Shown one piece after another: positions 1 to 64,000 of a stretch of 64,000 nt of DNA; within the stretch, counting starts at the first letter, position 1; each line of letters starts with the position of its first letter. This stretch comes from Kaistia dalseonensis (GTDB lineage: Bacteria; Pseudomonadota; Alphaproteobacteria; Rhizobiales; Kaistiaceae). The position numbers and the translations under genes are program-made. Below the pieces are notes generated by a model that had not been told where the DNA came from, searched no databases, and saw only the letters and a list, made by a program, of their open reading frames with translations. Where the stretch lies: contig NZ_JAUSVO010000003.1 in NCBI RefSeq assembly GCF_030814715.1, forward strand, positions 496,001 to 560,000, read 5' to 3'.

Positions 1-1
1 A

Positions 2-643
2 CATCTGGAGAAAGGCGTATCCACACCTGTCGCCGTGGTCGCCGGCCTCCTGATTTTCAGCATCGATGCGCTTGTCGCGCCGGCCTATGGCCTGAACGTT
101 CTCTATATCGTCCTGCTGATCGCCATGATCCCTTGCGGATCCAAGCGCCAGATCGCCTGGATAACAGCAGGATGCATGTTGCTGTCGGCGCTCGGCTTCG
201 TGATCGGCCAAGGCGGGACACCTTCGGGAGAGAACGTCGCGAGGCTCGTCATCAATCTTGGCGCCCTCGCCATCACGGCCTTGCTGATCATCGGCCTGTA
301 CACGCATGGGCCGGGGCTCTTCCTCGGAAGAGCACGAACGGAAGATCGAGAAATCCCCATGCGCGATCCCGAACGTGTCGCCCTGTTCGCGCGCCTCGCA
401 GAGACGGTGTCGATCGCCGATGAGGCCATTCAACAGCTGACAGCGACCATTCTCGGGAGCGCAGCCTGCCGCAACTGGCTCGACAAACCCGTTCCGGACC
501 TCGCAGAAGCGCGGGCCGCGATCGACGACTCGATCGCATCCGCGCGCCGCGCCGGCGAACTGGTCCAGCGCCTGCGACGTTTCAGGCCGGGCTTGTCCTG
601 CCGGGCAATGGCTCTGCCGGAACCTGGCCTCGATCGAAGGTGA
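2..643 (+). CDS. Partial membrane protein with degenerate histidine-kinase (HisKA-like) helices
   Basis: The frame is open to the left window edge, so the true start lies outside; the first in-window start, GTG at 35, is probably internal. Roughly the first 100 visible residues hold three or four hydrophobic segments. Residues about 115-175 resemble the dimerisation helices of NtrB/FixL-like kinases, with EARAAID followed by ARRAGELVQRLRRF. Where such kinases read AHEINQPL, this protein reads ADEAIQQL, so the phospho-accepting His is Asp and the Asn and Pro are gone. No ATPase domain follows; the frame stops 30 residues later. It is best read as a truncated or decayed sensor kinase, or a membrane dimerisation module without kinase activity. 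A strong hairpin terminator follows at 665. Confidence 0.5.
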   Translation, partial: HLEKGVSTPVAVVAGLLIFSIDALVAPAYGLNVLYIVLLIAMIPCGSKRQIAWITAGCMLLSALGFVIGQGGTPSGENVARLVINLGALAITALLIIGLYTHGPGLFLGRARTEDREIPMRDPERVALFARLAETVSIADEAIQQLTATILGSAACRNWLDKPVPDLAEARAAIDDSIASARRAGELVQRLRRFRPGLSCRAMALPEPGLDRR

Positions 644-664
644 CATTGATCCTCCTGCAACATT

Positions 665-698
665 GACAGGCAGACCCTTGGTCTGCCTGTCTTCGTTT
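665..698 (+). terminator. Hairpin terminator between convergent genes
   Basis: A perfect 12-bp inverted repeat (665-676 against 680-691) has a 3-nt loop and is followed by the T-rich tail TTCGTTTG. It sits between the end of the kinase-like gene (643) and the end of cydB (720, read from the other strand), so it probably ends the plus-strand transcript and may also serve the cyd transcript. Confidence 0.75.
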
Positions 699-719
699 GT
701 GGAGCCTCTGGCACGGCGC

Positions 720-1703
720 TCAGTAACGACGCTCCTCGACGATCTTCCCGCGGAATACGAAGTAGACGATCAGCGTATAGGCCAGCGTAAGCGGAAGAAC
801 GAAGAGACCCGCGCCCCAGAAGAGGAACTCGAGCGAGGAAGCCGGCGATGCGGCCTCCCAGATCGTTAGCGAGAACGGCAGCATATAGGGGAGGAAAGAC
901 CCGGCCAGCGCAGCGAAGGCGGCGATGAAGATCGTCGCGCCGCCGAGATACAGGAAACGATCGCTTCCGCGGCGGACCGCCTGCACGAGGCCGGCAAATG
1001 CGATGAAGCCGAGCAAGGGGCAGAGCAGAAGGATGGGGCGTTCAATCCAGCGATGCAGCACCGGCAGGCGAATCGCCAGCGACCAGACGAAGACGGCTAT
1101 GAGAAAGGCCAGCAGCGCGGCCATCAGCCCCGGCAGGGCGCGAAAGCCGAATGCCCGCAGCGAGCCCTCTGATTTTTGCGCGATCCAGCACGCGCCGAGC
1201 AGAGCATAGCCGAGGCAAAGCCCGACACCGCAGAAGAGTGCGAAGGGGCTGATCCAGCTCAGCGCATTGCCGGTGAAGACGCCGTTCTCGATCGGCAGGC
1301 CCTGCACGATGGCGCCGACGGCCGCTCCTTGCACGAAGGCTGCCGCATAGGATCCCACCACGAATCCGGCGTCCCAGAGGGGCCGGCTGCGGGTGGCCTT
1401 GTAGCGGAACTCGAATGCAACTCCGCGCAGGATGAGGCCCGCCAGCATGATGAAGAGCGGCAGATAGAAGGCCGCGAGGACGATGGAGAAGACCGCCGGA
1501 AAGGCGCCGAACAGGGTGGCGGCGGAAACCACGAGCCAGGTCTCGTTGCCATCCCAGACCGGGGAGATCGATGCGAGCATCCTGCGCCGCTGGTCCTCAT
1601 TTGCGGCGAAGGGTGAGAGCATGCCGACGCCCAGATCGAAGCCGTCGAGCAGGATGTAGAGCAGGATTGATAGCCCGAGCACGAAGGCCCAAAACTCGAC
1701 CAT
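720..1703 (-). CDS. cydB: Cytochrome bd ubiquinol oxidase subunit II
   Basis: Subunit II of the inner-membrane bd-type quinol oxidase, which reduces oxygen with electrons from quinol without pumping protons. The 327-residue product starts with the family signature WAFVLGLSILLYILLDGFDLGVGML and continues with SPVWDGNETWLV, then about eight membrane helices, the usual CydB plan. It lies directly downstream of cydA. An ATG at 1709 would overlap the cydA stop as ATGA, but the AGGAG box sits directly against it; the ATG at 1703 has a 7-nt spacing and is preferred. The length (about 330 residues) matches the short CioB-type subunits of alphaproteobacteria. Confidence 0.93.
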   Translation of the reverse strand: MVEFWAFVLGLSILLYILLDGFDLGVGMLSPFAANEDQRRRMLASISPVWDGNETWLVVSAATLFGAFPAVFSIVLAAFYLPLFIMLAGLILRGVAFEFRYKATRSRPLWDAGFVVGSYAAAFVQGAAVGAIVQGLPIENGVFTGNALSWISPFALFCGVGLCLGYALLGACWIAQKSEGSLRAFGFRALPGLMAALLAFLIAVFVWSLAIRLPVLHRWIERPILLLCPLLGFIAFAGLVQAVRRGSDRFLYLGGATIFIAAFAALAGSFLPYMLPFSLTIWEAASPASSLEFLFWGAGLFVLPLTLAYTLIVYFVFRGKIVEERRY

Positions 1704-1705
1704 GA

Positions 1706-3118
1706 TCATTCTCCTATGCCTGCAGCGCCCGTCACACCCGGGCTGGCGCCGGGCAGGGACAGAGGACGCTTGGGATTGGTGCCACCAAGGGAAATATCAG
1801 CGTTGGGGATCGGACCGGCGCGGAGCAGCCTGTAGATATAGAGAACGCCGAAGCCGAATATGACCGCATAGATCACCGCGAGCAGCGTGAGCGTTATCGC
1901 GACCTCGGTCGACGTCAGCGACGGCGTCACGGCGTCCGCGGTCCGCAACTGGCCATAGATGACCCAGGGCTGCCGGCCTACTTCGGCCGTGAACCAGCCC
2001 GTCAGCGTCGCGATGAAGCCGAGCGGAAAGGAAAGCGAGGTCGCGATCAGGAAGACCTTGGCCTTCAGGATGCGCTCGCTGAAGCTGAGCCATGTACCGA
2101 ACCAGGAAAGGGCGAGCATCAGCAATCCGCAGCCCACCATGATGCGGAACGAGAAGAAGGGGATTGCGACGGGCGGGCGATCCGCGGGAGGGAAGCTCTT
2201 GATCCCCTGCTCCATCGACGTCAGGTTCATGGAACCGATGATGCTGCCGAGATAGGGCACCGCGATCTCGAAGAGATTGCGTTCATTCTTCGGATCGGGC
2301 CAGGCAATGAGGATCTCGCTCGCCGGCTGCTCGTTGTTCCAGCGGCCTTCGATGGCGGCGAACTTCGCCGGCTGCTTATCATGCACGAAATCGCCCACGA
2401 GATGCCCGAAGCCGAGCTGGACGGGTACCAGTATGGCTGCCAGCCGGAGTCCCATGACGGCCATCGCGCGGCCTTCCTGCACGGCCTTGCCGCGCAGCAT
2501 GTACCAGGCGCCCGTCGCGGCCACGCAGAATGCGGATGTGACATAGGCCGCAAGCACCATATGCGGGAAGCGCGTCCACACCGCAGGACTGAAGATGATC
2601 GCGGACCAGTCCGTCGGCACGAAGATGCCGTTCGCGCCGAGACTGTAGCCGGTCGGATATTGCATCCAGCTGTTGTTGACCATGATCCAGAAGGCCGAAA
2701 GGCTCGTCCCGAGCGAGACCATCAGGCAAGCGAGCAGATACGCGATGGGCGGAACGCGGTCGCGGCCGAACATGAGCACGCCGAAGAAGGCCGCCTCGAG
2801 CGCGAAGGCGGTGAAGCTCTCATAGCCGAGAAGCGGACCCTGGATAGCACCCGTCCGCCGCGCGAGCTCGCTCCAGTTGGTGCCGAACTGGAAGGCCATG
2901 ACGATGCCCGAAACGACGCCCAGCCCGAAGGCGACCGCGAAGATCTTCAGCCAGAAGTCCGAGAGCCGCCGATAGATGCGCTCTCCCGTGATCATGCCGC
3001 AGGCTTCAAGGAAGGTCAGCCAGGCGGCGAGGCCGATGGTGAAGGCCGGAAAGATGATGTGGAAGGAGATGGTGAAGGCGAACTGTATTCGCGACAGCAA
3101 CAGCGGCGTGAGATCCAT
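1706..3118 (-). CDS. cydA: Cytochrome bd ubiquinol oxidase subunit I
   Basis: Haem-bearing subunit I of cytochrome bd oxidase, 470 residues with about nine membrane helices. The first helix carries FTISFHIIFPAFTIG, whose His is the expected haem b595 ligand; a second His lies in PHMVLAAYVTSAF, and the conserved stretch GWFTAEVGRQPWVIYGQLRT follows the quinol loop. That loop is short, as in cyanide-insensitive CioA-type oxidases rather than the long-loop E. coli enzyme. cydB follows with an overlapping start. Upstream lies poxB in the same direction, separated by about 98 bases that contain a strong hairpin, so separate transcription is likely. No FNR-type box was seen directly upstream. Confidence 0.94.
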   Translation of the reverse strand: MDLTPLLLSRIQFAFTISFHIIFPAFTIGLAAWLTFLEACGMITGERIYRRLSDFWLKIFAVAFGLGVVSGIVMAFQFGTNWSELARRTGAIQGPLLGYESFTAFALEAAFFGVLMFGRDRVPPIAYLLACLMVSLGTSLSAFWIMVNNSWMQYPTGYSLGANGIFVPTDWSAIIFSPAVWTRFPHMVLAAYVTSAFCVAATGAWYMLRGKAVQEGRAMAVMGLRLAAILVPVQLGFGHLVGDFVHDKQPAKFAAIEGRWNNEQPASEILIAWPDPKNERNLFEIAVPYLGSIIGSMNLTSMEQGIKSFPPADRPPVAIPFFSFRIMVGCGLLMLALSWFGTWLSFSERILKAKVFLIATSLSFPLGFIATLTGWFTAEVGRQPWVIYGQLRTADAVTPSLTSTEVAITLTLLAVIYAVIFGFGVLYIYRLLRAGPIPNADISLGGTNPKRPLSLPGASPGVTGAAGIGE

Positions 3119-3167
3119 GAGAGCGTCCCGCGTTCCTAGGAAATTGTGTCTGCAAGCCAGAGTGCGA

Positions 3168-3195
3168 GGTCGGGACGAAGGTCATCGTCCCGACC
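3168..3195 (-). terminator. Strong intergenic hairpin after poxB
   Basis: A perfect 11-bp stem (3168-3178 against 3185-3195) with a 6-nt loop lies just after the poxB stop. It lacks a U-tract on either strand, so it may be a weak terminator or an mRNA-stabilising hairpin separating poxB from cydAB. Confidence 0.5.
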
Positions 3196-3216
3196 CCGCG
3201 ATCGGACCGTTCGGCT

Positions 3217-4953
3217 TCAGCGAGGCAACAGATTGGCCTCGGCGAGGTCGATGATCTCGCTCCCATGTCCGCTCAGCACGGCGCGCAGCATCCAGAGGCC
3301 AAAGCCGCGTGCCTGCTCGACGCCGATGGTCGGCGGCATCGAGAGTTCCTGCGTTGCGGTGAGGACGTCGAGAACGGCCGGGCCATCATGGGCCAGGACG
3401 CGGTCCAGGGCATGCGGCAGATCACCGGGGTCCTCGACGCGGACGCCGAGGATGCCCATGGCATTGGCCATCGCCGCAAAATCGGGATTCTGGAGATCCG
3501 TGCCGAGCTCGACGAAGCCGGCCGCCTTCATCTCCAGCGCCACGAAGCCGAGAACGCCATTGTTGAAGATGACGATCTTCACGGGGAGCTTTTCCTGCGT
3601 GAGCGTGATCAGATCGCCCATGAGCATGGAGAAGCCGCCGTCGCCGGACATCGAAATGACTTGGCGGCTGGGCTGGGCCGCCTGAATGCCGATCGCCTGC
3701 GGCAGGGCATTGGCCATCGAACCATGCGCCAGCGACCCGACCAGGCGGCGCCGGCCGTTCATCTTCAGATAGCGCGCCGCCCAGATCGTGGGCGTGCCGA
3801 CATCGAAGGTGAAAGCAGCGTCATCCGCTGCGCGCTCGCTGATCATCCGGGCGAGATATTGCGGATGGATCGGCTTCCTCCCAGGCGTTCCTTCCGCAAG
3901 GCTGTCGAGGCCCTTCCGGGCGTGGCGATAGCGCGTGAGGCTGTCGTCGAGATGAAGCCGATCCGATTTGACGTCGAGGCGCGGCAGCAGGCCATTGATC
4001 GTCGACGCGACATCGCCCACCAGGCCGAGATCGAGCTTGCAGCGCCGCCCGAGATTCTCGGGCCGGATGTCGACTTGCGCGATCTTGGTCTCGGTCGGCA
4101 GGAACTGCTTGTAGGGGAAGTCGGTGCCGAGCATCAGCAGGACATCGCAAGCGTGCATCGCCTCATAGCCGGAGGAAAAGCCGATGAACCCGGTCATCCC
4201 GACATCATAGGGATTGTCGTATTCGACATATTCCTTCCCACCGAGCGCATGCACGATCGGGCTCTTCAGTGCTTCGGCGAGCTGCATGAGTTCGGCATGA
4301 GCTCCGGCGCATCCCCGGCCGCAAAACAGCGTCACGCGCTCGGCGTCGTTGAGCAGCGTGGCGAGCGCATCGAGTTCACTTGCGGCGGGGGTCACGACCG
4401 GGGCCGGCGGAAGCAGGCCCTGCGGCGCCGAAGGTGCGCGGTCAGGAGCAGGCTTCAGCGAGACGTCACCCGGAATGACAACGACTGCGACGCCGCGCTT
4501 GCCGACGGCCGCTCTGATGGCGTTCTCCAATACGAACGGCATCTGCTTCGGATCGGAGACCAGCTCGCAATAGACGCTGCATTCCTGGAACAGGTTCTGC
4601 GGGTGCGTCTCCTGGAAATAGCCGCTGCCGATCTCTGCGGATGGTATCTGCGCCGCGATCGCGAGCACCGGCGTCCGGCTCCGCTGGGCATCGAACAGAC
4701 CGTTGATGAGGTGGAGATTGCCCGGCCCGCAGGAGCCGGCGCAGACGGCGAGCTTGCCGGTAATCTGGGCCTCTCCCGCCGCGGCGAAGGCGGCGGCCTC
4801 TTCGTGCCGGACATGGACCCAGCGCAACGTGGCCGTCTCGCGCAGCGCTTCCGTGAGGCCGTTGAGGCTGTCGCCGACAACGCCATAGATGCGCTCGACA
4901 CCGGCCTGCTCCAGGGTTTCTACGATAAGATCTGCGACATTCCTTGAAGACAT
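3217..4953 (-). CDS. poxB: Pyruvate:quinone oxidoreductase (pyruvate oxidase)
   Basis: ThDP- and FAD-dependent enzyme that oxidises pyruvate to acetate and CO2 and passes electrons to membrane quinone. The 578-residue product has the N-terminal ThDP Pyr domain ([15 protein letters not shown], catalytic Glu in [10 protein letters not shown]), a central FAD domain and a C-terminal ThDP domain with [12 protein letters not shown]...NN. The C-terminus ([19 protein letters not shown]) closely resembles the membrane-binding tail of E. coli PoxB, which separates it from acetolactate synthases. The open frame runs further upstream to 5208, but the ATG at 4953 is preceded by AGAAGGGGA at good spacing and matches the family start. 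Adjacent cydAB could take its electrons from the quinol produced. Confidence 0.9.
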
Positions 4954-5139
4954 GAATTTCCCCTTCTCTGCCTGTACCGAGTTGTACTGGCGACAGAATA
5001 GGATCGGGCGGGCGGCCACGCAGTCAGACCTTACGGTCGAACGATCATACCTTGGGATGATCGGGCCGAACGACCGCGCCGAACAGTGCACCGGTCGGCG
5101 TTGCGATCCCGCCTGTACCGCTGACGGTGGATCTGCCTT

Positions 5140-5330
5140 GCGACTTCGCCGTCTTGCCAAGGCGCGATGTGCGGGCCCGCTGGCAAAGACGGTGATGATA
5201 ATCGCCATTGCGGCGGGACCAGATGAGGCTGTCCCCTCCCCGCCTCATCCTCTGTCCGCGAGACAGCGATGCATCCGCCAGAAAGGCGAGGCATTCCCGG
5301 ACGCAGTCATCGACGTCGGTAAGGGCGGGC
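5140..5330 (-). mobile_element. Possible eroded IS3-family transposase remnant
   Basis: The 493-bp gap between poxB and the aldehyde dehydrogenase has no intact gene. In one minus-strand frame, 5314 to about 5219 reads VDDCVRECLAFLADASLS...DSLI, which resembles the first catalytic-Asp region of IS3-group OrfB (VDDFTRECLALVADTSLSG...). A second fragment in another frame near 5171 reads HIAPWQDG, which resembles the HYIAPGKP segment that follows in OrfB. Frameshifts and deletions separate the pieces and no terminal repeats were found. The match was recognised by eye only. The rest of the gap (4954-5139 and 5331-5446) shows nothing beyond the presumed poxB promoter. Confidence 0.4.
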
Positions 5331-5446
5331 CGGAAACGGCGCCTCCCGGGGCGAGTTGGTCCGGCCGTTTCTGGAGGCGAGCCCAAATGCATCGAAGAGG
5401 GGCCACGCAAGCGGAGATCAACGCCGGCGTGGTGCGGCAGGCCGTT

Positions 5447-6904
5447 TCAGCGCGTGTCCCGGCCGGCCCCAAAGCAGATGTATTTGAGCTCCAGATAGTC
5501 ATCGAGGCCGTATTTGGAGCCCTCGCGGCCCTGACCGGATTCCTTGACGCCGCCGAAGGGGGCGACTTCGGTCGAGATCAGCCCTTCATTGATGCCAACC
5601 ATGCCGACCTCGAGCGCTTCGGCCACACGCCAGGCTCGGCTGACATTCTCGGTATAGAAATACCCGGCGAGGCCGACTTCCGTATTGTTTGCCAGCGCCA
5701 CGGCTTCATCTTCAGTTTCGAAGCGGAAAAGCGGCGCGACCGGCCCGAAGGTCTCTTCCTGGGCCAGCATCATCGCCGGCGTCGCATCGGCGAGGACCGT
5801 CGGCTCGAAGAACGTGCCACCCAGCGCATGGCGCTTTCCGCCCGTCACGATGCGCGCACCCTTGCCGATCGCATCGGCGATGTGCTCTTCGACCTTGCTC
5901 GCCGCCTTGCCGTCGATGAGCGGCCCCTGATCGCTGTCGCCGCCGAGCGCAGACCCGACCCTTAGCTGTCGAACCGCCGCTGCCAGCCTGTCGGCAAAGG
6001 CGTCGTAAACGCCCGCCTGCACCAGAATGCGATTGGAACAGACGCAGGTCTGGCCTGTATTGCGGAACTTCGACGCGATCGCCCCTTCGACGGCCCGATC
6101 CAGATCGGCGTCGTCGAAGACGATGAACGGCGCATTGCCCCCGAGTTCCATTGATGTTCGCTTCACCGTGTCGGCCGCCTGCTTGAGCAGGATCTTGCCG
6201 ACGGGGGTCGAACCCGTGAAGGTGAGTTTGGCGACCGCCGGGCTGGTCGAAAGCTCGGTCCCCACAGCCGCAGTGCGGCTCGAAGTGACGACGTTGAAGA
6301 CGCCTGCGGGCACGCCGGCCCGTTCGGCCAGCGCAGCCAGAGCCAACGCGCTGAGCGGGGTCGCGGAAGCCGGCTTGAGCACCATGGTGCAGCCGACCGC
6401 CAAAGCCGGCCCGGCCTTGCGAGTGATCATCGCATGGGGGAAGTTCCACGGCGTGATGGCCGCGACGACACCCACCGGCTGTCTGATCACGACGATCCGC
6501 TTGTCCGGCGTCGTCGCGGGAATCACGTCGCCATAGACGCGCTTCGCTTCCTCGGCGAACCACTCGATGAAAGAGGCGCCATAGGCGATTTCGCCGCGGC
6601 TTTCGGCCAGGGGCTTGCCCTGCTCCGCCGAGAGCAGCCGGGCCAGCGCTTCCTGATTGTCCATGATCAGTTCGTACCAGACACGCAGGATCCGGGATCG
6701 CTGCTTGCCGGACCTTGCGCGCCAGGCGGGCAGCGCGCGCTGCGCCGCCGCGATGGCCTCGCGGACCTGCTCGACCTCGAGATCGGCCACTTCGGCAATG
6801 ATCGCGCCATCAGCCGGATTGGTTACCGCGAACCGCTTCGGCGCGCCTATCCACGCACCGTCGATGAAGGCGTCGCGGCGCAGCAGTTCAAGGTGCTCGG
6901 TCAT
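5447..6904 (-). CDS. gabD: NAD(P)-dependent aldehyde dehydrogenase, succinate-semialdehyde type
   Basis: Oxidises an aldehyde to the acid. The 485-residue product has all aldehyde dehydrogenase landmarks: TPWNFPHAMITRKAGPALAVGC, FTGSTPVGK, catalytic Glu in MELGGNAP, catalytic Cys in NTGQTCVCSNR and EETFGPV. CVCSNR and GLAGYFYTEN...GINEG are typical of the GabD/SSADH subgroup. It is the last gene of the leftward run that starts at the ABC transporter, 29 bases after the GlcG-like gene. In this setting it probably oxidises the aldehyde formed by the two upstream GMC oxidoreductases, so the substrate may not be succinate semialdehyde; the symbol reflects the subgroup only. Confidence 0.8.
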   Translation of the reverse strand: MTEHLELLRRDAFIDGAWIGAPKRFAVTNPADGAIIAEVADLEVEQVREAIAAAQRALPAWRARSGKQRSRILRVWYELIMDNQEALARLLSAEQGKPLAESRGEIAYGASFIEWFAEEAKRVYGDVIPATTPDKRIVVIRQPVGVVAAITPWNFPHAMITRKAGPALAVGCTMVLKPASATPLSALALAALAERAGVPAGVFNVVTSSRTAAVGTELSTSPAVAKLTFTGSTPVGKILLKQAADTVKRTSMELGGNAPFIVFDDADLDRAVEGAIASKFRNTGQTCVCSNRILVQAGVYDAFADRLAAAVRQLRVGSALGGDSDQGPLIDGKAASKVEEHIADAIGKGARIVTGGKRHALGGTFFEPTVLADATPAMMLAQEETFGPVAPLFRFETEDEAVALANNTEVGLAGYFYTENVSRAWRVAEALEVGMVGINEGLISTEVAPFGGVKESGQGREGSKYGLDDYLELKYICFGAGRDTR

Positions 6905-6933
6905 CTGGGTCTCGACTTCAGGATTTCGGACGC

Positions 6934-7356
6934 TCAGGCGAGGCCGGCGATCCCGGCCTCCGCGCAGGCGATGTCATCGGCCTCAATCGAGCCGGAAACG
7001 CCGATCGCGCCGACCAGTTGCCCATCGATGACGATGGGGATGCCGCCACCCCAGGGCAGCAGGCGCGGCCGATTGGCGAGTCCCAGCGCCAGATTGGGCT
7101 GCGAGAGCATGTGCCGGCCGAACCCTTCGGACGGGGCACCCGTGACGGCAGCCGTATAAGCCTTGTCGAGCGCCAGTTCGGCGACCGATGGCTGCGCGCG
7201 GCTGACGCGGATCAGCACCAAGGGCGCTCCCGTATCATCGACCACGGCGACCGCAATGGCGATTCCCAGCCCATCTGCATGAGCAAGCGCGGCATCGGCT
7301 GCCATCCTTGCTGCGCCGCTCGACAGGCTGGCCCGGGAGTGGATCAAGGGGTTCAT
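6934..7356 (-). CDS. GlcG/HbpS family protein
   Basis: A 140-residue single-domain protein of the GlcG/HbpS (haem-degrading, DUF336) family: AARMAADAALAHADGLGIAIAVAVVDDTG near the N-terminus and PWGGGIPIVIDGQLVGAIGVSGS near the C-terminus. Members often sit in glycolate, diol and alcohol catabolic operons. Some bind haem or cobalamin-type cofactors, but for most the role is unknown. Its ATG overlaps the stop of nothing upstream; its own stop precedes the dehydrogenase gene, and the GMC gene upstream ends inside its start (ATGA, 7353-7356), so it is translationally coupled. A role as a small chaperone or cofactor-binding partner of the GMC enzymes is speculation. Confidence 0.8.
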   Translation of the reverse strand: MNPLIHSRASLSSGAARMAADAALAHADGLGIAIAVAVVDDTGAPLVLIRVSRAQPSVAELALDKAYTAAVTGAPSEGFGRHMLSQPNLALGLANRPRLLPWGGGIPIVIDGQLVGAIGVSGSIEADDIACAEAGIAGLA

Positions 7357-8999
7357 GCTGGGTGGCCCTCCAATGGCCGAATCTCGGCGGGTGCGAGCGC
7401 GGGACGGCCACGCAACAGGTCTGCCGCCTTCTCGGCGATCATGATCGTCGGAGCATTGGTGTTGCCGCTCGGCATGGACGGCATGATGGACGCATCCACC
7501 ACATGCAGCCCTGCGACGCCGTGAACGGCCAGATGATCATCGACCACGGCCGCCGGCCCGAAGCCCATGCTGCACGTGCCGACCGGATGGTAGACGGTCT
7601 TGCAGTAGGAGCGCACATAGTCGGCCAGGACCTCGTCGCCGGGATCCTGCTCGGGAAGGATCAACTCGCGCTCGATCAAGGGAGCGAGCGCCGCCGCGCG
7701 GCCAATCAGGCGGGTCAGGCGAAGGCCGCGCACCAGGCTGGCGACATCGCGCTCGTCCGCGAGCGCATTCGCGATGATGCGAACCGGCAGGCTTGGATCG
7801 CGCCCCCGCAGCAACACGCGCCCCCGTGAACGAGGGCGCAGGTCGCAGGGGCTGATGGTGATCCCATGTCCCTCCGGCGGCGGCCGCACATGATCGGGCA
7901 CCATGATCGGAAAGGCATGAATCTGGATATCGGCGCGGCCGTCGCCATCGGTATCGGCGAAAGCAGCGGCCTCGCCGACATTCGAGGTCAGAAGGCCCTG
8001 CCGGAAAAAGAACCACTGCAGGAAATGCCGTACGGCGCGCAGGCCGCGATCCTGTCCGAGCAGGCTGATCGGCCCCCTCGTCGCATAGTAATTGGGGATC
8101 TGCAGGTGATCCTGATAGTTGGCCCCGACGCCCGGCAGGTCGCGCAGGACGTCGATGCCCCATTCGCGCAACTGGTCAGCCGGGCCGATTCCCGACAGCA
8201 TGAGCATGCGCGGGCTGCCCATCGTCCCGGCGGACAGGACGACGCCTCGCCGCGCCGTCGCCGTGATCGGTGAGCCGCCGCGATGCCATATCACGCCATT
8301 GGCGCGGCCGTCGGCGAAGGTAATGCGCTGAACCTCGGCGCCCACTTCGAGCGCCAGTTTCGGGAAGCGGGCCAAGGCGGGACGCAGGTAGGCGGCTGCG
8401 GTGCTTTCGCGCTCGCCGCCGCGCTGGGTGACCTGGAAATAGCCGGCGCCGAGCTGCTCGCCGCCATTGAAATCGTGATTGTATGGCAGGCCGACCTGCT
8501 GCGCCGCCCGCAGAAAGGCCGCGCTCACCTGATGATGATGGGGGACATCGGTAACCGATAGCGGGCCTTCCGTGCCGTGATACGGCCCGGCAAGACGGTC
8601 ATTGTTCTCGGCGCGCCGGAAATAGGGCAGCACCTCGGCGAAGCTCCACCCCTTGCAGCCTCCGGCGCTCCAGTCGTCATAGTCGCGCGCGTCGCCGCGA
8701 ATGTAGATCATGCCGTTGATCGAGCTGCCACCGCCAGGCATCCGGCCCTGCGGAACGTGGATCCGGCGCCCGGCCGCGGCCGGCTCGGGATCGGACACGT
8801 AGTTCCAGACCCGATCGGTGCCGAACAGTCCGACAAAGGCCCCGGGTGCGCGGCTGTGCAGCACGCGTTCGTTGGGACCGGCCTCGAGCACGAGCACAGA
8901 CGTCGCGCCATCCTCCGCGAGACGGCTGGCTACAACCGAACCAGCTGATCCCGCCCCGATGACGATGTAGTCAAAGACAGCGCCGGTCGTGACGGTCAT
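7353..8999 (-). CDS. GMC family FAD-dependent alcohol/choline-type dehydrogenase (1)
   Basis: FAD-dependent oxidoreductase of the glucose-methanol-choline family, 548 residues, which oxidises an alcohol to an aldehyde. The N-terminal dinucleotide fold reads YIVIGAGSAGSVVASRLAED; the GMC signature GGGSSINGMIYIRGDARDYDDW follows near residue 90. The C-terminal active site has YHPVGTCSMG and SGNTNAPTIMIAEKAADL, with the expected catalytic His and Asn. It overlaps its neighbours by 4 bases at both ends (ATGA), so it is translated as part of one operon. A paralogous GMC gene is next to it, which suggests a heteromeric pair or sequential steps. The electron acceptor is not evident from the sequence. 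Confidence 0.88.
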   Translation of the reverse strand: MTVTTGAVFDYIVIGAGSAGSVVASRLAEDGATSVLVLEAGPNERVLHSRAPGAFVGLFGTDRVWNYVSDPEPAAAGRRIHVPQGRMPGGGSSINGMIYIRGDARDYDDWSAGGCKGWSFAEVLPYFRRAENNDRLAGPYHGTEGPLSVTDVPHHHQVSAAFLRAAQQVGLPYNHDFNGGEQLGAGYFQVTQRGGERESTAAAYLRPALARFPKLALEVGAEVQRITFADGRANGVIWHRGGSPITATARRGVVLSAGTMGSPRMLMLSGIGPADQLREWGIDVLRDLPGVGANYQDHLQIPNYYATRGPISLLGQDRGLRAVRHFLQWFFFRQGLLTSNVGEAAAFADTDGDGRADIQIHAFPIMVPDHVRPPPEGHGITISPCDLRPRSRGRVLLRGRDPSLPVRIIANALADERDVASLVRGLRLTRLIGRAAALAPLIERELILPEQDPGDEVLADYVRSYCKTVYHPVGTCSMGFGPAAVVDDHLAVHGVAGLHVVDASIMPSMPSGNTNAPTIMIAEKAADLLRGRPALAPAEIRPLEGHPA

Positions 9000-10621
9000 G
9001 AGCGCAGATCCTCCTTCACGAAATCGGCGACGCGCTCGCCGATCATGATCGAAGGCGCATTGGTGTTGCCGCTGGTCACACGCGGCATGATCGACGCATC
9101 CGCGACGCGCAGCCCGGCGACGCCGTGCACTTTCAGCCGAGCATCGACCACCGCACGTTCGTCGATCCCCATGGCGCAGGTGCCCGAGGGGTGGAAGGTC
9201 GTGCCCCCAATGCGGCCGAGCCAGGCGCGGAAATCCGCGTCACTCCGCGTATCGGCGCCGGGCGAGAGTTCACGGCCGCGATAGGGCGTGAGCGCCGGCT
9301 GCTCCGCGACGCGACGCATCTGCCTCAATCCCGCGAGCGTGAGGCGAATATCGTAGTCGCTCGCGAGATAATTGGCGCGGATCAGCGGCTTGGCCAGCGG
9401 GTCGGCGGAGCGCAGGCGAATGTCGCCCCGGCTCTCTGGCCTGAGCGGCGATACCCGGATGGTGAAGCCGTGACGCTCCTCCGCCGGTCCGCTGTCCAGG
9501 AGATGCGGCGATGCCGTGTCTTCGCGCCCGTGCATGAAGTGAATCTGCACGTCCGGATCGCCTTCTCCCGGCTCGGTCCGGATAAAGGCGCCGCCTTCAT
9601 AGGGAAAGACGGTCGCCGGGCCGGTCCCGAAGGCCATGCCGCGCAGCAGCGATATGGCGAGACGGTCCAGCCTCAGATCGCGATAGAGCGACACCCGCTT
9701 CGTCGCGGCATAAACGAGGCTGCAGTCGAAATGATCCTGCAGGCTCTGTCCAACTCCCGGACGATCGGCGACGACATCGATCCCATGTTCACGAAGATGC
9801 GCGGCGGGCCCAATCCCCGACAGCATCAGGATCTGCGGCGAGCCGATCGCTCCGGCCGAAACGACGATTTCCCCCCGCGCGCGCGCCACCAGCTCACGCC
9901 CACCGGCGCGATACGCGACGCCGACGGCCCGCCCGTTCTCGACCACGATACGGGTGACGACAACATTCAGGCGCAGTGTCAAATTCTGAAGGCGCATCGC
10001 GGGACGCAGGAAGGCGCGCGCCGTGCCGCACCGCTTGCCGTCGCGGATGGTGAAATCGTAGCGGCCGAAGCCCTCCTGGGACGGGCCGTTGAAATCGTCG
10101 TTGATCGGATAGCCGGCCTCGCCGCCTGCTGCAATGAAGGCGGCCGTCAGAGGATTGTTACCGCGCGCCCGCGTTACGGTGAGAGGTCCCTCCGTGCCAT
10201 GCAGCCCGTCACGGCGCTGCAAGTGCCCCTCGGACTTGCGGAAATAGGGAAGGACGTCGTCCCACGACCAGCCAGTCAGCCCCATCTGCGCCCAGCCGTC
10301 GAAGTCCGATCGGAGGCCGCGTATGTAGACCATGCCGTTCAGTGTCGAGGTGCCGCCGGCAACCCGGCCACGCGGCCAGGGAATGCGGCGTCCCGCCAGC
10401 TGCGGCTCGGGCTCGGTGTCGAAGTTCCAGTTATATATGCCCGACTTGATGAACGCGCCCATGAGGAGCGGCAGGCGAAAGCCGGGATGGCGATCCATGC
10501 CGCCGGCCTCGAGAACCAGGACTTTCAGATCACCGCGTTCGGCGAGCCGGCTCGCCGCAACGGCGCCGGCCGAGCCTGCGCCGACAACAATTACATCGAA
10601 CTCACCACCGTCGACGGTCAA
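8996..10621 (-). CDS. GMC family FAD-dependent alcohol/choline-type dehydrogenase (2)
   Basis: Second GMC oxidoreductase, 541 residues. FAD-binding motif VIVVGAGSAGAVAASRLAERG near residue 10, GMC signature GGTSTLNGMVYIRGLRSDFDGW, and C-terminal active-site segments FHPSGTCAMG and SGNTNAPSIMIGERVADFV. It is clearly homologous to but well diverged from the neighbouring copy, so the duplication is old or the two were recruited separately. It overlaps the SDR gene upstream and the other GMC gene downstream by 4 bases each. Likely role: alcohol oxidation in the catabolic route fed by the ABC transporter of the same run. Confidence 0.88.
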   Translation of the reverse strand: MTVDGGEFDVIVVGAGSAGAVAASRLAERGDLKVLVLEAGGMDRHPGFRLPLLMGAFIKSGIYNWNFDTEPEPQLAGRRIPWPRGRVAGGTSTLNGMVYIRGLRSDFDGWAQMGLTGWSWDDVLPYFRKSEGHLQRRDGLHGTEGPLTVTRARGNNPLTAAFIAAGGEAGYPINDDFNGPSQEGFGRYDFTIRDGKRCGTARAFLRPAMRLQNLTLRLNVVVTRIVVENGRAVGVAYRAGGRELVARARGEIVVSAGAIGSPQILMLSGIGPAAHLREHGIDVVADRPGVGQSLQDHFDCSLVYAATKRVSLYRDLRLDRLAISLLRGMAFGTGPATVFPYEGGAFIRTEPGEGDPDVQIHFMHGREDTASPHLLDSGPAEERHGFTIRVSPLRPESRGDIRLRSADPLAKPLIRANYLASDYDIRLTLAGLRQMRRVAEQPALTPYRGRELSPGADTRSDADFRAWLGRIGGTTFHPSGTCAMGIDERAVVDARLKVHGVAGLRVADASIMPRVTSGNTNAPSIMIGERVADFVKEDLRS

Positions 10622-11370
10622 TTGTAGACACCTCCGTCGATCGACAATGCCTGCGCGGTCACATAGCCCGACTCGTCGGAGAGCAGGTAGACATAGAGCG
10701 GCGCCACCTCCTCGGGGATCGCCTGCCGGCCCAGCGGCACCATGATCTTGACGATCTTCTCCTGTTCGGCGCGCCCGCCCATGAAGTCGATCGCCGGATT
10801 GTTGAACGGCGTATCGATGAAGCCGGGACAGACCGAATTGACGCGGATCTTGTGGGGCGCGAGCTCCAGCGCCGCAGCCGTCGTGAATGCCATTACGGCG
10901 CCCTTGGTGGCCGCATAGCCCGAAATTCCCGGGCCGCCACGCTTGGCGGCCAGCGAGGCGGTATTCACCACCGATCCGCCTCCCGACGCCTTGAGATGAC
11001 GAATAGCCTCGCGCGTCGCGATGAAGACGCCACGCCCGTTGACCGCCATCATGCGATCCCAGTCGTTTGCGGTCATCGACTCGAGCGGGCCTGCCCGCAT
11101 GAGCCCAGCATTGTTGACTAGCCCATCAAGGCCGCCGAGACGAGCGGCGGCTTCCGCGACCGTCGCGACGATGCTCTCCTCATCGCCGACGTCACACCGC
11201 AGGAAGTCGCACGCCGGACCGATGGCCTGCGCCGTCGCCCGTCCCGCCTCCTCGGCGAGATCGGCAATGACGACCCGCGCGCCCTCGGCAACCGCGGCTT
11301 CGGCGACGGCCCGCCCAATGCCGCTCGCCGCACCGATGACCAGAACGCGCTTATTTGCCAGACGTGCCAT
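10618..11370 (-). CDS. Short-chain dehydrogenase/reductase
   Basis: Classical SDR of 250 residues. Cofactor motif GAASGIGRAVAEAA, acidic residue after beta-2 (VVIADLAEEAG, suggesting NAD), NNAG motif, catalytic Tyr and Lys in YAATKGA, and C-terminal SIDGG. The frame is open upstream to 11757, but that extension lies inside the permease gene; the ATG at 11370 has AGGGAG upstream and shares one base with the permease stop (TAATG). It probably oxidises a secondary alcohol or hydroxy-acid intermediate of the pathway encoded by the run; the substrate cannot be read from the sequence. Confidence 0.88.
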   Translation of the reverse strand: MARLANKRVLVIGAASGIGRAVAEAAVAEGARVVIADLAEEAGRATAQAIGPACDFLRCDVGDEESIVATVAEAAARLGGLDGLVNNAGLMRAGPLESMTANDWDRMMAVNGRGVFIATREAIRHLKASGGGSVVNTASLAAKRGGPGISGYAATKGAVMAFTTAAALELAPHKIRVNSVCPGFIDTPFNNPAIDFMGGRAEQEKIVKIMVPLGRQAIPEEVAPLYVYLLSDESGYVTAQALSIDGGVYN

Positions 11371-12371
11371 TATCGAACTCCCTGATGAAACTTCTGGGCG
11401 ACGGGACTGCGCCGCCTGGTGCCGAATAGGTCGATGCCGAACCTCGTCCGCACGACGCCCCATATTCCTTTGGGAGCGACCAGCATGACGACCACCGCGG
11501 CTGCACCGAGCAGCATCAGGTAGAGATTGCCGGTTCCGGCGAGCCAACCGCGCAAGAGGAAATAGATGGCCGTCCCGATGATCGGCCCCTCGATCGTGCC
11601 GACGCCGCCGATGATGACGATGAACATCATCACGACCATCCAGTTGGGATCGAACGCCCCACCCGGCTCGACATGGAAGACCGACATGTAATAGGTCGCC
11701 CCGGCCATCCCCGCGATGCCGCACCCCAGCACAAAGCCGAAGAAGCGCGTCCACCACACATTGATCCCGACGGCGGCAGCCGTGCCTTCATTGTCGCGGA
11801 CCGCCGACAGCGCAAGGCCCAGACGGCTCATCGACAATGCGTAGAGCCCAAATACCGAGATGAGCACCAGCGCGGCGGCGAAGTAGAAATTGGTCGTGGC
11901 GACGAAGCTACGGTCCATGCCACGGGTGGCGACCAACGGCAGCCCGCTGACGGAGCCGAGCCAATCGCGCTGCGAGATGAACAGGCGCACCACCTCGGCG
12001 ATCACCCAGATGCTGATCGCGAAATAGGCGTCGCGCAGGCGAAAGACGAAGGGAGCGGCGAGTGCCGCGAAGCCGGCGCAGAACACGAAGGAGAACGGCA
12101 GCAACAGGAACGGGCTCAGCCCGAGCGTGTTCGAGACGAAGAACACGAAATAGGCGCCGAGGCCAATGAAGAGCTGCTGTCCGAAGGACATCAGGCCGAC
12201 ATAGCCCGCGAGGAAATTCCAGCTCTGCGCGAAGGTGAAGACCGTGAAGATCTCGATCATCAGGCGCAGATTGGCTTCACGCACGAAGAAGGGCGCAAGA
12301 ACCAGGGCGGCGGTCGTGAGCACGGCGAGTGCCGCCACCAGCCGGGGGTGAGACGTCGTGAACGGGGTCAT
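11370..12371 (-). CDS. livM: Branched-chain-type ABC transporter permease (LivM family)
   Basis: Inner-membrane permease, 333 residues with about nine to ten hydrophobic helices. Family segments include FTFAQSWNFLAGYVGLMSFGQQLFIGLGAYF, SRLGLALSAVRDNEGTAAAVGIN and the cytoplasmic EAA-like region. The start at 12371 (MTPFTTSHP) overlaps the livH stop as ATGA; the longer open frame upstream is inside livH. With LivH, LivG, LivF and the Tat-type binding protein it forms a complete importer of the HAAT class. Such systems import amino acids, but also amides, urea and aromatic acids; here the substrate is probably the alcohol or hydroxy compound handled by the neighbouring GMC and SDR enzymes. Confidence 0.88.
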   Translation of the reverse strand: MTPFTTSHPRLVAALAVLTTAALVLAPFFVREANLRLMIEIFTVFTFAQSWNFLAGYVGLMSFGQQLFIGLGAYFVFFVSNTLGLSPFLLLPFSFVFCAGFAALAAPFVFRLRDAYFAISIWVIAEVVRLFISQRDWLGSVSGLPLVATRGMDRSFVATTNFYFAAALVLISVFGLYALSMSRLGLALSAVRDNEGTAAAVGINVWWTRFFGFVLGCGIAGMAGATYYMSVFHVEPGGAFDPNWMVVMMFIVIIGGVGTIEGPIIGTAIYFLLRGWLAGTGNLYLMLLGAAAVVVMLVAPKGIWGVVRTRFGIDLFGTRRRSPVAQKFHQGVR

Positions 12372-13246
12372 TTGCGGAGCACCACCCGACGGAAGGCCCC
12401 GGCGAGGCCGTTGGGCGAGAGGATGAGGATGATGAAGAAGACGATGTGCCCGTACATCAGCCCCGAGGCTGGATCGAGCTTGAGCGCCACCAGTTGGGTG
12501 ATACCGAGCAGCATGCCGCCGAAGAACATGCCCCAGAACGAACCGAGCCCGCCGATCACCACCACTTCGAACGCGATGAGCAGCCTGTCGGCGCCCGAAT
12601 AGGGCGTGAACGAGCCGCGCATGGCCAGCAGCACGCCGGCCACGGCCGAAAGCGCCATGGCAATGCCCATGGCGATGGCGAACACCCGGCGATAGCTGAC
12701 GCCCTGCAGCTGCACGACCTGATAGTCGTCGGCAGTTGCACGGATCAGGCGGCCGAGCCGCGAGCGGTGCAGCCACAGATGCAGCGCCGCGAACAGGAGC
12801 AGCGCGATGACGAGGATCACGGCCGGCAGTACGCCGAGCCGGATGCCCAGCAGATTGAATCCCAGGAAGCGCATCGCGCCGACATCGATCGACTGGCTGT
12901 TGGCGCCAAAGCCCGCCACCATGGCATTGCGCAGCACGATGGCGACGCCAAAGGTGAGCAGGATCTGCGGGATCTGGTCGTGCCCGAGAACACGATTGAT
13001 CAGCAGCCGCTGCAGGGCGATGCCGATCAGGAAAGCGATGACGGCCACCGGCACGATCACCAGGATCGGATTGATCGGCACCCAGGGAGCAAGGTAGAGA
13101 CCGATAAAGGCTGCGGCGACGATGAAATCGCCCTGGGCGACATTGACGACACGCATGACGCCGAAGGCAAAGCCGAGCCCGAGGCCGATGAGCGCATAGA
13201 GGCCGCCCAGGAAAATGCCGTTGGCGATTGTCTCGAGCCAGATCAT
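12368..13246 (-). CDS. livH: Branched-chain-type ABC transporter permease (LivH family)
   Basis: Second permease of the importer, 292 residues, starting ETIANGIFLGGLYALIGLGLGFAFGVMRVVNVAQGDF, the hallmark N-terminus of LivH proteins, followed by about seven further hydrophobic segments and the cytoplasmic loop GRLIRATADDYQVVQLQGVSYRRVFAIAMG. It overlaps livF by 4 bases upstream and livM by 4 bases downstream. LivH and LivM together form the membrane channel energised by LivF and LivG. Confidence 0.88.
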   Translation of the reverse strand: MIWLETIANGIFLGGLYALIGLGLGFAFGVMRVVNVAQGDFIVAAAFIGLYLAPWVPINPILVIVPVAVIAFLIGIALQRLLINRVLGHDQIPQILLTFGVAIVLRNAMVAGFGANSQSIDVGAMRFLGFNLLGIRLGVLPAVILVIALLLFAALHLWLHRSRLGRLIRATADDYQVVQLQGVSYRRVFAIAMGIAMALSAVAGVLLAMRGSFTPYSGADRLLIAFEVVVIGGLGSFWGMFFGGMLLGITQLVALKLDPASGLMYGHIVFFIILILSPNGLAGAFRRVVLRK

Positions 13247-13956
13247 GGCAGTGCCTCCCCCGTACCGAAATAGGCTGCGGTGATCTGGGCCTGACTCAGA
13301 TCCTCGGGCCGGCCCTCGAGGCTCATGTGCCCCTCGAGCATGCAGTAGACATAGTCGGCGGCCGCGCAGGCCTGCACGACGTTCTGTTCGATCAGAACCA
13401 CCGAGACTCCGCTGGCCGTGATCGTCTCGAAGCAGCGATAGATGTCGCCGATGATCTTGGGTGCGAGGCCAAGCGAGATTTCGTCACAAAGCAGGACGCG
13501 CGGATTGGTCATCAGCGCTCGGCCGATGGAGACCATCTGCTGCTGGCCACCCGAAAGGCTTCCCGCCGTCATCTTGCTCAGCTCGCCGAGCCGCGGGAAA
13601 AGCGCGTAGACGGCCTCGAGCGTCCATGGTCCCGGTCGCTCGGCAGCGAGCCCGACCAGGAGATTATCTTCCACGGTCAACGAGCCGAACAGCCGCCGCC
13701 CTTCCGGAACCATCGTGATGCCGGCGCGCGCGATACGGTCGGTCGGCTCGCGCCCTATGTCGCGTCCGTCGAAGCGGATGCTGCCGCTCTTGCGGCCGCT
13801 GAGGCCGACGATGGCGTTGAGCAAGGTCGACTTGCCGGCGCCGTTGGCGCCGATGATGGCAATGGTCTGGCCCGCCGCGAGCTCCAGATGGGCGCCCCGG
13901 ACCGCACGGAAGTCCCCGTAGAAGACGTCCAGATTCTCAACCGACAGCAGCGACAT
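13243..13956 (-). CDS. livF: Branched-chain-type ABC transporter ATP-binding protein (LivF family)
   Basis: ATPase subunit of 237 residues. Walker A GANGAGKST, Q-loop region GITMVPEGRRLFGSLTVEDNL typical of LivF, signature LSGGQQQMVSIGRAL, Walker B VLLCDEISLGLAPK and the switch His region. Its start (13956) lies 20 bases inside the end of livG, with GGGAG in front. It pairs with LivG to energise LivHM. Confidence 0.9.
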   Translation of the reverse strand: MSLLSVENLDVFYGDFRAVRGAHLELAAGQTIAIIGANGAGKSTLLNAIVGLSGRKSGSIRFDGRDIGREPTDRIARAGITMVPEGRRLFGSLTVEDNLLVGLAAERPGPWTLEAVYALFPRLGELSKMTAGSLSGGQQQMVSIGRALMTNPRVLLCDEISLGLAPKIIGDIYRCFETITASGVSVVLIEQNVVQACAAADYVYCMLEGHMSLEGRPEDLSQAQITAAYFGTGEALP

Positions 13957-14674
13957 TCAGCACGGCTCCCATGTAGATTTCCTGGACGGCTGCGTCGGCC
14001 ATGACGGCGGCAGGGACGCCTTCGGCGATCCTGGTGCCGGCATTGATTGCGAGGATGCGGTCTGCCACGGCGGAGAGCGCGTGGGTGATGTGTTCGATCC
14101 AGACGATGGCGAGACTCGGCTTGATCGCGAGGATCAGCACGATGAGCTCATGCACCTCGGCTTCCGTCAGCCCGCCCGCGATCTCGTCGAGCAGCAGCAG
14201 GCAAGGCGACAGCGCCATGGCGCGCGCCAGCTCCAGCCGCTTGCGATCGAGCAGCGGCAGTCCTCCGGCCGGAAGATCCGCCTTGCGCGACAGGCCCGTG
14301 AGCGCAAGCACTTCGGCCGCCCTCTCGGACGCCTTGGCGCCACGCAGCCGCCCGCCATAGCTCGCCGCGGTCAGCACGTTCTCGAAGGCCGTCAACTGTC
14401 CGAAGGGCTGCGGCACCTGATAGGTGCGGCCGACGCCGCGACTCGTCCGCTTGTCCTGCGACAGTGACGTGATGTCTTCGCCGTTCAGCAGAATTCGCCC
14501 CGCCTGTGGCTGGATGACGCCAGCCAGGAGATTGAAGACCGACGTCTTGCCGGCGCCGTTGGGTCCGATGATGCCGAGGCACTCGCCGTGAGCGACGGCA
14601 AAGCTGAGATCATGGGCGACAACGATCTGCCCGAAACGTCGGGATAGGTTTTGAACTTGCAGTACAGGGGCCAA
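13937..14674 (-). CDS. livG: Branched-chain-type ABC transporter ATP-binding protein (LivG family)
   Basis: ATPase subunit of 245 residues. Walker A GPNGAGKTS and RTYQVPQPFGQLTAFENVL are LivG-like; Walker B is LLLDEIAGGL. The ABC signature is degenerate: where LivG proteins usually read LSYGQQR, this one reads LPLLDRKRLELARAMA, so the active signature motif in the dimer is probably supplied by LivF. A GC-rich hairpin (14701-14722) lies between this gene and the binding-protein gene upstream. The C-terminus is short compared with E. coli LivG. Confidence 0.87.
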   Translation of the reverse strand: MAPVLQVQNLSRRFGQIVVAHDLSFAVAHGECLGIIGPNGAGKTSVFNLLAGVIQPQAGRILLNGEDITSLSQDKRTSRGVGRTYQVPQPFGQLTAFENVLTAASYGGRLRGAKASERAAEVLALTGLSRKADLPAGGLPLLDRKRLELARAMALSPCLLLLDEIAGGLTEAEVHELIVLILAIKPSLAIVWIEHITHALSAVADRILAINAGTRIAEGVPAAVMADAAVQEIYMGAVLNVAAVG

Positions 14675-14700
14675 GGCGGTCCATCCAGTTTAGCCGTCGA

Positions 14701-14722
14701 GGCGGGGGCTGAGGCCCCCGCC
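14701..14722 (-). other. Intra-operon hairpin between binding protein and livG
   Basis: A perfect 9-bp GC stem (14701-14709 against 14714-14722) with loop TGAG and no U-tract. Hairpins in this position commonly protect or partly terminate the binding-protein transcript, giving more binding protein than membrane components; that role is inferred. Confidence 0.55.
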
Positions 14723-14743
14723 CGGTTACGCCGGGTCCAGACT

Positions 14744-16042
14744 TCAGCGGAAGCTGGACAGGGGAAGAAACGCCTTCTGGATCGGGACCTGGGGAGCCGT
14801 GACGTTGTTCGTCACATAGAGCTCGTAGGGGAACTTGCTGCCCGCCGGATTGCGATGCCACTGACCCATCGTGACCCAGGTGTTGGCGACCGACTTCATC
14901 GGCGAGTTCTTGAAATCGACCTTGCCGATGATGGTTTCGAGTTCCAGCCCCGCGATCGAGTCACGGACCGCCTCGCGGTTCTTCGGATCACCGGAGGCCT
15001 TGAGCGCGGCCAGCGCGACTTCCCAGATGGCGTGCTCGTAGCCCATGGGCTGTGCCCACTGCTTGCCGGTGGACTGCTCATAGGCGCTGCAGAAGGCGTC
15101 GGCCGTATCGCCGGTGATGCTCGACTTGAACGGAAGCTGGCGGTTGAACCAGACTTCGGTCGACATGCCCGCGCCCCGATCACCCAGCACCTCGACCCCG
15201 GAGGGAAACACGAAGGCTGCGGCGATGGTGGCCGCCTCGAGTTCGAGGCCTGACTGCAGCGCCTGACCGTAGAAGGTCGCGAAATGCTGCGGGAACACCA
15301 GTCCGGTAACGATCTTCGCCCCGCCATCGCGGAAGGCGGCGACCTGATTGGAGAAGTCGTCGACCTGCTCCTTGAAGAGGCCGCCCTGCACTTCCTTGAA
15401 ATTGGCTGTCTTGAGGGCCTCGGTCATGCCGCCCGAGAAGCCACGCCCGAAGTCATTGTCCTCGTACAAGGTGCCGACCACCTTGTCGATGCCGGATGCT
15501 TCCCACATGCCGACATAGTTCTTGATGATGTCGGCGCCGCTCCAGAAGAACAGGAAGCTCCACGGATAGCCCTTGTCGGGGCTGGAGCCGCGCGAAGCGT
15601 AGAAGGGCTCCCATTGCAGGATCGTCGAGATGGCGGGCGTGCCGTTCTGGTCGCAGATCTCCAGTGCCGGGGCCGCGAGGCCGTCCGCGATCAGAAGCAG
15701 ATCCACGTTCTCGCGCAGAACCAGCTCGTTGCCGAGGCTGCCCATGCGGTTTGGATCGGATTGGCTGTCACGGCGCAGGATCTCGACGCCATAGCTGCGC
15801 CCGCCGATCTCGATACCGTTGGCAAGCTTGGCCTCGATCTGATCGAGAACCCAGGGGGCCGTCTCGGCGAAGTTCGAGCGGATGCCGGTGAACTGGTCGA
15901 TATAGCCGATCCGGATCGTATCCTTGCCCTGCGCCCTGGCGATATAGGGCATGCCGACCGCAGAAGCGGCGCCCGCCGCCGCCAGGCCCCTGATGATCTG
16001 CCGGCGATTGGCGACGAGCCCGCCGGATTTGATGGACGTCAT
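14744..16042 (-). CDS. ABC transporter substrate-binding protein, LivK/HAAT type, Tat signal
   Basis: Periplasmic binding protein of 432 residues, first gene of the leftward run. The N-terminus carries a probable twin-arginine signal: NRRQIIRGLAAAGAASAVG followed by the cleavage-like region IARAQ. The mature part has the type-I periplasmic fold of the LivK/AmiC group (IRIGYIDQFTGIRSNFAE near the start, GVEILRRDSQSDPNRMGSLG, VVGTLYEDNDFGRGF). A ribosome site GGGAGG precedes ATG at 16042, and an operator-like TTGTAGGACAA lies 48 bases upstream. A Tat signal on such a protein suggests cytoplasmic folding before export. The ligand is unknown; the operon points to an alcohol, ether or hydroxy acid. 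Confidence 0.85.
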   Translation of the reverse strand: MTSIKSGGLVANRRQIIRGLAAAGAASAVGMPYIARAQGKDTIRIGYIDQFTGIRSNFAETAPWVLDQIEAKLANGIEIGGRSYGVEILRRDSQSDPNRMGSLGNELVLRENVDLLLIADGLAAPALEICDQNGTPAISTILQWEPFYASRGSSPDKGYPWSFLFFWSGADIIKNYVGMWEASGIDKVVGTLYEDNDFGRGFSGGMTEALKTANFKEVQGGLFKEQVDDFSNQVAAFRDGGAKIVTGLVFPQHFATFYGQALQSGLELEAATIAAAFVFPSGVEVLGDRGAGMSTEVWFNRQLPFKSSITGDTADAFCSAYEQSTGKQWAQPMGYEHAIWEVALAALKASGDPKNREAVRDSIAGLELETIIGKVDFKNSPMKSVANTWVTMGQWHRNPAGSKFPYELYVTNNVTAPQVPIQKAFLPLSSFR

Positions 16043-16089
16043 GGTATTCCTCCCTTGAGCCGATCGACCTCCCGATCGCCCCGCGCATT

Positions 16090-16100
16090 TTGTAGGACAA
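16090..16100 (-). promoter_or_regulatory. FadR/GntR-type operator before the ABC/GMC operon
   Basis: TTGTAGGACAA fits the FadR-subfamily operator form TNGT-N3-ACNA exactly. It lies 48 bases upstream of the binding-protein ATG, where repression would block the whole 10.6-kb run. The adjacent FadR-type regulator (16696) is the obvious binding candidate. Confidence 0.6.
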
Positions 16101-16120
16101 TCTTCATATCAGTCAATCTG

Positions 16121-16564
16121 TCAGTCAGATTTTTCGACGGCCTTGGCTGTTGCGGGGATGACAGCCATCTCCACCAGCACCTCATTGGCCGCCTTGAAGG
16201 CGTCGAGGCCGGCCGGAATGCCGCAATAGATGGTGGCGTGAAGCAGGACCTCGCGAATCTCTTCGGCCGTCACGCCGTTATTGATCGCCCCGCGCACATG
16301 CAGGCGAATCTCGGCAGCTCGATTAAGGGCTGTCAGCATGGCCAGGTTCAGCATGCTGCGCGTCTTGAGGTCGAGCGTGTCGCGCGACCAAGCATAGCCC
16401 CAGCACCATTCGGTGGTGATACGCTGGAACGCCATCATGAAATCGTTGGCGTTGCTCAGCGACCGATCGACATACTCGGCACCGAGCACCTGACGCCGCA
16501 ACGCCAATCCGTCTTCAAACAGTGATTCGATCGTCGGGCTCGTTGCTGACATGCTGGGTTCCAT
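16121..16564 (-). CDS. Carboxymuconolactone decarboxylase (CMD) family protein
   Basis: A 147-residue protein with a CMD fold: LKTRSMLNLAMLTALNRAAEIRLHVRGAINNGVTAEEIREVLLHATIYCGIPAGLDAFKAA spans the core, shared by PcaC-type decarboxylases and AhpD-type peroxidases. There is no CxxC pair, so an AhpD-like peroxidase role is unlikely. PcaC itself would act in the protocatechuate branch of the beta-ketoadipate pathway, but no other pca genes are here. Three in-frame ATGs exist (16579, 16564, 16552). The operator-like TTGACATACAA covers the first, so a later start is more likely; none has a strong ribosome site. It lies just upstream of and parallel to the transporter operon. Confidence 0.78.
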   Translation of the reverse strand: MEPSMSATSPTIESLFEDGLALRRQVLGAEYVDRSLSNANDFMMAFQRITTEWCWGYAWSRDTLDLKTRSMLNLAMLTALNRAAEIRLHVRGAINNGVTAEEIREVLLHATIYCGIPAGLDAFKAANEVLVEMAVIPATAKAVEKSD

Positions 16565-16572
16565 CGTGTTGA

Positions 16573-16583
16573 TTGACATACAA
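16573..16583. promoter_or_regulatory. FadR/GntR-type operator between the CMD gene and the regulator
   Basis: TTGACATACAA differs at one base from TTGTCATACAA, the reverse complement of the site at 18222. It lies in the divergent region between the CMD-family gene and the GntR regulator and could serve both, including autoregulation. Confidence 0.5.
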
Positions 16584-16695
16584 ACCTACAATAAGGCAAA
16601 AGGCATTAGGAAAGGGCGGCGGTGCCGCCTGCCGGACGAGCAGTGCGGGACGACAGCGTCCCGCTTGTCGCCACACAAGCCACAGAGACCGTGTC

Positions 16696-17385
16696 ATGAA
16701 GATCAGCTCGGACGACGAGCCGTCCCTCAAGATTCAGAGCCTGCCCGGCATGCGCGAACTGGTGACCGAGCGCATGCGGCTCGCGATCGCATCCGGCCGG
16801 TTCCCGCCGGGAACGCGCCTGATCGAGCGTGAACTCTGCGACATGCTGGGCGTGTCGCGCTCGTCGCTGCGCGAGGCGATGCGTGAATTGCAGGCCGATG
16901 GACTGATCACGCTCCAGCCCAACAAAGGCCTCAGCGTCTCGGTGATCAGCTACGAAATGGCCGTGTCGATCTATCAGGTCCGCGCCATGCTCGAGGGACT
17001 TTCGGCGCGCCTGTTCGTCCTCAATGCGACCGACAGACAGATGGCCGATCTCGGGCGCAGCCTCGACCGCCTCGCCGACGTCTACGACAACTTCTCGAGC
17101 GAAGCGTTCATAGCCGCCAAATCGTCCTTCTACGACATCCTGCTCGAAGGATCGGGCAATATGCTCGCCGCTGACATGCTGCGCCGGGTCCATACGCGCG
17201 TGTCCCTGCTTCGGGTCATGTCGCTCTCCAATCCGGAGCGGGCGCGCAAGTCCATCCGCGAACTGCGCGAATTCTATGCCGCGCTGGTCGCGCGCGATCA
17301 GGAGCTGGCGTGGACGCTGTGCGTGGCGCATGTCGAGAATGCCGCGAAGGCCGCCCTTGCGGCGCTGAAGGAAACGCCGCCCTGA
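16696..17385 (+). CDS. GntR family transcriptional regulator, FadR subfamily (FCD domain)
   Basis: A 229-residue regulator. The N-terminal winged helix (about residues 15-85) reads LVTERMRLAIASGRFPPGTRLIERELCDMLGVSRSSLREAMRELQADGLI, a textbook GntR domain. The C-terminal all-helical FCD domain (about 95-220) binds an acid ligand, often with a metal held by His and Asp residues. The open frame extends upstream to 16573, but that start would overlap the operator, and ATG 16696 gives the normal family length. TTGT-N3-ACAA-like sites precede the units on both sides, so it is the likely local repressor, released by a pathway intermediate. Confidence 0.9.
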   Translation: MKISSDDEPSLKIQSLPGMRELVTERMRLAIASGRFPPGTRLIERELCDMLGVSRSSLREAMRELQADGLITLQPNKGLSVSVISYEMAVSIYQVRAMLEGLSARLFVLNATDRQMADLGRSLDRLADVYDNFSSEAFIAAKSSFYDILLEGSGNMLAADMLRRVHTRVSLLRVMSLSNPERARKSIRELREFYAALVARDQELAWTLCVAHVENAAKAALAALKETPP

Positions 17386-17422
17386 TGGAAGCGAAGCGGT
17401 GTGAGCGGGGTGCATGGGCGGC

Positions 17423-18196
17423 TCACATCGATTTCACGGTGATGCCGCCATCGACGTGCAGCACCTCGCCGGTAATGAAGCCGGCATCGGGCCCGCACAG
17501 GAAGGCGATGGCCGCGGCGATCTCGCTTTCCTCGCCGAGCCGTCCGAGAGGCGTCTGGGCGCGGCGCTTGGCGTAACCGGCCTCGTCGACAATGCTGCGA
17601 GCGCCCGGTGTGGGGACGGCGCCCGGCGTCACCGCATTGACGCGCACGCCCTGGGGACCAAGCTCGACCGCCAATTGCCGCGTGATGGCGGCGATGGCGC
17701 CTTTGACGGCGGTGTAGGCGACCGTATTCGCCATTCCGAGATCTGCCACCGGCGAGGCAATGTTGACGACGCTCACGGGGCCGTCGCTACGATGGGCGAG
17801 AAGCGCCTGGACGCCCCAGATCGGCCCTTTGAGGCCGACGGCCAGCATGCGGTCGAGATCGGGCTCGGCCAGTTGGTCGACCGGTCCATAGCGGATCCAC
17901 ATCGCGTCATTCACCACTCCGGTCAGGGGGCCGAACGCGGCGCTGAGCGTCCCCGCAGCATCCATGACACCGCCGCGATCGGCCACGTCGCAGGGCAGAG
18001 CGAGCGCGAGCCCGCCAGCCGCCTTGACGGTCGCGGCAGTCTCCTCAGCCAGTTCGGGAACGATATCGAGAACGCCGACCGCGGCACCGCCGCGCGCCAG
18101 CCGCTCGGCGGCGGCCCTGCCGATGCCCCGCCCTGCCCCGGTGACCAAGATGACCTCGCGCGCGATAACCTGACGCGCCGCCGGCTCCTGTCCCAT
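17423..18196 (-). CDS. Short-chain dehydrogenase/reductase with altered NNAG motif
   Basis: SDR of 257 residues. Cofactor motif VTGAGRGIGRAAAERLA, catalytic YTAVKGA and C-terminal LHVDGG are intact, but the usual NNAG after beta-4 reads VNDAM, which is uncommon. The ATG at 18196 has GAGGGATAGGGAAA upstream; the longer frame to 18256 runs through the operator site and is rejected. It has its own operator-like sequence (18222-18232) and lies downstream of another SDR gene, so it may be transcribed separately within the same regulon. Confidence 0.85.
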   Translation of the reverse strand: MGQEPAARQVIAREVILVTGAGRGIGRAAAERLARGGAAVGVLDIVPELAEETAATVKAAGGLALALPCDVADRGGVMDAAGTLSAAFGPLTGVVNDAMWIRYGPVDQLAEPDLDRMLAVGLKGPIWGVQALLAHRSDGPVSVVNIASPVADLGMANTVAYTAVKGAIAAITRQLAVELGPQGVRVNAVTPGAVPTPGARSIVDEAGYAKRRAQTPLGRLGEESEIAAAIAFLCGPDAGFITGEVLHVDGGITVKSM

Positions 18197-18221
18197 TTTC
18201 CCTATCCCTCTTATTGTCTTC

Positions 18222-18232
18222 TTGTATGACAA
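18222..18232 (-). promoter_or_regulatory. FadR/GntR-type operator
   Basis: TTGTATGACAA, a TTGT-N3-ACAA palindrome, lies 26 bases upstream of the SDR start at 18196. It has the same form as the site at 16090. Confidence 0.6.
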
Positions 18233-18283
18233 AATAAACGAACGGAATACTGCCACGGTGATCGGCGCCTGCCGGCGCCGGAC

Positions 18284-19069
18284 TCAGCCAGCCTCGGGCA
18301 CGCCGCCATAGAGGGACCAGAGCTGTGTCGCGAGCGTTCCGCTATCGACGGGCAGTTCGATCCCGGTAATGGCATTGGCGGCATCGGAAAGCAGGAAGCC
18401 GATGGCGTCGGCGACTTCCTCCGGCTTGACCAGCCGACCAAGCGCGGTCTGCCGGATCATCACGTCCGGGTTCCGCTCGCCACGCGCATAGCTCGCCTCG
18501 ACGGCGGGCGTCCGCGTCGGGCCCGGACAGACGCAATTGACCCGAATGCCACTTCTGCCCCAGGCGACGGCGAAATTGCGCGTCATGTTGAGAATGGCGG
18601 CTTTGGTCGGCCCGTAAGCCTGTAGCGGGGACGAATTGAACGCCGTAATCGAGCCGACGGTAACGATGGAACCGCGGCGCCGCGCCAGCATGGGCGCGCC
18701 AAACGCGGTCAGCGTGCGGAATGTCCCGGTGAGGTTCACCCGGACGATATCGTCCCATTCCCCCGGGTCCTGATCCTGCGGGGCATGTGGATTTTCGAGA
18801 TGGGCGGCGACGGCGGCGAGCGCCGAGATCGGCCCGAGTTCGCGCGCCACGAAGTCCGCGGCCGCCTCTATGCTGGCAGCATCACCAATGTCGATGGCGC
18901 AGGCAAGCGCGCCATGGCGATCAGCCACGCGCTGCGCGGCGCCGACGTCGAGATCCAGGACGGCCACCTGCCAGCCATCCTCACGCAGGCGACGAACCGT
19001 CGCCTCGCCGATCCCGCCGCCGCCTCCGGTCACCGCGGCAATGCGCGGCATGGCATCGTTATCGCTCAT
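18284..19069 (-). CDS. Short-chain dehydrogenase/reductase
   Basis: SDR of 261 residues. VTGGGGGIGEATVRRL cofactor motif, Asp after beta-2 (VAVLDLDVGAA, favouring NAD), catalytic YGPTKAA and conserved IRVNCVCPGPTRTP. The NNAG position reads VAAHLE, so that motif is missing here as well. It overlaps the serine hydrolase gene upstream by 4 bases (ATGA at 19066), so the two form a translationally coupled pair. Likely part of the same hydroxy-compound oxidation route. Confidence 0.85.
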   Translation of the reverse strand: MSDNDAMPRIAAVTGGGGGIGEATVRRLREDGWQVAVLDLDVGAAQRVADRHGALACAIDIGDAASIEAAADFVARELGPISALAAVAAHLENPHAPQDQDPGEWDDIVRVNLTGTFRTLTAFGAPMLARRRGSIVTVGSITAFNSSPLQAYGPTKAAILNMTRNFAVAWGRSGIRVNCVCPGPTRTPAVEASYARGERNPDVMIRQTALGRLVKPEEVADAIGFLLSDAANAITGIELPVDSGTLATQLWSLYGGVPEAG

Positions 19070-20253
19070 CCGAGCACCCCGTAGACGGCCTCGATCAGAC
19101 GACGCGCGCGGGGGCCATTGTCGGGACGCGCATGCATCTTGTTGCAGGCATAGCTGAAGCCGAGCCGTGCATCGGGGTCGCCCATACCAATGGACCCGCC
19201 GAAGCCATGATGGCCGAAGGAGTGGGGATTGGGGCCCATCCAGACGGAACTCGGCGTGTTGAGCAGAACGCCACGCGCCTGATGATAGGGGCGCTGCTGC
19301 ATCTGTTCGGTCTGATTATGCTGTTCGGTCAACATGGCGGTGACGGTATCCGGCCCCATCAGCCGTACGCCACCGAGACTGCCGCCATTGGCGACCGCGC
19401 CGTAGATCGTCGCCACCGACCGGGCGGTGCCGTGGCCATTGGCGCTGGCGATCTCGGCCTGCCGCCAACCATGCGAATTCAGCGTGACGCCGATCGGCTC
19501 GTCGGGATGCTGGGTGAACCCCTTGGCCAGCAGTGAATCGGGCTCGCTATCCTTGCGGGCGAAGAGCGTGCCGGCCACTGTCGGCACCAGTTCGGCGCAA
19601 CGCTCGAAATCGGCCTCGGTCAGGCCGCCGATGCGATAGTCGAGCCCGAGTGGCTGTATGACGGCCTCGGCGATGAAATCGCGGTAGCGCTGACCCGTGA
19701 CGCGGCGAACGATCTCGCCGAGCAGATTACCCTGGGTGTGGATGTGATAGGCCGCGACCTCTCCGGGCGGCCAGAGCGGCGCCTGCCGCTCCAGTGCCGC
19801 AACGATGGCATCGCAATCGAAGATCGCGCCGCGCCACAGCGGCTCGAGCACGACGGGCAGACCCGCCGTGTGATCGAGCACATGACGGACCAGCACGCCC
19901 TCCTTGCCATTCTGGGCGAATTCGGGCCAGTACCGGGCGACCGGCGCGTCGGGATCGACCAGACCGCGATCAATCAGGACATTGAAGGCGACGCCGGAGA
20001 TGCCCTTGGCGACGGACATCATGCAGACGATCGTGTCGCGCTCCCAGTCCTTCGTGAAGGCCCCGTCGCGGCTGCCGCCCCACAGATCGACGACCGTGCG
20101 ACCGTCCACGACGACCGCGGTTGCCGAACCGATCTCCTCCTCGACGCGATAATTCTCGATGAAAGCGTCAAGCACGGGCTCGAAGGCTGCATCATAGCTG
20201 CCACGGATGCGGCGCTGCCGCCCGGCGGCGTCGATGACGGTATCTACTTCCAT
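19066..20253 (-). CDS. Serine hydrolase, class C beta-lactamase-like (EstB type)
   Basis: A 395-residue protein of the beta-lactamase/esterase family, without a signal peptide, so cytoplasmic. SxxK motif in MMSVAKGISG (catalytic Ser and Lys), the Y-x-N-like element in AAYHIHTQGNLLGE and the third motif in GHHGFGGSIGMGD. Such proteins are mostly esterases or lactone- and amide-cleaving enzymes rather than true beta-lactamases. It is the first gene of a leftward pair with an SDR. An unusual triple repeat that may be an operator lies 37-60 bases upstream. It may open an ester or lactone intermediate, alongside the metallo-lactonase-like gene next door. Confidence 0.85.
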   Translation of the reverse strand: MEVDTVIDAAGRQRRIRGSYDAAFEPVLDAFIENYRVEEEIGSATAVVVDGRTVVDLWGGSRDGAFTKDWERDTIVCMMSVAKGISGVAFNVLIDRGLVDPDAPVARYWPEFAQNGKEGVLVRHVLDHTAGLPVVLEPLWRGAIFDCDAIVAALERQAPLWPPGEVAAYHIHTQGNLLGEIVRRVTGQRYRDFIAEAVIQPLGLDYRIGGLTEADFERCAELVPTVAGTLFARKDSEPDSLLAKGFTQHPDEPIGVTLNSHGWRQAEIASANGHGTARSVATIYGAVANGGSLGGVRLMGPDTVTAMLTEQHNQTEQMQQRPYHQARGVLLNTPSSVWMGPNPHSFGHHGFGGSIGMGDPDARLGFSYACNKMHARPDNGPRARRLIEAVYGVLG

Positions 20254-20289
20254 GAATTCCTCCCGGATCCGACGCGATCCAACACTTGG

Positions 20290-20313
20290 TCTGACAATAT
20301 GTCAATATGACAA
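20290..20313 (-). promoter_or_regulatory. Triple 8-bp direct repeat, putative operator
   Basis: On the plus strand the units TCTGACAA, TATGTCAA and TATGACAA lie head to tail with exact 8-base spacing. TATGACAA is also the right half of the operator at 18222. The repeat fills the gap between the serine hydrolase start (20253) and the metallo-hydrolase stop (20314), so it probably controls the serine hydrolase and SDR pair. Confidence 0.5.
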
Positions 20314-21132
20314 TTATGCATCAGGCGCGAGATCCAGCCTTACAATATCGGGGTGATCCGCCAATGCGCGGGGCCAACGCCGCAAGACATCCGGGTCGTG
20401 CCCCGGAATCAGCAGGTCCTCCCGACCCTCGGCCAGGCTTTCGCAGCGCAGAAAGCCCTGGAGCATGTCGCCGACATTGAAAACGATCGGAAATGGCGCC
20501 CGGCGCAGGCGATTCTCGGTGAAGTGAAACGCATCCGAGGCCAGCACCAGCGGGCCACGACGCGTGGCGACGCGAACGGCCTGCAGCCCCCCGCTATGAC
20601 CGCCGACCCAATGGAGCGAAATCCCCGGATAGAGCGCAGCGTCGCCATTGTGGAAGCGCAGCCGGCCCGCGAAGAGAAGGCCGACCGTGCGCATCACATC
20701 TTCGGCGTCGAACGGCGCGCTCAGGCAGGCATGACACATGTTCCTCCCCGTCGCGTAGCTCATCTCGCTCTCTTGAAGATGGAACAAGGCGTTGGGAAAG
20801 CTCGATATTCCTCCCGCGTGGTCATAATGCAGATGCGTCAGGACGACGTCGGTCACGTCCGCCGCCACGATACCCACCGCAGCCAGGAGATCGACCGGAT
20901 CGTGCAGAAGCCAGCGCTTCCGCCGCTCTGCCGCCTCGCGGCCGAAGCCCGTATCCACGACGATGGTCCGCCCTGCGCCGCGGATCGCCCAGACGTAATA
21001 GTCGAGCGGCATCGGGCCGTCGTGCAGGTCCATTCCCGGCAGGAAATTCTCGCGCCGCCCACGGTCGGGCGCCGTGCTGGCATAGCGCAGTGCGAGCACT
21101 TCGTAATGCGGATCGATCACATCATGTTCCAT
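20314..21132 (-). CDS. Metallo-beta-lactamase fold hydrolase, N-acyl-homoserine-lactonase-like
   Basis: A 272-residue MBL-fold protein. The metal motif HxHxDH is present (VVLTHLHYDHAGG), with further conserved His in LHWVGGHSGG and a C-terminal HD in IPGHDPDV; the size and spacing match the AttM/AiiA lactonase group. Substrates may be acyl-homoserine lactones, but many relatives open other lactones. Its place among alcohol and aldehyde dehydrogenases in one regulon favours a metabolic lactone. A 13-bp palindrome of GntR type lies 46-58 bases upstream. Confidence 0.82.
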   Translation of the reverse strand: MEHDVIDPHYEVLALRYASTAPDRGRRENFLPGMDLHDGPMPLDYYVWAIRGAGRTIVVDTGFGREAAERRKRWLLHDPVDLLAAVGIVAADVTDVVLTHLHYDHAGGISSFPNALFHLQESEMSYATGRNMCHACLSAPFDAEDVMRTVGLLFAGRLRFHNGDAALYPGISLHWVGGHSGGLQAVRVATRRGPLVLASDAFHFTENRLRRAPFPIVFNVGDMLQGFLRCESLAEGREDLLIPGHDPDVLRRWPRALADHPDIVRLDLAPDA

Positions 21133-21177
21133 CGAGGCTCGAAAGGACCTTGCGACACCATATCGTAGTCCTGTAGG

Positions 21178-21190
21178 TCTGTAGGACAGA
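21178..21190. promoter_or_regulatory. FadR/GntR-type palindrome in divergent region
   Basis: TCTGTAGGACAGA is a perfect palindrome around a 3-base centre (TCTGT-AGG-ACAGA) and shares GTAGGACA with the site at 16090. A second CTGTAGG copy lies immediately to its left. It is positioned to act on both the leftward MBL-fold gene (21132) and the rightward dehydrogenase gene (21284). Confidence 0.55.
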
Positions 21191-21283
21191 ACTGAGATGC
21201 GGGCTAGACCCGTTTTTGGGAATCGTCGTTCGGGCCTCGTCGCGACGATTCAGATCGTCAGCGCGAGGCCGGGTGATTCCAAT

Positions 21284-22213
21284 ATGGTACAGGCGGATCA
21301 GGCGCGTTCACCTCTGGTCGGGTTCATCGGCCTTGGAGCGATGGGAGCGCCGATGGCAGCTCGCCTGGCGTCAGCGGGCCACGGCCTGATGCTGCTCGAT
21401 ATGAACCGGACCCGGGCGGTCGAGCTCGCAGCCGAGCTTGGCGCCGTCGCCGCCGAAACTCCGGCGGAGGTCGGCGCAGGCTGTGACACCGTCGTGACCA
21501 TGCTGCCGAGCAGCGACATTGTGAATGCCGTCCTTGCCGGCGAGACAGGCCTGCTCTCGACGTTGCGGCCCGGCTCCATTCTGGTCGAGATGTCCAGCGG
21601 CGTGCCGGCCAGGACATGCGAGTTCGCCGAACGGCTCGCCGCGCAAGGCGTTCGACTGTGCGATGCGCCCGTCTCGGGTGGCGTGCCGCGGGCGAAGACC
21701 GGCGAGTTGGCCATCATGGTGGGCGGGAACGATGCCGATATAGCCGCGATCACCCCGCTTCTCTCGGCCATGGGCAGTTCGATCATGCCCACGGGACCGG
21801 TGGGCAGCGCCCATGCGATGAAGGCGCTCAACAATCTGGTCAGCGCCGGCGGCTTCCTGATCGGCATCGAGGCGCTGCTGATCGGCAGCCGCTATGGCCT
21901 CTCGGCCGAGCGCATGGTCGACGTCCTCAACGCCTCGACCGGCATGAACAATTCGACGCAGAAGAAGTTCAAGCAGTATGTTCTTTCGCGCCGCTTCGAT
22001 GCGGGCTTCGGCCTCGATCTCATGGTGAAGGACCTCGGCATTGCGTTGGCCGTGGCCGCCGAGACGGGAACCACGGCCCCCTTCGCCTCGCTGTGCCGCG
22101 ACATCTGGGCCGGCAGCCAGAAACTGCTCGGACCAGGACAGGATCACACCGCCGTCGCGAAGTTCTCCGAACTCCTCGCAGGATCCACGCTCGAGGCAGA
22201 TCAACACCAATAG
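21284..22213 (+). CDS. 3-Hydroxyisobutyrate dehydrogenase family NAD(P)-dependent oxidoreductase
   Basis: Beta-hydroxyacid dehydrogenase of 309 residues. N-terminal Rossmann motif VGFIGLGAMGAPMAARLASAG, substrate-binding segment DAPVSGGVPRAKTGELAIMVGG, catalytic Lys in AMKALNNLVSAGG. Relatives include HIBADH, tartronate semialdehyde reductase (GarR) and succinate semialdehyde reductases. An open frame extends to 21197, but family alignment places the start at ATG 21284. It is divergent from the MBL-fold gene, with a shared palindromic site between them, and is probably the rightmost member of the GntR regulon. Confidence 0.86.
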   Translation: MVQADQARSPLVGFIGLGAMGAPMAARLASAGHGLMLLDMNRTRAVELAAELGAVAAETPAEVGAGCDTVVTMLPSSDIVNAVLAGETGLLSTLRPGSILVEMSSGVPARTCEFAERLAAQGVRLCDAPVSGGVPRAKTGELAIMVGGNDADIAAITPLLSAMGSSIMPTGPVGSAHAMKALNNLVSAGGFLIGIEALLIGSRYGLSAERMVDVLNASTGMNNSTQKKFKQYVLSRRFDAGFGLDLMVKDLGIALAVAAETGTTAPFASLCRDIWAGSQKLLGPGQDHTAVAKFSELLAGSTLEADQHQ

Positions 22214-22377
22214 TGTCGAGGCGCTTGCCGACTTCGACCGAAAACGGCCTCCGGCGGATGCAATGTCGCCGCCTCGCCGTACAGCAGCATCATGGCGCGG
22301 CCCAACGGCCGGCAAAGCGGATCGCCGAGACCGTCCAGGGGGCTCGTTCCTGAGCGGGAGCGCCCGGCGCCGGCCCG

Positions 22378-23097
22378 TCAGAGGCAGTAATGAACGATGA
22401 TCGGCACCAGGATCGAGGTGACGATGGCGTTCAGGCCCATGGCGATGCCGGCGAACAGGCCCGCGATCGGATCGACGTGGAAGGCGCGCGCCGTGCCGAT
22501 GCCGTGCGAGGCCAGGCCGACTGAAAATCCCCTCGCCGCATAGTCGGTGATCCGCATGGCGTTCATCAGCGGGGTGACGATGATCGCGCCCAGAATACCC
22601 GTCGCGATGACGAGGATCGCCGTGACCGACGGCGCTCCGCCGAGGCGCTCGGTGATCGCCATGGCGACGCCGGCGGTGACCGATTTCGGCGCCAGCGCGA
22701 CGAGTATGTCCTTCGGCAGGCCAACCACGGCGCCGATCGCGAGCGCAGAGGTGACCGCGACGAGCGCGCCGGCCACGAGCGCGACCAGCATGGGCAGGAG
22801 GTTGCGTCGGACGATCGCGCGGTTGCGGTAGAGCGGCACGGCGATCGCGACGGTGGTCGGCCCGAGCAGGAAGTGGACGAACTGCGCGCCCTTGAAATAG
22901 GTCTCGTAGGACGTGCCGGTCGCGATCAGCAGGCCGCCGACGAGCAGGATCGCGATCAACACCGGATTGACGACCGGATGTCCCTTGGCGAGCGTCGCGA
23001 TCCGGACCGCGAGCAGCCAGGCGGCGATCGTCAGCGTCAGCCAGGTGAGCGGCGTGGTTGCGAGATAGACCCAGAGCGAGAATGGCGTATCCATCAT
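22378..23097 (-). CDS. lrgB: LrgB/CidB family membrane protein
   Basis: A 239-residue polytopic protein. Family segments: VLIAILLVGGLLIATGTSYETYFKGA, FLLGPTTVAIAVPLYRN, LAPKSVTAGVAMAITERLGG and GIGTARAF. LrgB partners LrgA in holin/antiholin-like systems that affect murein hydrolase activity; in some bacteria the pair imports pyruvate. Start ATG at 23097 overlaps the lrgA stop (TGA at 23096-23094). A start further upstream at 23508 is in the lrgA region and is rejected. The gene ends facing the dehydrogenase gene, with about 164 bases of featureless sequence between. Confidence 0.9.
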   Translation of the reverse strand: MMDTPFSLWVYLATTPLTWLTLTIAAWLLAVRIATLAKGHPVVNPVLIAILLVGGLLIATGTSYETYFKGAQFVHFLLGPTTVAIAVPLYRNRAIVRRNLLPMLVALVAGALVAVTSALAIGAVVGLPKDILVALAPKSVTAGVAMAITERLGGAPSVTAILVIATGILGAIIVTPLMNAMRITDYAARGFSVGLASHGIGTARAFHVDPIAGLFAGIAMGLNAIVTSILVPIIVHYCL

Positions 23098-23483
23098 GCC
23101 TCCGGCGGCCGGCCTGACCGCGTCCATTTCGCGACGCCGATGAAGACCCAGACGGTCACGACGAGCGTCAGCACGGTTGAGACGACGAGCGCCAGTCCAA
23201 GGCCGAGGCCATACCGCGTCACCAGCCCGAGATACTGGATGACGCCCGCGCCGGCCGGAATGAAGAAGAGCCCGAATTCGCGCAGCAAGCCGGTCGAGAC
23301 GCTGTCGAGAGCACTGCCCTCGATCCTCGCCTCGCCGGACCGAGACCGTGCGCCAAGAACGACCAGCCCGGCAAAGAGGAGCACCAGACCGATCACCGGC
23401 CCGGGCACCGACAGGCCGAGCCCGCGCGCGATGATCTCGCCGGCGAGTTGGCAGACAAGCAGAATTCCGATCGCCTGGATCAC
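23094..23483 (-). CDS. lrgA: LrgA/CidA family membrane protein
   Basis: A 129-residue protein with four hydrophobic segments, of the CidA/LrgA family: GILLVCQLAGEIIARGLGLSVPGPVIGLVLL at the N-terminus and LLREFGLFFIPAGAGVI in the middle are diagnostic. Overlaps lrgB by 4 bases. The pair forms an isolated two-gene operon bounded upstream by a terminator-like hairpin (23557-23582). Confidence 0.9.
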   Translation of the reverse strand: MIQAIGILLVCQLAGEIIARGLGLSVPGPVIGLVLLFAGLVVLGARSRSGEARIEGSALDSVSTGLLREFGLFFIPAGAGVIQYLGLVTRYGLGLGLALVVSTVLTLVVTVWVFIGVAKWTRSGRPPEA

Positions 23484-23547
23484 GGATCGTCACTCCCACG
23501 AACGGCATGGACGGAGGGGCCTGCCCGCTTTTGCGGACAGCTGGCCG

Positions 23548-23582
23548 AAAACGCCAGAGCCGACCCGCAAGCGGGCCGGCTC
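23548..23582 (-). terminator. Terminator of the nitrile hydratase operon
   Basis: On the minus strand an imperfect stem (6 bp, 2-nt internal loop, 4 bp, 2-nt loop) at 23582-23557 is followed within 5 bases by TTTT (23551-23548). It lies between the CbiM-like gene (stop 23611) and lrgA (start 23483). Confidence 0.6.
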
Positions 23583-23610
23583 CGCAGTCTGGAAGACCGA
23601 GACGGTGAGG

Positions 23611-24288
23611 TCAGGCCACTTCGTAGAGCCGACGCTCGAACAGGCCGCTCTCCTTCATGCCGCGCAGCGACTTGGCGGCGCCGAGAACCGCGAGGTCGAC
23701 CAGCGGCTCGATGATGATGACCAGCATGTAGGCACCACCGAACGTGGCGATGGAGGCCGCATTCTCGACCGTGAAGCCGTGACCGTAGAAGGCCCAGAAC
23801 GCGACCCAGGCGACGATGCCGGCCTGATAGGCGGTCGAGAGTGCCAGCGCCTGACGGTATTTCAGCTCCACATAGGGCGTACCGGGCGCGATGATCTGGC
23901 GCGCCAGCATGGAAAGGCCGAACAGCGGCACCAGCAGCGTGGTGACGTTCATGCCATATTGCGGCAGGTCGAACGGGGCGAAGGTCAGCCCCTGCATCAG
24001 CAGGCCGAGCGCCAGGCCGAGCGCCGCCGGCGCGGCGCCGAAGATCAGGAACAGTGTCGAGCCGAGGATCAGATGCACCTCGGAAACGCCGACCGGGAAG
24101 TGCGGCAACACCTCGAAGAAGCAGAAGACGAGCGCCGCGCTCACGGCGCTGCGCGCCACCAGCGAGACCACGCCGCGTTCGCGGATCGTGTCGGCCGCGA
24201 GCTTGAGGGTGTAGCCGCCGGCTCCGGCGGCCGTCGCATAGCTCAGCCACATCTTGGTGCTGTCGACGAGTCCAGGTTCGATATGCAT
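23611..24288 (-). CDS. Solo CbiM/NikM-like cobalt/nickel transport permease
   Basis: A 225-residue protein with about seven membrane helices that begins MHIEPGLVD. An N-terminal Met-His-Ile motif, in which the amino terminus and His2 bind the metal, is the hallmark of CbiM/NikM substrate-specific components of ECF metal importers; the following LSYATAAGA and VSEVHLILGSTLFLIFG match as well. No CbiN, CbiQ or CbiO gene is nearby, so it either works alone or borrows a distant energiser. The start at 24288 has GGAG in front; the frame extends upstream to 24390 but the MHI start fits the family. As last gene of the cobalt-type nitrile hydratase operon it most likely supplies Co. Confidence 0.75.
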   Translation of the reverse strand: MHIEPGLVDSTKMWLSYATAAGAGGYTLKLAADTIRERGVVSLVARSAVSAALVFCFFEVLPHFPVGVSEVHLILGSTLFLIFGAAPAALGLALGLLMQGLTFAPFDLPQYGMNVTTLLVPLFGLSMLARQIIAPGTPYVELKYRQALALSTAYQAGIVAWVAFWAFYGHGFTVENAASIATFGGAYMLVIIIEPLVDLAVLGAAKSLRGMKESGLFERRLYEVA

Positions 24289-24386
24289 GTCAGTCTCCGT
24301 TTGCCGCTCACGGGCGGCCTGATCGTGGGTCAGGATACAGGGTCGGTCTATGGATTGCGCGGGGGTGGCAGCCGCCCGGCGGTCGT

Positions 24387-24908
24387 TCACGTCGCCTTGG
24401 CGGCGTGCGAGGGGACCAGCTTGTCGATCTGCGCTGCGAACAGGGCAGACGCATAGGCGAAGCAGGCGCCGATGATCATCGAGAACGGGATCAGGATCAG
24501 TGCATTCCGGCCAGTCGCCGACAGCATGACCTCCGGTGTGAAGGCATCGGCATTCTGTGTCAGGAAGGCAAAGGTGCAGGCGTAGCCATAGGTGACGGCC
24601 GGTATCGAGGCGAACAGCCTGATATGAGCCGCCAATATGTAGATGAAGATCGAAAGGGCGACGATCGTGGCGCCCCAGACCGGGCCGCCAGGAAACGACA
24701 CGAGGGCCAGCCCCGCCGCCCAGGCGACGACCACGCCAAACACATTGGAAATGATCGTCGTGCGAAACGCGGTCGCATCACCGCCGGAGTGGTAGAAGCA
24801 GGCCCATGCGACGAAGGCGGCCCAGATGAGGAATGCGTTCGTGGCCATGAACAGCCATGTCGCGACGCCGCCCAGAAGGGCGACGCTGATGGCAAGGGGA
24901 ATGATCAT
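24387..24908 (-). CDS. DUF1097-like membrane protein
   Basis: A 173-residue protein with five or six hydrophobic segments (PLAISVALLGGVATWLF, WAAFVAWACFYHSGGD, NVFGVVVAWAAGLALV, GRNALILIPFSMIIGACFAYASALF). The WAAFVAWACFYHSGG region and overall plan resemble DUF1097 inner-membrane proteins of unknown function (such as YcdZ of E. coli). ATG 24908 has AAAGG 8 bases upstream; the longer frame to 25187 runs into the activator gene. Its place between the nitrile hydratase genes and the cobalt permease suggests a transport role for substrate, amide or metal, which is inferred from position only. Confidence 0.65.
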   Translation of the reverse strand: MIIPLAISVALLGGVATWLFMATNAFLIWAAFVAWACFYHSGGDATAFRTTIISNVFGVVVAWAAGLALVSFPGGPVWGATIVALSIFIYILAAHIRLFASIPAVTYGYACTFAFLTQNADAFTPEVMLSATGRNALILIPFSMIIGACFAYASALFAAQIDKLVPSHAAKAT

Positions 24909-25024
24909 TGCGAAAGCCTTTCGAACCTGAGGGATGGCAATAGTCACCCGCATCCGGCGCGGCGGGATGGCCGTGCGCGCCGGATCGGTATTGCGGACCG
25001 TCGGATCCGGCGCATGCCGGAGAC

Positions 25025-25378
25025 CTAGATCAGTTCGACGCGGCTTCGCGTCTGGAATTCCTCCGTCCGGCGGTCGAGCTCTTCGGCCGAGATCAGCCCC
25101 TGGCTGAGAACGAGCTTCTCGAAGGCTGCGAGCCACTGCTCGTAATAGTTCCAGGTCTCGTCGTCCGGCGTGTGAGACTTGTCCCACGCACCGATCGTCG
25201 AGATCAGGCTCTGGCGGAAGGATTCCCAGGGATAGGTCTTCGCCTCTGCGAGCGCGAGCGCCATGCCGAAAGCACGGCCTTGCCAGGGCTCGTCGAACTG
25301 CAGGCTTTCGCAGTTGCGAGGCAGCGCACCGACCCCCTCGCGCAACTCATCGACATAGGTTTCCGTCGAAGCGTTCAT
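25025..25378 (-). CDS. Nitrile hydratase activator/accessory protein
   Basis: A 117-residue homologue of the NHase accessory proteins (P14K/NhlE type) of cobalt nitrile hydratases. FDEPWQGRAFGMALALAEAKTYPWESFRQSLISTIGAWD is characteristic and also resembles the N-terminal part of NHase beta subunits, from which these proteins derive. Such proteins escort the alpha subunit and help insert cobalt and oxidise the active-site cysteines, by subunit swapping. It follows nthA by 18 bases, giving the order beta, alpha, activator that is usual for the Co type. Confidence 0.85.
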   Translation of the reverse strand: MNASTETYVDELREGVGALPRNCESLQFDEPWQGRAFGMALALAEAKTYPWESFRQSLISTIGAWDKSHTPDDETWNYYEQWLAAFEKLVLSQGLISAEELDRRTEEFQTRSRVELI

Positions 25379-25396
25379 GGTCTTTTGCCTTTCCGG

Positions 25397-26026
25397 TCAG
25401 GCGGAGACGAGGGCGAGGCCCTGCATGGCCTCGGTCGAAACAAGGGCCGCGAGCTTCTCCTCGGACCAGCCATCCGTATCGGCGGGACGCTGGGGAATGA
25501 CGAAGTAGCGGACCTGCGCGCTGCTGTCCCAGACAGCGATGCTCTTGTCCTCGGGCAGCGTGACGCCGAAATCGGAGAGGACAGCGCGGGGTTCCCGGAC
25601 GACGCGGGCGCGGAAGACCGGGTCCTTGAACCAATAGGGCGGGAGGCCGAGCAGAGGCCACGGCCAGCACGAGCAGAGCGTGCAGCAGACGATGTTGTGA
25701 ACGTCTTCCGAATTCTCGACGACGCGGAGGTTCTCACCTTCGATGCCGTCTTTCAGGCCGAGTTCGGCGATGCCCTTGTTGGCGTCGGCCAGCAGCCGCT
25801 CCTTGAAGGCGGGATCGGTCCAGGCCTTGGCCACGACCTTGGCGCCGTTGAACGGGCCCATGTCATGTTCGAAGAAGTTGATGACGCGGTCCACCGTATC
25901 GGTGCCAATCAGGCCTTTCTCCCGGAAGAGGGATTCGAGTGCCTTGGTCCGCGCGGCGTAATAGGTCTCGCTTTCGCGCAGGTGGTGATGGTGGCCGTCT
26001 TCGTCGTGATGATGATCGTCGCTCAT
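25397..26026 (-). CDS. nthA: Nitrile hydratase alpha subunit, cobalt type
   Basis: Catalytic subunit of nitrile hydratase, which hydrates nitriles to amides in the cytoplasm. The 209-residue protein carries the metal claw in IVCCTLCSCWPWPLLG: the Thr in CTLCSC marks the low-spin Co(III) type (iron enzymes have Ser), with the second and third Cys becoming sulfinic and sulfenic acids. An extra Cys precedes the motif. The N-terminus has a metal-binding-looking run, HHHDEDGHHHH, absent from classical enzymes. YWFKDPVFRARVVREPRAVL is typical. Lies between the beta subunit gene and the activator gene. Confidence 0.95.
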   Translation of the reverse strand: MSDDHHHDEDGHHHHLRESETYYAARTKALESLFREKGLIGTDTVDRVINFFEHDMGPFNGAKVVAKAWTDPAFKERLLADANKGIAELGLKDGIEGENLRVVENSEDVHNIVCCTLCSCWPWPLLGLPPYWFKDPVFRARVVREPRAVLSDFGVTLPEDKSIAVWDSSAQVRYFVIPQRPADTDGWSEEKLAALVSTEAMQGLALVSA

Positions 26027-26088
26027 GTCAAATCCATCTCAAGAATTGAAGGGGCGGTTCCGGCGTGGCGCTCGGCAACCGCGAAATA

Positions 26089-26763
26089 TCAGGCGGCCTC
26101 GAGGTAGGCCTCGAAGAAGTCGTTGTACAAAACGTCCTGCGTATCCGGGATATCCGACCAGATATCGCGCGTCTTGAACTTGACGAGATAGACCGGCTGC
26201 GCCGTTCCGATGCCGTCGGTGGGCACGTTGTCCGCGTAGAGATACGCGCCCTTATAGACGACATCGACCGTGCCGACCTTGTTGCGCAGATATCCGGGCA
26301 ACCGCGTATGCACGGCCGGCGGCATGTCCTTGACGCGCACCATGTCGCCCGCCTTGAAGACGGGATTGGTGACGACGTCCCGGTAGGGATTGGCGCCGCG
26401 GTAGAAATAGTCGACGACGCGCTGGGTGATCTCGGCATTGCCGGCATTGGGCAGTGCTGCGGTCGGATTATTGAGGAAATATTTGGTCTTTTCCTCGATT
26501 TCGCTCTGCGAGAGATAGCCGCGATCGACCAGGAACTTGCAGATGCCCCCGAGCCATTTGATGTAATAGCGATACTTGAAGTAATCGAGCGGATTCATTC
26601 CTTCCGCCAGGACGCGCAGATCGGGCCAGGCCCAGATTCCCGTCCCCATCATCGTCGAATGCACCGCGAAGAGCTGGGCTTCCCAGGGCTCGACGAAGAC
26701 GCGCTTCTCGACCTTGACGGGGCCGAGCCCCTCGATGCCGCCCAAATAGTGTTGGACTTTCAT
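26089..26763 (-). CDS. nthB: Nitrile hydratase beta subunit
   Basis: The 224-residue beta subunit. It starts MKVQHYLGGIEGLGPVKVE, equivalent to the MNGIHDxGGxxGxGPV start of the family, followed by PWEAQLFAVHSTMM, WPDLRVLAEGMNPLDYFKYRYYIKWL, and a C-terminal SH3-like barrel with DMPPAVHTRLPGYLRNKVG and Y..FKTRDIW. The ATG at 26763 has GGGAG 8 bases upstream; an in-frame ATG at 26778 overlaps that ribosome site. First gene of the leftward operon; a roughly 300-base leader with a terminator and candidate AmiR-binding hairpins precedes it. Confidence 0.94.
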   Translation of the reverse strand: MKVQHYLGGIEGLGPVKVEKRVFVEPWEAQLFAVHSTMMGTGIWAWPDLRVLAEGMNPLDYFKYRYYIKWLGGICKFLVDRGYLSQSEIEEKTKYFLNNPTAALPNAGNAEITQRVVDYFYRGANPYRDVVTNPVFKAGDMVRVKDMPPAVHTRLPGYLRNKVGTVDVVYKGAYLYADNVPTDGIGTAQPVYLVKFKTRDIWSDIPDTQDVLYNDFFEAYLEAA

Positions 26764-26967
26764 TGTCTTATCTCCCATTGCGCCGGTTTGGGCGCGCCGC
26801 TCCGGCTGAGCGGAGCCGGCGAACCGCAGAATGAAGCTCTGGATGAGGCCGATCACGCCCGGTCGATACCGGGGCAGGAACAGCGGTGGATCCAGTCGCA
26901 TGCGGGCTGCTGCAGGAGGCCGATCGGGGTCTGATGTCGATGAAAGTCATAGCGACCATCCAACGCG

Positions 26968-26997
26968 AAAAGACCCGACAGCGTCGTGCTGCGGGCT
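26968..26997 (-). terminator. Attenuator terminator in nitrile hydratase leader
   Basis: Reading leftward, the stem CCCGCAGC pairs with GCTG, one bulged T, and CGGG (8 bp), followed by TC and TTTT. It lies about 205 bases before the nthB start, so the operon can be expressed only if this terminator is read through. Its 5' arm overlaps the second candidate antiterminator hairpin. Structure and flanks match the terminator before amiC, including a single bulged base at the same place. Confidence 0.65.
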
Positions 26998-27052
26998 ACA
27001 TTGCCAATTCCAGGATAAAGGAGAGTTGGCGCCTTTTTGGGCAGCTCTGCCC
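26994..27052 (-). ncRNA. Candidate ANTAR (AmiR) antiterminator element, nitrile hydratase leader
   Basis: ANTAR proteins bind two RNA hairpins with six-base loops having A at position 1 and G at position 4. On the minus strand GGGC-AGAGCT-GCCC (27052-27039) and GGC-AATGTA-GCC (27005-26994) both fit. The second overlaps the first bases of the terminator, so the two are mutually exclusive. The TTGGCAATGTAGCCC segment is almost identical to the one before amiC. Only inspection supports this. Confidence 0.55.
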
Positions 27053-27057
27053 GGCGT

Positions 27058-27095
27058 CTATAAATTAGACTGCTACGCCGGCTGCGATGTGTCAA
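27058..27095 (-). promoter_or_regulatory. Promoter-like element of the nitrile hydratase operon
   Basis: TTGACA (27095-27090) is followed by GTAG 13 bases later and TCTAAT-TTATAG further on. The same arrangement, TTGACA...GTAG...CCTAAA, precedes amiC on the other strand (27191-27222). The spacing to the TAA-containing hexamer is 20 bases, longer than usual for sigma-70, so the exact minus-10 is uncertain. Confidence 0.4.
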
Positions 27096-27190
27096 GCAGG
27101 TTTTTGATGCCGGCGAAATTGTCGGCCATGCAATCGGCGACGCGCCTTGCGCCCTCCGCCACCGGCGAAAACGGGCAAGAATATTCAGGC

Positions 27191-27222
27191 TTGACAAGCG
27201 GCCACGTTCCGTAGAGCCTAAA
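27191..27222 (+). promoter_or_regulatory. Promoter-like element of the amiC-amiR-amidase operon
   Basis: TTGACA (27191-27196) with GTAG and CCTAAA (27217-27222) downstream, matching in layout the divergent promoter at 27058-27095. The conserved layout suggests co-regulation or shared promoter recognition. Confidence 0.4.
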
Positions 27223-27230
27223 TCGGAGGC

Positions 27231-27311
27231 GCAGAGCAAGGATGCTCAGTTTCGCGCCATTCTACCCTGTACATAGGCGCCGCCAGACCAGCGGCCTTTG
27301 GCAATGCAGCC
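27231..27311 (+). ncRNA. Candidate ANTAR (AmiR) antiterminator element, amiC leader
   Basis: First hairpin: GAGC-AAGGAT-GCTC (27234-27247), extended by a CAG/CAG-flank pairing. Second hairpin: GGC-AATGCA-GCC (27300-27311). Both six-base loops have A1 and G4, the ANTAR consensus. The second overlaps the terminator's 5' arm (27308-27314). The linker is long (about 50 bases) and contains another GC hairpin, so the first hairpin is less certain than the second. Confidence 0.5.
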
Positions 27312-27340
27312 CTCAGCCGTTTCGGTTCGAGGGCTTTTTT
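27308..27340 (+). terminator. Attenuator terminator in amiC leader
   Basis: Rho-independent terminator: AGCCCTC and AGCCG pair with CGGTT, a bulged C, and GAGGGCT around a TTT loop, followed by TTTTTT (27335-27340). It ends 18 bases before the amiC start, too close to be the end of another gene, so it must regulate amiC by read-through. Confidence 0.85.
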
Positions 27341-27357
27341 CGTTCTGAGGAAGCGGC

Positions 27358-28515
27358 ATGGCGTCGTCGAACTATCGCATCGGGTTGATGTTCTCCTCGA
27401 CGGGGCCTTACAGCATCGTGGCGGGCGCCATGCTCAACGGCGCGCTGCTGGCTGTGCAGGAACTGCGCGAGAGCGGCGGGCCGGTCCAGCTCGAGCCCGT
27501 CGTGGTCAATCCCGGCGGCGATCTCGGCCGTTATGCGCCGCTGAGCGCGAAACTGCTCGGCTCCGGCATTCGCCAGGTCATCGGCTGCTACACCTCGTCG
27601 AGCCGCAAGGAAGTGATCCCCTGCTTCGAGAAGTATGACGGTCTGCTCTGGTATCCGTCGCACTATGAGGGTTTCGAGAGCTCGGACAACGTGATCTATA
27701 CCGGCGCGGCGCCTAACCAGCACATCCTGCCGCTGATTGATCATCTCATGGCGGAATTCGGGAATCGCGCCTTCTGCATCGGGTCCAACTATATCTGGGC
27801 GTGGGAAAACAACCGTATCCTGCGCGAGGTCGTGACAGCGCGCGGCGGCAGCGTGGTGGCCGAGCGCTACCTGCCGGTCGGCGAAACCGAGCTCCAGCAA
27901 TTGGTGGACGCCGTGCTCGACGCAAAGCCGAGCTTCGTGTTCAGCTCGTTGATCGGCAATAGCGGCTATGCCTTCTTCCGCCTGTTCCGCGCTGCCTGTC
28001 TCGCCCGCGGCATCGACCAGCCCCGATCGATCCCGGTCGCGAGCTGCAATCTGTCGGAGCCGGAACTGGTCGAGATCGGCGAAGGCGCAATCGACGGTCA
28101 CCTGAGCTCGAGCGTTTATTTCTCGACGGTCAAGAACGCCTCCAATGAGCGCTTCGTGACCAACTATGCCCGCGCCTTTCCCGACAAGCCGCTCACCTCG
28201 GCCGATGCCGAGGCCTCCTACATCGCCGTCAAGCTGCTGGCGCTGGCCCTCCAGGAGGCCGGCACCGACGAAAGCCGCGCGGTCAAGGCGGCTGTCGGGC
28301 ATCAGCGGCTCGCCGCGCCGCAGGGCGAAGTCTGGGTCGATACAGAGACATTGCATTGCTATCTTACGCCACGCATCGGCAAGTCGCGATCCGGGGGGAC
28401 CTTCGACGTGATCATCGAGGAAGAATGTCCGGTCGCGCCGGACCCCTATCTCGTCCGCTCCTCGCCGCCCACGCCCTGGTCGCTGACGGCCCCTCTCCTG
28501 CGATTGGCGCGCTGA
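27358..28515 (+). CDS. amiC: AmiC-like amide sensor (periplasmic-binding fold, cytoplasmic)
   Basis: A 385-residue protein without a signal peptide and with the type-I periplasmic-binding fold: RIGLMFSSTGPYSIVAGAMLNGALLAVQEL, VIGCYTSSSRKEVIPCFEKYDGLLWYPSHYEGFE, and FCIGSNYIWAWENNRILREV, all close to AmiC of Pseudomonas and the NhhC/NlhC regulators of nitrile hydratase operons. AmiC binds AmiR and holds it inactive until an amide is bound. A GAGGAAG ribosome site precedes ATG 27358, and the stop overlaps the amiR start (TGATG). Confidence 0.9.
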   Translation: MASSNYRIGLMFSSTGPYSIVAGAMLNGALLAVQELRESGGPVQLEPVVVNPGGDLGRYAPLSAKLLGSGIRQVIGCYTSSSRKEVIPCFEKYDGLLWYPSHYEGFESSDNVIYTGAAPNQHILPLIDHLMAEFGNRAFCIGSNYIWAWENNRILREVVTARGGSVVAERYLPVGETELQQLVDAVLDAKPSFVFSSLIGNSGYAFFRLFRAACLARGIDQPRSIPVASCNLSEPELVEIGEGAIDGHLSSSVYFSTVKNASNERFVTNYARAFPDKPLTSADAEASYIAVKLLALALQEAGTDESRAVKAAVGHQRLAAPQGEVWVDTETLHCYLTPRIGKSRSGGTFDVIIEEECPVAPDPYLVRSSPPTPWSLTAPLLRLAR

Positions 28516-29165
28516 TGGCGCCGCGGGTCGTCCAGAACTTTCGCGGTAGCCGTGCGCTGGTCATCGCCTCGGATGGCGGCTCGATCGACACATTGGACGC
28601 GACTCTGATCAAGCTCGGCCTCACCGTCGAGCACCCCGCGATCGCCGACGGCCTCGTGGAACTCGACATGCGCACGCTGCGCGCCGAAGCCGACATCCTG
28701 TTCATCGACGGCGATCTCGGCGTGACGCTCGCCTGCGAGAGCCAGGCCGATCGCCTGCCGCCCGTCCCGGTCATCGGCCTCGTCGGCGTCGAGGCGCCCG
28801 GCCGGCTGAAGGCGCTGCTCAACCAGGGCGCGACCGCGTTCCTGCGCAAGCCGGTGCATGTCGGCGCCGTCTACACTACGCTGTTTCTCGGCATCAACCA
28901 GTTCCTCCAGCGCCGGGACCTGGAACTCCAGCTCGACGATCACCAGAAGCGCCGCCGCCGGCGGCGCGTTGTCGTCAAGGCGATCGTGCTGATGATGCAG
29001 CGCGACGGCCTCGATGACGAGGAGGCCTATGCCCAGTTGCGCCGGGACAGCATGCGCGTGCGCTGCAGTCTCGAGGACTATTGCGAAGACTATCTGAACT
29101 GCCGGTCAACGACGACCGTGGATGTCCCCTCCGCCGAGCCGCGACTCCTGGCCGACCGGAGATAA
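28515..29165 (+). CDS. amiR: AmiR-like ANTAR antitermination regulator
   Basis: A 216-residue response-regulator-like RNA-binding protein. The N-terminal receiver-like domain lacks the normal phosphorylation pocket, as in AmiR; a coiled coil follows (QRRDLELQLDDHQKRRRRRR) and the C-terminal ANTAR helices read VVVKAIVLMMQRDGLDDEEAYAQLRRDSM. ANTAR proteins bind twin hairpins in nascent RNA and prevent terminator formation. Two leaders with such hairpins and terminators flank this module. Start ATG 28515 overlaps the amiC stop; the longer frame upstream lies within amiC. Confidence 0.92.
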   Translation: MAPRVVQNFRGSRALVIASDGGSIDTLDATLIKLGLTVEHPAIADGLVELDMRTLRAEADILFIDGDLGVTLACESQADRLPPVPVIGLVGVEAPGRLKALLNQGATAFLRKPVHVGAVYTTLFLGINQFLQRRDLELQLDDHQKRRRRRRVVVKAIVLMMQRDGLDDEEAYAQLRRDSMRVRCSLEDYCEDYLNCRSTTTVDVPSAEPRLLADRR

Positions 29166-29305
29166 GTCCTAAACTCCACCGCCAGCCGAAGCCCGAGCGC
29201 GCGCCCTTGACGGCGTCGCGGACGCATGGCCTCGGCGCAATCCCCGCTGCCAATGACGCCAGCTTCTCTCGTCGATGCCGCTTCGACGATCACGGAGACT
29301 ACGAC

Positions 29306-30295
29306 ATGTCTTGGTTCGATAATTCGATCATGGTGCAAAGAGGCGTCGCCAAGGGCCGTACGGGCACGTCCCATTCGATCACCGAAGCCTCGCAGGGCAA
29401 GTATCATTATGTCTATGGGCCCTATGCCGCGCCGGTACTGCGGGTTGACCCCGGCGCCGTCATCTCGGCCGAGACGCATGATGCGATGGAAGGGCAGATC
29501 CGCTCCGAAAGCGACATGCCGAGCGACATACTGAACTTCCCGTTCCTCAATCCGCAAAACGGGCCGATCTTCGTCAATGGCGCCGAGAAGGGCGATTGCC
29601 TGGCCGTCCACATCAAGGAGATCGTGCCGCGCGGGCCCCAGCCGGTCGGCACGACCTGCGTGATGCGCGAGTTCGGCGGATTGGTGGGAACCGGCGAGAC
29701 CGCCATGCTGAACGCGCCGCTGCCCGAGATCGTCAAGAAGGTCGAGGTCGATCCCGTCACGGGCATCAAGTGGAACGACAAGATCACCCTGCCCTATGAG
29801 CCCTTCATCGGAACGATCGGCACATCGCCCGAGATCGAGGCCATTTCCTCGCTGCATCCCGACTATTACGGCGGCAACATGGACCTGCCCGACATTGCGC
29901 CGGGCTCCATCATCTATCTGCCGGTCAATGCGCCGGGCGCTCTGCTCTATCTCGGCGACTGCCACGCCACCCAGGGCGACGGCGAGCTCTGCGGCTTCGC
30001 CATCGAGCATCCGACCGTCACCACCGTTCAGGTCGACCTGATCAAGGGGTGGACGTTCCGCTGGCCGCGGCTGGAGAACGAGCGCGTGATCATGACGATC
30101 GGCTCCGGCCGGCCGATGGAAGACGCGGCCCGCATCGCCTATCGCGAGCTAATCCGCTGGATGGCGGCTGATTACGGCTTCGAGGAAATGGACGCCTATA
30201 TGCTGCTCACCCAGGCCGGCCGCATCCGCGTCGGCAACATGGTCGATCCCAAATACACACTCGGCGCCTCGATCGCGAAGTCGCTGCTGGTGTAG
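29306..30295 (+). CDS. fmdA: Acetamidase/formamidase
   Basis: Cytoplasmic amidase of the FmdA/AmdA family, which hydrolyses short amides to acid and ammonia. The 329-residue product shows the family's VDPGAVISAETHDAMEGQI region, LGDCHATQGDGELCG (metal-binding and catalytic region) and the C-terminal AYMLLTQAGRIRVGNMVDP. The ATG at 29306 has GGAG upstream; the frame extends to 29081 inside amiR. It is 141 bases after amiR, with no terminator seen between, so it probably belongs to the same antiterminated transcript and finishes the nitrile to amide to acid route. Confidence 0.9.
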   Translation: MSWFDNSIMVQRGVAKGRTGTSHSITEASQGKYHYVYGPYAAPVLRVDPGAVISAETHDAMEGQIRSESDMPSDILNFPFLNPQNGPIFVNGAEKGDCLAVHIKEIVPRGPQPVGTTCVMREFGGLVGTGETAMLNAPLPEIVKKVEVDPVTGIKWNDKITLPYEPFIGTIGTSPEIEAISSLHPDYYGGNMDLPDIAPGSIIYLPVNAPGALLYLGDCHATQGDGELCGFAIEHPTVTTVQVDLIKGWTFRWPRLENERVIMTIGSGRPMEDAARIAYRELIRWMAADYGFEEMDAYMLLTQAGRIRVGNMVDPKYTLGASIAKSLLV

Positions 30296-30385
30296 GCGGC
30301 GGCGATAGCGCAACGATCCGCTGACCGAGGCCATCGGAGCGGGCCTGGAACCTCGGCAAGGCCGAAGTTGCGAGCCCGTCCGCGC

Positions 30386-30491
30386 CTAGACCATTTCATC
30401 GTTTCATGGAAACGACGAAATGGTCCATCGATTTGATTTGTCACGCTTCCTTCACGCGAAACGGTGCCCACTTCGCTCGGAAACGCTCTAG
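30386..30491 (-). repeat. Palindromic intergenic repeat, copy 1
   Basis: Roughly 105-bp element with a 17-bp near-perfect inverted repeat at one end (30389-30405 against 30409-30425, one mismatch) and CTAGA/TCTAG ends. Read leftward it is clearly related to the copy at 35527-35630. Similar elements are widespread in Hyphomicrobiales. Its terminal TAG is used as the stop codon of the MarR gene (30490-30488). Confidence 0.75.
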
Positions 30492-30985
30492 TCCTCGTCG
30501 TCGCCGCTCAGATGGTTCTGCACCGACTGCTTGACCTGGCCCATATGGGTGAGCAGGCCGGCGACGACGATCGGGTCGACATCGGCCATCATGTCGCGCA
30601 GCCATTGCTCATGCGCCGCCGCCATGGCCGTAAACGTAGTCCGTCCCTTGTCGGTGAGCCGCGCCACGGTCACGCGGCGATCGTCCTCGAGGCGCTCGCG
30701 CAGCACATAGCCATCCTGCTCCAGCCGCTCGACCAGCCCGGTGATGTTGCCGTTCGTCACCATGGTGCGGCGGGACAATTCGCCGAGGCGCAGGCCGTCC
30801 TTCTCGCGGTAGAGCTGCGACAGCAGATCGAATTGCGGCAGCGTCGCCTCGAATTCGCGCCGCAGGCGACGGCGTATTTCCTGCGAGATCAGTTTGGAGG
30901 TCGAGAGGACGCGCAGCCAGAGCCGCAGCTCCTGCTTCTTGCCGTCCTGCGTATCGCTGACAATGACTTCCAGATCGACCGACAT
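30488..30985 (-). CDS. MarR family transcriptional regulator (1)
   Basis: A 165-residue winged-helix regulator: LPQFDLLSQLYREKDGLRLGELSRRTMVTNGNITGLVERLEQDGYVLRERLEDDRRVTVARLTDKG covers the whole DNA-binding domain, including the DDRR wing. MarR proteins usually repress nearby catabolic genes and are released by aromatic or acidic ligands. It lies downstream of, and parallel to, the CrtI-like oxidoreductase gene and ends in a repeat element. It may control that gene and the divergent isatin-hydrolase-like gene, but a second MarR protein (35680) is a competing candidate. Confidence 0.88.
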   Translation of the reverse strand: MSVDLEVIVSDTQDGKKQELRLWLRVLSTSKLISQEIRRRLRREFEATLPQFDLLSQLYREKDGLRLGELSRRTMVTNGNITGLVERLEQDGYVLRERLEDDRRVTVARLTDKGRTTFTAMAAAHEQWLRDMMADVDPIVVAGLLTHMGQVKQSVQNHLSGDDED

Positions 30986-31114
30986 TCATGGATCCTGCAA
31001 ATCGGGCCGAGTGCCGATCGGCTTCGACGGTCGGGACATACTTTATGTTTCAACGGATAGGCAAGCTCAACGGAGCGGCAAGGCCTTTCCCCCACCGCCC
31101 GAATGCCCGCGCCC

Positions 31115-32686
31115 TCAGCGGGCGAGCATCCTGGCGAGCATATATCCCGAGCCCGCGCCCGTTCCCGCACCCGGCCATGTGCCGGCGCCACAGAGATAGA
31201 GCTGCGGCACGGGCGTCTTGTAGCGCGAATAGCCCGCGACCGGGCGGAACAGGAAGTTCTGCGCCAGATGATGCGAGCCCGACAGGCTGTCGCCGCCGAT
31301 CAGGCTCGGATTCTCCGCCTCGAGATCGGCCGGCGAAAGCACGAGCCGGCTGCGTACCTTGGCGAGCATGCCCGGCGCATAGCGCTCGATGATCGCCATG
31401 GCGCGGTCGGCATAGGCCTCCTTCGCCGTGTCCCAATCGGTGGCCGTGATCGCTCCGGCCGCATCGCCGCGGATCGTTGCCGGCAGCACGCGCACCTGCA
31501 CCCAGAGGACATGCTTGCCGGCCGGCGCGCGGCTCGGGTCGAGCGTCGTGGGCTGGCCGACGACCAAAGCCGGCTCGACCGGCAGCAGGCCCGCCATCGC
31601 CTCGGAATAGACGCGGTTCATCATCGCCATGTCGGGCGCGATATGGACATAGGCGAAATCGCGGAGTGCTGCGCCGGCGCTCCAGTCGGGCAGATCGTCC
31701 ATGGCGAGGTGGATCATCATCGCAGCCGGCCCGGGACGGAACCTCGCCACCGCCTGGCGATAGTCGCCAACGGGCGCCTCGGCGGGAACCAGATGCTCGA
31801 AGGTGACGCGCGGATTGACGTTGGAGATGACGGCGCGCCGGGCCGTGAGAACACGGCCATCGGCGAGTCGGACGCCGCTCGCCTTGCCGCCGGCCATCTC
31901 GATCGCCGCGACCGGCGCGCCGAGCAGCAGCGTGCCGCCCTTTGCCGCGAACAGAGACGTCATGGCACTGATGATCGTATCGGCGCCGCCCTTGCCGATC
32001 ACCATGCCGAAGAGCTGGTTGGTCATGGATTCGAGATAGGGGAACAGCGCCCCGCCCGCGACATCGGGCGCGAAATCGAGATGCAGCCCCCAGGCCGCCA
32101 TCATCGCCTTGAGCTTGTCGTTCGCAAAATGGCTGTCGAGGAAGTCGCGCGGCGAGGCGAGGAGGAGCTTTGCGATATCATAGAGCAGCGGCAGGCCGCC
32201 GGCCCGCCAGGCCCGCCACACGACCTTGAGGCTCGCGAGCGAGGGCATGGGCGCACCCATCAGGCCGAAAATGTGCGGCGCCTTGTGGCCGAAATCGTCC
32301 AGCATCGCCTGCCAGGCGCGCGCATCCTCCGCCGAAAGAGCCGCGATGCCGGCCACCGTCCCGGCGACATCGGTGCCTACGCCCAGATGGGTGCCGTCGG
32401 GAAAGACGCTGGCGAAACAATGCGGCGCGGGCACGAAGGCGAGGCCATGCTCGGCCAGCGCCTCCTTGTAGCGCGCATGGAAGGCGGAGCCGGCGAACAT
32501 GGAGAGGTTCATGGCGCAGAGGTCGTGCCGGAAGCCGGGCTCAGTGACCTCGCGCGTCTTGACCGCGCCGCCGGCGACGTCGGCGCGTTCCACCACCGCG
32601 ACGCGCCATCCCTTAAAGGTTAAATCGATCGCGGCGGCCAGCCCGTTATGCCCGGCCCCTATGATGACGGCGTCGAAGCTGTCCAT
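31115..32686 (-). CDS. CrtI/PYROXD2-like FAD-dependent oxidoreductase (1)
   Basis: A 523-residue flavoprotein of the phytoene dehydrogenase-like group: N-terminal DAVIIGAGHNGLAAAIDLTFKGWRV with GG..KTREVTEPGF, and C-terminal YLCGAGTWPGAGTGAGSGYMLARML. This group (PYROXD2-like) is distinct from carotenoid desaturases; no other carotenoid genes are present, so phytoene is not the likely substrate. GTG at 32692 opens the frame, but ATG 32686 has GAGGTGG at ideal spacing. It is divergent from the isatin-hydrolase-like gene, and a paralogue lies on the other side of that gene. Confidence 0.82.
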   Translation of the reverse strand: MDSFDAVIIGAGHNGLAAAIDLTFKGWRVAVVERADVAGGAVKTREVTEPGFRHDLCAMNLSMFAGSAFHARYKEALAEHGLAFVPAPHCFASVFPDGTHLGVGTDVAGTVAGIAALSAEDARAWQAMLDDFGHKAPHIFGLMGAPMPSLASLKVVWRAWRAGGLPLLYDIAKLLLASPRDFLDSHFANDKLKAMMAAWGLHLDFAPDVAGGALFPYLESMTNQLFGMVIGKGGADTIISAMTSLFAAKGGTLLLGAPVAAIEMAGGKASGVRLADGRVLTARRAVISNVNPRVTFEHLVPAEAPVGDYRQAVARFRPGPAAMMIHLAMDDLPDWSAGAALRDFAYVHIAPDMAMMNRVYSEAMAGLLPVEPALVVGQPTTLDPSRAPAGKHVLWVQVRVLPATIRGDAAGAITATDWDTAKEAYADRAMAIIERYAPGMLAKVRSRLVLSPADLEAENPSLIGGDSLSGSHHLAQNFLFRPVAGYSRYKTPVPQLYLCGAGTWPGAGTGAGSGYMLARMLAR

Positions 32687-32710
32687 GTCCACCTCTGGAA
32701 GCGGATGATC

Positions 32711-32737
32711 TTATTATATCTTTGAATGCATATATTC
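32711..32737 (-). promoter_or_regulatory. Promoter/operator region of CrtI-like gene 1
   Basis: On the minus strand it contains TATAATAA (a good minus-10) preceded by GAATATATGCATTC, a palindrome-like element. The plus-strand run TTATTATAT is repeated exactly before iorA (40032-40040), suggesting a shared regulator. Confidence 0.45.
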
Positions 32738-32881
32738 CGGGCCGATGGCGCACAAGCGCGGATTGGCACCGCGCCGGCATCATCGCTCAGGATGCCGGAT
32801 TTTTCCGCATTTCAAAGCCATTTTATGGCGCATCTGGCCGTATGTTGAGCAGGCGAGACCACTCATAATCACACACCGCAT

Positions 32882-32904
32882 ATAGTTGCAGATTCATATT
32901 TTAT
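32882..32904 (+). promoter_or_regulatory. Shared AT-rich motif before the isatin-hydrolase-like gene
   Basis: TGCAGATTCATATTTT (32887-32902) matches TGCATTTTCATATTTT before iorA (40040-40055) at 14 of 16 positions. It lies about 90 bases upstream of the ATG at 32992. A MarR-type operator is a reasonable reading. Confidence 0.45.
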
Positions 32905-32991
32905 GATCTAGGCTCGCCTCATAAGTATCGGCTTCCGGCATGCGCGGAGGGCGCCGGCCGGCCGCCAAGAACAAGCCGAAGGGAACCTCGC

Positions 32992-33777
32992 ATGTCCGAT
33001 ACCACCGCTCTCGCCACGCTTGCCGCCGGCCTTCTCGCCGGGTCCATCAAGGTCGTGGATCTCACGGCGCCGCTGGGGCCGGAGACCCCGGTGCTCTATC
33101 TGCCGCCGCAGTTCGGCAACAACACGCCGAACGTGAAGGTGCACAAGATCTCCGCCTATGATCAGGATGGTCCCTTCTGGGCCTGGAACTGGCTTGAGCT
33201 CGGCGAACATACCGGCACGCATTTCGACGCGCCCTGCCATTGGATCACCGGCAAGGATCTGCCGGAGAACACCACGGACACCATCCCGCCGCAGAACTTC
33301 GTGGCGCCGGTCAACGTCATCGACCGCTCCAGGGAAGCCGCCGAGAATCCCGATTACCTGCTCACCGTCGAGAGCATCCAGGAATGGGAAGCCGAGCACG
33401 GCGCGATCGAGGCGGGCACCTGGGTCCTGCTGCGCACCGACTGGTACAAGCGCAACGGCTCGACCGAGACCTTCCTGAACGCCGACGAGAACGGCCCCCA
33501 TTCGCCGGGACCGACCGCCGAGGCGATCGAATATCTGATCGGCAAGGGCATTATCGGCTGGGGCCAGGAAACGATCGGCACGGACGCCGGCTCGGCTGGC
33601 GGCATGAACCCGCCCTTCCCGGCCCATAATTTGATGCACAAGGCCAATCGCTACGGCCTTGCCAGCCTGAGCCATCTCGACAAGCTGCCGCCCAAGGGTG
33701 CGATCCTGATCGCCGCCCCGCTGAAGTTCGTCCAGGGCACGGGCTCGCCGGTGCGGGCGCTCGCCCTCCTCGCCTGA
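32992..33777 (+). CDS. Cyclase family metal-dependent hydrolase, isatin hydrolase/kynurenine formamidase-like
   Basis: A 261-residue protein of the cyclase family (PF04199 type). The metal-binding signature reads GEHTGTHFDAPCHW, with the His and Asp that bind Mn or Zn; VDLTAPLGPETPVLY near the start and a distal His region complete the fold. Known members hydrolyse isatin to isatinate or N-formylkynurenine to kynurenine. A ribosome site lies just upstream. With indolepyruvate oxidoreductase and a StyA-like indole monooxygenase in the same region, an isatin-type or related cyclic amide substrate is plausible. Two hairpins follow the gene. Confidence 0.82.
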   Translation: MSDTTALATLAAGLLAGSIKVVDLTAPLGPETPVLYLPPQFGNNTPNVKVHKISAYDQDGPFWAWNWLELGEHTGTHFDAPCHWITGKDLPENTTDTIPPQNFVAPVNVIDRSREAAENPDYLLTVESIQEWEAEHGAIEAGTWVLLRTDWYKRNGSTETFLNADENGPHSPGPTAEAIEYLIGKGIIGWGQETIGTDAGSAGGMNPPFPAHNLMHKANRYGLASLSHLDKLPPKGAILIAAPLKFVQGTGSPVRALALLA

Positions 33778-33792
33778 TCGCGACCACGGGAA

Positions 33793-33824
33793 CGTCGCGC
33801 CATGCCGTCGGCATGCGCGCGACG
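33793..33824 (+). terminator. Hairpin after cyclase-family gene
   Basis: A stem of 7 bp plus 7 bp (33793-33807 against 33809-33824) with small bulges lies 16 bases after the stop; no U-tract. A second, separate 11-bp stem (33851-33861 against 33877-33887) follows. Together they probably reduce read-through into the next gene. Confidence 0.5.
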
Positions 33825-33930
33825 CCTTCCATGATCCGCCTGATACCATGCGAGAGCCGGCGGACAGCGTCACCGCGCCGGCTCTCGCTGCCAGTTCCCG
33901 TTCGCTGATGCCCCAAGCGGAGGCCCGCGC

Positions 33931-35529
33931 ATGAGCGCTCCTACGACAGCCTATGACCACATCGTGATCGGCAGCGGCATCAACGCGCTGGTGGCGGCCG
34001 CCATGCTCGGCAAGAAGGGCCGCAAGGTCCTGCTGCTCGAGCGAAACGCCGTGATCGGCGGCTGCCTCCGCACGGAAGAGATCACGCAGCCCGGCTTCGT
34101 CCATGACGTCATGGCCACTACCATGGTGCTGTTCGTCACCTCGCCGGCCTATGCCGCGCTCGGCAAGGACCTCGCCACGCGCGGGCTCGAATTCGCCCAT
34201 TCGCCGACGCCAACCGGCGTGCTGCGCCCCGATGGCAGCCACGCGATACTGAGCATGGACCGGAAGCGCAACATCGATCATTTCGACGCCCTCGCCAGCG
34301 GCGACGGCGCCGCCTTCGATCGCGAAATGGGCCGCTTCGGCGGCAATGCCGGCTTCGTCTTCGGCCTGCTCGGCGGCAATCTCTGGTCGGCCGCGACCGC
34401 GAAGCTGGTCGCGAAGGAAGCCTGGAAGCGCGGGCTCAAGGGGCTCGCCGCCTTCTTCGGCGAGGCGCTGGCGCCGGCGCGCGGTTATCTGGAGACGACC
34501 TACCGCTCCGAGGAGATGCGGGCGCTGTTCGCGCCATGGGCACTGCATTGCGGCCTCGGTCCGGAGAGCGCCTATTCGGCCGAGATGACCAAGGTCATCG
34601 GCTTCGCGATCGAGATGGCCGGCTGCCCGATCGTCAAGGGCGGCGCGAAGAACCTGCTCGCCGCCTTCGAGCAATTGATCCGCGACCAGGGCGGCACCAT
34701 CCTGACGAATGCCGATGTCGAGGCGATCGTGCCGGACAGCGCCGGCCGCGCCGCTGGCGTGAAGCTCGCCGATGGCCGCAGCCTGACGGCGAGCAAGGGC
34801 GTCATCGCCTCGGTGACGCCGAACCAGCTCTATGAGCGGCTGCTGCGCGACTGGCCCTCGGCCCTCCCCACCGAGGTGGCGGACGGGGTCAAGGCCTATC
34901 GCTATGGCAAGGGCAACATGCAGATCCACTATGCGCTGAGCGCCCCGCCGGCATGGAAGGCGGGCGCGGATCTGGGCCGGGTGGCGCTGCTGCATCTGAC
35001 GCCGGGGCTGGACGGCGTGTCGCGCTCGGCCAACGAAGCCGAACGCGGCCTGCTGCCGGCCGAGCCGACGATCTGCGTCGGCCAGCCCGCGAGCTTCGAC
35101 CCGAGCCGGGCTCCGGAAGGCAGCGGCCTGCTCTGGCTGCAAATCCCCGATACGCCGCGCGCAATCAAGGGCGACGCGGCCGGAGAACTGGCCATACCGG
35201 CCGATGGCCAATGGACGGAGAAGCTGCGCGAAGCCTTCGCCGACCGGATCGAGGCGATTCTGGCCAGCCATATTGATGGTTTCCGCGACACGATCCTGAG
35301 CCGCCGCGCCTATTCGCCGGCGGATCTTCAGGCCATGAACATCAATCTCGTCGGCGGCGATCCCTATGGCGGCTTCTGCGGGCTGGACCAATTTTTTCTA
35401 TGGCGCCCGATGAAAAGGCCGTCTAACCACAGAACCCATATTGCGGGGCTCTATCATATCGGCGCCTCGACCCACCCTGGCCCCGGTCTCGGCGGCGGTT
35501 CCGGCTTCCTTCTGGCGTCTTCCATCTAG
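33931..35529 (+). CDS. CrtI/PYROXD2-like FAD-dependent oxidoreductase (2)
   Basis: A 532-residue paralogue of the oxidoreductase at 31115: HIVIGSGINALVAAAMLGKKGRKVLLLERN at the N-terminus, GG..RTEEITQPGFVHDV next, and GLYHIGASTHPGPGLGGGSGFLLA at the C-terminus. In the FAD motif one Gly is replaced (GSGINA rather than GAGHNG), yet the fold is clearly kept. Two such enzymes around one cyclase-family hydrolase suggest successive dehydrogenations of the same substrate class. The TAG stop is supplied by the first bases of a palindromic repeat. Confidence 0.82.
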   Translation: MSAPTTAYDHIVIGSGINALVAAAMLGKKGRKVLLLERNAVIGGCLRTEEITQPGFVHDVMATTMVLFVTSPAYAALGKDLATRGLEFAHSPTPTGVLRPDGSHAILSMDRKRNIDHFDALASGDGAAFDREMGRFGGNAGFVFGLLGGNLWSAATAKLVAKEAWKRGLKGLAAFFGEALAPARGYLETTYRSEEMRALFAPWALHCGLGPESAYSAEMTKVIGFAIEMAGCPIVKGGAKNLLAAFEQLIRDQGGTILTNADVEAIVPDSAGRAAGVKLADGRSLTASKGVIASVTPNQLYERLLRDWPSALPTEVADGVKAYRYGKGNMQIHYALSAPPAWKAGADLGRVALLHLTPGLDGVSRSANEAERGLLPAEPTICVGQPASFDPSRAPEGSGLLWLQIPDTPRAIKGDAAGELAIPADGQWTEKLREAFADRIEAILASHIDGFRDTILSRRAYSPADLQAMNINLVGGDPYGGFCGLDQFFLWRPMKRPSNHRTHIAGLYHIGASTHPGPGLGGGSGFLLASSI

Positions 35530-35630
35530 TGCATGTTCGGGCGAACTGGATCGCAGTCCGCGTGAACTGAATGCGACAAGACGAGACGATGGGGCATTTG
35601 AGCGAATGGATGTTCGCTGGAATGTTCCAG
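35527..35630 (+). repeat. Palindromic intergenic repeat, copy 2
   Basis: Diverged copy of the element at 30386-30491, in the opposite orientation. Matching blocks include GCGAA, CGCGTGAA, GCGACAA and GATGG, in the same order, and both copies end in a hairpin-forming segment. It also supplies the stop codon of the preceding gene. Confidence 0.65.
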
Positions 35631-35679
35631 GCGCGGGCGGATCGGCGGCGAGTTCAGGATCTTTGAGGAGTTCGTTCTA

Positions 35680-36201
35680 TTGAAGGCGCGCGCGCGTTCG
35701 AAATCCACACCCCCACCGCCGGCAACCGAGCCGCCGGCGGCCACACCGCGCCTGCAGAGCCTCGGCGAAATCGGGCTCAACAATTTCGCGCCCTATCTCA
35801 TGAACCGCGTCATGGCGCACTGGAACGCCGGCCTCGCCGCCGACATGCGGGCCATGGGCGTGACCACGCCCAAGATGCGCGCGCTCGCCGTGCTCAGCAT
35901 GTTCTCGTCGCTGACCGTGAACGAGCTGGCGGTCTATGGCGTCACCGAGCAGTCCACGATGAGCCGCACCATCGATGCGCTCGAGGAACAGGGCTATATC
36001 CAGCGCCAGTCGCGGCCTGACGACATGCGCATCCGTGATATCACCATCACGCCCGAGGGCCGCGCCGTCTTCGATCGCATCTGGCCGACCATGTATGGCC
36101 ATCTCGGCGAAATGTTCGCCGATGTCACGGACGAGGAACAGCGCTTCTTCGTCGCGATCCTGCAGAAGGTCCTGCGCAACATCCGCTCCGAAGAGCCCTG
36201 A
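35680..36201 (+). CDS. MarR family transcriptional regulator (2)
   Basis: A 173-residue winged-helix protein starting at TTG (35680) with GAGGAG upstream. After a Pro- and Ala-rich N-terminal tail (KSTPPPPATEPPAATP) comes the MarR core: TTPKMRALAVLSMFSSLTVNELAVYGVTEQSTMSRTIDALEEQGYIQRQSRPDDMRIRDITITPEG. It follows the second CrtI-like gene and faces iorB. The AT-rich motifs before the CrtI-like, cyclase and iorA genes may be its sites. Confidence 0.87.
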   Translation: MKARARSKSTPPPPATEPPAATPRLQSLGEIGLNNFAPYLMNRVMAHWNAGLAADMRAMGVTTPKMRALAVLSMFSSLTVNELAVYGVTEQSTMSRTIDALEEQGYIQRQSRPDDMRIRDITITPEGRAVFDRIWPTMYGHLGEMFADVTDEEQRFFVAILQKVLRNIRSEEP

Positions 36202-36280
36202 GCCTCGTTTCAGGTCGACACCGCCATGCGCCCCCGCCTTGCGTGGCGGGGACGGCCATGACGGCATGGAAGGCGCCCGT

Positions 36281-37837
36281 TCAGAGCGTCGCCACGGTCG
36301 CGAGCGCGCCATTGAGCGCATCGCCATTCTCGTCGAGCAACGCCGCCTGGCGCAGGCGGCGGAGCCAGGCCGCGCCATCCTCGCGCGTGACGAGCAGCGG
36401 CAGGCTGGAGAGGACGCGATCGAATTTGGACAGGCCGCGCGCATGCGTGTCCGAATAGCCCTTCACCAGACGCCTGCACGCGATCACCTCGACCGCGAGA
36501 TCATAATTGCGCGGCAGCGTATCGAGTGCGATGGCGAGCCAGGCTTCCCAATGGGCGACCTCGCGGGCATGGCGGAGGCTGCGCGGCCGCAACCCCTTGA
36601 GCGAGGAGAGCGCATAGAGGCTCATGAACCAGCCGAGCGTGCCGGTGCGCACGCGGCGTCCCTTGTTGACCCTGCGGTCGAACCACTGGAACAGAGCCGG
36701 CCGGTCCTCGATCCACTGGCCGAGCCCCTTTGGCAGCGTGCCGCAGACTTCCTCCATGCGCGGATGCATGAACTCGGTCGTATAGACGAGCTGGTCGGCC
36801 TTGGCGCCGACCTCGCGCCGCACCCGCTCGAAGCGGGAACCGCGGATCTTCAGGTCTGCCACGCGAATCACATCGTCATAGGCCATAGCGATGGCGAGAT
36901 ATTTGGCCGCCTCGACGGTGAAGGCATGGCCATGGGCTCCGCCGCCGGCAGCGACGTCGGCGCGGAGCAGCGCGCCCAGCCGATCGAGATAGGCGCCCGC
37001 ATAGGCGACATCCTGGAAATCGGTCAGCTTCTTGACGCCAGCATAGAGCATGGCCTGCGCTTCGGGCGGAAACTCCGTGCGGATGCGCTGGAGCAGCGCG
37101 TCGAGCCTGGGATGACCGGCTGAAGCGGGCAGCGGATCGAGACGCTTGACCGGCTTGTCGGAGAGCGTGTCGTTCGCGCCCTTCAGCGTGCGGTCATAGG
37201 CGGCGTTGAAGGCCTTCAGGCTCGGCTCGATGCCCTTGCCGCCGGCCTTGATCGTCGCCTCGAAGGCGGCCTTGTCGAACGGCAACCGGCCAGAAGCCGC
37301 AACCGCCCCGAACAGCGAGGCGGAGACGACGCTGCCATTCCGGGTCGCGAGCGTCTCCATGTCGAAGGCGATCGTCTTCTTGGCGGCGAATTCGGTGGCA
37401 TCGACCACGACGAGCGGATTGCCGATGCCATTGCCCGGCTTCTCCTTCTCGCCGACCGCATAGGAGCGGTGGGTCGAGGCGATCAGCAGCGTGCGGTCCG
37501 GCGTCACCAGCCCACGCAGCACGGAGCGCCCGGCCTCCATCAGCTCGGCCGCGACGACGAGATCGACATCGCCCGGCGTCGGCATCAGGGCCAGCACCGG
37601 CCGGATGCCCGGCCGCGCCTTGATCAGCTCCAGATAATAGATCGTCGCGCCGGTGCGCTGCGCGACGCCGGGAACCGAGGTGGACTGCGCCACCCAGCCC
37701 TGCTGCTCGGCGAGCGCGACGATCCAGTCGGCGAGGACACCGCCGCCCTGCCCGCCCATGGCGAGGATCGCGACAGTGATGGGCTTCTCGGCGGCGAGTT
37801 CCGCCGGGCCGGCCGTGATGGTCAGTTCATTCAGCAT
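36281..37837 (-). CDS. iorB: Indolepyruvate ferredoxin oxidoreductase, beta subunit
   Basis: Beta subunit of a 2-oxoacid:ferredoxin oxidoreductase, 518 residues. The N-terminal gamma-type domain reads VAILAMGGQGGGVLADWIV and continues to about residue 210. The long C-terminal extension (DUF6537-like, with LVYTTEFMHPRMEEVCG and LRHAREVAHWEAW) marks the aerobic proteobacterial form rather than the short archaeal IorB. It follows iorA by 10 bases, with GAGGGG before ATG 37837. The enzyme converts aryl pyruvates to aryl-acetyl-CoA. Confidence 0.88.
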   Translation of the reverse strand: MLNELTITAGPAELAAEKPITVAILAMGGQGGGVLADWIVALAEQQGWVAQSTSVPGVAQRTGATIYYLELIKARPGIRPVLALMPTPGDVDLVVAAELMEAGRSVLRGLVTPDRTLLIASTHRSYAVGEKEKPGNGIGNPLVVVDATEFAAKKTIAFDMETLATRNGSVVSASLFGAVAASGRLPFDKAAFEATIKAGGKGIEPSLKAFNAAYDRTLKGANDTLSDKPVKRLDPLPASAGHPRLDALLQRIRTEFPPEAQAMLYAGVKKLTDFQDVAYAGAYLDRLGALLRADVAAGGGAHGHAFTVEAAKYLAIAMAYDDVIRVADLKIRGSRFERVRREVGAKADQLVYTTEFMHPRMEEVCGTLPKGLGQWIEDRPALFQWFDRRVNKGRRVRTGTLGWFMSLYALSSLKGLRPRSLRHAREVAHWEAWLAIALDTLPRNYDLAVEVIACRRLVKGYSDTHARGLSKFDRVLSSLPLLVTREDGAAWLRRLRQAALLDENGDALNGALATVATL

Positions 37838-37847
37838 GACGCGCCCC

Positions 37848-40001
37848 TCAATCCGCGAAGACCAGACGCTGGCGCTGCCGGCGGGCCTGCAGCCAGCCGA
37901 TCACCGCGCCGCGCACGCGATGGAGAAGAAGGTCCCAGCGCGTCGGATTATGGATGATGTCGGCGCGATAGAAGGACGGGCAGAGCACCGCCGCCTCCGA
38001 AACCTCGCCGCAATTGCCACAGCCGACGCAGGAATTGTCGATCGCCGCCACCGGATCGTCCTTGAGCGGATCGTCGGTATGCTTGACCGAGAGCGACGGG
38101 CAGCCCGACAGGCGGATGCAGGCATGATCGCCGGTGCAGACATCCTCGTCGACGCCGAAACGCTCGCGCACCATGCGCTTGCCCTCCTTGACCGCCTTGG
38201 CGAAGAGCGGCTTCACGCGGCGCTGCTTGTTCAGCATGCATTCCGACGAGGCGACGATGATCTTCGGACCCTTTTCGGGGCTGGTGAGCGCTTCGCGCAG
38301 CGTATCGCGCATCTTCGCCACGTCATAGGTGCGGTCGATCTGGCGCACCCAGGTCGCGCCGATGCCCTTCACGGCCTGGACGATGGAATTATTGGTCTTG
38401 CGGCGCGGATTCTGCGCCCGCGACGACATGATGTCCTGCCCGCCGGTCGCCGCCGAATAGAAATTGTCGACGATCAGCGTCACGCCGTCCTGCTTGTTGA
38501 ACACGGCATTGCCGACCGAGGTCGCGAGCCCGTTATGCCAGAAGCCGCCATCGCCCATGACCGAGATGGCGCGCTTGTCCGCCTCGACATTGAAGGCCGA
38601 GGCCGAGGCCGGACCGAGGCCGTAGCCCATGGTCGTGCCGCCAATGTTGAAGGGCGGCAGGATCGAGAACAGGTGGCAGCCAATATCGGCCGCGACGTGG
38701 TGGGGGCCGAGTTCCTTCTCCACCAGCTTCATCGCGGCGAAGATCGGGCGCTCGGGACAGCCGGTGCAGAAACCGGCCGGGCGCGGCGGCACGACCTCGG
38801 CGAGCGCCTTGACGCGCGCATCGGCCAGCACCTCCGACGGATCGGGCACCGGCGGGCGGTTGCCGAGCAGCGCCGGGGCATGGGCGTCGAAGAAGGCCGC
38901 GAAGCCCTTGGCGAGCACCGGCGCGGTATATTCGCCGCCGCGCGGCAGCACATCCTTGCCGGAAACGCGGGTCTGGATATCGCGGCGGCGGAACAGGGTG
39001 TGGAGCGTATGCTCGATATATTCCGGCGCCCCCTCCTCGACCATGAGCACCGCCTTCTTGCCGGCGGCAAAGGCGATGACCTCATCGTCGATCATCGGAT
39101 AGGAGACGTTCATCACATAGAGCGGCACGCGGCAATTGCCGTAAATATCGGCGAGGCCCAGCTGCTGCAGCGCGCGCATGGCGCCATTATAGATGCCGCC
39201 CTGCAGGATGATGCCGACATCGCCACTTTCGGGGCCGAAGAACTCGTTGAGCTTCGCGGATTTCACATAGTCGACCGCGGCGGGCCAGCGCTGCTCCAGC
39301 TTTTCCTTCTCATGGTTGAAGGAGGCCGGCGGCAGCACGATACGCCCGACATCGCGGCGCGGATTTTCGAGCGCCTCGCGCAGCGTGAACTCCGGCCGGC
39401 GGTTGTCCTTCGCCTCGAACTGGCCGTGCACGTGGCAGGAGCGGATGCCGACCTGGAGCATGACGGGCGTGTTGGACGCCTCAGAAAGCTCGAAGCCCTT
39501 CTCCACCGCATCGACGATCGAGGTCAGGTTCGGTCGCGGCGTCAGCAGCCACATCTGCGATTTCATCGCGAAGGCGTGGCTGCGCTCCTGCATGATCGAG
39601 GAGCCCTCGCCGTAATCCTCGCCGATAATGATGAGCGCGCCACCCGTGACGCCGCCCGAGGCGAGGTTGGAGAGCGCGTCGGACGCCACATTGGTTCCGG
39701 CCGTCGACTTCCACGTCACCGCGCCGCGCACGGGATACATCACCGAGGCTGAAAGCATGGCGGCGGCGGCGGCTTCGGAGGCGGAGGTCTCGAAATGGAC
39801 GCCCAGATCCTCCATCACGTCCCGCGCATCGGCGAGCACGTCCATGAGGTGCGAGATCGGCGAGCCCTGATAGCCGCCGACATAGGAAACGCCCGACTGG
39901 AGCAAGGCCTTGGTAATGGCGAGAATACCCTCGCCACTGAAGATCTCGCCTGCACCCAACTTCAGGTCTTCAACCTCTCGGGCGAACGATCGCTCGGCCA
40001 T
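37848..40001 (-). CDS. iorA: Indolepyruvate ferredoxin oxidoreductase, alpha subunit
   Basis: Alpha subunit, 717 residues. Domains in order: ThDP Pyr-type domain (residues about 1-200; YVGGYQGSPISHLMDVL, FETSASEAAAAAML), linker domain, ThDP-binding domain with GDGGFWHNGLATSVGNAVF and VDNFYSAATGGQ (about 470-540), and a C-terminal ferredoxin-like domain with CTGDHACIRLSGCP and CVGCGNCGEVSEAAVLCP for two Fe-S clusters. It catalyses oxidative decarboxylation of indolepyruvate or related aryl pyruvates to the acyl-CoA with reduced ferredoxin. Divergent from the peptide-type transporter, across 315 bases rich in repeated AT motifs. Confidence 0.9.
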   Translation of the reverse strand: MAERSFAREVEDLKLGAGEIFSGEGILAITKALLQSGVSYVGGYQGSPISHLMDVLADARDVMEDLGVHFETSASEAAAAAMLSASVMYPVRGAVTWKSTAGTNVASDALSNLASGGVTGGALIIIGEDYGEGSSIMQERSHAFAMKSQMWLLTPRPNLTSIVDAVEKGFELSEASNTPVMLQVGIRSCHVHGQFEAKDNRRPEFTLREALENPRRDVGRIVLPPASFNHEKEKLEQRWPAAVDYVKSAKLNEFFGPESGDVGIILQGGIYNGAMRALQQLGLADIYGNCRVPLYVMNVSYPMIDDEVIAFAAGKKAVLMVEEGAPEYIEHTLHTLFRRRDIQTRVSGKDVLPRGGEYTAPVLAKGFAAFFDAHAPALLGNRPPVPDPSEVLADARVKALAEVVPPRPAGFCTGCPERPIFAAMKLVEKELGPHHVAADIGCHLFSILPPFNIGGTTMGYGLGPASASAFNVEADKRAISVMGDGGFWHNGLATSVGNAVFNKQDGVTLIVDNFYSAATGGQDIMSSRAQNPRRKTNNSIVQAVKGIGATWVRQIDRTYDVAKMRDTLREALTSPEKGPKIIVASSECMLNKQRRVKPLFAKAVKEGKRMVRERFGVDEDVCTGDHACIRLSGCPSLSVKHTDDPLKDDPVAAIDNSCVGCGNCGEVSEAAVLCPSFYRADIIHNPTRWDLLLHRVRGAVIGWLQARRQRQRLVFAD

Positions 40002-40031
40002 GCTGGTTCCCTTCTGGCGAAACTGGAAGTG

Positions 40032-40055
40032 TTATTATATGCATTTTCATATTTT
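40032..40055 (-). promoter_or_regulatory. Promoter/operator region of iorA
   Basis: Minus strand: ATATAATAA provides a minus-10 (TATAAT). The plus-strand text holds TTATTATAT and TGCATTTTCATATTTT, shared with the regions before the CrtI-like gene 1 and the cyclase gene. ATATG and CATAT form an inverted repeat around it. Confidence 0.45.
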
Positions 40056-40122
40056 CCCATCGCCATCATTTGTCAAGGATTTTTGCCGAAGTCGCCCCTG
40101 AATGGCGGCGCCGACCTTTGCC

Positions 40123-40150
40123 ATTAAAATGCGCACGCATATTAAAATGC
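40123..40150. promoter_or_regulatory. Direct repeat in iorA/transporter divergent region
   Basis: ATTAAAATGC occurs twice, at 40123-40132 and 40141-40150, 18 bases apart; GCAT-ATTAAA-ATGC is an inverted repeat over the second. The reverse strand reads GCATTTTAATAT, like GCATTTTCATAT at 40041. Apart from these motifs the 40002-40316 gap holds nothing recognisable. Confidence 0.45.
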
Positions 40151-40316
40151 AGCCTCACAGACGGGCAAATGCCTAGCGGCCGGGCAGCAATGGCGATTGT
40201 TCCCAAGAGCAGCATTTCGCGCTTGTCGACACTTCAAACTTATTTTAGGCTTCAACTAATGCACTTGAAAAGTGCCTGCCGGAATGCCGGTGAACAGGGG
40301 AACTAGGAGAGTCGTC

Positions 40317-41852
40317 ATGGTGGAATTCAATCGCCGTCAGGCCCTCGGGCTTGGCGCCAGCGCATTCATTGCCGGGATCCTGAGTGGACGCGTCGCAGTG
40401 GCGGCAGCCGACACGTCGACGCTGACCATCGCCTTCAACGCCAACCTGCCGTCCTTCGACGGCACGACCGGCCCCTCGGCCGTCAATCCGGCGATCCAGG
40501 CGATCTATCGCTCGATCTTCGACCAGTATATCGCCCAGGCGCCCGACCTTTCCTTCCAGCCCGGCCTGCTGACCGCCTGGGGCTGGAACGACGACCGGAC
40601 CAAGGTGTGGATGGACGTCCGTTCCGGCGTCACCTGGCATGACGGCACGCCACTGACGCCCGAGGACGTAACCTGGTCGCTCGAGCGCGCCGCCGACCCC
40701 GCCACCGGCAACCCTGTCTCCAATGTCTGGGCCAGCATCGGCAATTTTACCGTCGACGGCCAGCGCATCACCGGCGACGTCAAGAATTTCGACCCGACCA
40801 TCTTCAAGTGGATGGCGTTCCTGACCGGCTTTGTTCTGCCCAAGGCCTATTACACCAAGGTCGGCGCCGCCGGCTTCGAGGCCAAGCCGATCGGCACCGG
40901 CCCCTATATGTTCGACGCCTATGAAGGCAACTCCTTCCTGCGACTGAAGGCCAACCCGAACTATTTCGGCGGCAAGCCGGCCTTCGATACGGTCGTGTTC
41001 AAGTTCGTCACCGACGCCACCAGCCGCGTCGCGGAAATCGAGTCCGGCTCGTCCGACGTCACGCTCGAAGTCCCCTTCGAGGAATATGACCGCCTGCGCG
41101 AGAAGGCGGGCCTTGCCGGCGTTTCCGCCCCGATCTCCGATATCGGCATGCTCTTCGTGACCAATATCGAGCCCATGCTCGACAAGAATGTCCGCCTCGC
41201 CGCGCACCACGCGATCGACAAGGCCGGCATCGTCAAGAAGCTGCTGCGTGGCTATGGCGTGCCGATCGACACGCTCGAGGCGCCCGAATACGAGGCCTAT
41301 GACGCCGAGATCAAGGTCGGCTACGACCCGAAGAAGGCAGCCGAACTGCTTGCCGCCTCCGGCTACAGCAAGGACAAGCCCGTCAAGTTCACGATCCAGA
41401 CCACGCGCGGCCTGAAGCCCAAAGACTATGAGATGATCCAGGCGATCGTCGGCATGTGGCGCAAGGTCGGCATCGAGGCCGAGATCGAGGTCTACGACAT
41501 CGCCAAGCATTTCGAGCTGCGCATGTCGCACAAGCTCGCCCCCACCGCCTTCTACAATTGGGGCAACGCGATCGGTGACCCGACCACTTCGACCGGCTTC
41601 GCCATGTATTCCAAGTCGCCGCATTCTGCCTGGAAGAGCGACGATCTCGACGCGATGATGAACCCGCTCTGGGGCGAGCCCGACGAGGCCAAGCGCATCG
41701 CCGGCTGGAAGGCCGTCGACAAGTACATTGCCGAACAGGGCTACGTGATCCCGCTGCTGCAATATGTGCAGCCGATCGTCTACAAATCCTCGCTGAAGGT
41801 GATCCCGAACACCTCCAGCGCGCTGCAGCCGACCCTGGTTTCCAAGGTCTGA
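40317..41852 (+). CDS. ABC transporter substrate-binding protein, family 5 (dipeptide/oligopeptide type)
   Basis: A 511-residue periplasmic protein of the DppA/OppA family. The N-terminus NRRQALGLGASAFIAGILSGRVAVAA is a Tat-like signal. The mature protein shows VWMDVRSGVTWHDGTPLTPEDVTWSLERA and LRLKANPNYFGGKPAFD, hallmark segments. ATG 40317 has AGGAGAG upstream. It is followed by two permeases and two ATPases in dpp order. Such transporters also import opines, glutathione, nickel chelates and aromatic conjugates; here the substrate may be an aromatic or indolic amide conjugate degraded by neighbouring enzymes. Confidence 0.9.
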   Translation: MVEFNRRQALGLGASAFIAGILSGRVAVAAADTSTLTIAFNANLPSFDGTTGPSAVNPAIQAIYRSIFDQYIAQAPDLSFQPGLLTAWGWNDDRTKVWMDVRSGVTWHDGTPLTPEDVTWSLERAADPATGNPVSNVWASIGNFTVDGQRITGDVKNFDPTIFKWMAFLTGFVLPKAYYTKVGAAGFEAKPIGTGPYMFDAYEGNSFLRLKANPNYFGGKPAFDTVVFKFVTDATSRVAEIESGSSDVTLEVPFEEYDRLREKAGLAGVSAPISDIGMLFVTNIEPMLDKNVRLAAHHAIDKAGIVKKLLRGYGVPIDTLEAPEYEAYDAEIKVGYDPKKAAELLAASGYSKDKPVKFTIQTTRGLKPKDYEMIQAIVGMWRKVGIEAEIEVYDIAKHFELRMSHKLAPTAFYNWGNAIGDPTTSTGFAMYSKSPHSAWKSDDLDAMMNPLWGEPDEAKRIAGWKAVDKYIAEQGYVIPLLQYVQPIVYKSSLKVIPNTSSALQPTLVSKV

Positions 41853-41861
41853 GCCGCACAC

Positions 41862-41888
41862 GGGGCGGGCCTGCGCCCGTCCCATTTT
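41862..41888 (+). terminator. Attenuating hairpin after the binding-protein gene
   Basis: A 9-bp stem including one G-T pair (41862-41870 against 41875-41883) with loop CTGC, followed by ATTTT. It lies between the binding-protein stop and the first permease, and may limit transcription of the membrane genes. Confidence 0.5.
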
Positions 41889-41953
41889 CTGCCTGAGGCA
41901 GGCTCCGGGCGGCCCGATCGGCCGCTCGGCGCGCAAGCAATGCAGGGCGTGCA

Positions 41954-42961
41954 ATGACGCTGACCTCTGTCATCAACCGGCTGGGCATGGCCGCGATCAC
42001 GCTGTTCGGCGTCGGGCTCGTGGTCTTCGTGCTGCTGCGGGTCGTTCCGGGCGATCCGATCGCCATGATGATCTCGCCGAGCGCGACGCCGGCCGACATC
42101 GCGGCGCTCCGCGCCCATTACGGGCTCGATCTGCCGCTGCCGGAACAGTTCTTCATCTGGCTCGGCAATGTCGTCCACCTCGATTTCGGCACATCGATCT
42201 CGCTGCGCCGGGGTGTGCTCCAGCTCATTGGCGAGCGCCTGCCGGCGACACTGGAGCTGACCTTCGCGGCCCTCGTCTTCGGCGTCCTCGCCGGCGGTAT
42301 CGTCGCGGTCGCAGGCGTCCTGCTGCGCCGCACGCCGCTTGAAGCGGCCATGGACTTCGTCAACGGCCTCTTTCTCGCCGTGCCGGATTTCGTCTGGGCG
42401 CTCGTGCTGGTGCTGCTGGTCGGCGTGCTGTGGCCGATCTTTCCGCTCTCCGGCCGGCTCGATCCCGTCCACGCGTCGGATTTCATGACGCCCTTCTATC
42501 TGATCGAAAGCATCGTGCGGCTGAACTGGACCGATACCGGCGACGTGCTCGCCCATCTGGTCATGCCGATGCTGGCGCTGGGCCTGCCGCTCGCCGCCGT
42601 GATCGCGCGCACGCTCAAGGAAGCGCTGAGCGAAGCGATGGTGCAGGATTACGTGCTGCTCGCCCGCCTCAAGGGCATGTCGGAATTGCGGCTCGTGCTG
42701 CAGGAGGCGCTGCGCAACGCGGTTGGCCCGACCCTGACGCTCACCGGCGTACAATTCACCTTCATGATCGGCGGCACGGTGATCGTCGAGCGGATCTTCG
42801 CCTTTCCCGGCATCGGCAACATGGCGATTGACGCGGTCGTCAACCGCGACCTGCCGCTGATCCAGGGTATCGTGCTGGTCTTCGGCGCCCTCTTCATCGT
42901 CATCAACATCGCCGTCGATCTCATCGCCAACCGGCTCAATCCGAGGCAGTCCCATGGCTGA
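41954..42961 (+). CDS. Dipeptide-type ABC transporter permease (DppB family)
   Basis: A 335-residue permease with six hydrophobic helices: VFVLLRVVPGDPIAMMI near the N-terminus, the YGLDLPLPEQFFIWLGNVVHLDFGTS segment, and the EAA-type loop MVQDYVLLARLKGMSELRLVLQEALRNAVGPTLT. It overlaps the next permease by 8 bases. Forms the membrane channel with the DppC-like protein. Confidence 0.9.
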   Translation: MTLTSVINRLGMAAITLFGVGLVVFVLLRVVPGDPIAMMISPSATPADIAALRAHYGLDLPLPEQFFIWLGNVVHLDFGTSISLRRGVLQLIGERLPATLELTFAALVFGVLAGGIVAVAGVLLRRTPLEAAMDFVNGLFLAVPDFVWALVLVLLVGVLWPIFPLSGRLDPVHASDFMTPFYLIESIVRLNWTDTGDVLAHLVMPMLALGLPLAAVIARTLKEALSEAMVQDYVLLARLKGMSELRLVLQEALRNAVGPTLTLTGVQFTFMIGGTVIVERIFAFPGIGNMAIDAVVNRDLPLIQGIVLVFGALFIVINIAVDLIANRLNPRQSHG

Positions 42962-43841
42962 CGTCGCCATTCCCGCGCCGCGCTCGGCCGGGCATTTCCG
43001 CAGCCTGAAGCCGCTGCTCGACGAGTCGCGCGTGGTGCTCGCCGGCGGGTTCCTGATCATCCTCGCGCTGATCGCGATCTTCGCGCCCTGGATCGCGCCG
43101 AAGAGCCCGCTGGAACAGGATCTGATGATGGCCTCGCTGCCGCCGATCGGCTTCGAGGGCTATGAGCCGGGCTATTATCTCGGCACCGACGATCTCGGCC
43201 GCGATGTGCTCTCGCGCCTCATCTTCGGCGCGCGCATCGCGCTCACCGTCGCGCTGGTGGCGGCAACGCTTGCCGGCCTTGTCGGCTCGCTGCTCGGGCT
43301 CGCCTCGGGCTGGTATCGCGGCTGGACCGACCGCATCGTCTCGCGGCTCGTCGATATCTGGATGTCGTTCCCGCCGGTCCTGCTCTCGGTGCTGCTCGTC
43401 GCCGTGCTGGGCTCGGGCCTCTCCTCGGTCATCATCGCCATCGCCATCATCGACTGGACCCGCTTCAGCCGTGTCGTGCGCGCCGAAACGCTGGCACAGG
43501 GTGGCCTCGACTATGTGACGGCGGCCGAATCCATCGGCTTCTCGCGCCGGCACATCCTCTGGCGCGAAATCCTCCCCAATGTCGCGCCGGTGATCATCGC
43601 CCTGCTCAGCCTCGAAATGGGCATAGCGGTCATCGTCGAGGCGATCCTCTCCTTTGTCGGCCTTTCCATTTCGAGCGACGCGCCCACCTGGGGCGGCATG
43701 GTCGCGCAGGGCCGGCAGGTGCTGCATGAAAGCTGGTGGGTGCTGGTGTTCCCGCTCTGCTCGCTCTTCGCCACCGTCCTTGCCTTCAATCTTCTCGGCA
43801 ACGGCCTGCGCAAGGCCCTCGATCCGGTGATGCGCCGATGA
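42954..43841 (+). CDS. Dipeptide-type ABC transporter permease (DppC family)
   Basis: A 295-residue permease. HYLGTDxxGRD-type segment (YYLGTDDLGRDVLSRLIFGARI), then DIWMSFPPVLLSVLLVAVLG, and the EAA loop YVTAAESIGFSRRHILWREILPNVAPVIIA. It starts within the DppB-like gene and its stop overlaps the start of the first ATPase (ATGA at 43838), so translation is coupled. Confidence 0.9.
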   Translation: MADVAIPAPRSAGHFRSLKPLLDESRVVLAGGFLIILALIAIFAPWIAPKSPLEQDLMMASLPPIGFEGYEPGYYLGTDDLGRDVLSRLIFGARIALTVALVAATLAGLVGSLLGLASGWYRGWTDRIVSRLVDIWMSFPPVLLSVLLVAVLGSGLSSVIIAIAIIDWTRFSRVVRAETLAQGGLDYVTAAESIGFSRRHILWREILPNVAPVIIALLSLEMGIAVIVEAILSFVGLSISSDAPTWGGMVAQGRQVLHESWWVLVFPLCSLFATVLAFNLLGNGLRKALDPVMRR

Positions 43842-44719
43842 CCCCTCCCCTGGTAGCCATCGAGGCGCTTTCCGCCTCTTCCGTCCGCGACGGCAACCAG
43901 CCCGTCCTGCGCGATGTGAGCCTCAAGCTCGAACGTGGCGAGGTCCATGGGCTGGTCGGCGAATCCGGCGCCGGCAAGTCGACCATCGCCAAGGCGCTGC
44001 TCGGCATCCTGCCGGCGACGATCCACGTCACCGGCGGCTGGCTGCGCTTCGAGGGGCGCGATCTGCTGACGCTGCCGCATGGCGAATTGCGCGCGCTGCG
44101 CGGGCGCGACATCACGCTGATCCCGCAGGACCCGCAGACGGCGCTGAACCCGGCCCGCACCATCGAGGCCCAGCTGACGGACGGGCTGCGCATGAAGCTC
44201 GGCCTCAGGGGCGCCGCGCTGCGCGACCGGGCGCTCGACCTGCTCGAAGAGGTGCAGATCCGCGATCCCGCCCGCGTGCTCGGCTCCTATCCTCACCAGC
44301 TCTCCGGTGGCATGCGCCAGCGCGTGCTGATCGCGGCCGCCTTCGCGCCGGGACCGAAACTCGTGGTCGCTGACGAGCCGACCACCGCGCTCGACGTGAC
44401 CGTGCAGAAGGAAATCCTCCGCCTGATCCGCCGCATGCAGGAGCGCCACAGCACGGCGGTCATCTTCGTGACGCATGATCTCGGCGTCGTCGCCAAGATT
44501 TGCGACAATGTCACGCTGCTCTATGCCGGCAAGGTGATCGAGGCGGGAACGACTGCCGATCTGATCGAGCGGCCGCAGCATCCCTATACCAAGGCGCTGA
44601 TCGCCGCCGGCCCGCGCTATGACCGGCCGGGGCAAGGCCTCGAACCGGTGCCGGACTCGATCTTCCAGCTCCTGCGAGCCCAGATCGCCGGTTCGGCCGA
44701 AAGGACAACCGCATCATGA
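43838..44719 (+). CDS. Dipeptide-type ABC transporter ATP-binding protein (DppD family)
   Basis: A 293-residue ATPase: Walker A GESGAGKSTIAKALLG, signature LSGGMRQRVLIAAA, Walker B VVADEPTTALDV, H-switch VTHDLGVVAKICD. The oligopeptide C-terminal extension (RPQHPYTKALIAAGPRYD) is present but short and lacks the Cys cluster seen in some DppD proteins. Start ATG 43838 overlaps the permease stop; the longer frame lies within the permease gene. Overlaps the second ATPase by 4 bases. Confidence 0.9.
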   Translation: MTPPLVAIEALSASSVRDGNQPVLRDVSLKLERGEVHGLVGESGAGKSTIAKALLGILPATIHVTGGWLRFEGRDLLTLPHGELRALRGRDITLIPQDPQTALNPARTIEAQLTDGLRMKLGLRGAALRDRALDLLEEVQIRDPARVLGSYPHQLSGGMRQRVLIAAAFAPGPKLVVADEPTTALDVTVQKEILRLIRRMQERHSTAVIFVTHDLGVVAKICDNVTLLYAGKVIEAGTTADLIERPQHPYTKALIAAGPRYDRPGQGLEPVPDSIFQLLRAQIAGSAERTTAS

Positions 44720-45570
44720 CGGAGATCCTGCTCGAAGCCCGCGGACTTGAGGTGACCTATGGCCGGCGCACCGGCCTCGTGAACCGCTCGCCCGGCACGC
44801 GCGTCCTGCACGGCGTCGACGTGACGATCAAGAAGGGCGAGACGGTCGGCATCGTCGGCGAATCCGGCTCCGGCAAGACGACGCTCGGCCGCGCGCTGCT
44901 GCGGCTTGTACCGGTCTCCGGCGGATCGATCCGCTTTGCCGGCGAGGACATCACGCTCGCCTCGCCCGAGCGGATGCGCGCGGTTCGCCGCCGCATGCAG
45001 ATGATCTTCCAGGACCCGATGGCCTCGCTCAATCCGCGCCATACGATCCGCACCATCCTGACCGCGCCGCTGCTGCTGCATGGCGTCGCCCATGACCGCC
45101 GCACGGCCGAGGAACGGGCCGTGGCGACACTCGCCCGCGTTTCGCTGCCGGAAATCGTGCTCGACCGCTATCCGCACGAACTCTCCGGCGGCCAGCGCCA
45201 GCGCATCGGCATCGCGCGGGCAGCACTCCTCAAGCCCGATTTCGTACTCGCGGACGAGATCGTCTCGGGCCTCGACGTTTCCACCCAGGCGCAGGTGCTG
45301 CGCCTCCTCAAGGAGCTCTCGCGCGAGATGGGCCTCTCCATGGCCTTCATCAGCCATGACCTCTCGGTGATCCGCGCCGTCTGCGACCGGGTCTATGTCA
45401 TGCGGCTCGGCGAGGTCGTCGAGGAGGGGCCGTGCGACGCGATCTTCGCCAATCCGCGCTCCGACTATACGCGGCTGCTGATCAACGCCATTCCGCTGCC
45501 CGATATCGACCCGGACTGGCTGACCGCCGCACCCGTCGCCGCCCGCAACGAGGACCATGCCCATGTCTGA
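44716..45570 (+). CDS. Dipeptide-type ABC transporter ATP-binding protein (DppF family)
   Basis: A 284-residue ATPase: Walker A GESGSGKTTLGRALL, FQDPMASLNPR (typical of DppF/OppF), signature LSGGQRQRIGIARA, and Walker B VLADEIVSGLDVS, where the usual DEP is DEI. The C-terminus ends in EDHAHV, encoded by the first copy of a 19-bp tandem duplication that also carries the start of the next gene. Confidence 0.9.
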   Translation: MTEILLEARGLEVTYGRRTGLVNRSPGTRVLHGVDVTIKKGETVGIVGESGSGKTTLGRALLRLVPVSGGSIRFAGEDITLASPERMRAVRRRMQMIFQDPMASLNPRHTIRTILTAPLLLHGVAHDRRTAEERAVATLARVSLPEIVLDRYPHELSGGQRQRIGIARAALLKPDFVLADEIVSGLDVSTQAQVLRLLKELSREMGLSMAFISHDLSVIRAVCDRVYVMRLGEVVEEGPCDAIFANPRSDYTRLLINAIPLPDIDPDWLTAAPVAARNEDHAHV

Positions 45571-45587
45571 GGACCATGCCCATGTCT
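45550..45587 (+). repeat. 19-bp perfect tandem duplication at a gene junction
   Basis: GAGGACCATGCCCATGTCT occurs twice in a row (45550-45568, 45569-45587). Each copy carries a GAGGA ribosome site and ATG. The first copy now encodes the tail and stop of the ATPase gene, and the second gives the start of the VOC gene. Confidence 0.9.
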
Positions 45588-46133
45588 GATGCGACCGAAC
45601 CGAGAGGGCTCCCCGGCCTCGTCGGCAATGACCATACCGGCCTCACCGTCCCCGATCTCGACGCCGCGCTCGACTTCTTCGTCGGCGTGCTCGGCTGCCA
45701 GCATGGCTATACGTTCGGCCCGATCGCCGACGACCAGGGCACGTTCATGACGGAGGCGCTCGGCGTTCATCCGCGCGCCCGGATCAAGCGTTGCGCGCTG
45801 ATCCGCATCGGCCATGGCTCCAATCTCGAACTGTTCGAGTATGACGCCCCCGACCAGCGCCGGCTCGACCAGAAGAACAGCGATATCGGCGCGTTCCATA
45901 TCGCCTTCTATGTGCGCGACATTGATGCCGCGAAAGCCTATCTCGATTCACAGGGGGTCGAGACGAGGCTTGGACCGATCCCGATCGCCGCCGGTCCCAA
46001 TGCCGGCCAGTCGATCCTCTATTTCCAGGCACCCTGGGGCCTCCAACTCGAGGCGATCAGCTATCCCGACGGCATGGCCTATGAGAAGGACTCCGCCGTG
46101 ACGCTCTGGGACCCGCGCAAGCCGGCGCTCTAA
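45582..46133 (+). CDS. VOC family (glyoxalase/extradiol dioxygenase-like) protein
   Basis: A 183-residue protein with two beta-alpha-beta-beta-beta modules of the vicinal oxygen chelate fold: NDHTGLTVPDLDAALDFFVGVLG first, NLELFEYD, then GAFHIAFYVRDIDAAKAYLD and GLQLEAISYP. The positions H, E, H, E match a metal site. Members include glyoxalases, epimerases and ring-cleaving dioxygenases. The start ATG 45582 has GAGGA 8 bases upstream, in the second copy of the tandem duplication. As last gene of the transporter run it may act on the imported compound. Confidence 0.8.
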   Translation: MSDATEPRGLPGLVGNDHTGLTVPDLDAALDFFVGVLGCQHGYTFGPIADDQGTFMTEALGVHPRARIKRCALIRIGHGSNLELFEYDAPDQRRLDQKNSDIGAFHIAFYVRDIDAAKAYLDSQGVETRLGPIPIAAGPNAGQSILYFQAPWGLQLEAISYPDGMAYEKDSAVTLWDPRKPAL

Positions 46134-46161
46134 TCGCATTCAGTCTCGGCCCGGCTCTGCC

Positions 46162-47148
46162 TCACCGCCGTGGTGCGCGGCGCAGCGTCTCCGAAGGACT
46201 TTCGCCGAAACGCGCCTGATAGGCGGCAGCCGCCCGTCCGAGATGGCCGAGGCCCACGGCATAGACAGCCGTGGCCACGGTCGTCGTTTCGGTCGCGGCG
46301 ATCAGGCTCGCGCGCAGCTTTTCAAGCCGCACGCCCTGCACCGCCTGCCAGAGCGTTTCGTGGCGCGCCTTGCGGAACGCATCCTGCAACGCCCGGAGCG
46401 AGGCCCCCGAGGCCTCCGCGATGTCGGCGACCGAGATCGGGCGCGCATATTCCGCCTCGATGAACTGCAGCGCCTGCCGCACGGCGCGCGGCCCGCATTC
46501 GGGCTCCGGGCGGGCAAAGAGCGCTGACCGGCTGTGGGCGAGGCCCGACAGCAGCAGCGTCGCCAGCCCGTCGCGCAGCATCACCCGATAGGCATCCGGC
46601 AGGCTCGCACCCTGCTCGGCCGCGTTGAGCAGCAGTTGCGCATGATGCAGTACGCCTTGCCCGACGGGCGAGGTCAGGTCGAAGCCGGCCTCGAACTCGA
46701 TGGCGCCAGATTGTGTGCTGGTCAACTGGCCGCAGAGTTGCTCGACGCTCTCGCGCCACATGAGCACGATCAGCTTTTCGCATCCCTCGCCCCAGACCAT
46801 GCGGCTCGCGATCGTCGGCGACAGGATCGTGGCGCGCCGCCCGGCCTCGGCCATCGTCGCGCGCGCGCCGCTCCGCACCTCGGCGCCGCCCTTCAGCGGG
46901 ATCTGCAGCAGGAAGAAGCGCGAGAGTTCGCCGGGGTCGATCTCCACCTCGGCGCCATAGGAGACGAAGTTCACGGAATAGCCGGGCTGGCTCACGGCGT
47001 GATGGCGGGCGCGAAAAAGCGCGGTCTCGGTCCGCGGGACCAGGAAGTGCGGACAGAAGATGCGGCCGATCGCCTCCCGCGCCTCGTCGACATCGGGCGT
47101 GTCGACGAGCCGGAAGGGCTCGAGCGGAACAGGCTGAAGGCTCTCCAT
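46162..47148 (-). CDS. AraC family transcriptional regulator
   Basis: A 328-residue regulator of the AraC/XylS group. The N-terminal half resembles the AraC-binding-like domain of aromatic-catabolism activators (SRFFLLQIPLKGGAEVRSG); the C-terminal 100 residues hold the two HTH motifs (AEYARPISVADIAEASGASLRALQDAFRKARHETLWQAV and AVYAVGLGHLGRAAAAYQARFGESPSETLRR). Start ATG 47148 is preceded by GGGG. It is divergent from a flavin reductase, SDR and StyA-like monooxygenase, the arrangement seen for the AraC activator of indole oxygenase clusters, so it probably activates that operon. Confidence 0.88.
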   Translation of the reverse strand: MESLQPVPLEPFRLVDTPDVDEAREAIGRIFCPHFLVPRTETALFRARHHAVSQPGYSVNFVSYGAEVEIDPGELSRFFLLQIPLKGGAEVRSGARATMAEAGRRATILSPTIASRMVWGEGCEKLIVLMWRESVEQLCGQLTSTQSGAIEFEAGFDLTSPVGQGVLHHAQLLLNAAEQGASLPDAYRVMLRDGLATLLLSGLAHSRSALFARPEPECGPRAVRQALQFIEAEYARPISVADIAEASGASLRALQDAFRKARHETLWQAVQGVRLEKLRASLIAATETTTVATAVYAVGLGHLGRAAAAYQARFGESPSETLRRAPRR

Positions 47149-47280
47149 GATGCACCCCGCAATCCACGACAGCGATACGGGACTTCGCGAAGGTTTGCCG
47201 AATCCGGACAACCGACCGCGCAATTCGGATTGCCGGCAAAGCCACTCGGTCCGACCATCCGAATTAATTGAACCATAAAA

Positions 47281-47299
47281 TGAATGGAAAATCCATTCA
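47281..47299. promoter_or_regulatory. Perfect inverted repeat before flavin reductase gene
   Basis: TGAATGGA-AAA-TCCATTCA, two 8-bp arms around AAA, lies 19 bases before the ATG at 47319. It could be an operator or a 5'-UTR hairpin. Confidence 0.5.
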
Positions 47300-47318
47300 C
47301 TCCAGAGGGATCCAGGCC

Positions 47319-47828
47319 ATGGAACGCGACCAGTTTCGCGCCGGCATGCGCAAGCTTGCCGGCGGGGTGACGATCATCACCGCGCGCGATGCCGAGGGCG
47401 TGCGCTGCGGGCTCACCGCGACGGCGGTCTGCTCGCTCTCGACCGAGCCACCATCGCTGCTCGCCTGCGTCAACCTGCAGAGCTCGGTCGCCCGTGCCCT
47501 CCAGGGCGCCCACCACTTCGCCGTCAATATCCTCTCGTCCTCGCATCAGCGCGTCGCCGAAACCTTCGCCGGCCGCCATGGCCTCGCCCGCGATGCGCGC
47601 TTCGCCCATGGCGCGTGGATCGATGGCGAGAGCGGCCTGCCGATCCTCGCCGATGCGGCGTGCAGCTTCGAGTGCGAACTCGCCGAGCCCAAGGTCTTCG
47701 GCACGCACCTCATCCTGATCGGACACGTGCTCCATACCCGCTCGATCGAGGAGGACACGCCGCCGCTCGTCTACGGCAATGGCAGCTTCCTCGCCGCGCT
47801 CGCGCCAGAGTTCGCCGCCGCCGGATGA
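47319..47828 (+). CDS. Flavin reductase, reductase partner of the monooxygenase
   Basis: A 169-residue flavin reductase of the HpaC/StyB/RutF family: FRAGMRKLAGGVTIITA, GLTATAVCSLSTEPPSLLACVN, FAVNILSSSHQRVAETFAG and the C-terminal LIGHVLHTRSIEE. It reduces free FAD or FMN with NAD(P)H for a partner monooxygenase. ATG 47319 has AGAGGGA upstream. With the StyA-like protein two genes downstream it forms a two-component system; it could also serve the LLM-type monooxygenase further on. Confidence 0.9.
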   Translation: MERDQFRAGMRKLAGGVTIITARDAEGVRCGLTATAVCSLSTEPPSLLACVNLQSSVARALQGAHHFAVNILSSSHQRVAETFAGRHGLARDARFAHGAWIDGESGLPILADAACSFECELAEPKVFGTHLILIGHVLHTRSIEEDTPPLVYGNGSFLAALAPEFAAAG

Positions 47829-47881
47829 TCGGGCAGCAAGAGCAACAGAACCACAACGAACAGCAACACCAGAGGCAACAG

Positions 47882-48661
47882 ATGCAGGGACTTGCAGGGA
47901 AGACGGCGATCATCTCCGGCGGCGCCACGCTGATCGGACAAGGCACCGCCGAAGTGCTGAAGAACTACGGCGTCACCGTCGTGATCGCCGACATAGCCGA
48001 GGAAGCGGGCACGGCCGCGGCCGAACACCTCGGCGCGACCTTCATCAGGACGGACATCACCAGCGACGCCGACATCGCCGCGCTCGTCGCCGGGACCGTC
48101 GAGAAGACCGGCCGGCTCGACTATCTCGTCAACGTCGCCTGCACCTATCTCGACAATGGCGCCGAGACGACCCGCGCCGACTGGCTGAAGGCGCTCGACG
48201 TCAACATCGTCTCCTCGATCATGCTGATGCAGGCCGCCCGGCCCCATCTGGCGGCCAACAAGGGCGCAATCGTCAATTTCGGCTCGATTTCGGCCCGCGT
48301 CGCGCAGACCGGCCGCTGGGTCTACCCGGTCTCCAAGGCCGCGATCCTGCAACTGACCCGCAACCAGGCGATGGACCTCGCTCCGGACGGCATTCGCGTC
48401 AACGCCGTCTCGCCAGGCTGGACATGGTCCAACATCATGGTCGAACTGACCAAGGACACGCGCGCCAAGGCCGACAGCGTCGCCAAGCCGTTCCATATCC
48501 TCGGACGGACCGGCAGCCCGAGCGAAGTCGGCGAGGCGATCGCCTTCCTGTTGTCGGACAGCGCCTCGTTCATCACCGGAACCGATATCTGCGTCGACGG
48601 CGGCTACACCGCCATGGGGCCGGAACGGGCCGAATCCGCCATTCCGCTCCTGATGGCCTGA
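47882..48661 (+). CDS. Short-chain dehydrogenase/reductase of the monooxygenase operon
   Basis: A 259-residue SDR. The cofactor motif is unusual: ISGGATLIGQG where TGxxxGIG is expected. Asp after beta-2 (VVIADIAEE) suggests NAD. Catalytic YPVSKAA and DGGY are normal, and the NNAG motif reads VNVAC. An in-frame ATG at 47825 would overlap the reductase stop, but it adds a Gln-rich tail; ATG 47882 has AGAGG in front and is preferred. SDRs in indole and styrene operons oxidise the dihydrodiol or alcohol made by the monooxygenase. Confidence 0.85.
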   Translation: MQGLAGKTAIISGGATLIGQGTAEVLKNYGVTVVIADIAEEAGTAAAEHLGATFIRTDITSDADIAALVAGTVEKTGRLDYLVNVACTYLDNGAETTRADWLKALDVNIVSSIMLMQAARPHLAANKGAIVNFGSISARVAQTGRWVYPVSKAAILQLTRNQAMDLAPDGIRVNAVSPGWTWSNIMVELTKDTRAKADSVAKPFHILGRTGSPSEVGEAIAFLLSDSASFITGTDICVDGGYTAMGPERAESAIPLLMA

Positions 48662-48690
48662 CCTTCCAAGAAAAACAGCAGGGAAAAACC

Positions 48691-49929
48691 ATGAGCCAGA
48701 TCAAGACCTTCACCATTATCGGCGGCGGCCAGTCGGGACTGCAGCTCGCCTGCGGTCTCCTCGATGCCGGCCACAGCGTGCGCGTCGTACAGAACCGGAC
48801 AGGCGAGGAAATCGCCGCCGGCCGCGTGCTCTCCAGCCAGTGCATGTTCGACAATGCGCTCCAGAACGAGCGCGACCTCGGCCTCGGCTTCTGGGACGAG
48901 ACCTGCCCCACGGTCGATTCGATCGATTTCTCGGTTCCGATGCCCGATGGCTCTCCCGCCAAGGCGATCAGCTGGAACGGTCTCCTCGACAAGCCGGCGC
49001 TCTCCGTCGACCAGCGGGTCAAGATCCCGCGCTGGATGGACGAATTCGTGCGCCGCGGCGGTGAGCTGATCATTCATGATGCCGGCATCGCCGATCTCGA
49101 AGCCTATGCCGGGGCGAGCGATCTCGTGATCGTCGCGGCCGGCAAGGGCGAGATCGCCAAGCTGTTCGAGCGCGACCCGGCCCGCTCGCCCTTCGACAAG
49201 CCCCAGCGGGCGCTCGCGCTCACCTATGTGACCGGCATGACGCCGCGCCCCAGCCATTCGGCCGTCAACTTCAACCTGATCCCCGGGGTCGGCGAATATT
49301 TCAACTTCCCGGCCCTCACTACGACGGGCCCTTGCGACATCATGGTGTTCGAGGGCTTGCCCGGCGGCCCGATGGACTGCTGGAAGGACGCCACCAGCCC
49401 GGATCAGCATCTCGAGGTCTCGAAGAGCATCCTCAAGACCTTCCTGCCCTGGGAGGCTGAGCGCTGCACCGACATCGCGCTCACCGACGACAATGGTCGC
49501 CTGGCAGGAGCCTTTGCGCCGACCGTCCGCAAGCCGGTCGGCCGCCTTCCCTCAGGCGCGATCGTGCTCGGCCTCGCCGACGCGGTCTGCCTGAACGACC
49601 CGATCACGGGCCAAGGTTCCAACAACGCCTCCAAGGCGGCGAAGGTCTATCTCGACGCCATCCTCGGCCATGGCGACCGGCCCTTCGACGAGGCCTTCAT
49701 GGTCTCAACCTTCGAGACCTATTGGGCCTATGCGCAGTTTGTGGTCGGCTGGACCAATGCGCTGCTGATGCCGCCGCCGCCCCATGTGCTCAACCTGTTC
49801 GGCGCCGCGCAGGCCATACCGACGCTGGCGAAACGCATCGCCAACGGCTTCAACGATCCGACCGACTTCTTCCCATGGCTCGCCGTGCCGGAAGAGGCGG
49901 ACGCCTATCTCGCGCGCCTGGCAGCCTGA
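48691..49929 (+). CDS. StyA-like FAD-dependent monooxygenase (styrene/indole monooxygenase family)
   Basis: A 412-residue oxygenase component of the group E two-component flavoprotein monooxygenases. FTIIGGGQSGLQLACGLLDAGHSVRVVQNRTGEEI at the start, NERDLGLGFWDETCP, and GLADAVCLNDPITGQGSNNASKAAKVYLDAI near residue 290-320 are StyA landmarks. These enzymes use FADH2 from a reductase to epoxidise styrene or oxidise indole at C2-C3. ATG 48691 has AGGGA upstream. The presence of an AraC regulator, flavin reductase and SDR, and no styrene-oxide isomerase, favours indole or an indolic substrate over styrene. Confidence 0.85.
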   Translation: MSQIKTFTIIGGGQSGLQLACGLLDAGHSVRVVQNRTGEEIAAGRVLSSQCMFDNALQNERDLGLGFWDETCPTVDSIDFSVPMPDGSPAKAISWNGLLDKPALSVDQRVKIPRWMDEFVRRGGELIIHDAGIADLEAYAGASDLVIVAAGKGEIAKLFERDPARSPFDKPQRALALTYVTGMTPRPSHSAVNFNLIPGVGEYFNFPALTTTGPCDIMVFEGLPGGPMDCWKDATSPDQHLEVSKSILKTFLPWEAERCTDIALTDDNGRLAGAFAPTVRKPVGRLPSGAIVLGLADAVCLNDPITGQGSNNASKAAKVYLDAILGHGDRPFDEAFMVSTFETYWAYAQFVVGWTNALLMPPPPHVLNLFGAAQAIPTLAKRIANGFNDPTDFFPWLAVPEEADAYLARLAA

Positions 49930-49937
49930 AGCCCCCC

Positions 49938-49972
49938 AGTGAACCGGGGCGGCGTTGCGGCCCCGGTTCACT
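49938..49972. terminator. Bidirectional hairpin between convergent genes
   Basis: A perfect 13-bp stem (49938-49950 against 49960-49972) with a 9-nt loop lies between the StyA-like stop (49929) and the stop of the MarR gene read from the other strand (49968). No clear U-tract. Confidence 0.65.
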
Positions 49973-50537
49973 CCGTCGGGAACGGCTTGGGAAAGACGCG
50001 GTGTGTCGCGGCGCCCCGCGCCACCTGCTCGTAGATGCCGGTCATCAGTTCCAGCGTGCTGGTCGCCTCCTGCAGCCTAAGTCCGAGATCCGGCACCGAT
50101 TGAACGGCCTTGATCAGTAGCCCGGCCCGCACATCGGCGTAATGGTCAGTGACCGCGCGTCCCTTGTCGGTCACGAAATAGGTCACGCCGGAACGCCCGC
50201 TGCCGCGCCGCTCGACCAATCCCGCCGATACCAGCTTGCGCAGGCTGTACTGCATGTTGGGGATGTCCTCGCGATTGGACAGCCGGGCCAGATCCTTGAT
50301 CGTCTTGGGGCGGTCGTGCATGCGGATGATGTGCAGCATGGCGTTTTCCGGCCCGCTCGCGGCAAGTTCGCTCACGCAGGCGAGGCATTCGGCCTGCCAG
50401 CGCCCGAAGGCCTCGAAGGCGCGCATCAGTGCATATTCGAACTCGGCGACGTCGACCTCGCCCGGCGTCCTCGCCAGGTGCCAGCTCCGATCGAAACCGA
50501 CCTGCCCGTCATCCTCGCTCCGCCCGCCCGGTTTCAT
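49968..50537 (-). CDS. MarR family transcriptional regulator (3)
   Basis: A 189-residue winged-helix protein: FGRWQAECLACVSELAASGPENAMLHIIRMHDRPKTIKDLARLSNREDIPNMQYSLRKLVSAGLVERRG followed by SGVTYFVTDKGRAVTDHYADVR. This is the MarR-like group in which the wing is long and ends VTDKGR. ATG 50546 sits against AGGAGGG, too close, so ATG 50537 is preferred. It is divergent from the LLM monooxygenase gene and probably represses the downstream CoA-thioester genes. A 14-bp palindrome before the CoA monooxygenase gene (51888) is a candidate site. Confidence 0.85.
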   Translation of the reverse strand: MKPGGRSEDDGQVGFDRSWHLARTPGEVDVAEFEYALMRAFEAFGRWQAECLACVSELAASGPENAMLHIIRMHDRPKTIKDLARLSNREDIPNMQYSLRKLVSAGLVERRGSGRSGVTYFVTDKGRAVTDHYADVRAGLLIKAVQSVPDLGLRLQEATSTLELMTGIYEQVARGAATHRVFPKPFPTE

Positions 50538-50578
50538 CGCCAACATCCCTCCTTTTTGCCGGCAAGCGCCGATCACCA

Positions 50579-50606
50579 TTGACAAGCTTCAAACTTCAAA
50601 TAAAAT
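50579..50606 (+). promoter_or_regulatory. Sigma-70-like promoter of the LLM monooxygenase gene
   Basis: TTGACA (50579-50584), a 16-base spacer and TAAAAT (50601-50606), in the AT-rich region divergent from the MarR gene. The spacer contains AAGCTTCAAACTTCAAA, which partly resembles the palindrome at 51888. Confidence 0.55.
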
Positions 50607-50644
50607 TTCTATCGTAAATTCTAACAAATTGCAGGGATCTTGTG

Positions 50645-51766
50645 ATGACGGAGAACTCCATGTTCGCCGCCGGGCAGTTTTTGCTCGGCACCTTCGCTTC
50701 CAATTGCTCGGGTGGCATGTCTGTCACCAAGGTACCGGAAAGATGGAACAATTCCTGGGACAATAATCTGAAGCTCGCCCGCCTCCTCGATGATGCCGGG
50801 ATCGACTTCATGCTGCCGATCGCACGCTGGATCGGCTATGGCGGCGAGACGAACTTCCATGGCGGCGTTCTCGAAACGATGACCTGGGCGACCGGGCTTC
50901 TCGCCCATACGAAGAATATCAACGTCTTCGCCACGGTCCACACGACCGCCAACCACCCCGTCGTCGTCGCCAAGCAGATCGCAACGGTCGACCAGATCAG
51001 CAAGGGCCGCATCGGGCTCAACATCGTCGCCGGCTGGAATCGTCCGGAATATGAGGCACTGGGCCTGACGCTCCCCGTCGACCACGAGACACGCTACGCC
51101 TATGCGGAGGAATGGTTCGACGTCGTCAAGGCGCTCTGGCAGCGCGAGGAGGCCTTCGACTTCGACGGGCAGTTCTTCTCGCTGAAGCAGGTGCTGGGCG
51201 ACCCGAGGCCGTCGCGAAAAGTCCCGATTCTCAATGCAGCCGGCTCCGGTCAGGGCCGCGCCTTCGCCGTGCGCAATGCCGACTTCCTGTTCACGCCCGC
51301 GATCGACCTCGCCCGCTCGACCGAAGAAATCGCGGAAATCAAGGCGCAGAGCAGCGCGGCCGGGCGCTCCGTCGGCGTTCTCACCTTCTCGCATGTCGTC
51401 TGCCGACCGACCGAGAAGGAGGCGCGCGACTATCTGCAATATTTCGGACAGGACAATGCCGATTGGGCCGCGGTCGACAATCTGGTCAACCTCCAGTTCG
51501 CTCATGCGCATTCCTTCCCGCACGACCTTCTCGCCCTCATCCGCGACCGTATGGCCGCTGGCCATGGCGGCTTCCCGCTCGTCGGCACGCCGGAGCAGGT
51601 GGCCGAAGGCCTGATTGCCCTGCACGCGGCGGGCTTCAGCGGAACGACGCTCTCCTTCGTCGATTATGCCGAGGAATTCCCCTATTTCCGCGACACCGTG
51701 CTGCCGATCCTGGAAGCGAGGGGCATTCGCCGTCCTGCCCCTGCCCGTGAAGCCATCGCCGCTTAA
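50645..51766 (+). CDS. LLM class flavin-dependent monooxygenase, RutA-like
   Basis: A 373-residue luciferase-fold monooxygenase using reduced FMN. GIDFMLPIARWIGYGGETNFHG, VHTTANHPVVVAKQIATVDQISKGRIGLNIVAGWNRPEYEALGL and FPLVGTPEQVAEGL resemble the RutA and alkanesulfonate monooxygenase groups. RutA opens the uracil ring by oxidative amide cleavage. GTG 50642, ATG 50645 and ATG 50660 are possible starts; 50645 is chosen for its spacing to CAGGGA. Together with a flavin reductase and a RidA-like gene nearby, the set recalls rut components, used here for a different substrate. Confidence 0.82.
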   Translation: MTENSMFAAGQFLLGTFASNCSGGMSVTKVPERWNNSWDNNLKLARLLDDAGIDFMLPIARWIGYGGETNFHGGVLETMTWATGLLAHTKNINVFATVHTTANHPVVVAKQIATVDQISKGRIGLNIVAGWNRPEYEALGLTLPVDHETRYAYAEEWFDVVKALWQREEAFDFDGQFFSLKQVLGDPRPSRKVPILNAAGSGQGRAFAVRNADFLFTPAIDLARSTEEIAEIKAQSSAAGRSVGVLTFSHVVCRPTEKEARDYLQYFGQDNADWAAVDNLVNLQFAHAHSFPHDLLALIRDRMAAGHGGFPLVGTPEQVAEGLIALHAAGFSGTTLSFVDYAEEFPYFRDTVLPILEARGIRRPAPAREAIAA

Positions 51767-51780
51767 GCCTCGCGTCACCA

Positions 51781-51807
51781 TTCCCCGCGCCGCGCCGGCG
51801 CGGGGAA
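51781..51807 (+). terminator. Strong hairpin after the LLM monooxygenase gene
   Basis: A perfect 12-bp GC-rich stem (51781-51792 against 51796-51807) with a 3-nt loop, 14 bases after the stop; no U-tract follows. It suggests the next gene has its own promoter. Confidence 0.55.
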
Positions 51808-51861
51808 CTCCGCCCGTCTGTTCATCCACGCCCGGCCGCGTCTGCGGCGACACAATACGGC

Positions 51862-51901
51862 TTGACGGGTCGCGCCAGTTCCAACTACTTTAAGCTTAAA
51901 G
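51862..51901 (+). promoter_or_regulatory. Promoter with overlapping 14-bp palindromic operator
   Basis: TTGACG (51862-51867), an 18-base spacer and TACTTT (51886-51891). The perfect palindrome CTTTAAGCTTAAAG (51888-51901) covers the minus-10 and start region, an arrangement typical of MarR-type repression. It precedes the CoA-thioester monooxygenase gene. Confidence 0.6.
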
Positions 51902-51938
51902 CATCTGGCCTGAGCCAGTGTCATGTGGAGAGACCACC

Positions 51939-54263
51939 ATGCGCATAGTCTGTATTGGCGGCGGTCCGGCCGGGCTCTATTTCGGGCTTCTGATGAAGAA
52001 ACTTCATCCCGCCCATTCCGTCACCGTGGTCGAGCGCAACCGCCCCTATGACACGTTCGGCTGGGGCGTGGTCTTTTCCGACGCGACCATGACGTCCATG
52101 CGCGCCTGGGATCCCGAGAGCGCGGCCGAGATCGAGACGGCGTTCAACCATTGGGACGACATTGAAGTGCTCTTCAAGGGCACGCGCCAGCGCACGACGG
52201 GCCATGGCTTCGTCGGCATCGGCCGCAAGAAGCTGCTCAACATCCTGCAGGCGCGCTGCGAGGCGCTCGGCGTCGAGCTGAAATTCGAGACCGAGGTCGA
52301 CAGCGACCTCGACTTCCCCGATGCCGACCTGATCATCGCCTCCGACGGTCTCGGTTCGAAGATCCGCAACCGCTATGCCGAGGTGTTCGCGCCGGACCTC
52401 GTCGTCCGTCCGAACCGCTATATCTGGCTCGGCACCGACAAGTCCTTCGACGCCTTCACCTTCGATTTCCGCAAGACGGATCACGGCTGGTTCCAGGCTC
52501 ATATCTACAAATTCGACGACAAGACCTCGACCTTCATCGTCGAGACGACCGAAGCGGCCTATGAGGCCCACGGCCTCGGCCGGATGGACCAGCAGCAATC
52601 GATCGAATTCTGCGAGAACCTGTTCTCGGACGTGCTCGACGGCGCATCGCTGATGACCAATGCGCGTCATATGCGCGGCTCGGCCTGGCTGAACTTCCAG
52701 CGCCTCATCTGCGGCAAGTGGAGCCATTTCAATGGCCAGTCGCATGTCGTGCTGATGGGCGATGCAGCCCATACCGCCCATTTCGCCATCGGCTCCGGCA
52801 CCAAGCTCGCCATCGACGACGCGATCGAACTGGCGAACCAGTTCGAGAAGGCCGGCCACGGCAAGGAAACGATTCCGGCGGTGCTCGCGACCTATGAGGA
52901 AATCCGCCGCGTCGACGTTGCTCGCATCCAGAATGCAGCGCGCAACGCCATGGAATGGTTCGAGGTGGTCGGCGAACGCTATGCCGATACGCTGGAGCCG
53001 GAGCAGTTCATGTATTCGATGCTGACGCGCTCGCAGCGCATCAGCCACGAAAACCTGCGCCTGCGCGACAAGACCTGGCTCGAAGGCTATGAGCGCTGGT
53101 TTGCCCGCAAATCCGGCCTCGACGCGCGGGAAAACGAGCGTTGCACGCCACCCATGTTCACGCCCTACCAGGTGCGGGGCGTCAAGCTGCCGAACCGCGT
53201 CGTCGTCTCGCCGATGGCGATGTATTCGGCGACGGACGGACTCATCGACGATTTCCACGTCGTCCATCTGGGCAGCCGCGCCCTTGGCGGCGCCGGATTG
53301 ATCTTTGCCGAGATGACCTGCGTCTCGCCCGATGCGCGCATCACGCCCGGTTGCCTGGGCATCTGGAACGATGAACAGGTGCAGGGCTGGAAACGGCTCG
53401 TCGATTTCGTGCATGCGAGCAGCGAGGCCAAGGTCGGCATGCAGCTCGGCCATGCCGGGCGCAAGGGTGCCACCAAGCTCGCCTGGGATGGCATCGACCA
53501 GCCGCTGGAAACCGAGGGCTGGCCGCTTCTCTCAGCCTCCGCCCTGCCCTATCTCAAGAACAGCCAGACGCCGAAGGCGATGGATCGCGCCGACATGGAC
53601 CGCGTCCTCGCCGATTTCGTCGCCGCCACCAGGCGCGCGGACGAGGCTGGCGTCGACTGGCTGGAACTGCATTGCGCGCATGGCTACCTGCTGTCGAGCT
53701 TCCTGTCGCCGCTCACCAATCGGCGCGAGGATGAATATGGCGGCAGTCACGAGAATCGCGCGCGCTTCCCCCTGGAAGTCTTCCATGCGGTCCGGGCCGC
53801 CTGGCCGGAGGACAAGCCCATCTCGGTGCGCCTCTCCTGCCACGACTGGTTCGAGGGCGGCAACACGCCTGACGACGCCGCGATCTTCGCAGAAATGTTC
53901 AAGGCGGCTGGCGCCGATCTGATCGATTGCTCGTCCGGGCAGGTGTGGAAGGAAGAAAAGCCGGTCTATGGCCGTCTGTTCCAGACGCCGTTCGCCGACA
54001 AGATCCGGAACGAGATACGCATCCCGACCATTGCGGTCGGTGCGATTTCGGAAGCCGATCACGCCAATTCGATCATCGCGGCCGGCCGCGCCGACCTCTG
54101 CGCCGTAGCCCGCCCGCATCTGGCCGATCCGGCATGGGCGCTGCACGAAGCGGCGAAGATCGGGCTCACCTCTGTGCCGTGGCCGAAGCAGTATCGCGCC
54201 GGCAAATATCAGTATGAGGCCAATCTCGCACGCGCCAGCGCGGCCTCGACCGCGTCGAAGTGA
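51939..54263 (+). CDS. Bifunctional salicylyl-CoA 5-hydroxylase / 2-aminobenzoyl-CoA monooxygenase-reductase type fusion
   Basis: A 774-residue two-domain flavoprotein. Residues about 1-400 form an FAD aromatic hydroxylase: [68 protein letters not shown]. Residues about 405-770 form an old-yellow-enzyme FMN domain: [67 protein letters not shown]. This fusion is known from 2-aminobenzoyl-CoA monooxygenase/reductase and salicylyl-CoA 5-hydroxylase, which hydroxylate and dearomatise aryl-CoA. ATG 51939 has GGAGAG upstream. No CoA ligase lies in the window. Downstream thioesterase, RidA and SDR genes suit the later steps. Confidence 0.88.
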
Positions 54264-54274
54264 GGATGGTGGCA

Positions 54275-55066
54275 ATGTCCCCTTCCCCTTCGCTGCAGGG
54301 TCGCCATGCTCTGGTGACGGGCGCCGGAAGCGGCATAGGTGCCGCGATCGCCCGCGCACTCGTCGCCTCGGGCCTCCGGGTGACCCTGGCTGGACGACGC
54401 GCCGAGCCGCTGCAGGCGCTCGCCGACGAACTCGGCGCTGCCCACGCCCATGTCGCCGCTGGCTTCGATGTAACGGATCCCGCGGCCATTATCGCGGGCC
54501 TTGCCGTGGCCCGCGACCGCTTCGGCCCCATCTCGGTCCTCGTCAACAATGCCGGCGAAGCTCCTAGTGCGCCGTTCGAGAAGACGACCGAGGAAATGTG
54601 GTCGCATGTGATCGCGGTCGATCTCGGCGGCGTCTTTCACGTCACGCAGGCCGTCCTGCCGGACCTGAAGGCGTTCGGCACCGGGGCGCGGATCATTAAC
54701 ATCGCCTCGACGGCGGGGCTTGTCGGCTACGCCTATGTTTCCGCCTACTGCGCCGCCAAGCATGGTGTTGTCGGTCTGACCCGGGCGCTTGCGCTCGAAC
54801 TCGCCCGGAAGGGCGTTACCGTCAATGCGGTCTGCCCCGGCTTCACCGACACGCCGATCATCCGACAGGCCCTTGCGACGATCGTCGAGAAGACCGGACG
54901 GACGCAAGCCGAGGCGCTGGCGGAGCTGACCAAGGCCAATCCGCAGGGCCGCCTCATCGAGCCCGAGGAAGTCGCGAACAGCGTCCTCTGGCTGGTTCTT
55001 CCCGCTTCCGGCTCGATCACCGGCCAGTCGATCGTCGTTGCCGGCGGCGAAGTCATGGCAGGCTAG
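54275..55066 (+). CDS. Short-chain dehydrogenase/reductase
   Basis: A 263-residue SDR: VTGAGSGIGAAIARALVASG, NNAGEAPS, IASTAGLVGYAYVSAYCAAKHGVVGLTRALALELA and VCPGFTDTP are all canonical. The C-terminal part, RTQAEALAELTKANPQGRLIEPEEVANSVLWL, is typical of 3-hydroxyacyl-CoA or 3-oxoacyl-type SDRs of aromatic CoA pathways. Starts at 54260 (GTG), 54266 and 54275 are in frame; ATG 54275 has GAGG 9 bases upstream. The start region overlaps or abuts the upstream gene's end, so it is coupled to the CoA monooxygenase gene. Confidence 0.87.
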   Translation: MSPSPSLQGRHALVTGAGSGIGAAIARALVASGLRVTLAGRRAEPLQALADELGAAHAHVAAGFDVTDPAAIIAGLAVARDRFGPISVLVNNAGEAPSAPFEKTTEEMWSHVIAVDLGGVFHVTQAVLPDLKAFGTGARIINIASTAGLVGYAYVSAYCAAKHGVVGLTRALALELARKGVTVNAVCPGFTDTPIIRQALATIVEKTGRTQAEALAELTKANPQGRLIEPEEVANSVLWLVLPASGSITGQSIVVAGGEVMAG

Positions 55067-55099
55067 AGCGCAGAGCAGCCAGAAACGAAAGCACACCCA

Positions 55100-55519
55100 A
55101 TGCCCTTCACGATTTCCATACCCCTGCGCTTCGGCGATTGCGACCTGACCGGGATCGCCTACCACCCCGCCTACCTCTCCATGCTGGTCGACGTGAACGA
55201 GGCGATGTTCGCCTCCGTCGGGCTGAGCTGGAAAGAACTGCTGGTGGATCGCCGGATCGGCCTGCCGACCGTGACGCTGAACCTCGAGTTCAAGCGCCCG
55301 TCCACCTATGGCGACGTTCTCGACTTCGAGGTGCATGTCCGCGCCATCGGCCGCTCCTCACTCGATCTGGAGACGATCGTGAGCGTGCGCGACCATGTGA
55401 TCTGGACCGTCAAGCAGCGCATCGTCGCCACCTCGCTCGACAATCACAAATCCTATCCCTGGCCGCACGATGTCCGGGCCGGTCTTTCCCGCTACCTGGA
55501 GCCTCTCGATGAAGCATGA
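55100..55519 (+). CDS. Acyl-CoA thioesterase, 4-hydroxybenzoyl-CoA thioesterase family
   Basis: A 139-residue hotdog-fold protein. The start, ISIPLRFGDCDLTGIAYHPAYLSMLVDVNEAMFAS, matches the 4HBT signature RFGDCDxxGIVFxxxY, with the catalytic Asp. It would release an aromatic or ring-modified acid from CoA, or hydrolyse dead-end thioesters. It overlaps the RidA-like gene by 11 bases. Confidence 0.87.
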   Translation: MPFTISIPLRFGDCDLTGIAYHPAYLSMLVDVNEAMFASVGLSWKELLVDRRIGLPTVTLNLEFKRPSTYGDVLDFEVHVRAIGRSSLDLETIVSVRDHVIWTVKQRIVATSLDNHKSYPWPHDVRAGLSRYLEPLDEA

Positions 55520-55907
55520 AATCATTCAGCCCGATCACTGGGCGAAGCCGGTCGGCTATGCCAACGGCATTTCCGCGCGCGGCCGCATCGTGCAGGTCGG
55601 CGGCCAGGTCGGCTGGGACGAGAACTGCCAGTTCCAGTCCGACGATTTCGTCGACCAGGTGCGCCAGACGCTGACCAACATCGTCACGGTGCTGGAGCAC
55701 GCGGAAGCGAAGCCAGAACACATCATCCAGATGACTTGGTACTTCACCGATCGCGATGCCTACAAATCGCGGATGAAGGAAATCGGCTCGGTCTATCGCG
55801 CGATCATCGGCCGCCATTTCCCGCCCATGGCCGCCGTTCAGGTCGTCGCCCTGATGGAAGACCGCGCCAAGGTGGAAATCCAGGCCCTGGCCGTCGTGCC
55901 GGACTGA
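55509..55907 (+). CDS. RidA/YjgF-family protein lacking the catalytic Arg
   Basis: A 132-residue protein of the Rid family: GRIVQVGGQVGWDENCQF, VRQTLTNIVTVLEHAEAKPEHIIQMTWYFTDRDAYKS and the C-terminal KVEIQALAVVPD. In archetypal RidA the segment PARSxVEV supplies the Arg that activates water to deaminate enamines; here it reads PPMAAVQV, so that Arg is missing, as in the Rid5-7-type paralogues. It may bind or isomerise an enamine or imine, for example the product of 2-aminobenzoyl-CoA dearomatisation. ATG 55509 lies inside the thioesterase gene. Confidence 0.85.
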   Translation: MKHEIIQPDHWAKPVGYANGISARGRIVQVGGQVGWDENCQFQSDDFVDQVRQTLTNIVTVLEHAEAKPEHIIQMTWYFTDRDAYKSRMKEIGSVYRAIIGRHFPPMAAVQVVALMEDRAKVEIQALAVVPD

Positions 55908-55961
55908 GGCATCAGCATCCGGGCCCATCGCGAAGAGGCCCGATTTCAGCAGGAGGAATAT

Positions 55962-56384
55962 ATGTCCAAGGTTATGCCCGTCATCACGCGCAAAGGCCAC
56001 GAGGATAAGCAGACGACCCAGTCGGGCGGCTGCGTGCGCGTCAGCGGAGTCGGTCCGCAGCACACCCCGGCGACGAAGATTTGGTTCGGCAAGGTTTCCA
56101 ACGAGCCGGGCTATCGCTCGTACCCCCATCATCACGGCGAAGCCGAGACCGGCGGCTACGTGCTGAAGGGCAAGGCGCGCATCTATTTCGGCGAGAACTT
56201 CTCCGAATATCTCGACATGGAAGAAGGCGATTTCATCTTCGTGCCGCCGTTCTGGCCGCATGTCGAAGTCAACATGTCGACGACCGAAGAGCTGGTCTGG
56301 CTGACGACCCGCACGCCGGACAACATCGTCGTCAATCTGCCCGACGTCGCGGACGAAACCCTGGTCGGCTTCCGCCGCGCCTGA
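55962..56384 (+). CDS. Cupin domain protein
   Basis: A 140-residue single-domain cupin. Motif 1 is GYRSYPHHHGEAETGGYVLKGKARIYFG, with His, His and Glu as metal ligands; motif 2 is GDFIFVPPFWPHVEVN. Cupins of this size in catabolic operons are isomerases, dioxygenases or binding proteins. An AGGAGGA ribosome site lies just upstream of ATG 55962. Its role in the aryl-CoA pathway is not known. Confidence 0.85.
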   Translation: MSKVMPVITRKGHEDKQTTQSGGCVRVSGVGPQHTPATKIWFGKVSNEPGYRSYPHHHGEAETGGYVLKGKARIYFGENFSEYLDMEEGDFIFVPPFWPHVEVNMSTTEELVWLTTRTPDNIVVNLPDVADETLVGFRRA

Positions 56385-56457
56385 TGAAGCAGCCTTGCGT
56401 CGGCCCATGGGCCGGCGCGCTGCCACCATGGATAACGATCCAAGCGAGGACTTGATC

Positions 56458-57252
56458 ATGACCGACCTCCAGGGGCGCGTCGCCATCGTAACCGGCGGCG
56501 CGCGGGGCCAAGGAGAAGCGGAGGTCCGCCTTCTCTCCGACCGCGGCGCAGCTGTCATCATTGCCGACGTGCTCGATGCGGAAGGTGAGGCGCTGGCAAA
56601 GGTCCTCACCGAGTTGGGCCGACCCGTGCGCTTCTATCGCCACGACGTCACCAGCCCGGAAAGCTGGGCCGGCTGCGTTGCTCTGGCGCGCGATTGGCTG
56701 GGCCGCCTCGACATCCTCGTCAACAATGCCGGCATCATCAACCGCACCACGGTCGCGACAACCGCGCTCGAAGGCTGGGAGCGCGTGCTGAAGGTCAATC
56801 TGACCGGCGCCTTTCTCGGCATCCAGGCGGTGACGGCCCTCATGGCCGAGACCGGCGGCGGCTCGATCATCAACATATCCTCGAACAGCGCCTTCTCCGG
56901 TCATTATGATCCGGCCTACACGGCCTCCAAATGGGGGCTGCGCGGCCTGACCCGGAGCGCGGCGATGGAACTGGTCGACAGGGGCATCCGCGTCAATGCG
57001 GTCTGCCCGGGTCTCGTGGTCACCGGCCTCAATGCGGCCAGCCCGCATCTGAAGCCGATGATCGAGATGACGCCGATGCGCCGCAGCGCCAAGCCGGACG
57101 AGATCGCCGAACTGGTGCTGTTCCTGGCCTCCGATGCTTCGAGCTTCATAACGGGCGAGGACTTCGTGATCGACGGCGGGTTCACGGCCGGCGCCGCCTA
57201 TCGGCGCGTCGCCGTGCAAACCGGAATCCTGGCCGAGACGCCCGAGGCCTGA
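56458..57252 (+). CDS. Short-chain dehydrogenase/reductase
   Basis: A 264-residue SDR: IVTGGARGQGEAEVRLLSDRG (Gln where Ile is usual), NNAGIINR, ISSNSAFSGHYDPAYTASKWGLRGLTRSAAMELV and DFVIDGGFTAG. The GARGQG motif and the DPAYTASK signature are typical of 3-alpha-hydroxysteroid or cyclohexanol-type dehydrogenases, so it may oxidise the ring alcohol or reduce the ring ketone formed after dearomatisation. ATG 56458 has GCGAGGA upstream; the frame is open to 56395. Confidence 0.87.
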   Translation: MTDLQGRVAIVTGGARGQGEAEVRLLSDRGAAVIIADVLDAEGEALAKVLTELGRPVRFYRHDVTSPESWAGCVALARDWLGRLDILVNNAGIINRTTVATTALEGWERVLKVNLTGAFLGIQAVTALMAETGGGSIINISSNSAFSGHYDPAYTASKWGLRGLTRSAAMELVDRGIRVNAVCPGLVVTGLNAASPHLKPMIEMTPMRRSAKPDEIAELVLFLASDASSFITGEDFVIDGGFTAGAAYRRVAVQTGILAETPEA

Positions 57253-57361
57253 GGCCGGATCGCCGGCCATTCGCGCCGCTCGACCGCTTCCGGATCATGC
57301 TATCCATGTCGATACGAGCCCATTTCGGGTGGTTTTCGGCATGGAGCGAGGAGGCGAGCTG

Positions 57362-58301
57362 ATGGAGATCGAACGCTATCGGCGCGTGCTGACCGGCATA
57401 TCGGGCGTGCATGTCACGGCCTATGACAGCGCGGGTGAGGTTGACGGCGTGTTGACGGCCAAGATCGTCGATCGCATCGCCGCCGCCCACATCCACAACA
57501 TCGTCACCGCCGACAATACCGGCGAGTTCTCCAGCCTGACGTTCGACGAGGTCGTTAGGCTCCAGTCCATCGCCGTGAAGGCCAATGACGGGCGCTCGGC
57601 GGTCACGGCCGCCGCTGGCCGCTCCGTCCGCGAGGCGGTCGCCACCGCCCGCTCGGCGAAGCGCGAGGGCCGCCGATGGCGTGATGGTGCATCATCCGCT
57701 CGATCCTTTTGCCGCGCCCCAGGCGCAGGCCGATTATTTCATCGCCATTGCCGAGGAATCGGAGCTGCCGCTGGTCGCCTATCTCCGGTCGGATGCGATC
57801 GGCGTCGTCGATCTCGTGCGCGTCGCCACCCATCCGAACATTGCCGGCGTCAAATTCGCCTCAACGAACCTGATGCTGTTTGCCGAATGCGTCCGCGCGA
57901 CGCGGGACAGTCCTGCGGTCTGGATCTGCGGGCTCGCGGAAGGCTGGGCCGTTTCCTTCTATGCGCTCGGTGCGCGTGGTTTCACGTCCGGCCTCGTCAA
58001 TATCGATCCCACACGTTCGCTCGCCATCTGGGACGCGTTGGAGAGCGGCGAATTCGGCGCCGCGCGGGCGCTCGTCGACACCATTGCCGGCTTCGAGCAG
58101 ATGCGGACCCGCTTCAACAACGGCGCCAATGTCACCGTCGTCAAAGAGGCGCTGGCGCTTCGCGGCGACCCGGTCGGTCCGGTGCGCCTTCCGGGCCTGC
58201 CGCGGCTGGATGATGCCGATCGGGCGCGGCTCGTCGCGATCCTCGCCGGTTGGGAAAAGCAGCCGGCGCAGCGGGGCGAAGCAACCCGCCCGGCGCCTTG
58301 A
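57362..58301 (+). pseudogene. Dihydrodipicolinate synthase (DapA) family gene, interrupted by a frameshift
   Basis: Two overlapping frames together encode one roughly 312-residue DapA/NanA-family lyase. Frame 1 from ATG 57362 (ribosome site GAGGAGGC) reads MEIERYRRVLTGISGVHVTAYD and NTGEFSSLTFDEVVRLQSIAVK. It is lost near 57670, and frame 2 takes over with DGVMVHHPLDPFAAPQAQADYF, the Schiff-base Lys in GVKFAST, and a normal end at 58301. One extra C in GGGCC (57670-57671) accounts for the shift; removing it gives REGADGVMVHH. Real mutation and base-calling error are both possible. The family splits or joins pyruvate-type units; here it may act on a 2-oxo acid from the ring. Confidence 0.85.
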
Positions 58302-58473
58302 AGGCGTCCGAATCGATGGGCAAGAACGCCTTGAAATCAGGTCTTCGGCGCGGAAGATTGCCGGAAAGCCCGACGCAGGGTATGAACAGAGCTGAAACTG
58401 AAGGATCGCGCATGGCGATTGCCCTCGAAATCGGGGCTGTGGATCGTCCTCGCGAGACAGAAGGAGACTTCCA

Positions 58474-59274
58474 ATAGGCTATCTCGTGGACCGTTTCCGC
58501 GTGCCCCTGATGGCAGGCTTGATCTTCGCATCGGTGATATCGATCGCCGGCGCAGCCCCCTCGCGCGAGGAGCTCGAGGCGCGTGTTCGCCATTATGCGG
58601 AGCTCTATGATGTACCGCCGGGCCTGGTGATGCGCATTGTCCGGCAGGAGAGCCGGTTCGATCCTTCGGCCCGCAATGGCCCCTATTGGGGATTGATGCA
58701 GATCCGCTTCGATACCGCGCGGGGCGTCGGCTATTCGGGGCCCGTGACCGGCCTGCTCGACCCAGAGACCAACCTGACCTATGGCGTCGCCTATCTCGCC
58801 AATGCCTACATGGTTTCGGGCGGCAACGAGTCGCGCGCCCACAAGCTCTACAAGACGGGCTATTATTACGAAGCCAAGCGCAAGAGGATGCTGGCGCAGC
58901 TGATCAAGGTGCCGACTGTCGCACAGCCTCAGGTCGTTCTTGCGTCCATCGTCCCGTCTCCAACCGCCATCGAAGCGGCATTCGTCGAGACGTCCGCTGT
59001 CGAAGACGTCATCGTCATGCCGATCCCGCGACCGAAGCCCGGCTCGCCGACGCTGGTCGCCGAAGTCGCGCCCGCCCCCACCCAGGATGCGGCAGCGGTC
59101 GTGCCCGAGCCGACACCCAAGCCGCAGCCGACGGCCGTGGCTGCCGAGGCGCCATCAATTGTCCCGCTGCCACGGCCTCGGCCGGGCCTCGACGTGCGGG
59201 TGACCTTGGTTGCCAGCGTCGCCATGCCCGTGCCGCGCCCTCGCCCAATGGGTTCGGCCGGACGAACAAACTGA
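58474..59274 (+). CDS. Lytic transglycosylase (SLT domain) with proline-rich tail
   Basis: A periplasmic peptidoglycan-cleaving enzyme of about 266 residues. The N-terminal signal peptide is VPLMAGLIFASVISIAGAA; the SLT core reads YDVPPGLVMRIVRQESRFDPSARNGPYWGLMQIRFDTARG, with the catalytic Glu in QES, and GVAYLANAYMVSGG. The last 110 residues are rich in PRPKPG and PLPRPRPG repeats. GTG 58486 is the first standard start, but AAGGAG (58461-58466) is well spaced for an ATA codon at 58474, which would make the product IGYLVDRF...; ATA is a rare start, so this is uncertain. Not obviously linked to its neighbours. Confidence 0.82.
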   Translation: MGYLVDRFRVPLMAGLIFASVISIAGAAPSREELEARVRHYAELYDVPPGLVMRIVRQESRFDPSARNGPYWGLMQIRFDTARGVGYSGPVTGLLDPETNLTYGVAYLANAYMVSGGNESRAHKLYKTGYYYEAKRKRMLAQLIKVPTVAQPQVVLASIVPSPTAIEAAFVETSAVEDVIVMPIPRPKPGSPTLVAEVAPAPTQDAAAVVPEPTPKPQPTAVAAEAPSIVPLPRPRPGLDVRVTLVASVAMPVPRPRPMGSAGRTN

Positions 59275-59370
59275 TATCCGCAAAGTGATGGCCACGGCGA
59301 TTTGAGCTGGCCATCGTTCGGGCAGAACCAGACCCACGCCATGCGCTTGCGTCGGCGTGAGGGCGCTCGC

Positions 59371-59412
59371 TTGATCTGCGTCAAGCGGTTCCGAGACGAC
59401 CCGAACTAGGAT
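59371..59412 (+). promoter_or_regulatory. FixK/FnrN-type box with correctly placed minus-10
   Basis: TTGATCTGCGTCAA (59371-59384), flanked by further pairing to CGCTTGA/TCAAGCG, is a FixK/FNR-class site. TAGGAT (59407-59412) is placed so that the box is centred at -41.5, as in class II FNR promoters. It lies before the PHA-synthase-like gene, with a leader of about 240 bases. The rest of the 59275-59671 gap shows no other feature. Confidence 0.65.
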
Positions 59413-59671
59413 TGAGCCAAGTTGGGAAGCCGTTCTTGCAGGGCCGTTTTTGCGGGCATGGGTTGCAGGCTGCGGTCAACGCCCATTGCGAATCGGTGCA
59501 CCGGACCATCCAGATCGAGATGGTGGAGGGGCGGCATTCGTCAGGGGCTTGACCGTATTCGAAACTGGTCATGGTCTCGAAAGGGGCCGATGCGGGCGGT
59601 CCGCCTGCGTCAGCCCGCCCGTTCTGATTGAGTCGCGGCGGCCGATCCGAAGACACATGAAACGGGTGGTG

Positions 59672-61477
59672 ATGAGCAAGAGCATGGTTCCGGAGACGAC
59701 GCCCCTCCCCGATCAGCACAAAGCGGTCTTGCCACAGCGCCCTTCGAGCGGTCCGGCCCAGACAGGGGAAGAGGCCTTCAACGCGCTCGACCGGATGAGC
59801 CAGGCCTCCATGGCGCGGCTCACCAGCGGACTTTCGCCGGCGTCGCTGGCGCTCGCGCTCTTCGACTGGTCGATCCACCTCGCGTCGGCGCCGGGCAAGC
59901 AGATCGGGCTTGCCGCGAGTGCCTATCGCAAGGCCACCGAACTGGTGACCCATGCCGTCACGCCGGGTTCCCCGCCCGCCATCTCCCCCCTGCCGGGCGA
60001 CTATCGCTTCAGCGCCGAGGGCTGGCAGAACCCGCCCTTCAGCCTGTGGTCCCAGGCCTTCCTGCTGGGGCAACAATGGTGGGAGGAGGTGACGCATGAC
60101 GTCGCGGGCATGACGCCACACCATCAGGACGTGGTCGCCTTCTCCGCCCGCCAGATGCTGGACGTTGTCTCGCCCTCCAACAGCCCCCTCGCCAATCCCG
60201 AGATCATTGCAAGGGCGCTCGAGACTGGCGGATCAAATTTCGGGCGTGGCTTCCAGAACTGGCTCGAAGATGCCGGCCGTCTCGCGACGGGCCAACCGCC
60301 CGTCGGCACGGAGGATTTTGTCCCCGGCCGGGAGGTGGCCGTAACGCCCGGCAAGGTCGTCTACCGTAATCACCTGATCGAACTGATCCAGTACGCCCCC
60401 ACCACCGAAACGGTCTTCGCCGAGCCGGTCCTGATCGTGCCGGCCTGGATCATGAAGTATTATATTCTCGATCTCTCGCCGCAGAACTCCCTGATCCGCC
60501 ATCTCGTTGCAGCCGGCCATACGGTGTTCTGCGTCTCCTGGCGCAACCCGACGGCGGCCGATCGCGACCTCTCCATGCACGACTATCGCGAAATGGGGCT
60601 CATGGCGGCGCTCGATGCCGTCGGATCCATTGTCCCGGGCGTGAAGATCCATGCGACCGGTTACTGCCTGGGCGGCACGCTGCTTTCGATCGCCGCGGCT
60701 GCGATGGCCCAGAAGGGTGATGACCGCCTCGCCTCGATCACGCTGCTGGCAGCGCAAACCGATTTCACCGAGCCCGGCGAACTCGCACTGTTCATCGACG
60801 ACAGCCAACTGCATCTCCTCGACGGGATGATGTGGAACCGTGGCTATCTGTCGGCAGACCAGATGGCCGGCGCGTTCCAGCTGCTGCGCAGCAACGACCT
60901 GATCTGGTCGCGCCTGATCCATGATTACCTGATGGGCGAGCGCAGCCCGATGACCGACCTGATGGCGTGGAACGCGGATTCGACCCGCATGCCCTACCGC
61001 ATGCATGTCGAATATCTGCAGCGCCTCTACCTCGACAACGAACTGGCAGCCGGTCAGTTCATGGTCGATGGCCGTCCCGCCGTCCTGCTCAACATTCGCG
61101 CGCCCATCTTCGTGGTCGGCACGGAGCGCGACCATGTCGCGCCCTGGCACTCAGTCTACAAGATCCACCAGATCACCGATACCGATGTCACCTTCGTGTT
61201 GACGAGCGGTGGTCATAATGCCGGCATCGTCAGCGAGCCCGGTCATCGCGGACGACGCTACCGCGTCGCGACCAAGGAAGCGATCGGCCCCTACCTGTCA
61301 CCCAAGGAGTGGGTCGAGGCCAACGCACCGAGGGAAGGTTCATGGTGGACCGAATGGGTCGACTGGCTCGACCGCCGCAGCACGGCAGAGCGCGTCGTGC
61401 CGCCCGCCTTGGGTGCGCCCGGTGCCGGCTATCCGCAGCTCGGCGATGCTCCGGGCACCTATGTCTTCCAGCGTTGA
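59672..61477 (+). CDS. Poly(3-hydroxyalkanoate) synthase-like alpha/beta hydrolase
   Basis: A protein of about 601 residues of the PhaC class I family. The PHA-synthase N-terminal domain (ALFDWSIHLASAPGKQIGLA, PEIIARALETGGSNFGRGFQNWLEDAG) is followed by the catalytic domain with lipase box GYCLGGT (Cys nucleophile), Asp in GTERDHVAPW and His in SGGHNAGIV. ATG 59657 and 59672 are both possible; the second has GGGTGG in front. It is followed by a hydratase/phosphotransacetylase and acetate kinase, with a FixK-type box upstream. It may polymerise 3-hydroxyacyl-CoA under low oxygen. Confidence 0.85.
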   Translation: MSKSMVPETTPLPDQHKAVLPQRPSSGPAQTGEEAFNALDRMSQASMARLTSGLSPASLALALFDWSIHLASAPGKQIGLAASAYRKATELVTHAVTPGSPPAISPLPGDYRFSAEGWQNPPFSLWSQAFLLGQQWWEEVTHDVAGMTPHHQDVVAFSARQMLDVVSPSNSPLANPEIIARALETGGSNFGRGFQNWLEDAGRLATGQPPVGTEDFVPGREVAVTPGKVVYRNHLIELIQYAPTTETVFAEPVLIVPAWIMKYYILDLSPQNSLIRHLVAAGHTVFCVSWRNPTAADRDLSMHDYREMGLMAALDAVGSIVPGVKIHATGYCLGGTLLSIAAAAMAQKGDDRLASITLLAAQTDFTEPGELALFIDDSQLHLLDGMMWNRGYLSADQMAGAFQLLRSNDLIWSRLIHDYLMGERSPMTDLMAWNADSTRMPYRMHVEYLQRLYLDNELAAGQFMVDGRPAVLLNIRAPIFVVGTERDHVAPWHSVYKIHQITDTDVTFVLTSGGHNAGIVSEPGHRGRRYRVATKEAIGPYLSPKEWVEANAPREGSWWTEWVDWLDRRSTAERVVPPALGAPGAGYPQLGDAPGTYVFQR

Positions 61478-61484
61478 GGACCCG

Positions 61485-62888
61485 ATGACCGAGACCCTGA
61501 TGCGCAATCGGACCTTCGACGAGCTCTCGCTTGGCGAAACGGCCTCGATCGTCCGCACGATCGGACGCGACGACATCGAGCTGTTCGCGACCGTCTCGGG
61601 TGACCTGAACCCCGCGCATCTCGACGCCGCTTTCGCCGCGACGAACCTCTTCGGTCATGTCGTGGCGCATGGCATGTGGACGGCCGCCCTGATCTCTGCC
61701 CTTCTCGGCACGAAACTGCCCGGCCCCGGAACCATCTATCTCGGCCAGGACTTGAAGTTCCTGAAGCCCGTGGCCCCGGGCGACACGATTACGGCGACCG
61801 TGACCGTTAGGGAAAAGCGGCCGGAAAAGCGCATCGTGCTGCTCGAAACCACGTGCACAAACCAGAATGGCGACGCGGTGCTGAGCGGTCTCGCGACCGT
61901 CATGGCGCCGGCCGAGAGCATCACCTGGCCCCGCATGCGGCTGCCCGACGTCACGCTGCGGCGCCACGATCGCTATGATGCGTTCGTCAAGGAGGCGCAG
62001 GCCTTGCCCGTGCTCCGGGCCGGCATCGTGCATCCCTGCTCCCCCGAGGCGATCCTGGCCGCCATCGAGGTCCGCGATCAGGGCCTGCTCGACCCGCTGC
62101 TGATCGGTCCGGAGGCCAAGATACGAGCTGCCGCCGAAGCAGCCGGCGTGTCGCTTGACGGGATGACGATCGAATCCGTCCCGCATAGCCATGCGGCCGC
62201 CGCTCGTGCTGTCGAAATGGCCGTGGCGGGCAAGATCGCCCTGCTCGTCAAGGGCAGCCTGCACACCGACGAATTGCTGGGCGCGGTCGTAGCCCCCGGC
62301 TCGGGCCTGCGGACCGAGCGGAGGATCAGCCATGTCTACGCCATGGACGTTCCCGCCTATTCAAAGCCGATCATCGTCACCGACGCGGCCATTAACATCC
62401 AGCCGACGCTCGACCAGAAGCGCGACATCTGCCAGAACGCCATCGACATGCTGCACGCGCTCGGCCTCGAAGAGCCACGCGTTGCCATCCTGGCCGCGGT
62501 GGAAACGGTGAACGCCAAGATGCCGTCGACACTCGATGCCGCCGCGCTCACGGTCATGGCTGCACGCGGCCAGATCACCGGTGCCAAGGTCGATGGTCCC
62601 CTCGCCTTCGACAACGCCATCAATGCCGAAGCGGCGAAGACCAAGGGCATCGTCTCTCCGGTCGCAGGCCAGGCCGACATTCTGCTTGTCCCCGACCTCG
62701 AGGCTGGCAACATTCTGGCCAAGCAGCTGATCTATTTCGCCGGAGCGACTGCGGCCGGGCTCGTGCTCGGCGCACGCGTGCCGATCGTCCTGACCAGCCG
62801 GTCCGACCCGCTCACCGCGCGCATCGCCTCGGCTGCGCTCGCCAAGCTCGTCGCGCATGTGCGCATGCCCGGAGTGCCGGAGTCATGA
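61485..62888 (+). CDS. Bifunctional (R)-enoyl-CoA hydratase / phosphate acetyl(butyryl)transferase
   Basis: A 467-residue fusion. Residues about 1-145 are a MaoC/PhaJ hotdog hydratase with SGDLNPAHLDAAFAATNLFGHVVAHGM, including the catalytic Asp and His. Residues about 160-465 are the PTA_PTB domain: GPEAKIRAAAEAAG, HVYAMDVPAYSKPIIVTDAAINIQPTLDQK, and ADILLVPDLEAGNILAKQLIYFAGA. It can supply (R)-3-hydroxyacyl-CoA for polymer synthesis and convert acyl-CoA to acyl phosphate for the kinase. ATG 61485 has GAGGA upstream. Its stop overlaps the acetate kinase start (ATGA). Confidence 0.9.
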   Translation: MTETLMRNRTFDELSLGETASIVRTIGRDDIELFATVSGDLNPAHLDAAFAATNLFGHVVAHGMWTAALISALLGTKLPGPGTIYLGQDLKFLKPVAPGDTITATVTVREKRPEKRIVLLETTCTNQNGDAVLSGLATVMAPAESITWPRMRLPDVTLRRHDRYDAFVKEAQALPVLRAGIVHPCSPEAILAAIEVRDQGLLDPLLIGPEAKIRAAAEAAGVSLDGMTIESVPHSHAAAARAVEMAVAGKIALLVKGSLHTDELLGAVVAPGSGLRTERRISHVYAMDVPAYSKPIIVTDAAINIQPTLDQKRDICQNAIDMLHALGLEEPRVAILAAVETVNAKMPSTLDAAALTVMAARGQITGAKVDGPLAFDNAINAEAAKTKGIVSPVAGQADILLVPDLEAGNILAKQLIYFAGATAAGLVLGARVPIVLTSRSDPLTARIASAALAKLVAHVRMPGVPES

Positions 62889-64000
62889 CCGCCGATCTGA
62901 TGATGACATTCAATGCCGGCTCATCGACGGTGAAGGTCGGCCTCTTCGAGATGGAGACGGGCGGTGCGACCCGGGTCGCGCGCGGCGTGATCGATTTTCG
63001 CGCGAAGCCGCTCAGCTTTCGCGTCACCGAAGGGCCTGTAACCTTTGCGGTTGATCTTGAGGCCGAGGCGGCGGACGACCTCACCGAGGTCCTGGCCGAG
63101 ACGCTCGGCTGGCTCACCCATCATTTCGACATGGACCGCATCGCCGTGATCGGCCATCGCATCGTGCATGGCGGCGATATCTTCGATGCGCCGGTGGTGC
63201 TCGACGATCGCACGATCCAGGCGATCGACGACCTGACGCCGCTGGCGCCGCTGCACCAGCCACAGAGCCTGCGGCTCATTCGCGCCATCCGCAAATTGCG
63301 GCCCGATATCGAGCAGGTGGCCTCGTTCGACACGGCCTTTCACCGGACCAACGCGCCGGTCGTCCGGCGCTTCGCCATTCCGCGTGCGCTGCATGATGAA
63401 GGCATCAAGCGCTACGGCTTCCATGGATTGTCCTATAAATTCATAGCCGGAGAGCTGAAGCGCTGCGCTCCCGAGGTTGCGAGCCGCAAGGTCATCGCGG
63501 CTCATCTCGGCAGCGGCGCCAGCCTTTGCGGTTTCGACGAGGGCGCCAGTCGGGACGTCAGCATGAGTTTTTCGACGCTGGACGGCATTCCGATGGCGAC
63601 GCGCTGCGGCGCGCTCGACCCCGGCGTGATGCTGCACCTTTTAGGCCAGAAGCATCTTTCGCCCGCCGAAATCGAGGACATGCTCTACCACCGCTCGGGC
63701 CTTCTGGGCGTTTCGGGGATCAGCGCCGACAGCCGCGACCTGATTGCAAGCGATCGCCCCGAGGCGAAGGAAGCACTGGACCTCTTCACCTTCCGCATTG
63801 CGGGAGAGATCGGCAGGATCGCGATGAGCCTCGGAGGGCTCGACGCGATCGTCTTCACGGCCGGCATAGGGGAGCACCAGCCCGAAATCCGCAGCGCAGT
63901 CTGCGCGCGGCTCGGCTGGCTCGGCGCGGTGCTGGACCCGGCAGCGAACGAAGCCAACGTCCTTCGCATCGCCGATACAAGCAGTCGTATCCAGATCTTC
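62885..64000 (+). CDS. ackA: Acetate kinase, 3' end beyond the window
   Basis: At least 372 residues of acetate kinase, cut by the right window edge with no stop. MTFNAGSSTVKVGLFEME carries the N-terminal catalytic Asn; GHRIVHGGD, VASFDTAFHRT, YGFHGLSYKFIA, AAHLGSGASL and DAIVFTAGIGEHQPEIR are the expected acetokinase motifs. It makes ATP from acetyl phosphate delivered by the upstream transferase. Start ATG 62885 overlaps the stop of that gene. With the two upstream genes it forms an operon for carbon overflow under limited respiration. Confidence 0.93.
   Translation, partial: MTADLMMTFNAGSSTVKVGLFEMETGGATRVARGVIDFRAKPLSFRVTEGPVTFAVDLEAEAADDLTEVLAETLGWLTHHFDMDRIAVIGHRIVHGGDIFDAPVVLDDRTIQAIDDLTPLAPLHQPQSLRLIRAIRKLRPDIEQVASFDTAFHRTNAPVVRRFAIPRALHDEGIKRYGFHGLSYKFIAGELKRCAPEVASRKVIAAHLGSGASLCGFDEGASRDVSMSFSTLDGIPMATRCGALDPGVMLHLLGQKHLSPAEIEDMLYHRSGLLGVSGISADSRDLIASDRPEAKEALDLFTFRIAGEIGRIAMSLGGLDAIVFTAGIGEHQPEIRSAVCARLGWLGAVLDPAANEANVLRIADTSSRIQIF

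Follow-up and report, generated by a model that had tools for sequence, protein, structure and literature searches.

Can one antiterminator open both halves of a nitrile-degrading route that is transcribed in two directions from a single intergenic region? The question is raised by the window (the whole stretch of DNA analysed here, 64 kb long), in which a nitrile hydratase operon on the minus strand and an amiC-amiR-amidase operon on the plus strand are separated by 594 bases, and these bases hold two outward-facing leaders. Both leaders have the same order of parts, namely a TTGACA box, a first hairpin (HP1), a linker, a second hairpin (HP2) and a terminator. Our main reading, which we hold with a probability of about 0.8, is that both are ANTAR-type antitermination switches, one for each divergent transcript, and that a single AmiR, the product of the plus-strand gene, reads both.

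The divergent locus and its two leaders

On the minus strand, the predicted operon would run from the beta subunit of nitrile hydratase (26089..26763, ATG start at 26763; TIGR03888, 214 bits against a cut-off of 152.2) through the alpha subunit (25397..26026; TIGR01323, 280.5 bits, cut-off 249.85) and an accessory protein (25025..25378; TIGR03889, 84.5 bits, cut-off 46) to a DUF1097 membrane protein (24387..25187; Pfam PF06496), the true start of which is uncertain within this ORF. The metal motif of the alpha subunit is CTLCSC, of the cobalt type, and its best match among solved structures is a cobalt enzyme; with both subunits above cut-off, this motif and the accessory protein, the enzyme is classed as a cobalt-type nitrile hydratase. 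On the plus strand, amiC (27358..28515) encodes a protein that matches AmiC (1pea) over nearly its full length (E 4.5e-63), and by homology it would be an amide sensor and negative regulator. The start of amiR (28515..29165; Pfam ANTAR, 43.5 bits) overlaps the amiC stop in TGATG, and a member of the AmiC family and an ANTAR-domain partner thus lie side by side as an AmiC-AmiR pair. The match of this AmiR to AmiR 1qo0_D is weak (E 0.00042), and its AmiR_N domain (PF21332) scores 20 bits, below the curated cut-off of 27. The amidase that follows (about 29306..30295) belongs to the acetamidase/formamidase (FmdA/AmdA) family; the broad family PF03069 alone fits, as the protein reaches 71.6 bits with the formamidase FmdA equivalog NF045496, for which the cut-off is 500. 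Among 10 other genomes of the genus listed, a nitrile hydratase alpha subunit was observed in two, both far weaker matches (E about 1e-56); because occurrence within the genus is patchy, the divergent locus was probably acquired horizontally.

In the nitrile hydratase leader, the TTGACA box, similar to a -35 element, lies at 27090..27095 (minus strand). HP1 (27029..27056) has an upper stem GGGC/GCCC (27052-27039) with the loop AGAGCT, and its lower stem CGCC/GGCG closes a one-sided internal loop of 5 nt. HP2 (26994..27005), the putative antiterminator, reads GGC-AATGTA-GCC, and the intrinsic terminator (26968..26996) consists of GCCCGCAGC..GCTG-T-CGGGT and a T-run, with a predicted fold of -14.7 kcal/mol. 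In the amiC leader on the plus strand, the corresponding parts are the -35-like TTGACA box at 27191..27196, HP1 at 27228..27258 (upper stem GAGC/GCTC, 27234-27247, loop AAGGAT; lower stem GGCGC/GCGCC), HP2 at 27300..27311 (GGC-AATGCA-GCC), again a putative antiterminator, and an intrinsic terminator at 27308..27340 (arms 27308-27335, T-run to 27340), for which the fold is -17.9 kcal/mol with a z of -5.5 against shuffles. An additional hairpin GCCGC/GCGGC is predicted in the linker of the amiC side (27279..27295); three pairs of a hairpin of this sort appear in the consensus fold, where pair-preserving changes are few and some pairs are broken. Taken as a whole, each leader folds with a free energy only modestly better than that of shuffles (z -2.6 and -2.3), and 5/200 shuffles fold as well in each case.

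All four loops have six bases with A at position 1 and G at position 4 (A1 and G4), and the sequence bears out the initial annotation both for the upstream hairpins and for the AATGTA and AATGCA hairpins, which overlap the 5' arm of the terminator in each leader. This arm has GCC in common with HP2 in both leaders, and therefore HP2 and the terminator would be mutually exclusive. Two further claims stood in part. Both leaders do share TTGGCAATGYAGCCC, but this 15-mer is a local feature without conservation among relatives. In these, HP2 is often GGCACAGTCGCC in one leader and GGCAGCGACGCC in the other leader of the pair, and the conserved part is GGC-A..G..-GCCC. The bulged terminator base, said to be at the same place in both, does lie in the 3' arm of both, but it follows five outer pairs on the minus strand and seven on the plus strand.

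A scan for HP1, HP2, an overlapping terminator and a T-run found exactly two sites in the 64 kb, which are these leaders. The same scan on 300 dinucleotide shuffles gave a mean of 0.01 sites, with one site in three shuffles and two sites in none. A stricter version had found the plus-strand site only, since one base precedes the T-run on the minus strand; the criterion was relaxed in the same way for the window and for the shuffles. A covariance-model search, which the initial annotation had proposed as a check, gave a divided answer: Rfam had no match at gathering score over the whole window and two irrelevant sub-threshold sRNA matches over 26700-27700, whereas our own models recovered the leaders. 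One of these models (R1) was built from both leaders and the other (R2) from nitrile-hydratase-side leaders only; their E-values are rough, by the tool's own warning. In the 5.18 Mb host genome, where 150 of 3815 first-look candidates were scored, R1 gave two clear matches, which are these leaders (E 5e-20 and 9e-16; both were in its training set), and the next match had E 0.33. With R2, for which 150 of 1460 first-look candidates were scored, the amiC-side leader was found at E 0.00135 and the next match at 1.35, so that training on leaders of one side was enough to retrieve the leader of the other.

Occurrence and conservation in relatives

From the 147 relatives obtained with AmiC as the query, we retained the best 80 named loci; nitrile hydratase and amiC-amiR-amidase are arranged divergently in 10 of these 80. 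They come from Azospirillum sp. B506 (L004), Xanthobacter (L005, L006), a Beijerinckiaceae MAG (L007), Hansschlegelia (L016, L051), Methylopila (L018, L019), Ancylobacter gelatini (L024) and Chelatococcus sambhunathii (L025). Both leaders are present in all 10. Eight of these loci had been used to train R1, and L006 is nearly identical to L005; L004 was in the training set of neither model, and both of its leaders were found (E 5.9e-13 and 2.3e-8). R2 matched the amiC-side leader in 10/10 (E 8.7e-7 to 0.0066). In L007 this match lacks HP1, as it begins 24 nt too far in, and E 0.043 is reached by one unrelated stretch, hence R2 E-values near 0.01 are not dependable. The DUF1097 gene follows the accessory gene in 9 of the 10 loci, and in L004 the contig stops inside the beta subunit. 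Eight further candidates were left uncounted as sequence repeats of L019, L051, L018, L016 and L025 (L145-L149, respectively) and of L018, L025 and L016 (L087, L089, L091).

In the other 70 loci, the fetched stretches of which contain no nitrile hydratase match and reach 0.3 to 8 kb upstream, a leader lies directly before amiC in every case, at E <=0.01 in 69 and at 0.033 in L081. A second, more distant AmiC-like match is carried by 69 of the 70, mostly between amiR and the amidase. None of 23 nitrile hydratase loci of a distant clade (52-58% identity) had a leader match below E 0.1; these loci, of 3.0-3.6 kb each, are also without an amiC, amiR or amidase match. A search of 385 genomes across the class gave no other nitrile hydratase as close as E 1e-85. 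In a locus from the same order, L144 (alpha subunit 77%, AmiR 32%), nitrile hydratase, amiC, amiR, amidase and accessory gene are co-directional, and hexaloop and terminator elements stand before the beta subunit (GGC-ATCGAA-GCC) and before the accessory gene (GGC-ATCGCA-GCC). HP1 is unclear there, and the model matches reach E 0.27 and 0.041 only. Because these elements stand in a co-directional locus, L144 suggests that the link of the switch to nitrile hydratase is not tied to the divergent layout.

Conservation was followed in the divergent loci, with L006 excluded from all four alignments (A1-A4) and L004 from A3 and A4 owing to its long linker. On each strand, several loci have A-U in place of G-C in the upper stem of HP1, with both sides of the pair changed; the lower stem, which is absent from the plus side of L007, swaps between C-G and U-A or A-U. 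In shuffle controls, the percentage of paired bases and the covariation score were reached by 0/500 shuffles on both sides. The number of pairs changed on both sides was reached by 118/500 shuffles on the minus side and 4/500 on the plus side, and the number of further pair types by 500/500 and 4/500; thus on the minus side two of five measures are no better than shuffles. The stem pairs of HP2 are invariant across the divergent set, and since they never vary, covariation is uninformative there.

A six-base loop on a stem of at least 3 bp was found for 22/22 HP1 and 22/22 HP2 in the divergent set. Across its 11 loci, the window included, A1 and G4 are present in 20/22 and 22/22 loops of HP1 and in 20/22 and 21/22 loops of HP2, with the other loop positions variable; both bases are kept in 39 of the 44 loops, A1 being missing in four and G4 in one. 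The terminator of the nitrile hydratase side carries a T-run in 10 of the 11 loci. The remaining one is that of the MAG L007 (5843-5937, minus strand), where the switch is possibly lost or the sequence contains an error. Between this terminator and the start codon (26763-26967 in the window; 146-203 nt in the 10 loci compared, the window among them), neither a consensus fold nor a small ORF common to the loci was found.

The loops of the single-leader loci, largely from Bradyrhizobium and Ancylobacter, are less uniform: A1 of HP1 and G4 of HP2 are kept in 67/68 and 62/68, while G4 of HP1 is kept in 44/68 and A1 of HP2 in 27/68. Loops and spacing were counted in 68 of the 70 loci (L020 and L060 were left out), and the HP2 of L061 is probably a wrong pick. 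Judged by their loops, many Bradyrhizobium leaders have drifted from the A1/G4 rule. In loci such as L011, L022, L050 and L073 the HP2 loop is GAGGGC or similar, without A1, and the HP1 loop often lacks G4 or has seven bases, although the leader still aligns with the others. In Bradyrhizobium, either the recognition rule would have changed or the hairpins would be read differently.

TTGAC lies 35-38 nt 5' of the start of the leader match, that is of the foot of HP1, in 22/22 leaders. In 21/22 it is preceded by C (CTTGAC), a hexamer expected by chance in 0.6% of random 25-nt stretches of the window. Because of this distance, HP1 probably forms the very 5' end of each RNA, and at the level of sequence the box speaks against transcripts that start downstream of the terminators, which the initial annotation had named as a possible refutation.

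Proposed mechanism, hairpin spacing and alternative readings

The presence of both leaders in all 10 divergent loci, the pair-preserving changes in HP1 and the nearly fixed A1 and G4 support the proposal that the leaders are of the ANTAR type, and a mechanism can be outlined for the locus. Each transcript would start at or beside HP1, as judged from the promoter-like box. When amide is lacking, AmiC would hold AmiR, HP2 would not persist, the terminator would fold and both transcripts would end early. Amide could come from outside, or from nitrile via basal nitrile hydratase, and in its presence AmiC would release AmiR, a dimer of which would take the A1/G4 loops of HP1 and HP2, so that HP2 stays folded. 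Folded HP2 would keep GCC from the terminator, and polymerase would continue into nitrile hydratase on one strand and into amiC-amiR-amidase on the other. As the product of the first enzyme and the substrate of the second, amide would thereby open the whole nitrile-to-acid route and amiR itself.

The main reason for caution about this ANTAR reading is the long distance between the hairpins, a point absent from the initial annotation. In the window, 33 and 52 nt separate HP1 from HP2, and the distance is 30-85 nt in every one of the 90 leaders measured. Linkers in the Enterococcus faecalis eut leaders are 5-12 nt long and lengths of 14 or 3 nt sharply cut induction (PMC3369931), an additional 20 nt abolished antitermination in vitro (PMC8934654), and a survey of actinobacterial ANTAR RNAs kept linkers of 2-25 nt (PMC8164766), a range that the present leaders exceed. 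The ANTAR RNA motif of 2012 allows a variable linker (PMC3369931); our leaders fit this sequence-structure definition, yet exceed the linker range of the members studied. Folding of the linker was considered as an explanation and rejected. It would bring HP1 and HP2 to within 24 nt in the 22 leaders of the divergent set, but shuffled linkers (20 leaders, 60 shuffles each, L006 excluded as a near copy of L005) fold to <=25 nt in 100% of cases on the amiC side and 97% on the nitrile hydratase side, and since they fold equally short, linker folding gives no support.

Whether the switch really acts on nitrile hydratase, and whether AmiR is its reader, can be weighed from the same data. If the amiC-side leader alone were an AmiR switch, the leader of the nitrile hydratase side would be a related inactive copy or a plain attenuator, and the promoter would govern expression. 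The missing T-run of L007 and the somewhat weaker terminator of that side in the window (-14.7 against -17.9 kcal/mol) fit such an arrangement. However, on the nitrile hydratase side A1 and G4 of HP2 and G4 of HP1 are each kept in 11/11 loci, two pairs of HP1 show pair-preserving changes and the T-run is nearly always there; because a decayed copy is not expected to keep loops, pairing and T-run, we regard this explanation as improbable. The leaders could also be targets of a different ANTAR protein, which would tie the locus to nitrate. One other ANTAR protein above cut-off is encoded in the genome, a REC-ANTAR protein (G000 C4:529330) that adjoins an NMT1-like (NasS-like) protein, nitrate-binding by its name, and an MFS transporter; the names NasT and NasS are given by domain content and not by a dedicated model. 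Against this NasT-like protein as the reader, the leader class travels with amiC-amiR, being present in 80/80 of the named amiC loci examined (the best 80 of 147), no further clear copy occurs among the genome candidates scored, and an R1 scan of 7 kb around the NasT-like gene (L150, G000 C4:526000-533000) found none. Control by the NasT-like protein is thus very improbable.

With AmiR as the reader of both leaders, the spacing may be understood in two ways. One, to which we give somewhat less than even odds, is a long-linker class of ANTAR RNA, in which an extended stem would place HP1 right at the 5' end of the transcript, with 30-85 nt between it and HP2, the distance rule of EutV would fail, and AmiR would span the linker or bridge the hairpins otherwise; in the nitrile hydratase branch two leaders of this class would be used back to back, with one amide signal opening both halves. 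Rather unlikely in our judgement, HP1 and HP2 could both be needed and not be bridged by one AmiR dimer, with HP1 serving as a loading or RNA-stability element and HP2 bound separately, unlike the case of EutV. The length of the linkers compared with those of eut would be accommodated directly by such a division of labour, and so would the lower stem of HP1, which the available eut text does not mention, and the position of HP1 near the likely transcript start; it is opposed by the A1 and G4 kept alike in both hairpins of the divergent set, as expected if an ANTAR domain reads both. Since the spacing lies beyond the known range in each of the 90 leaders measured, these RNAs are a natural setting in which to ask whether close hairpins are a requirement of ANTAR proteins.

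Relation to known systems

One of the closest known systems is the ami operon of Pseudomonas aeruginosa, which has, like the present locus, an AmiC homologue, an adjacent ANTAR protein and an amidase under a leader with a terminator. In P. aeruginosa the amidase gene comes first. Here the leader is followed first by amiC-amiR, the amidase belongs to the FmdA/AmdA family, and nitrile hydratase on the opposite strand is predicted to be driven by another leader. Eight amiE-type loci were considered as a yardstick for linker length, and what they gave is too little to build on. The automatic scan gave no match in them, and one of three upstream regions could be read (L182, from a genome of another class); by eye, its hairpins are about 8 nt apart and their loops lack G4. 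In Rhodococcus rhodochrous J1, which belongs to a different phylum from the present host, cobalt nitrile hydratase genes stand beside an AmiC homologue. To our knowledge, no ANTAR leader has been described for the nitrile hydratase clusters of this strain, and our literature search found nothing on its AmiC-like regulators.

The eut locus of E. faecalis (PMC3369931, PMC8934654) likewise has paired hexaloop hairpins that carry A1 and G4, with the terminator overlapped by the second hairpin, and several leaders of one locus served by one regulator, as we propose here. It differs in its linkers (5-12 nt, as against 33 and 52 nt) and in its kinase, in place of which gene content points to AmiC-type ligand control; divergent transcripts and the lower stem of HP1 are further features of the present leaders. 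The overlap of the second hairpin with the terminator was used there as a screen for antitermination and was not demanded of every match (PMC3369931); both window leaders show it. The actinobacterial ANTAR RNAs resemble ours in their dual A1/G4 hexaloop hairpins and were found by covariance models (PMC8164766).

The statement that ANTAR control of nitrile hydratase is not a standard description agrees with the literature, in that no link between ANTAR or antitermination and nitrile hydratase appears in titles or abstracts among the matches listed, an unremarked entry in the supplementary tables of PMC3369931 being possible. The word nitrile is absent from the main text of the ANTAR papers searched for it. 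The kind of switch is known, and its use on nitrile hydratase and its stretched shape appear to be new; what we see is a known switch in a new role and in a stretched variant, and no new kind of regulation. Nitrile hydratase is an industrial enzyme, and the literature searched contained no account of its induction in these bacteria. Amide-gated antitermination, if true, would be a direct and testable account of this induction, and leaders acting in such a way would form a compact two-way expression part.

A second leader was also observed in one locus without nitrile hydratase, from Mesorhizobium sp. Root102 (L080, 7551-7632, minus strand; R1 E 0.015), where it faces away from amiC. Its HP1 is GAGC-ATCGAA-GCTC and its HP2 GGC-AATGAC-GCC, and a clear T-run is lacking. 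The genes that it points to encode an ABC transporter, an arginase-family hydrolase and an M20 peptidase, and in this locus the back-to-back layout may therefore be used for a different nitrogen substrate.
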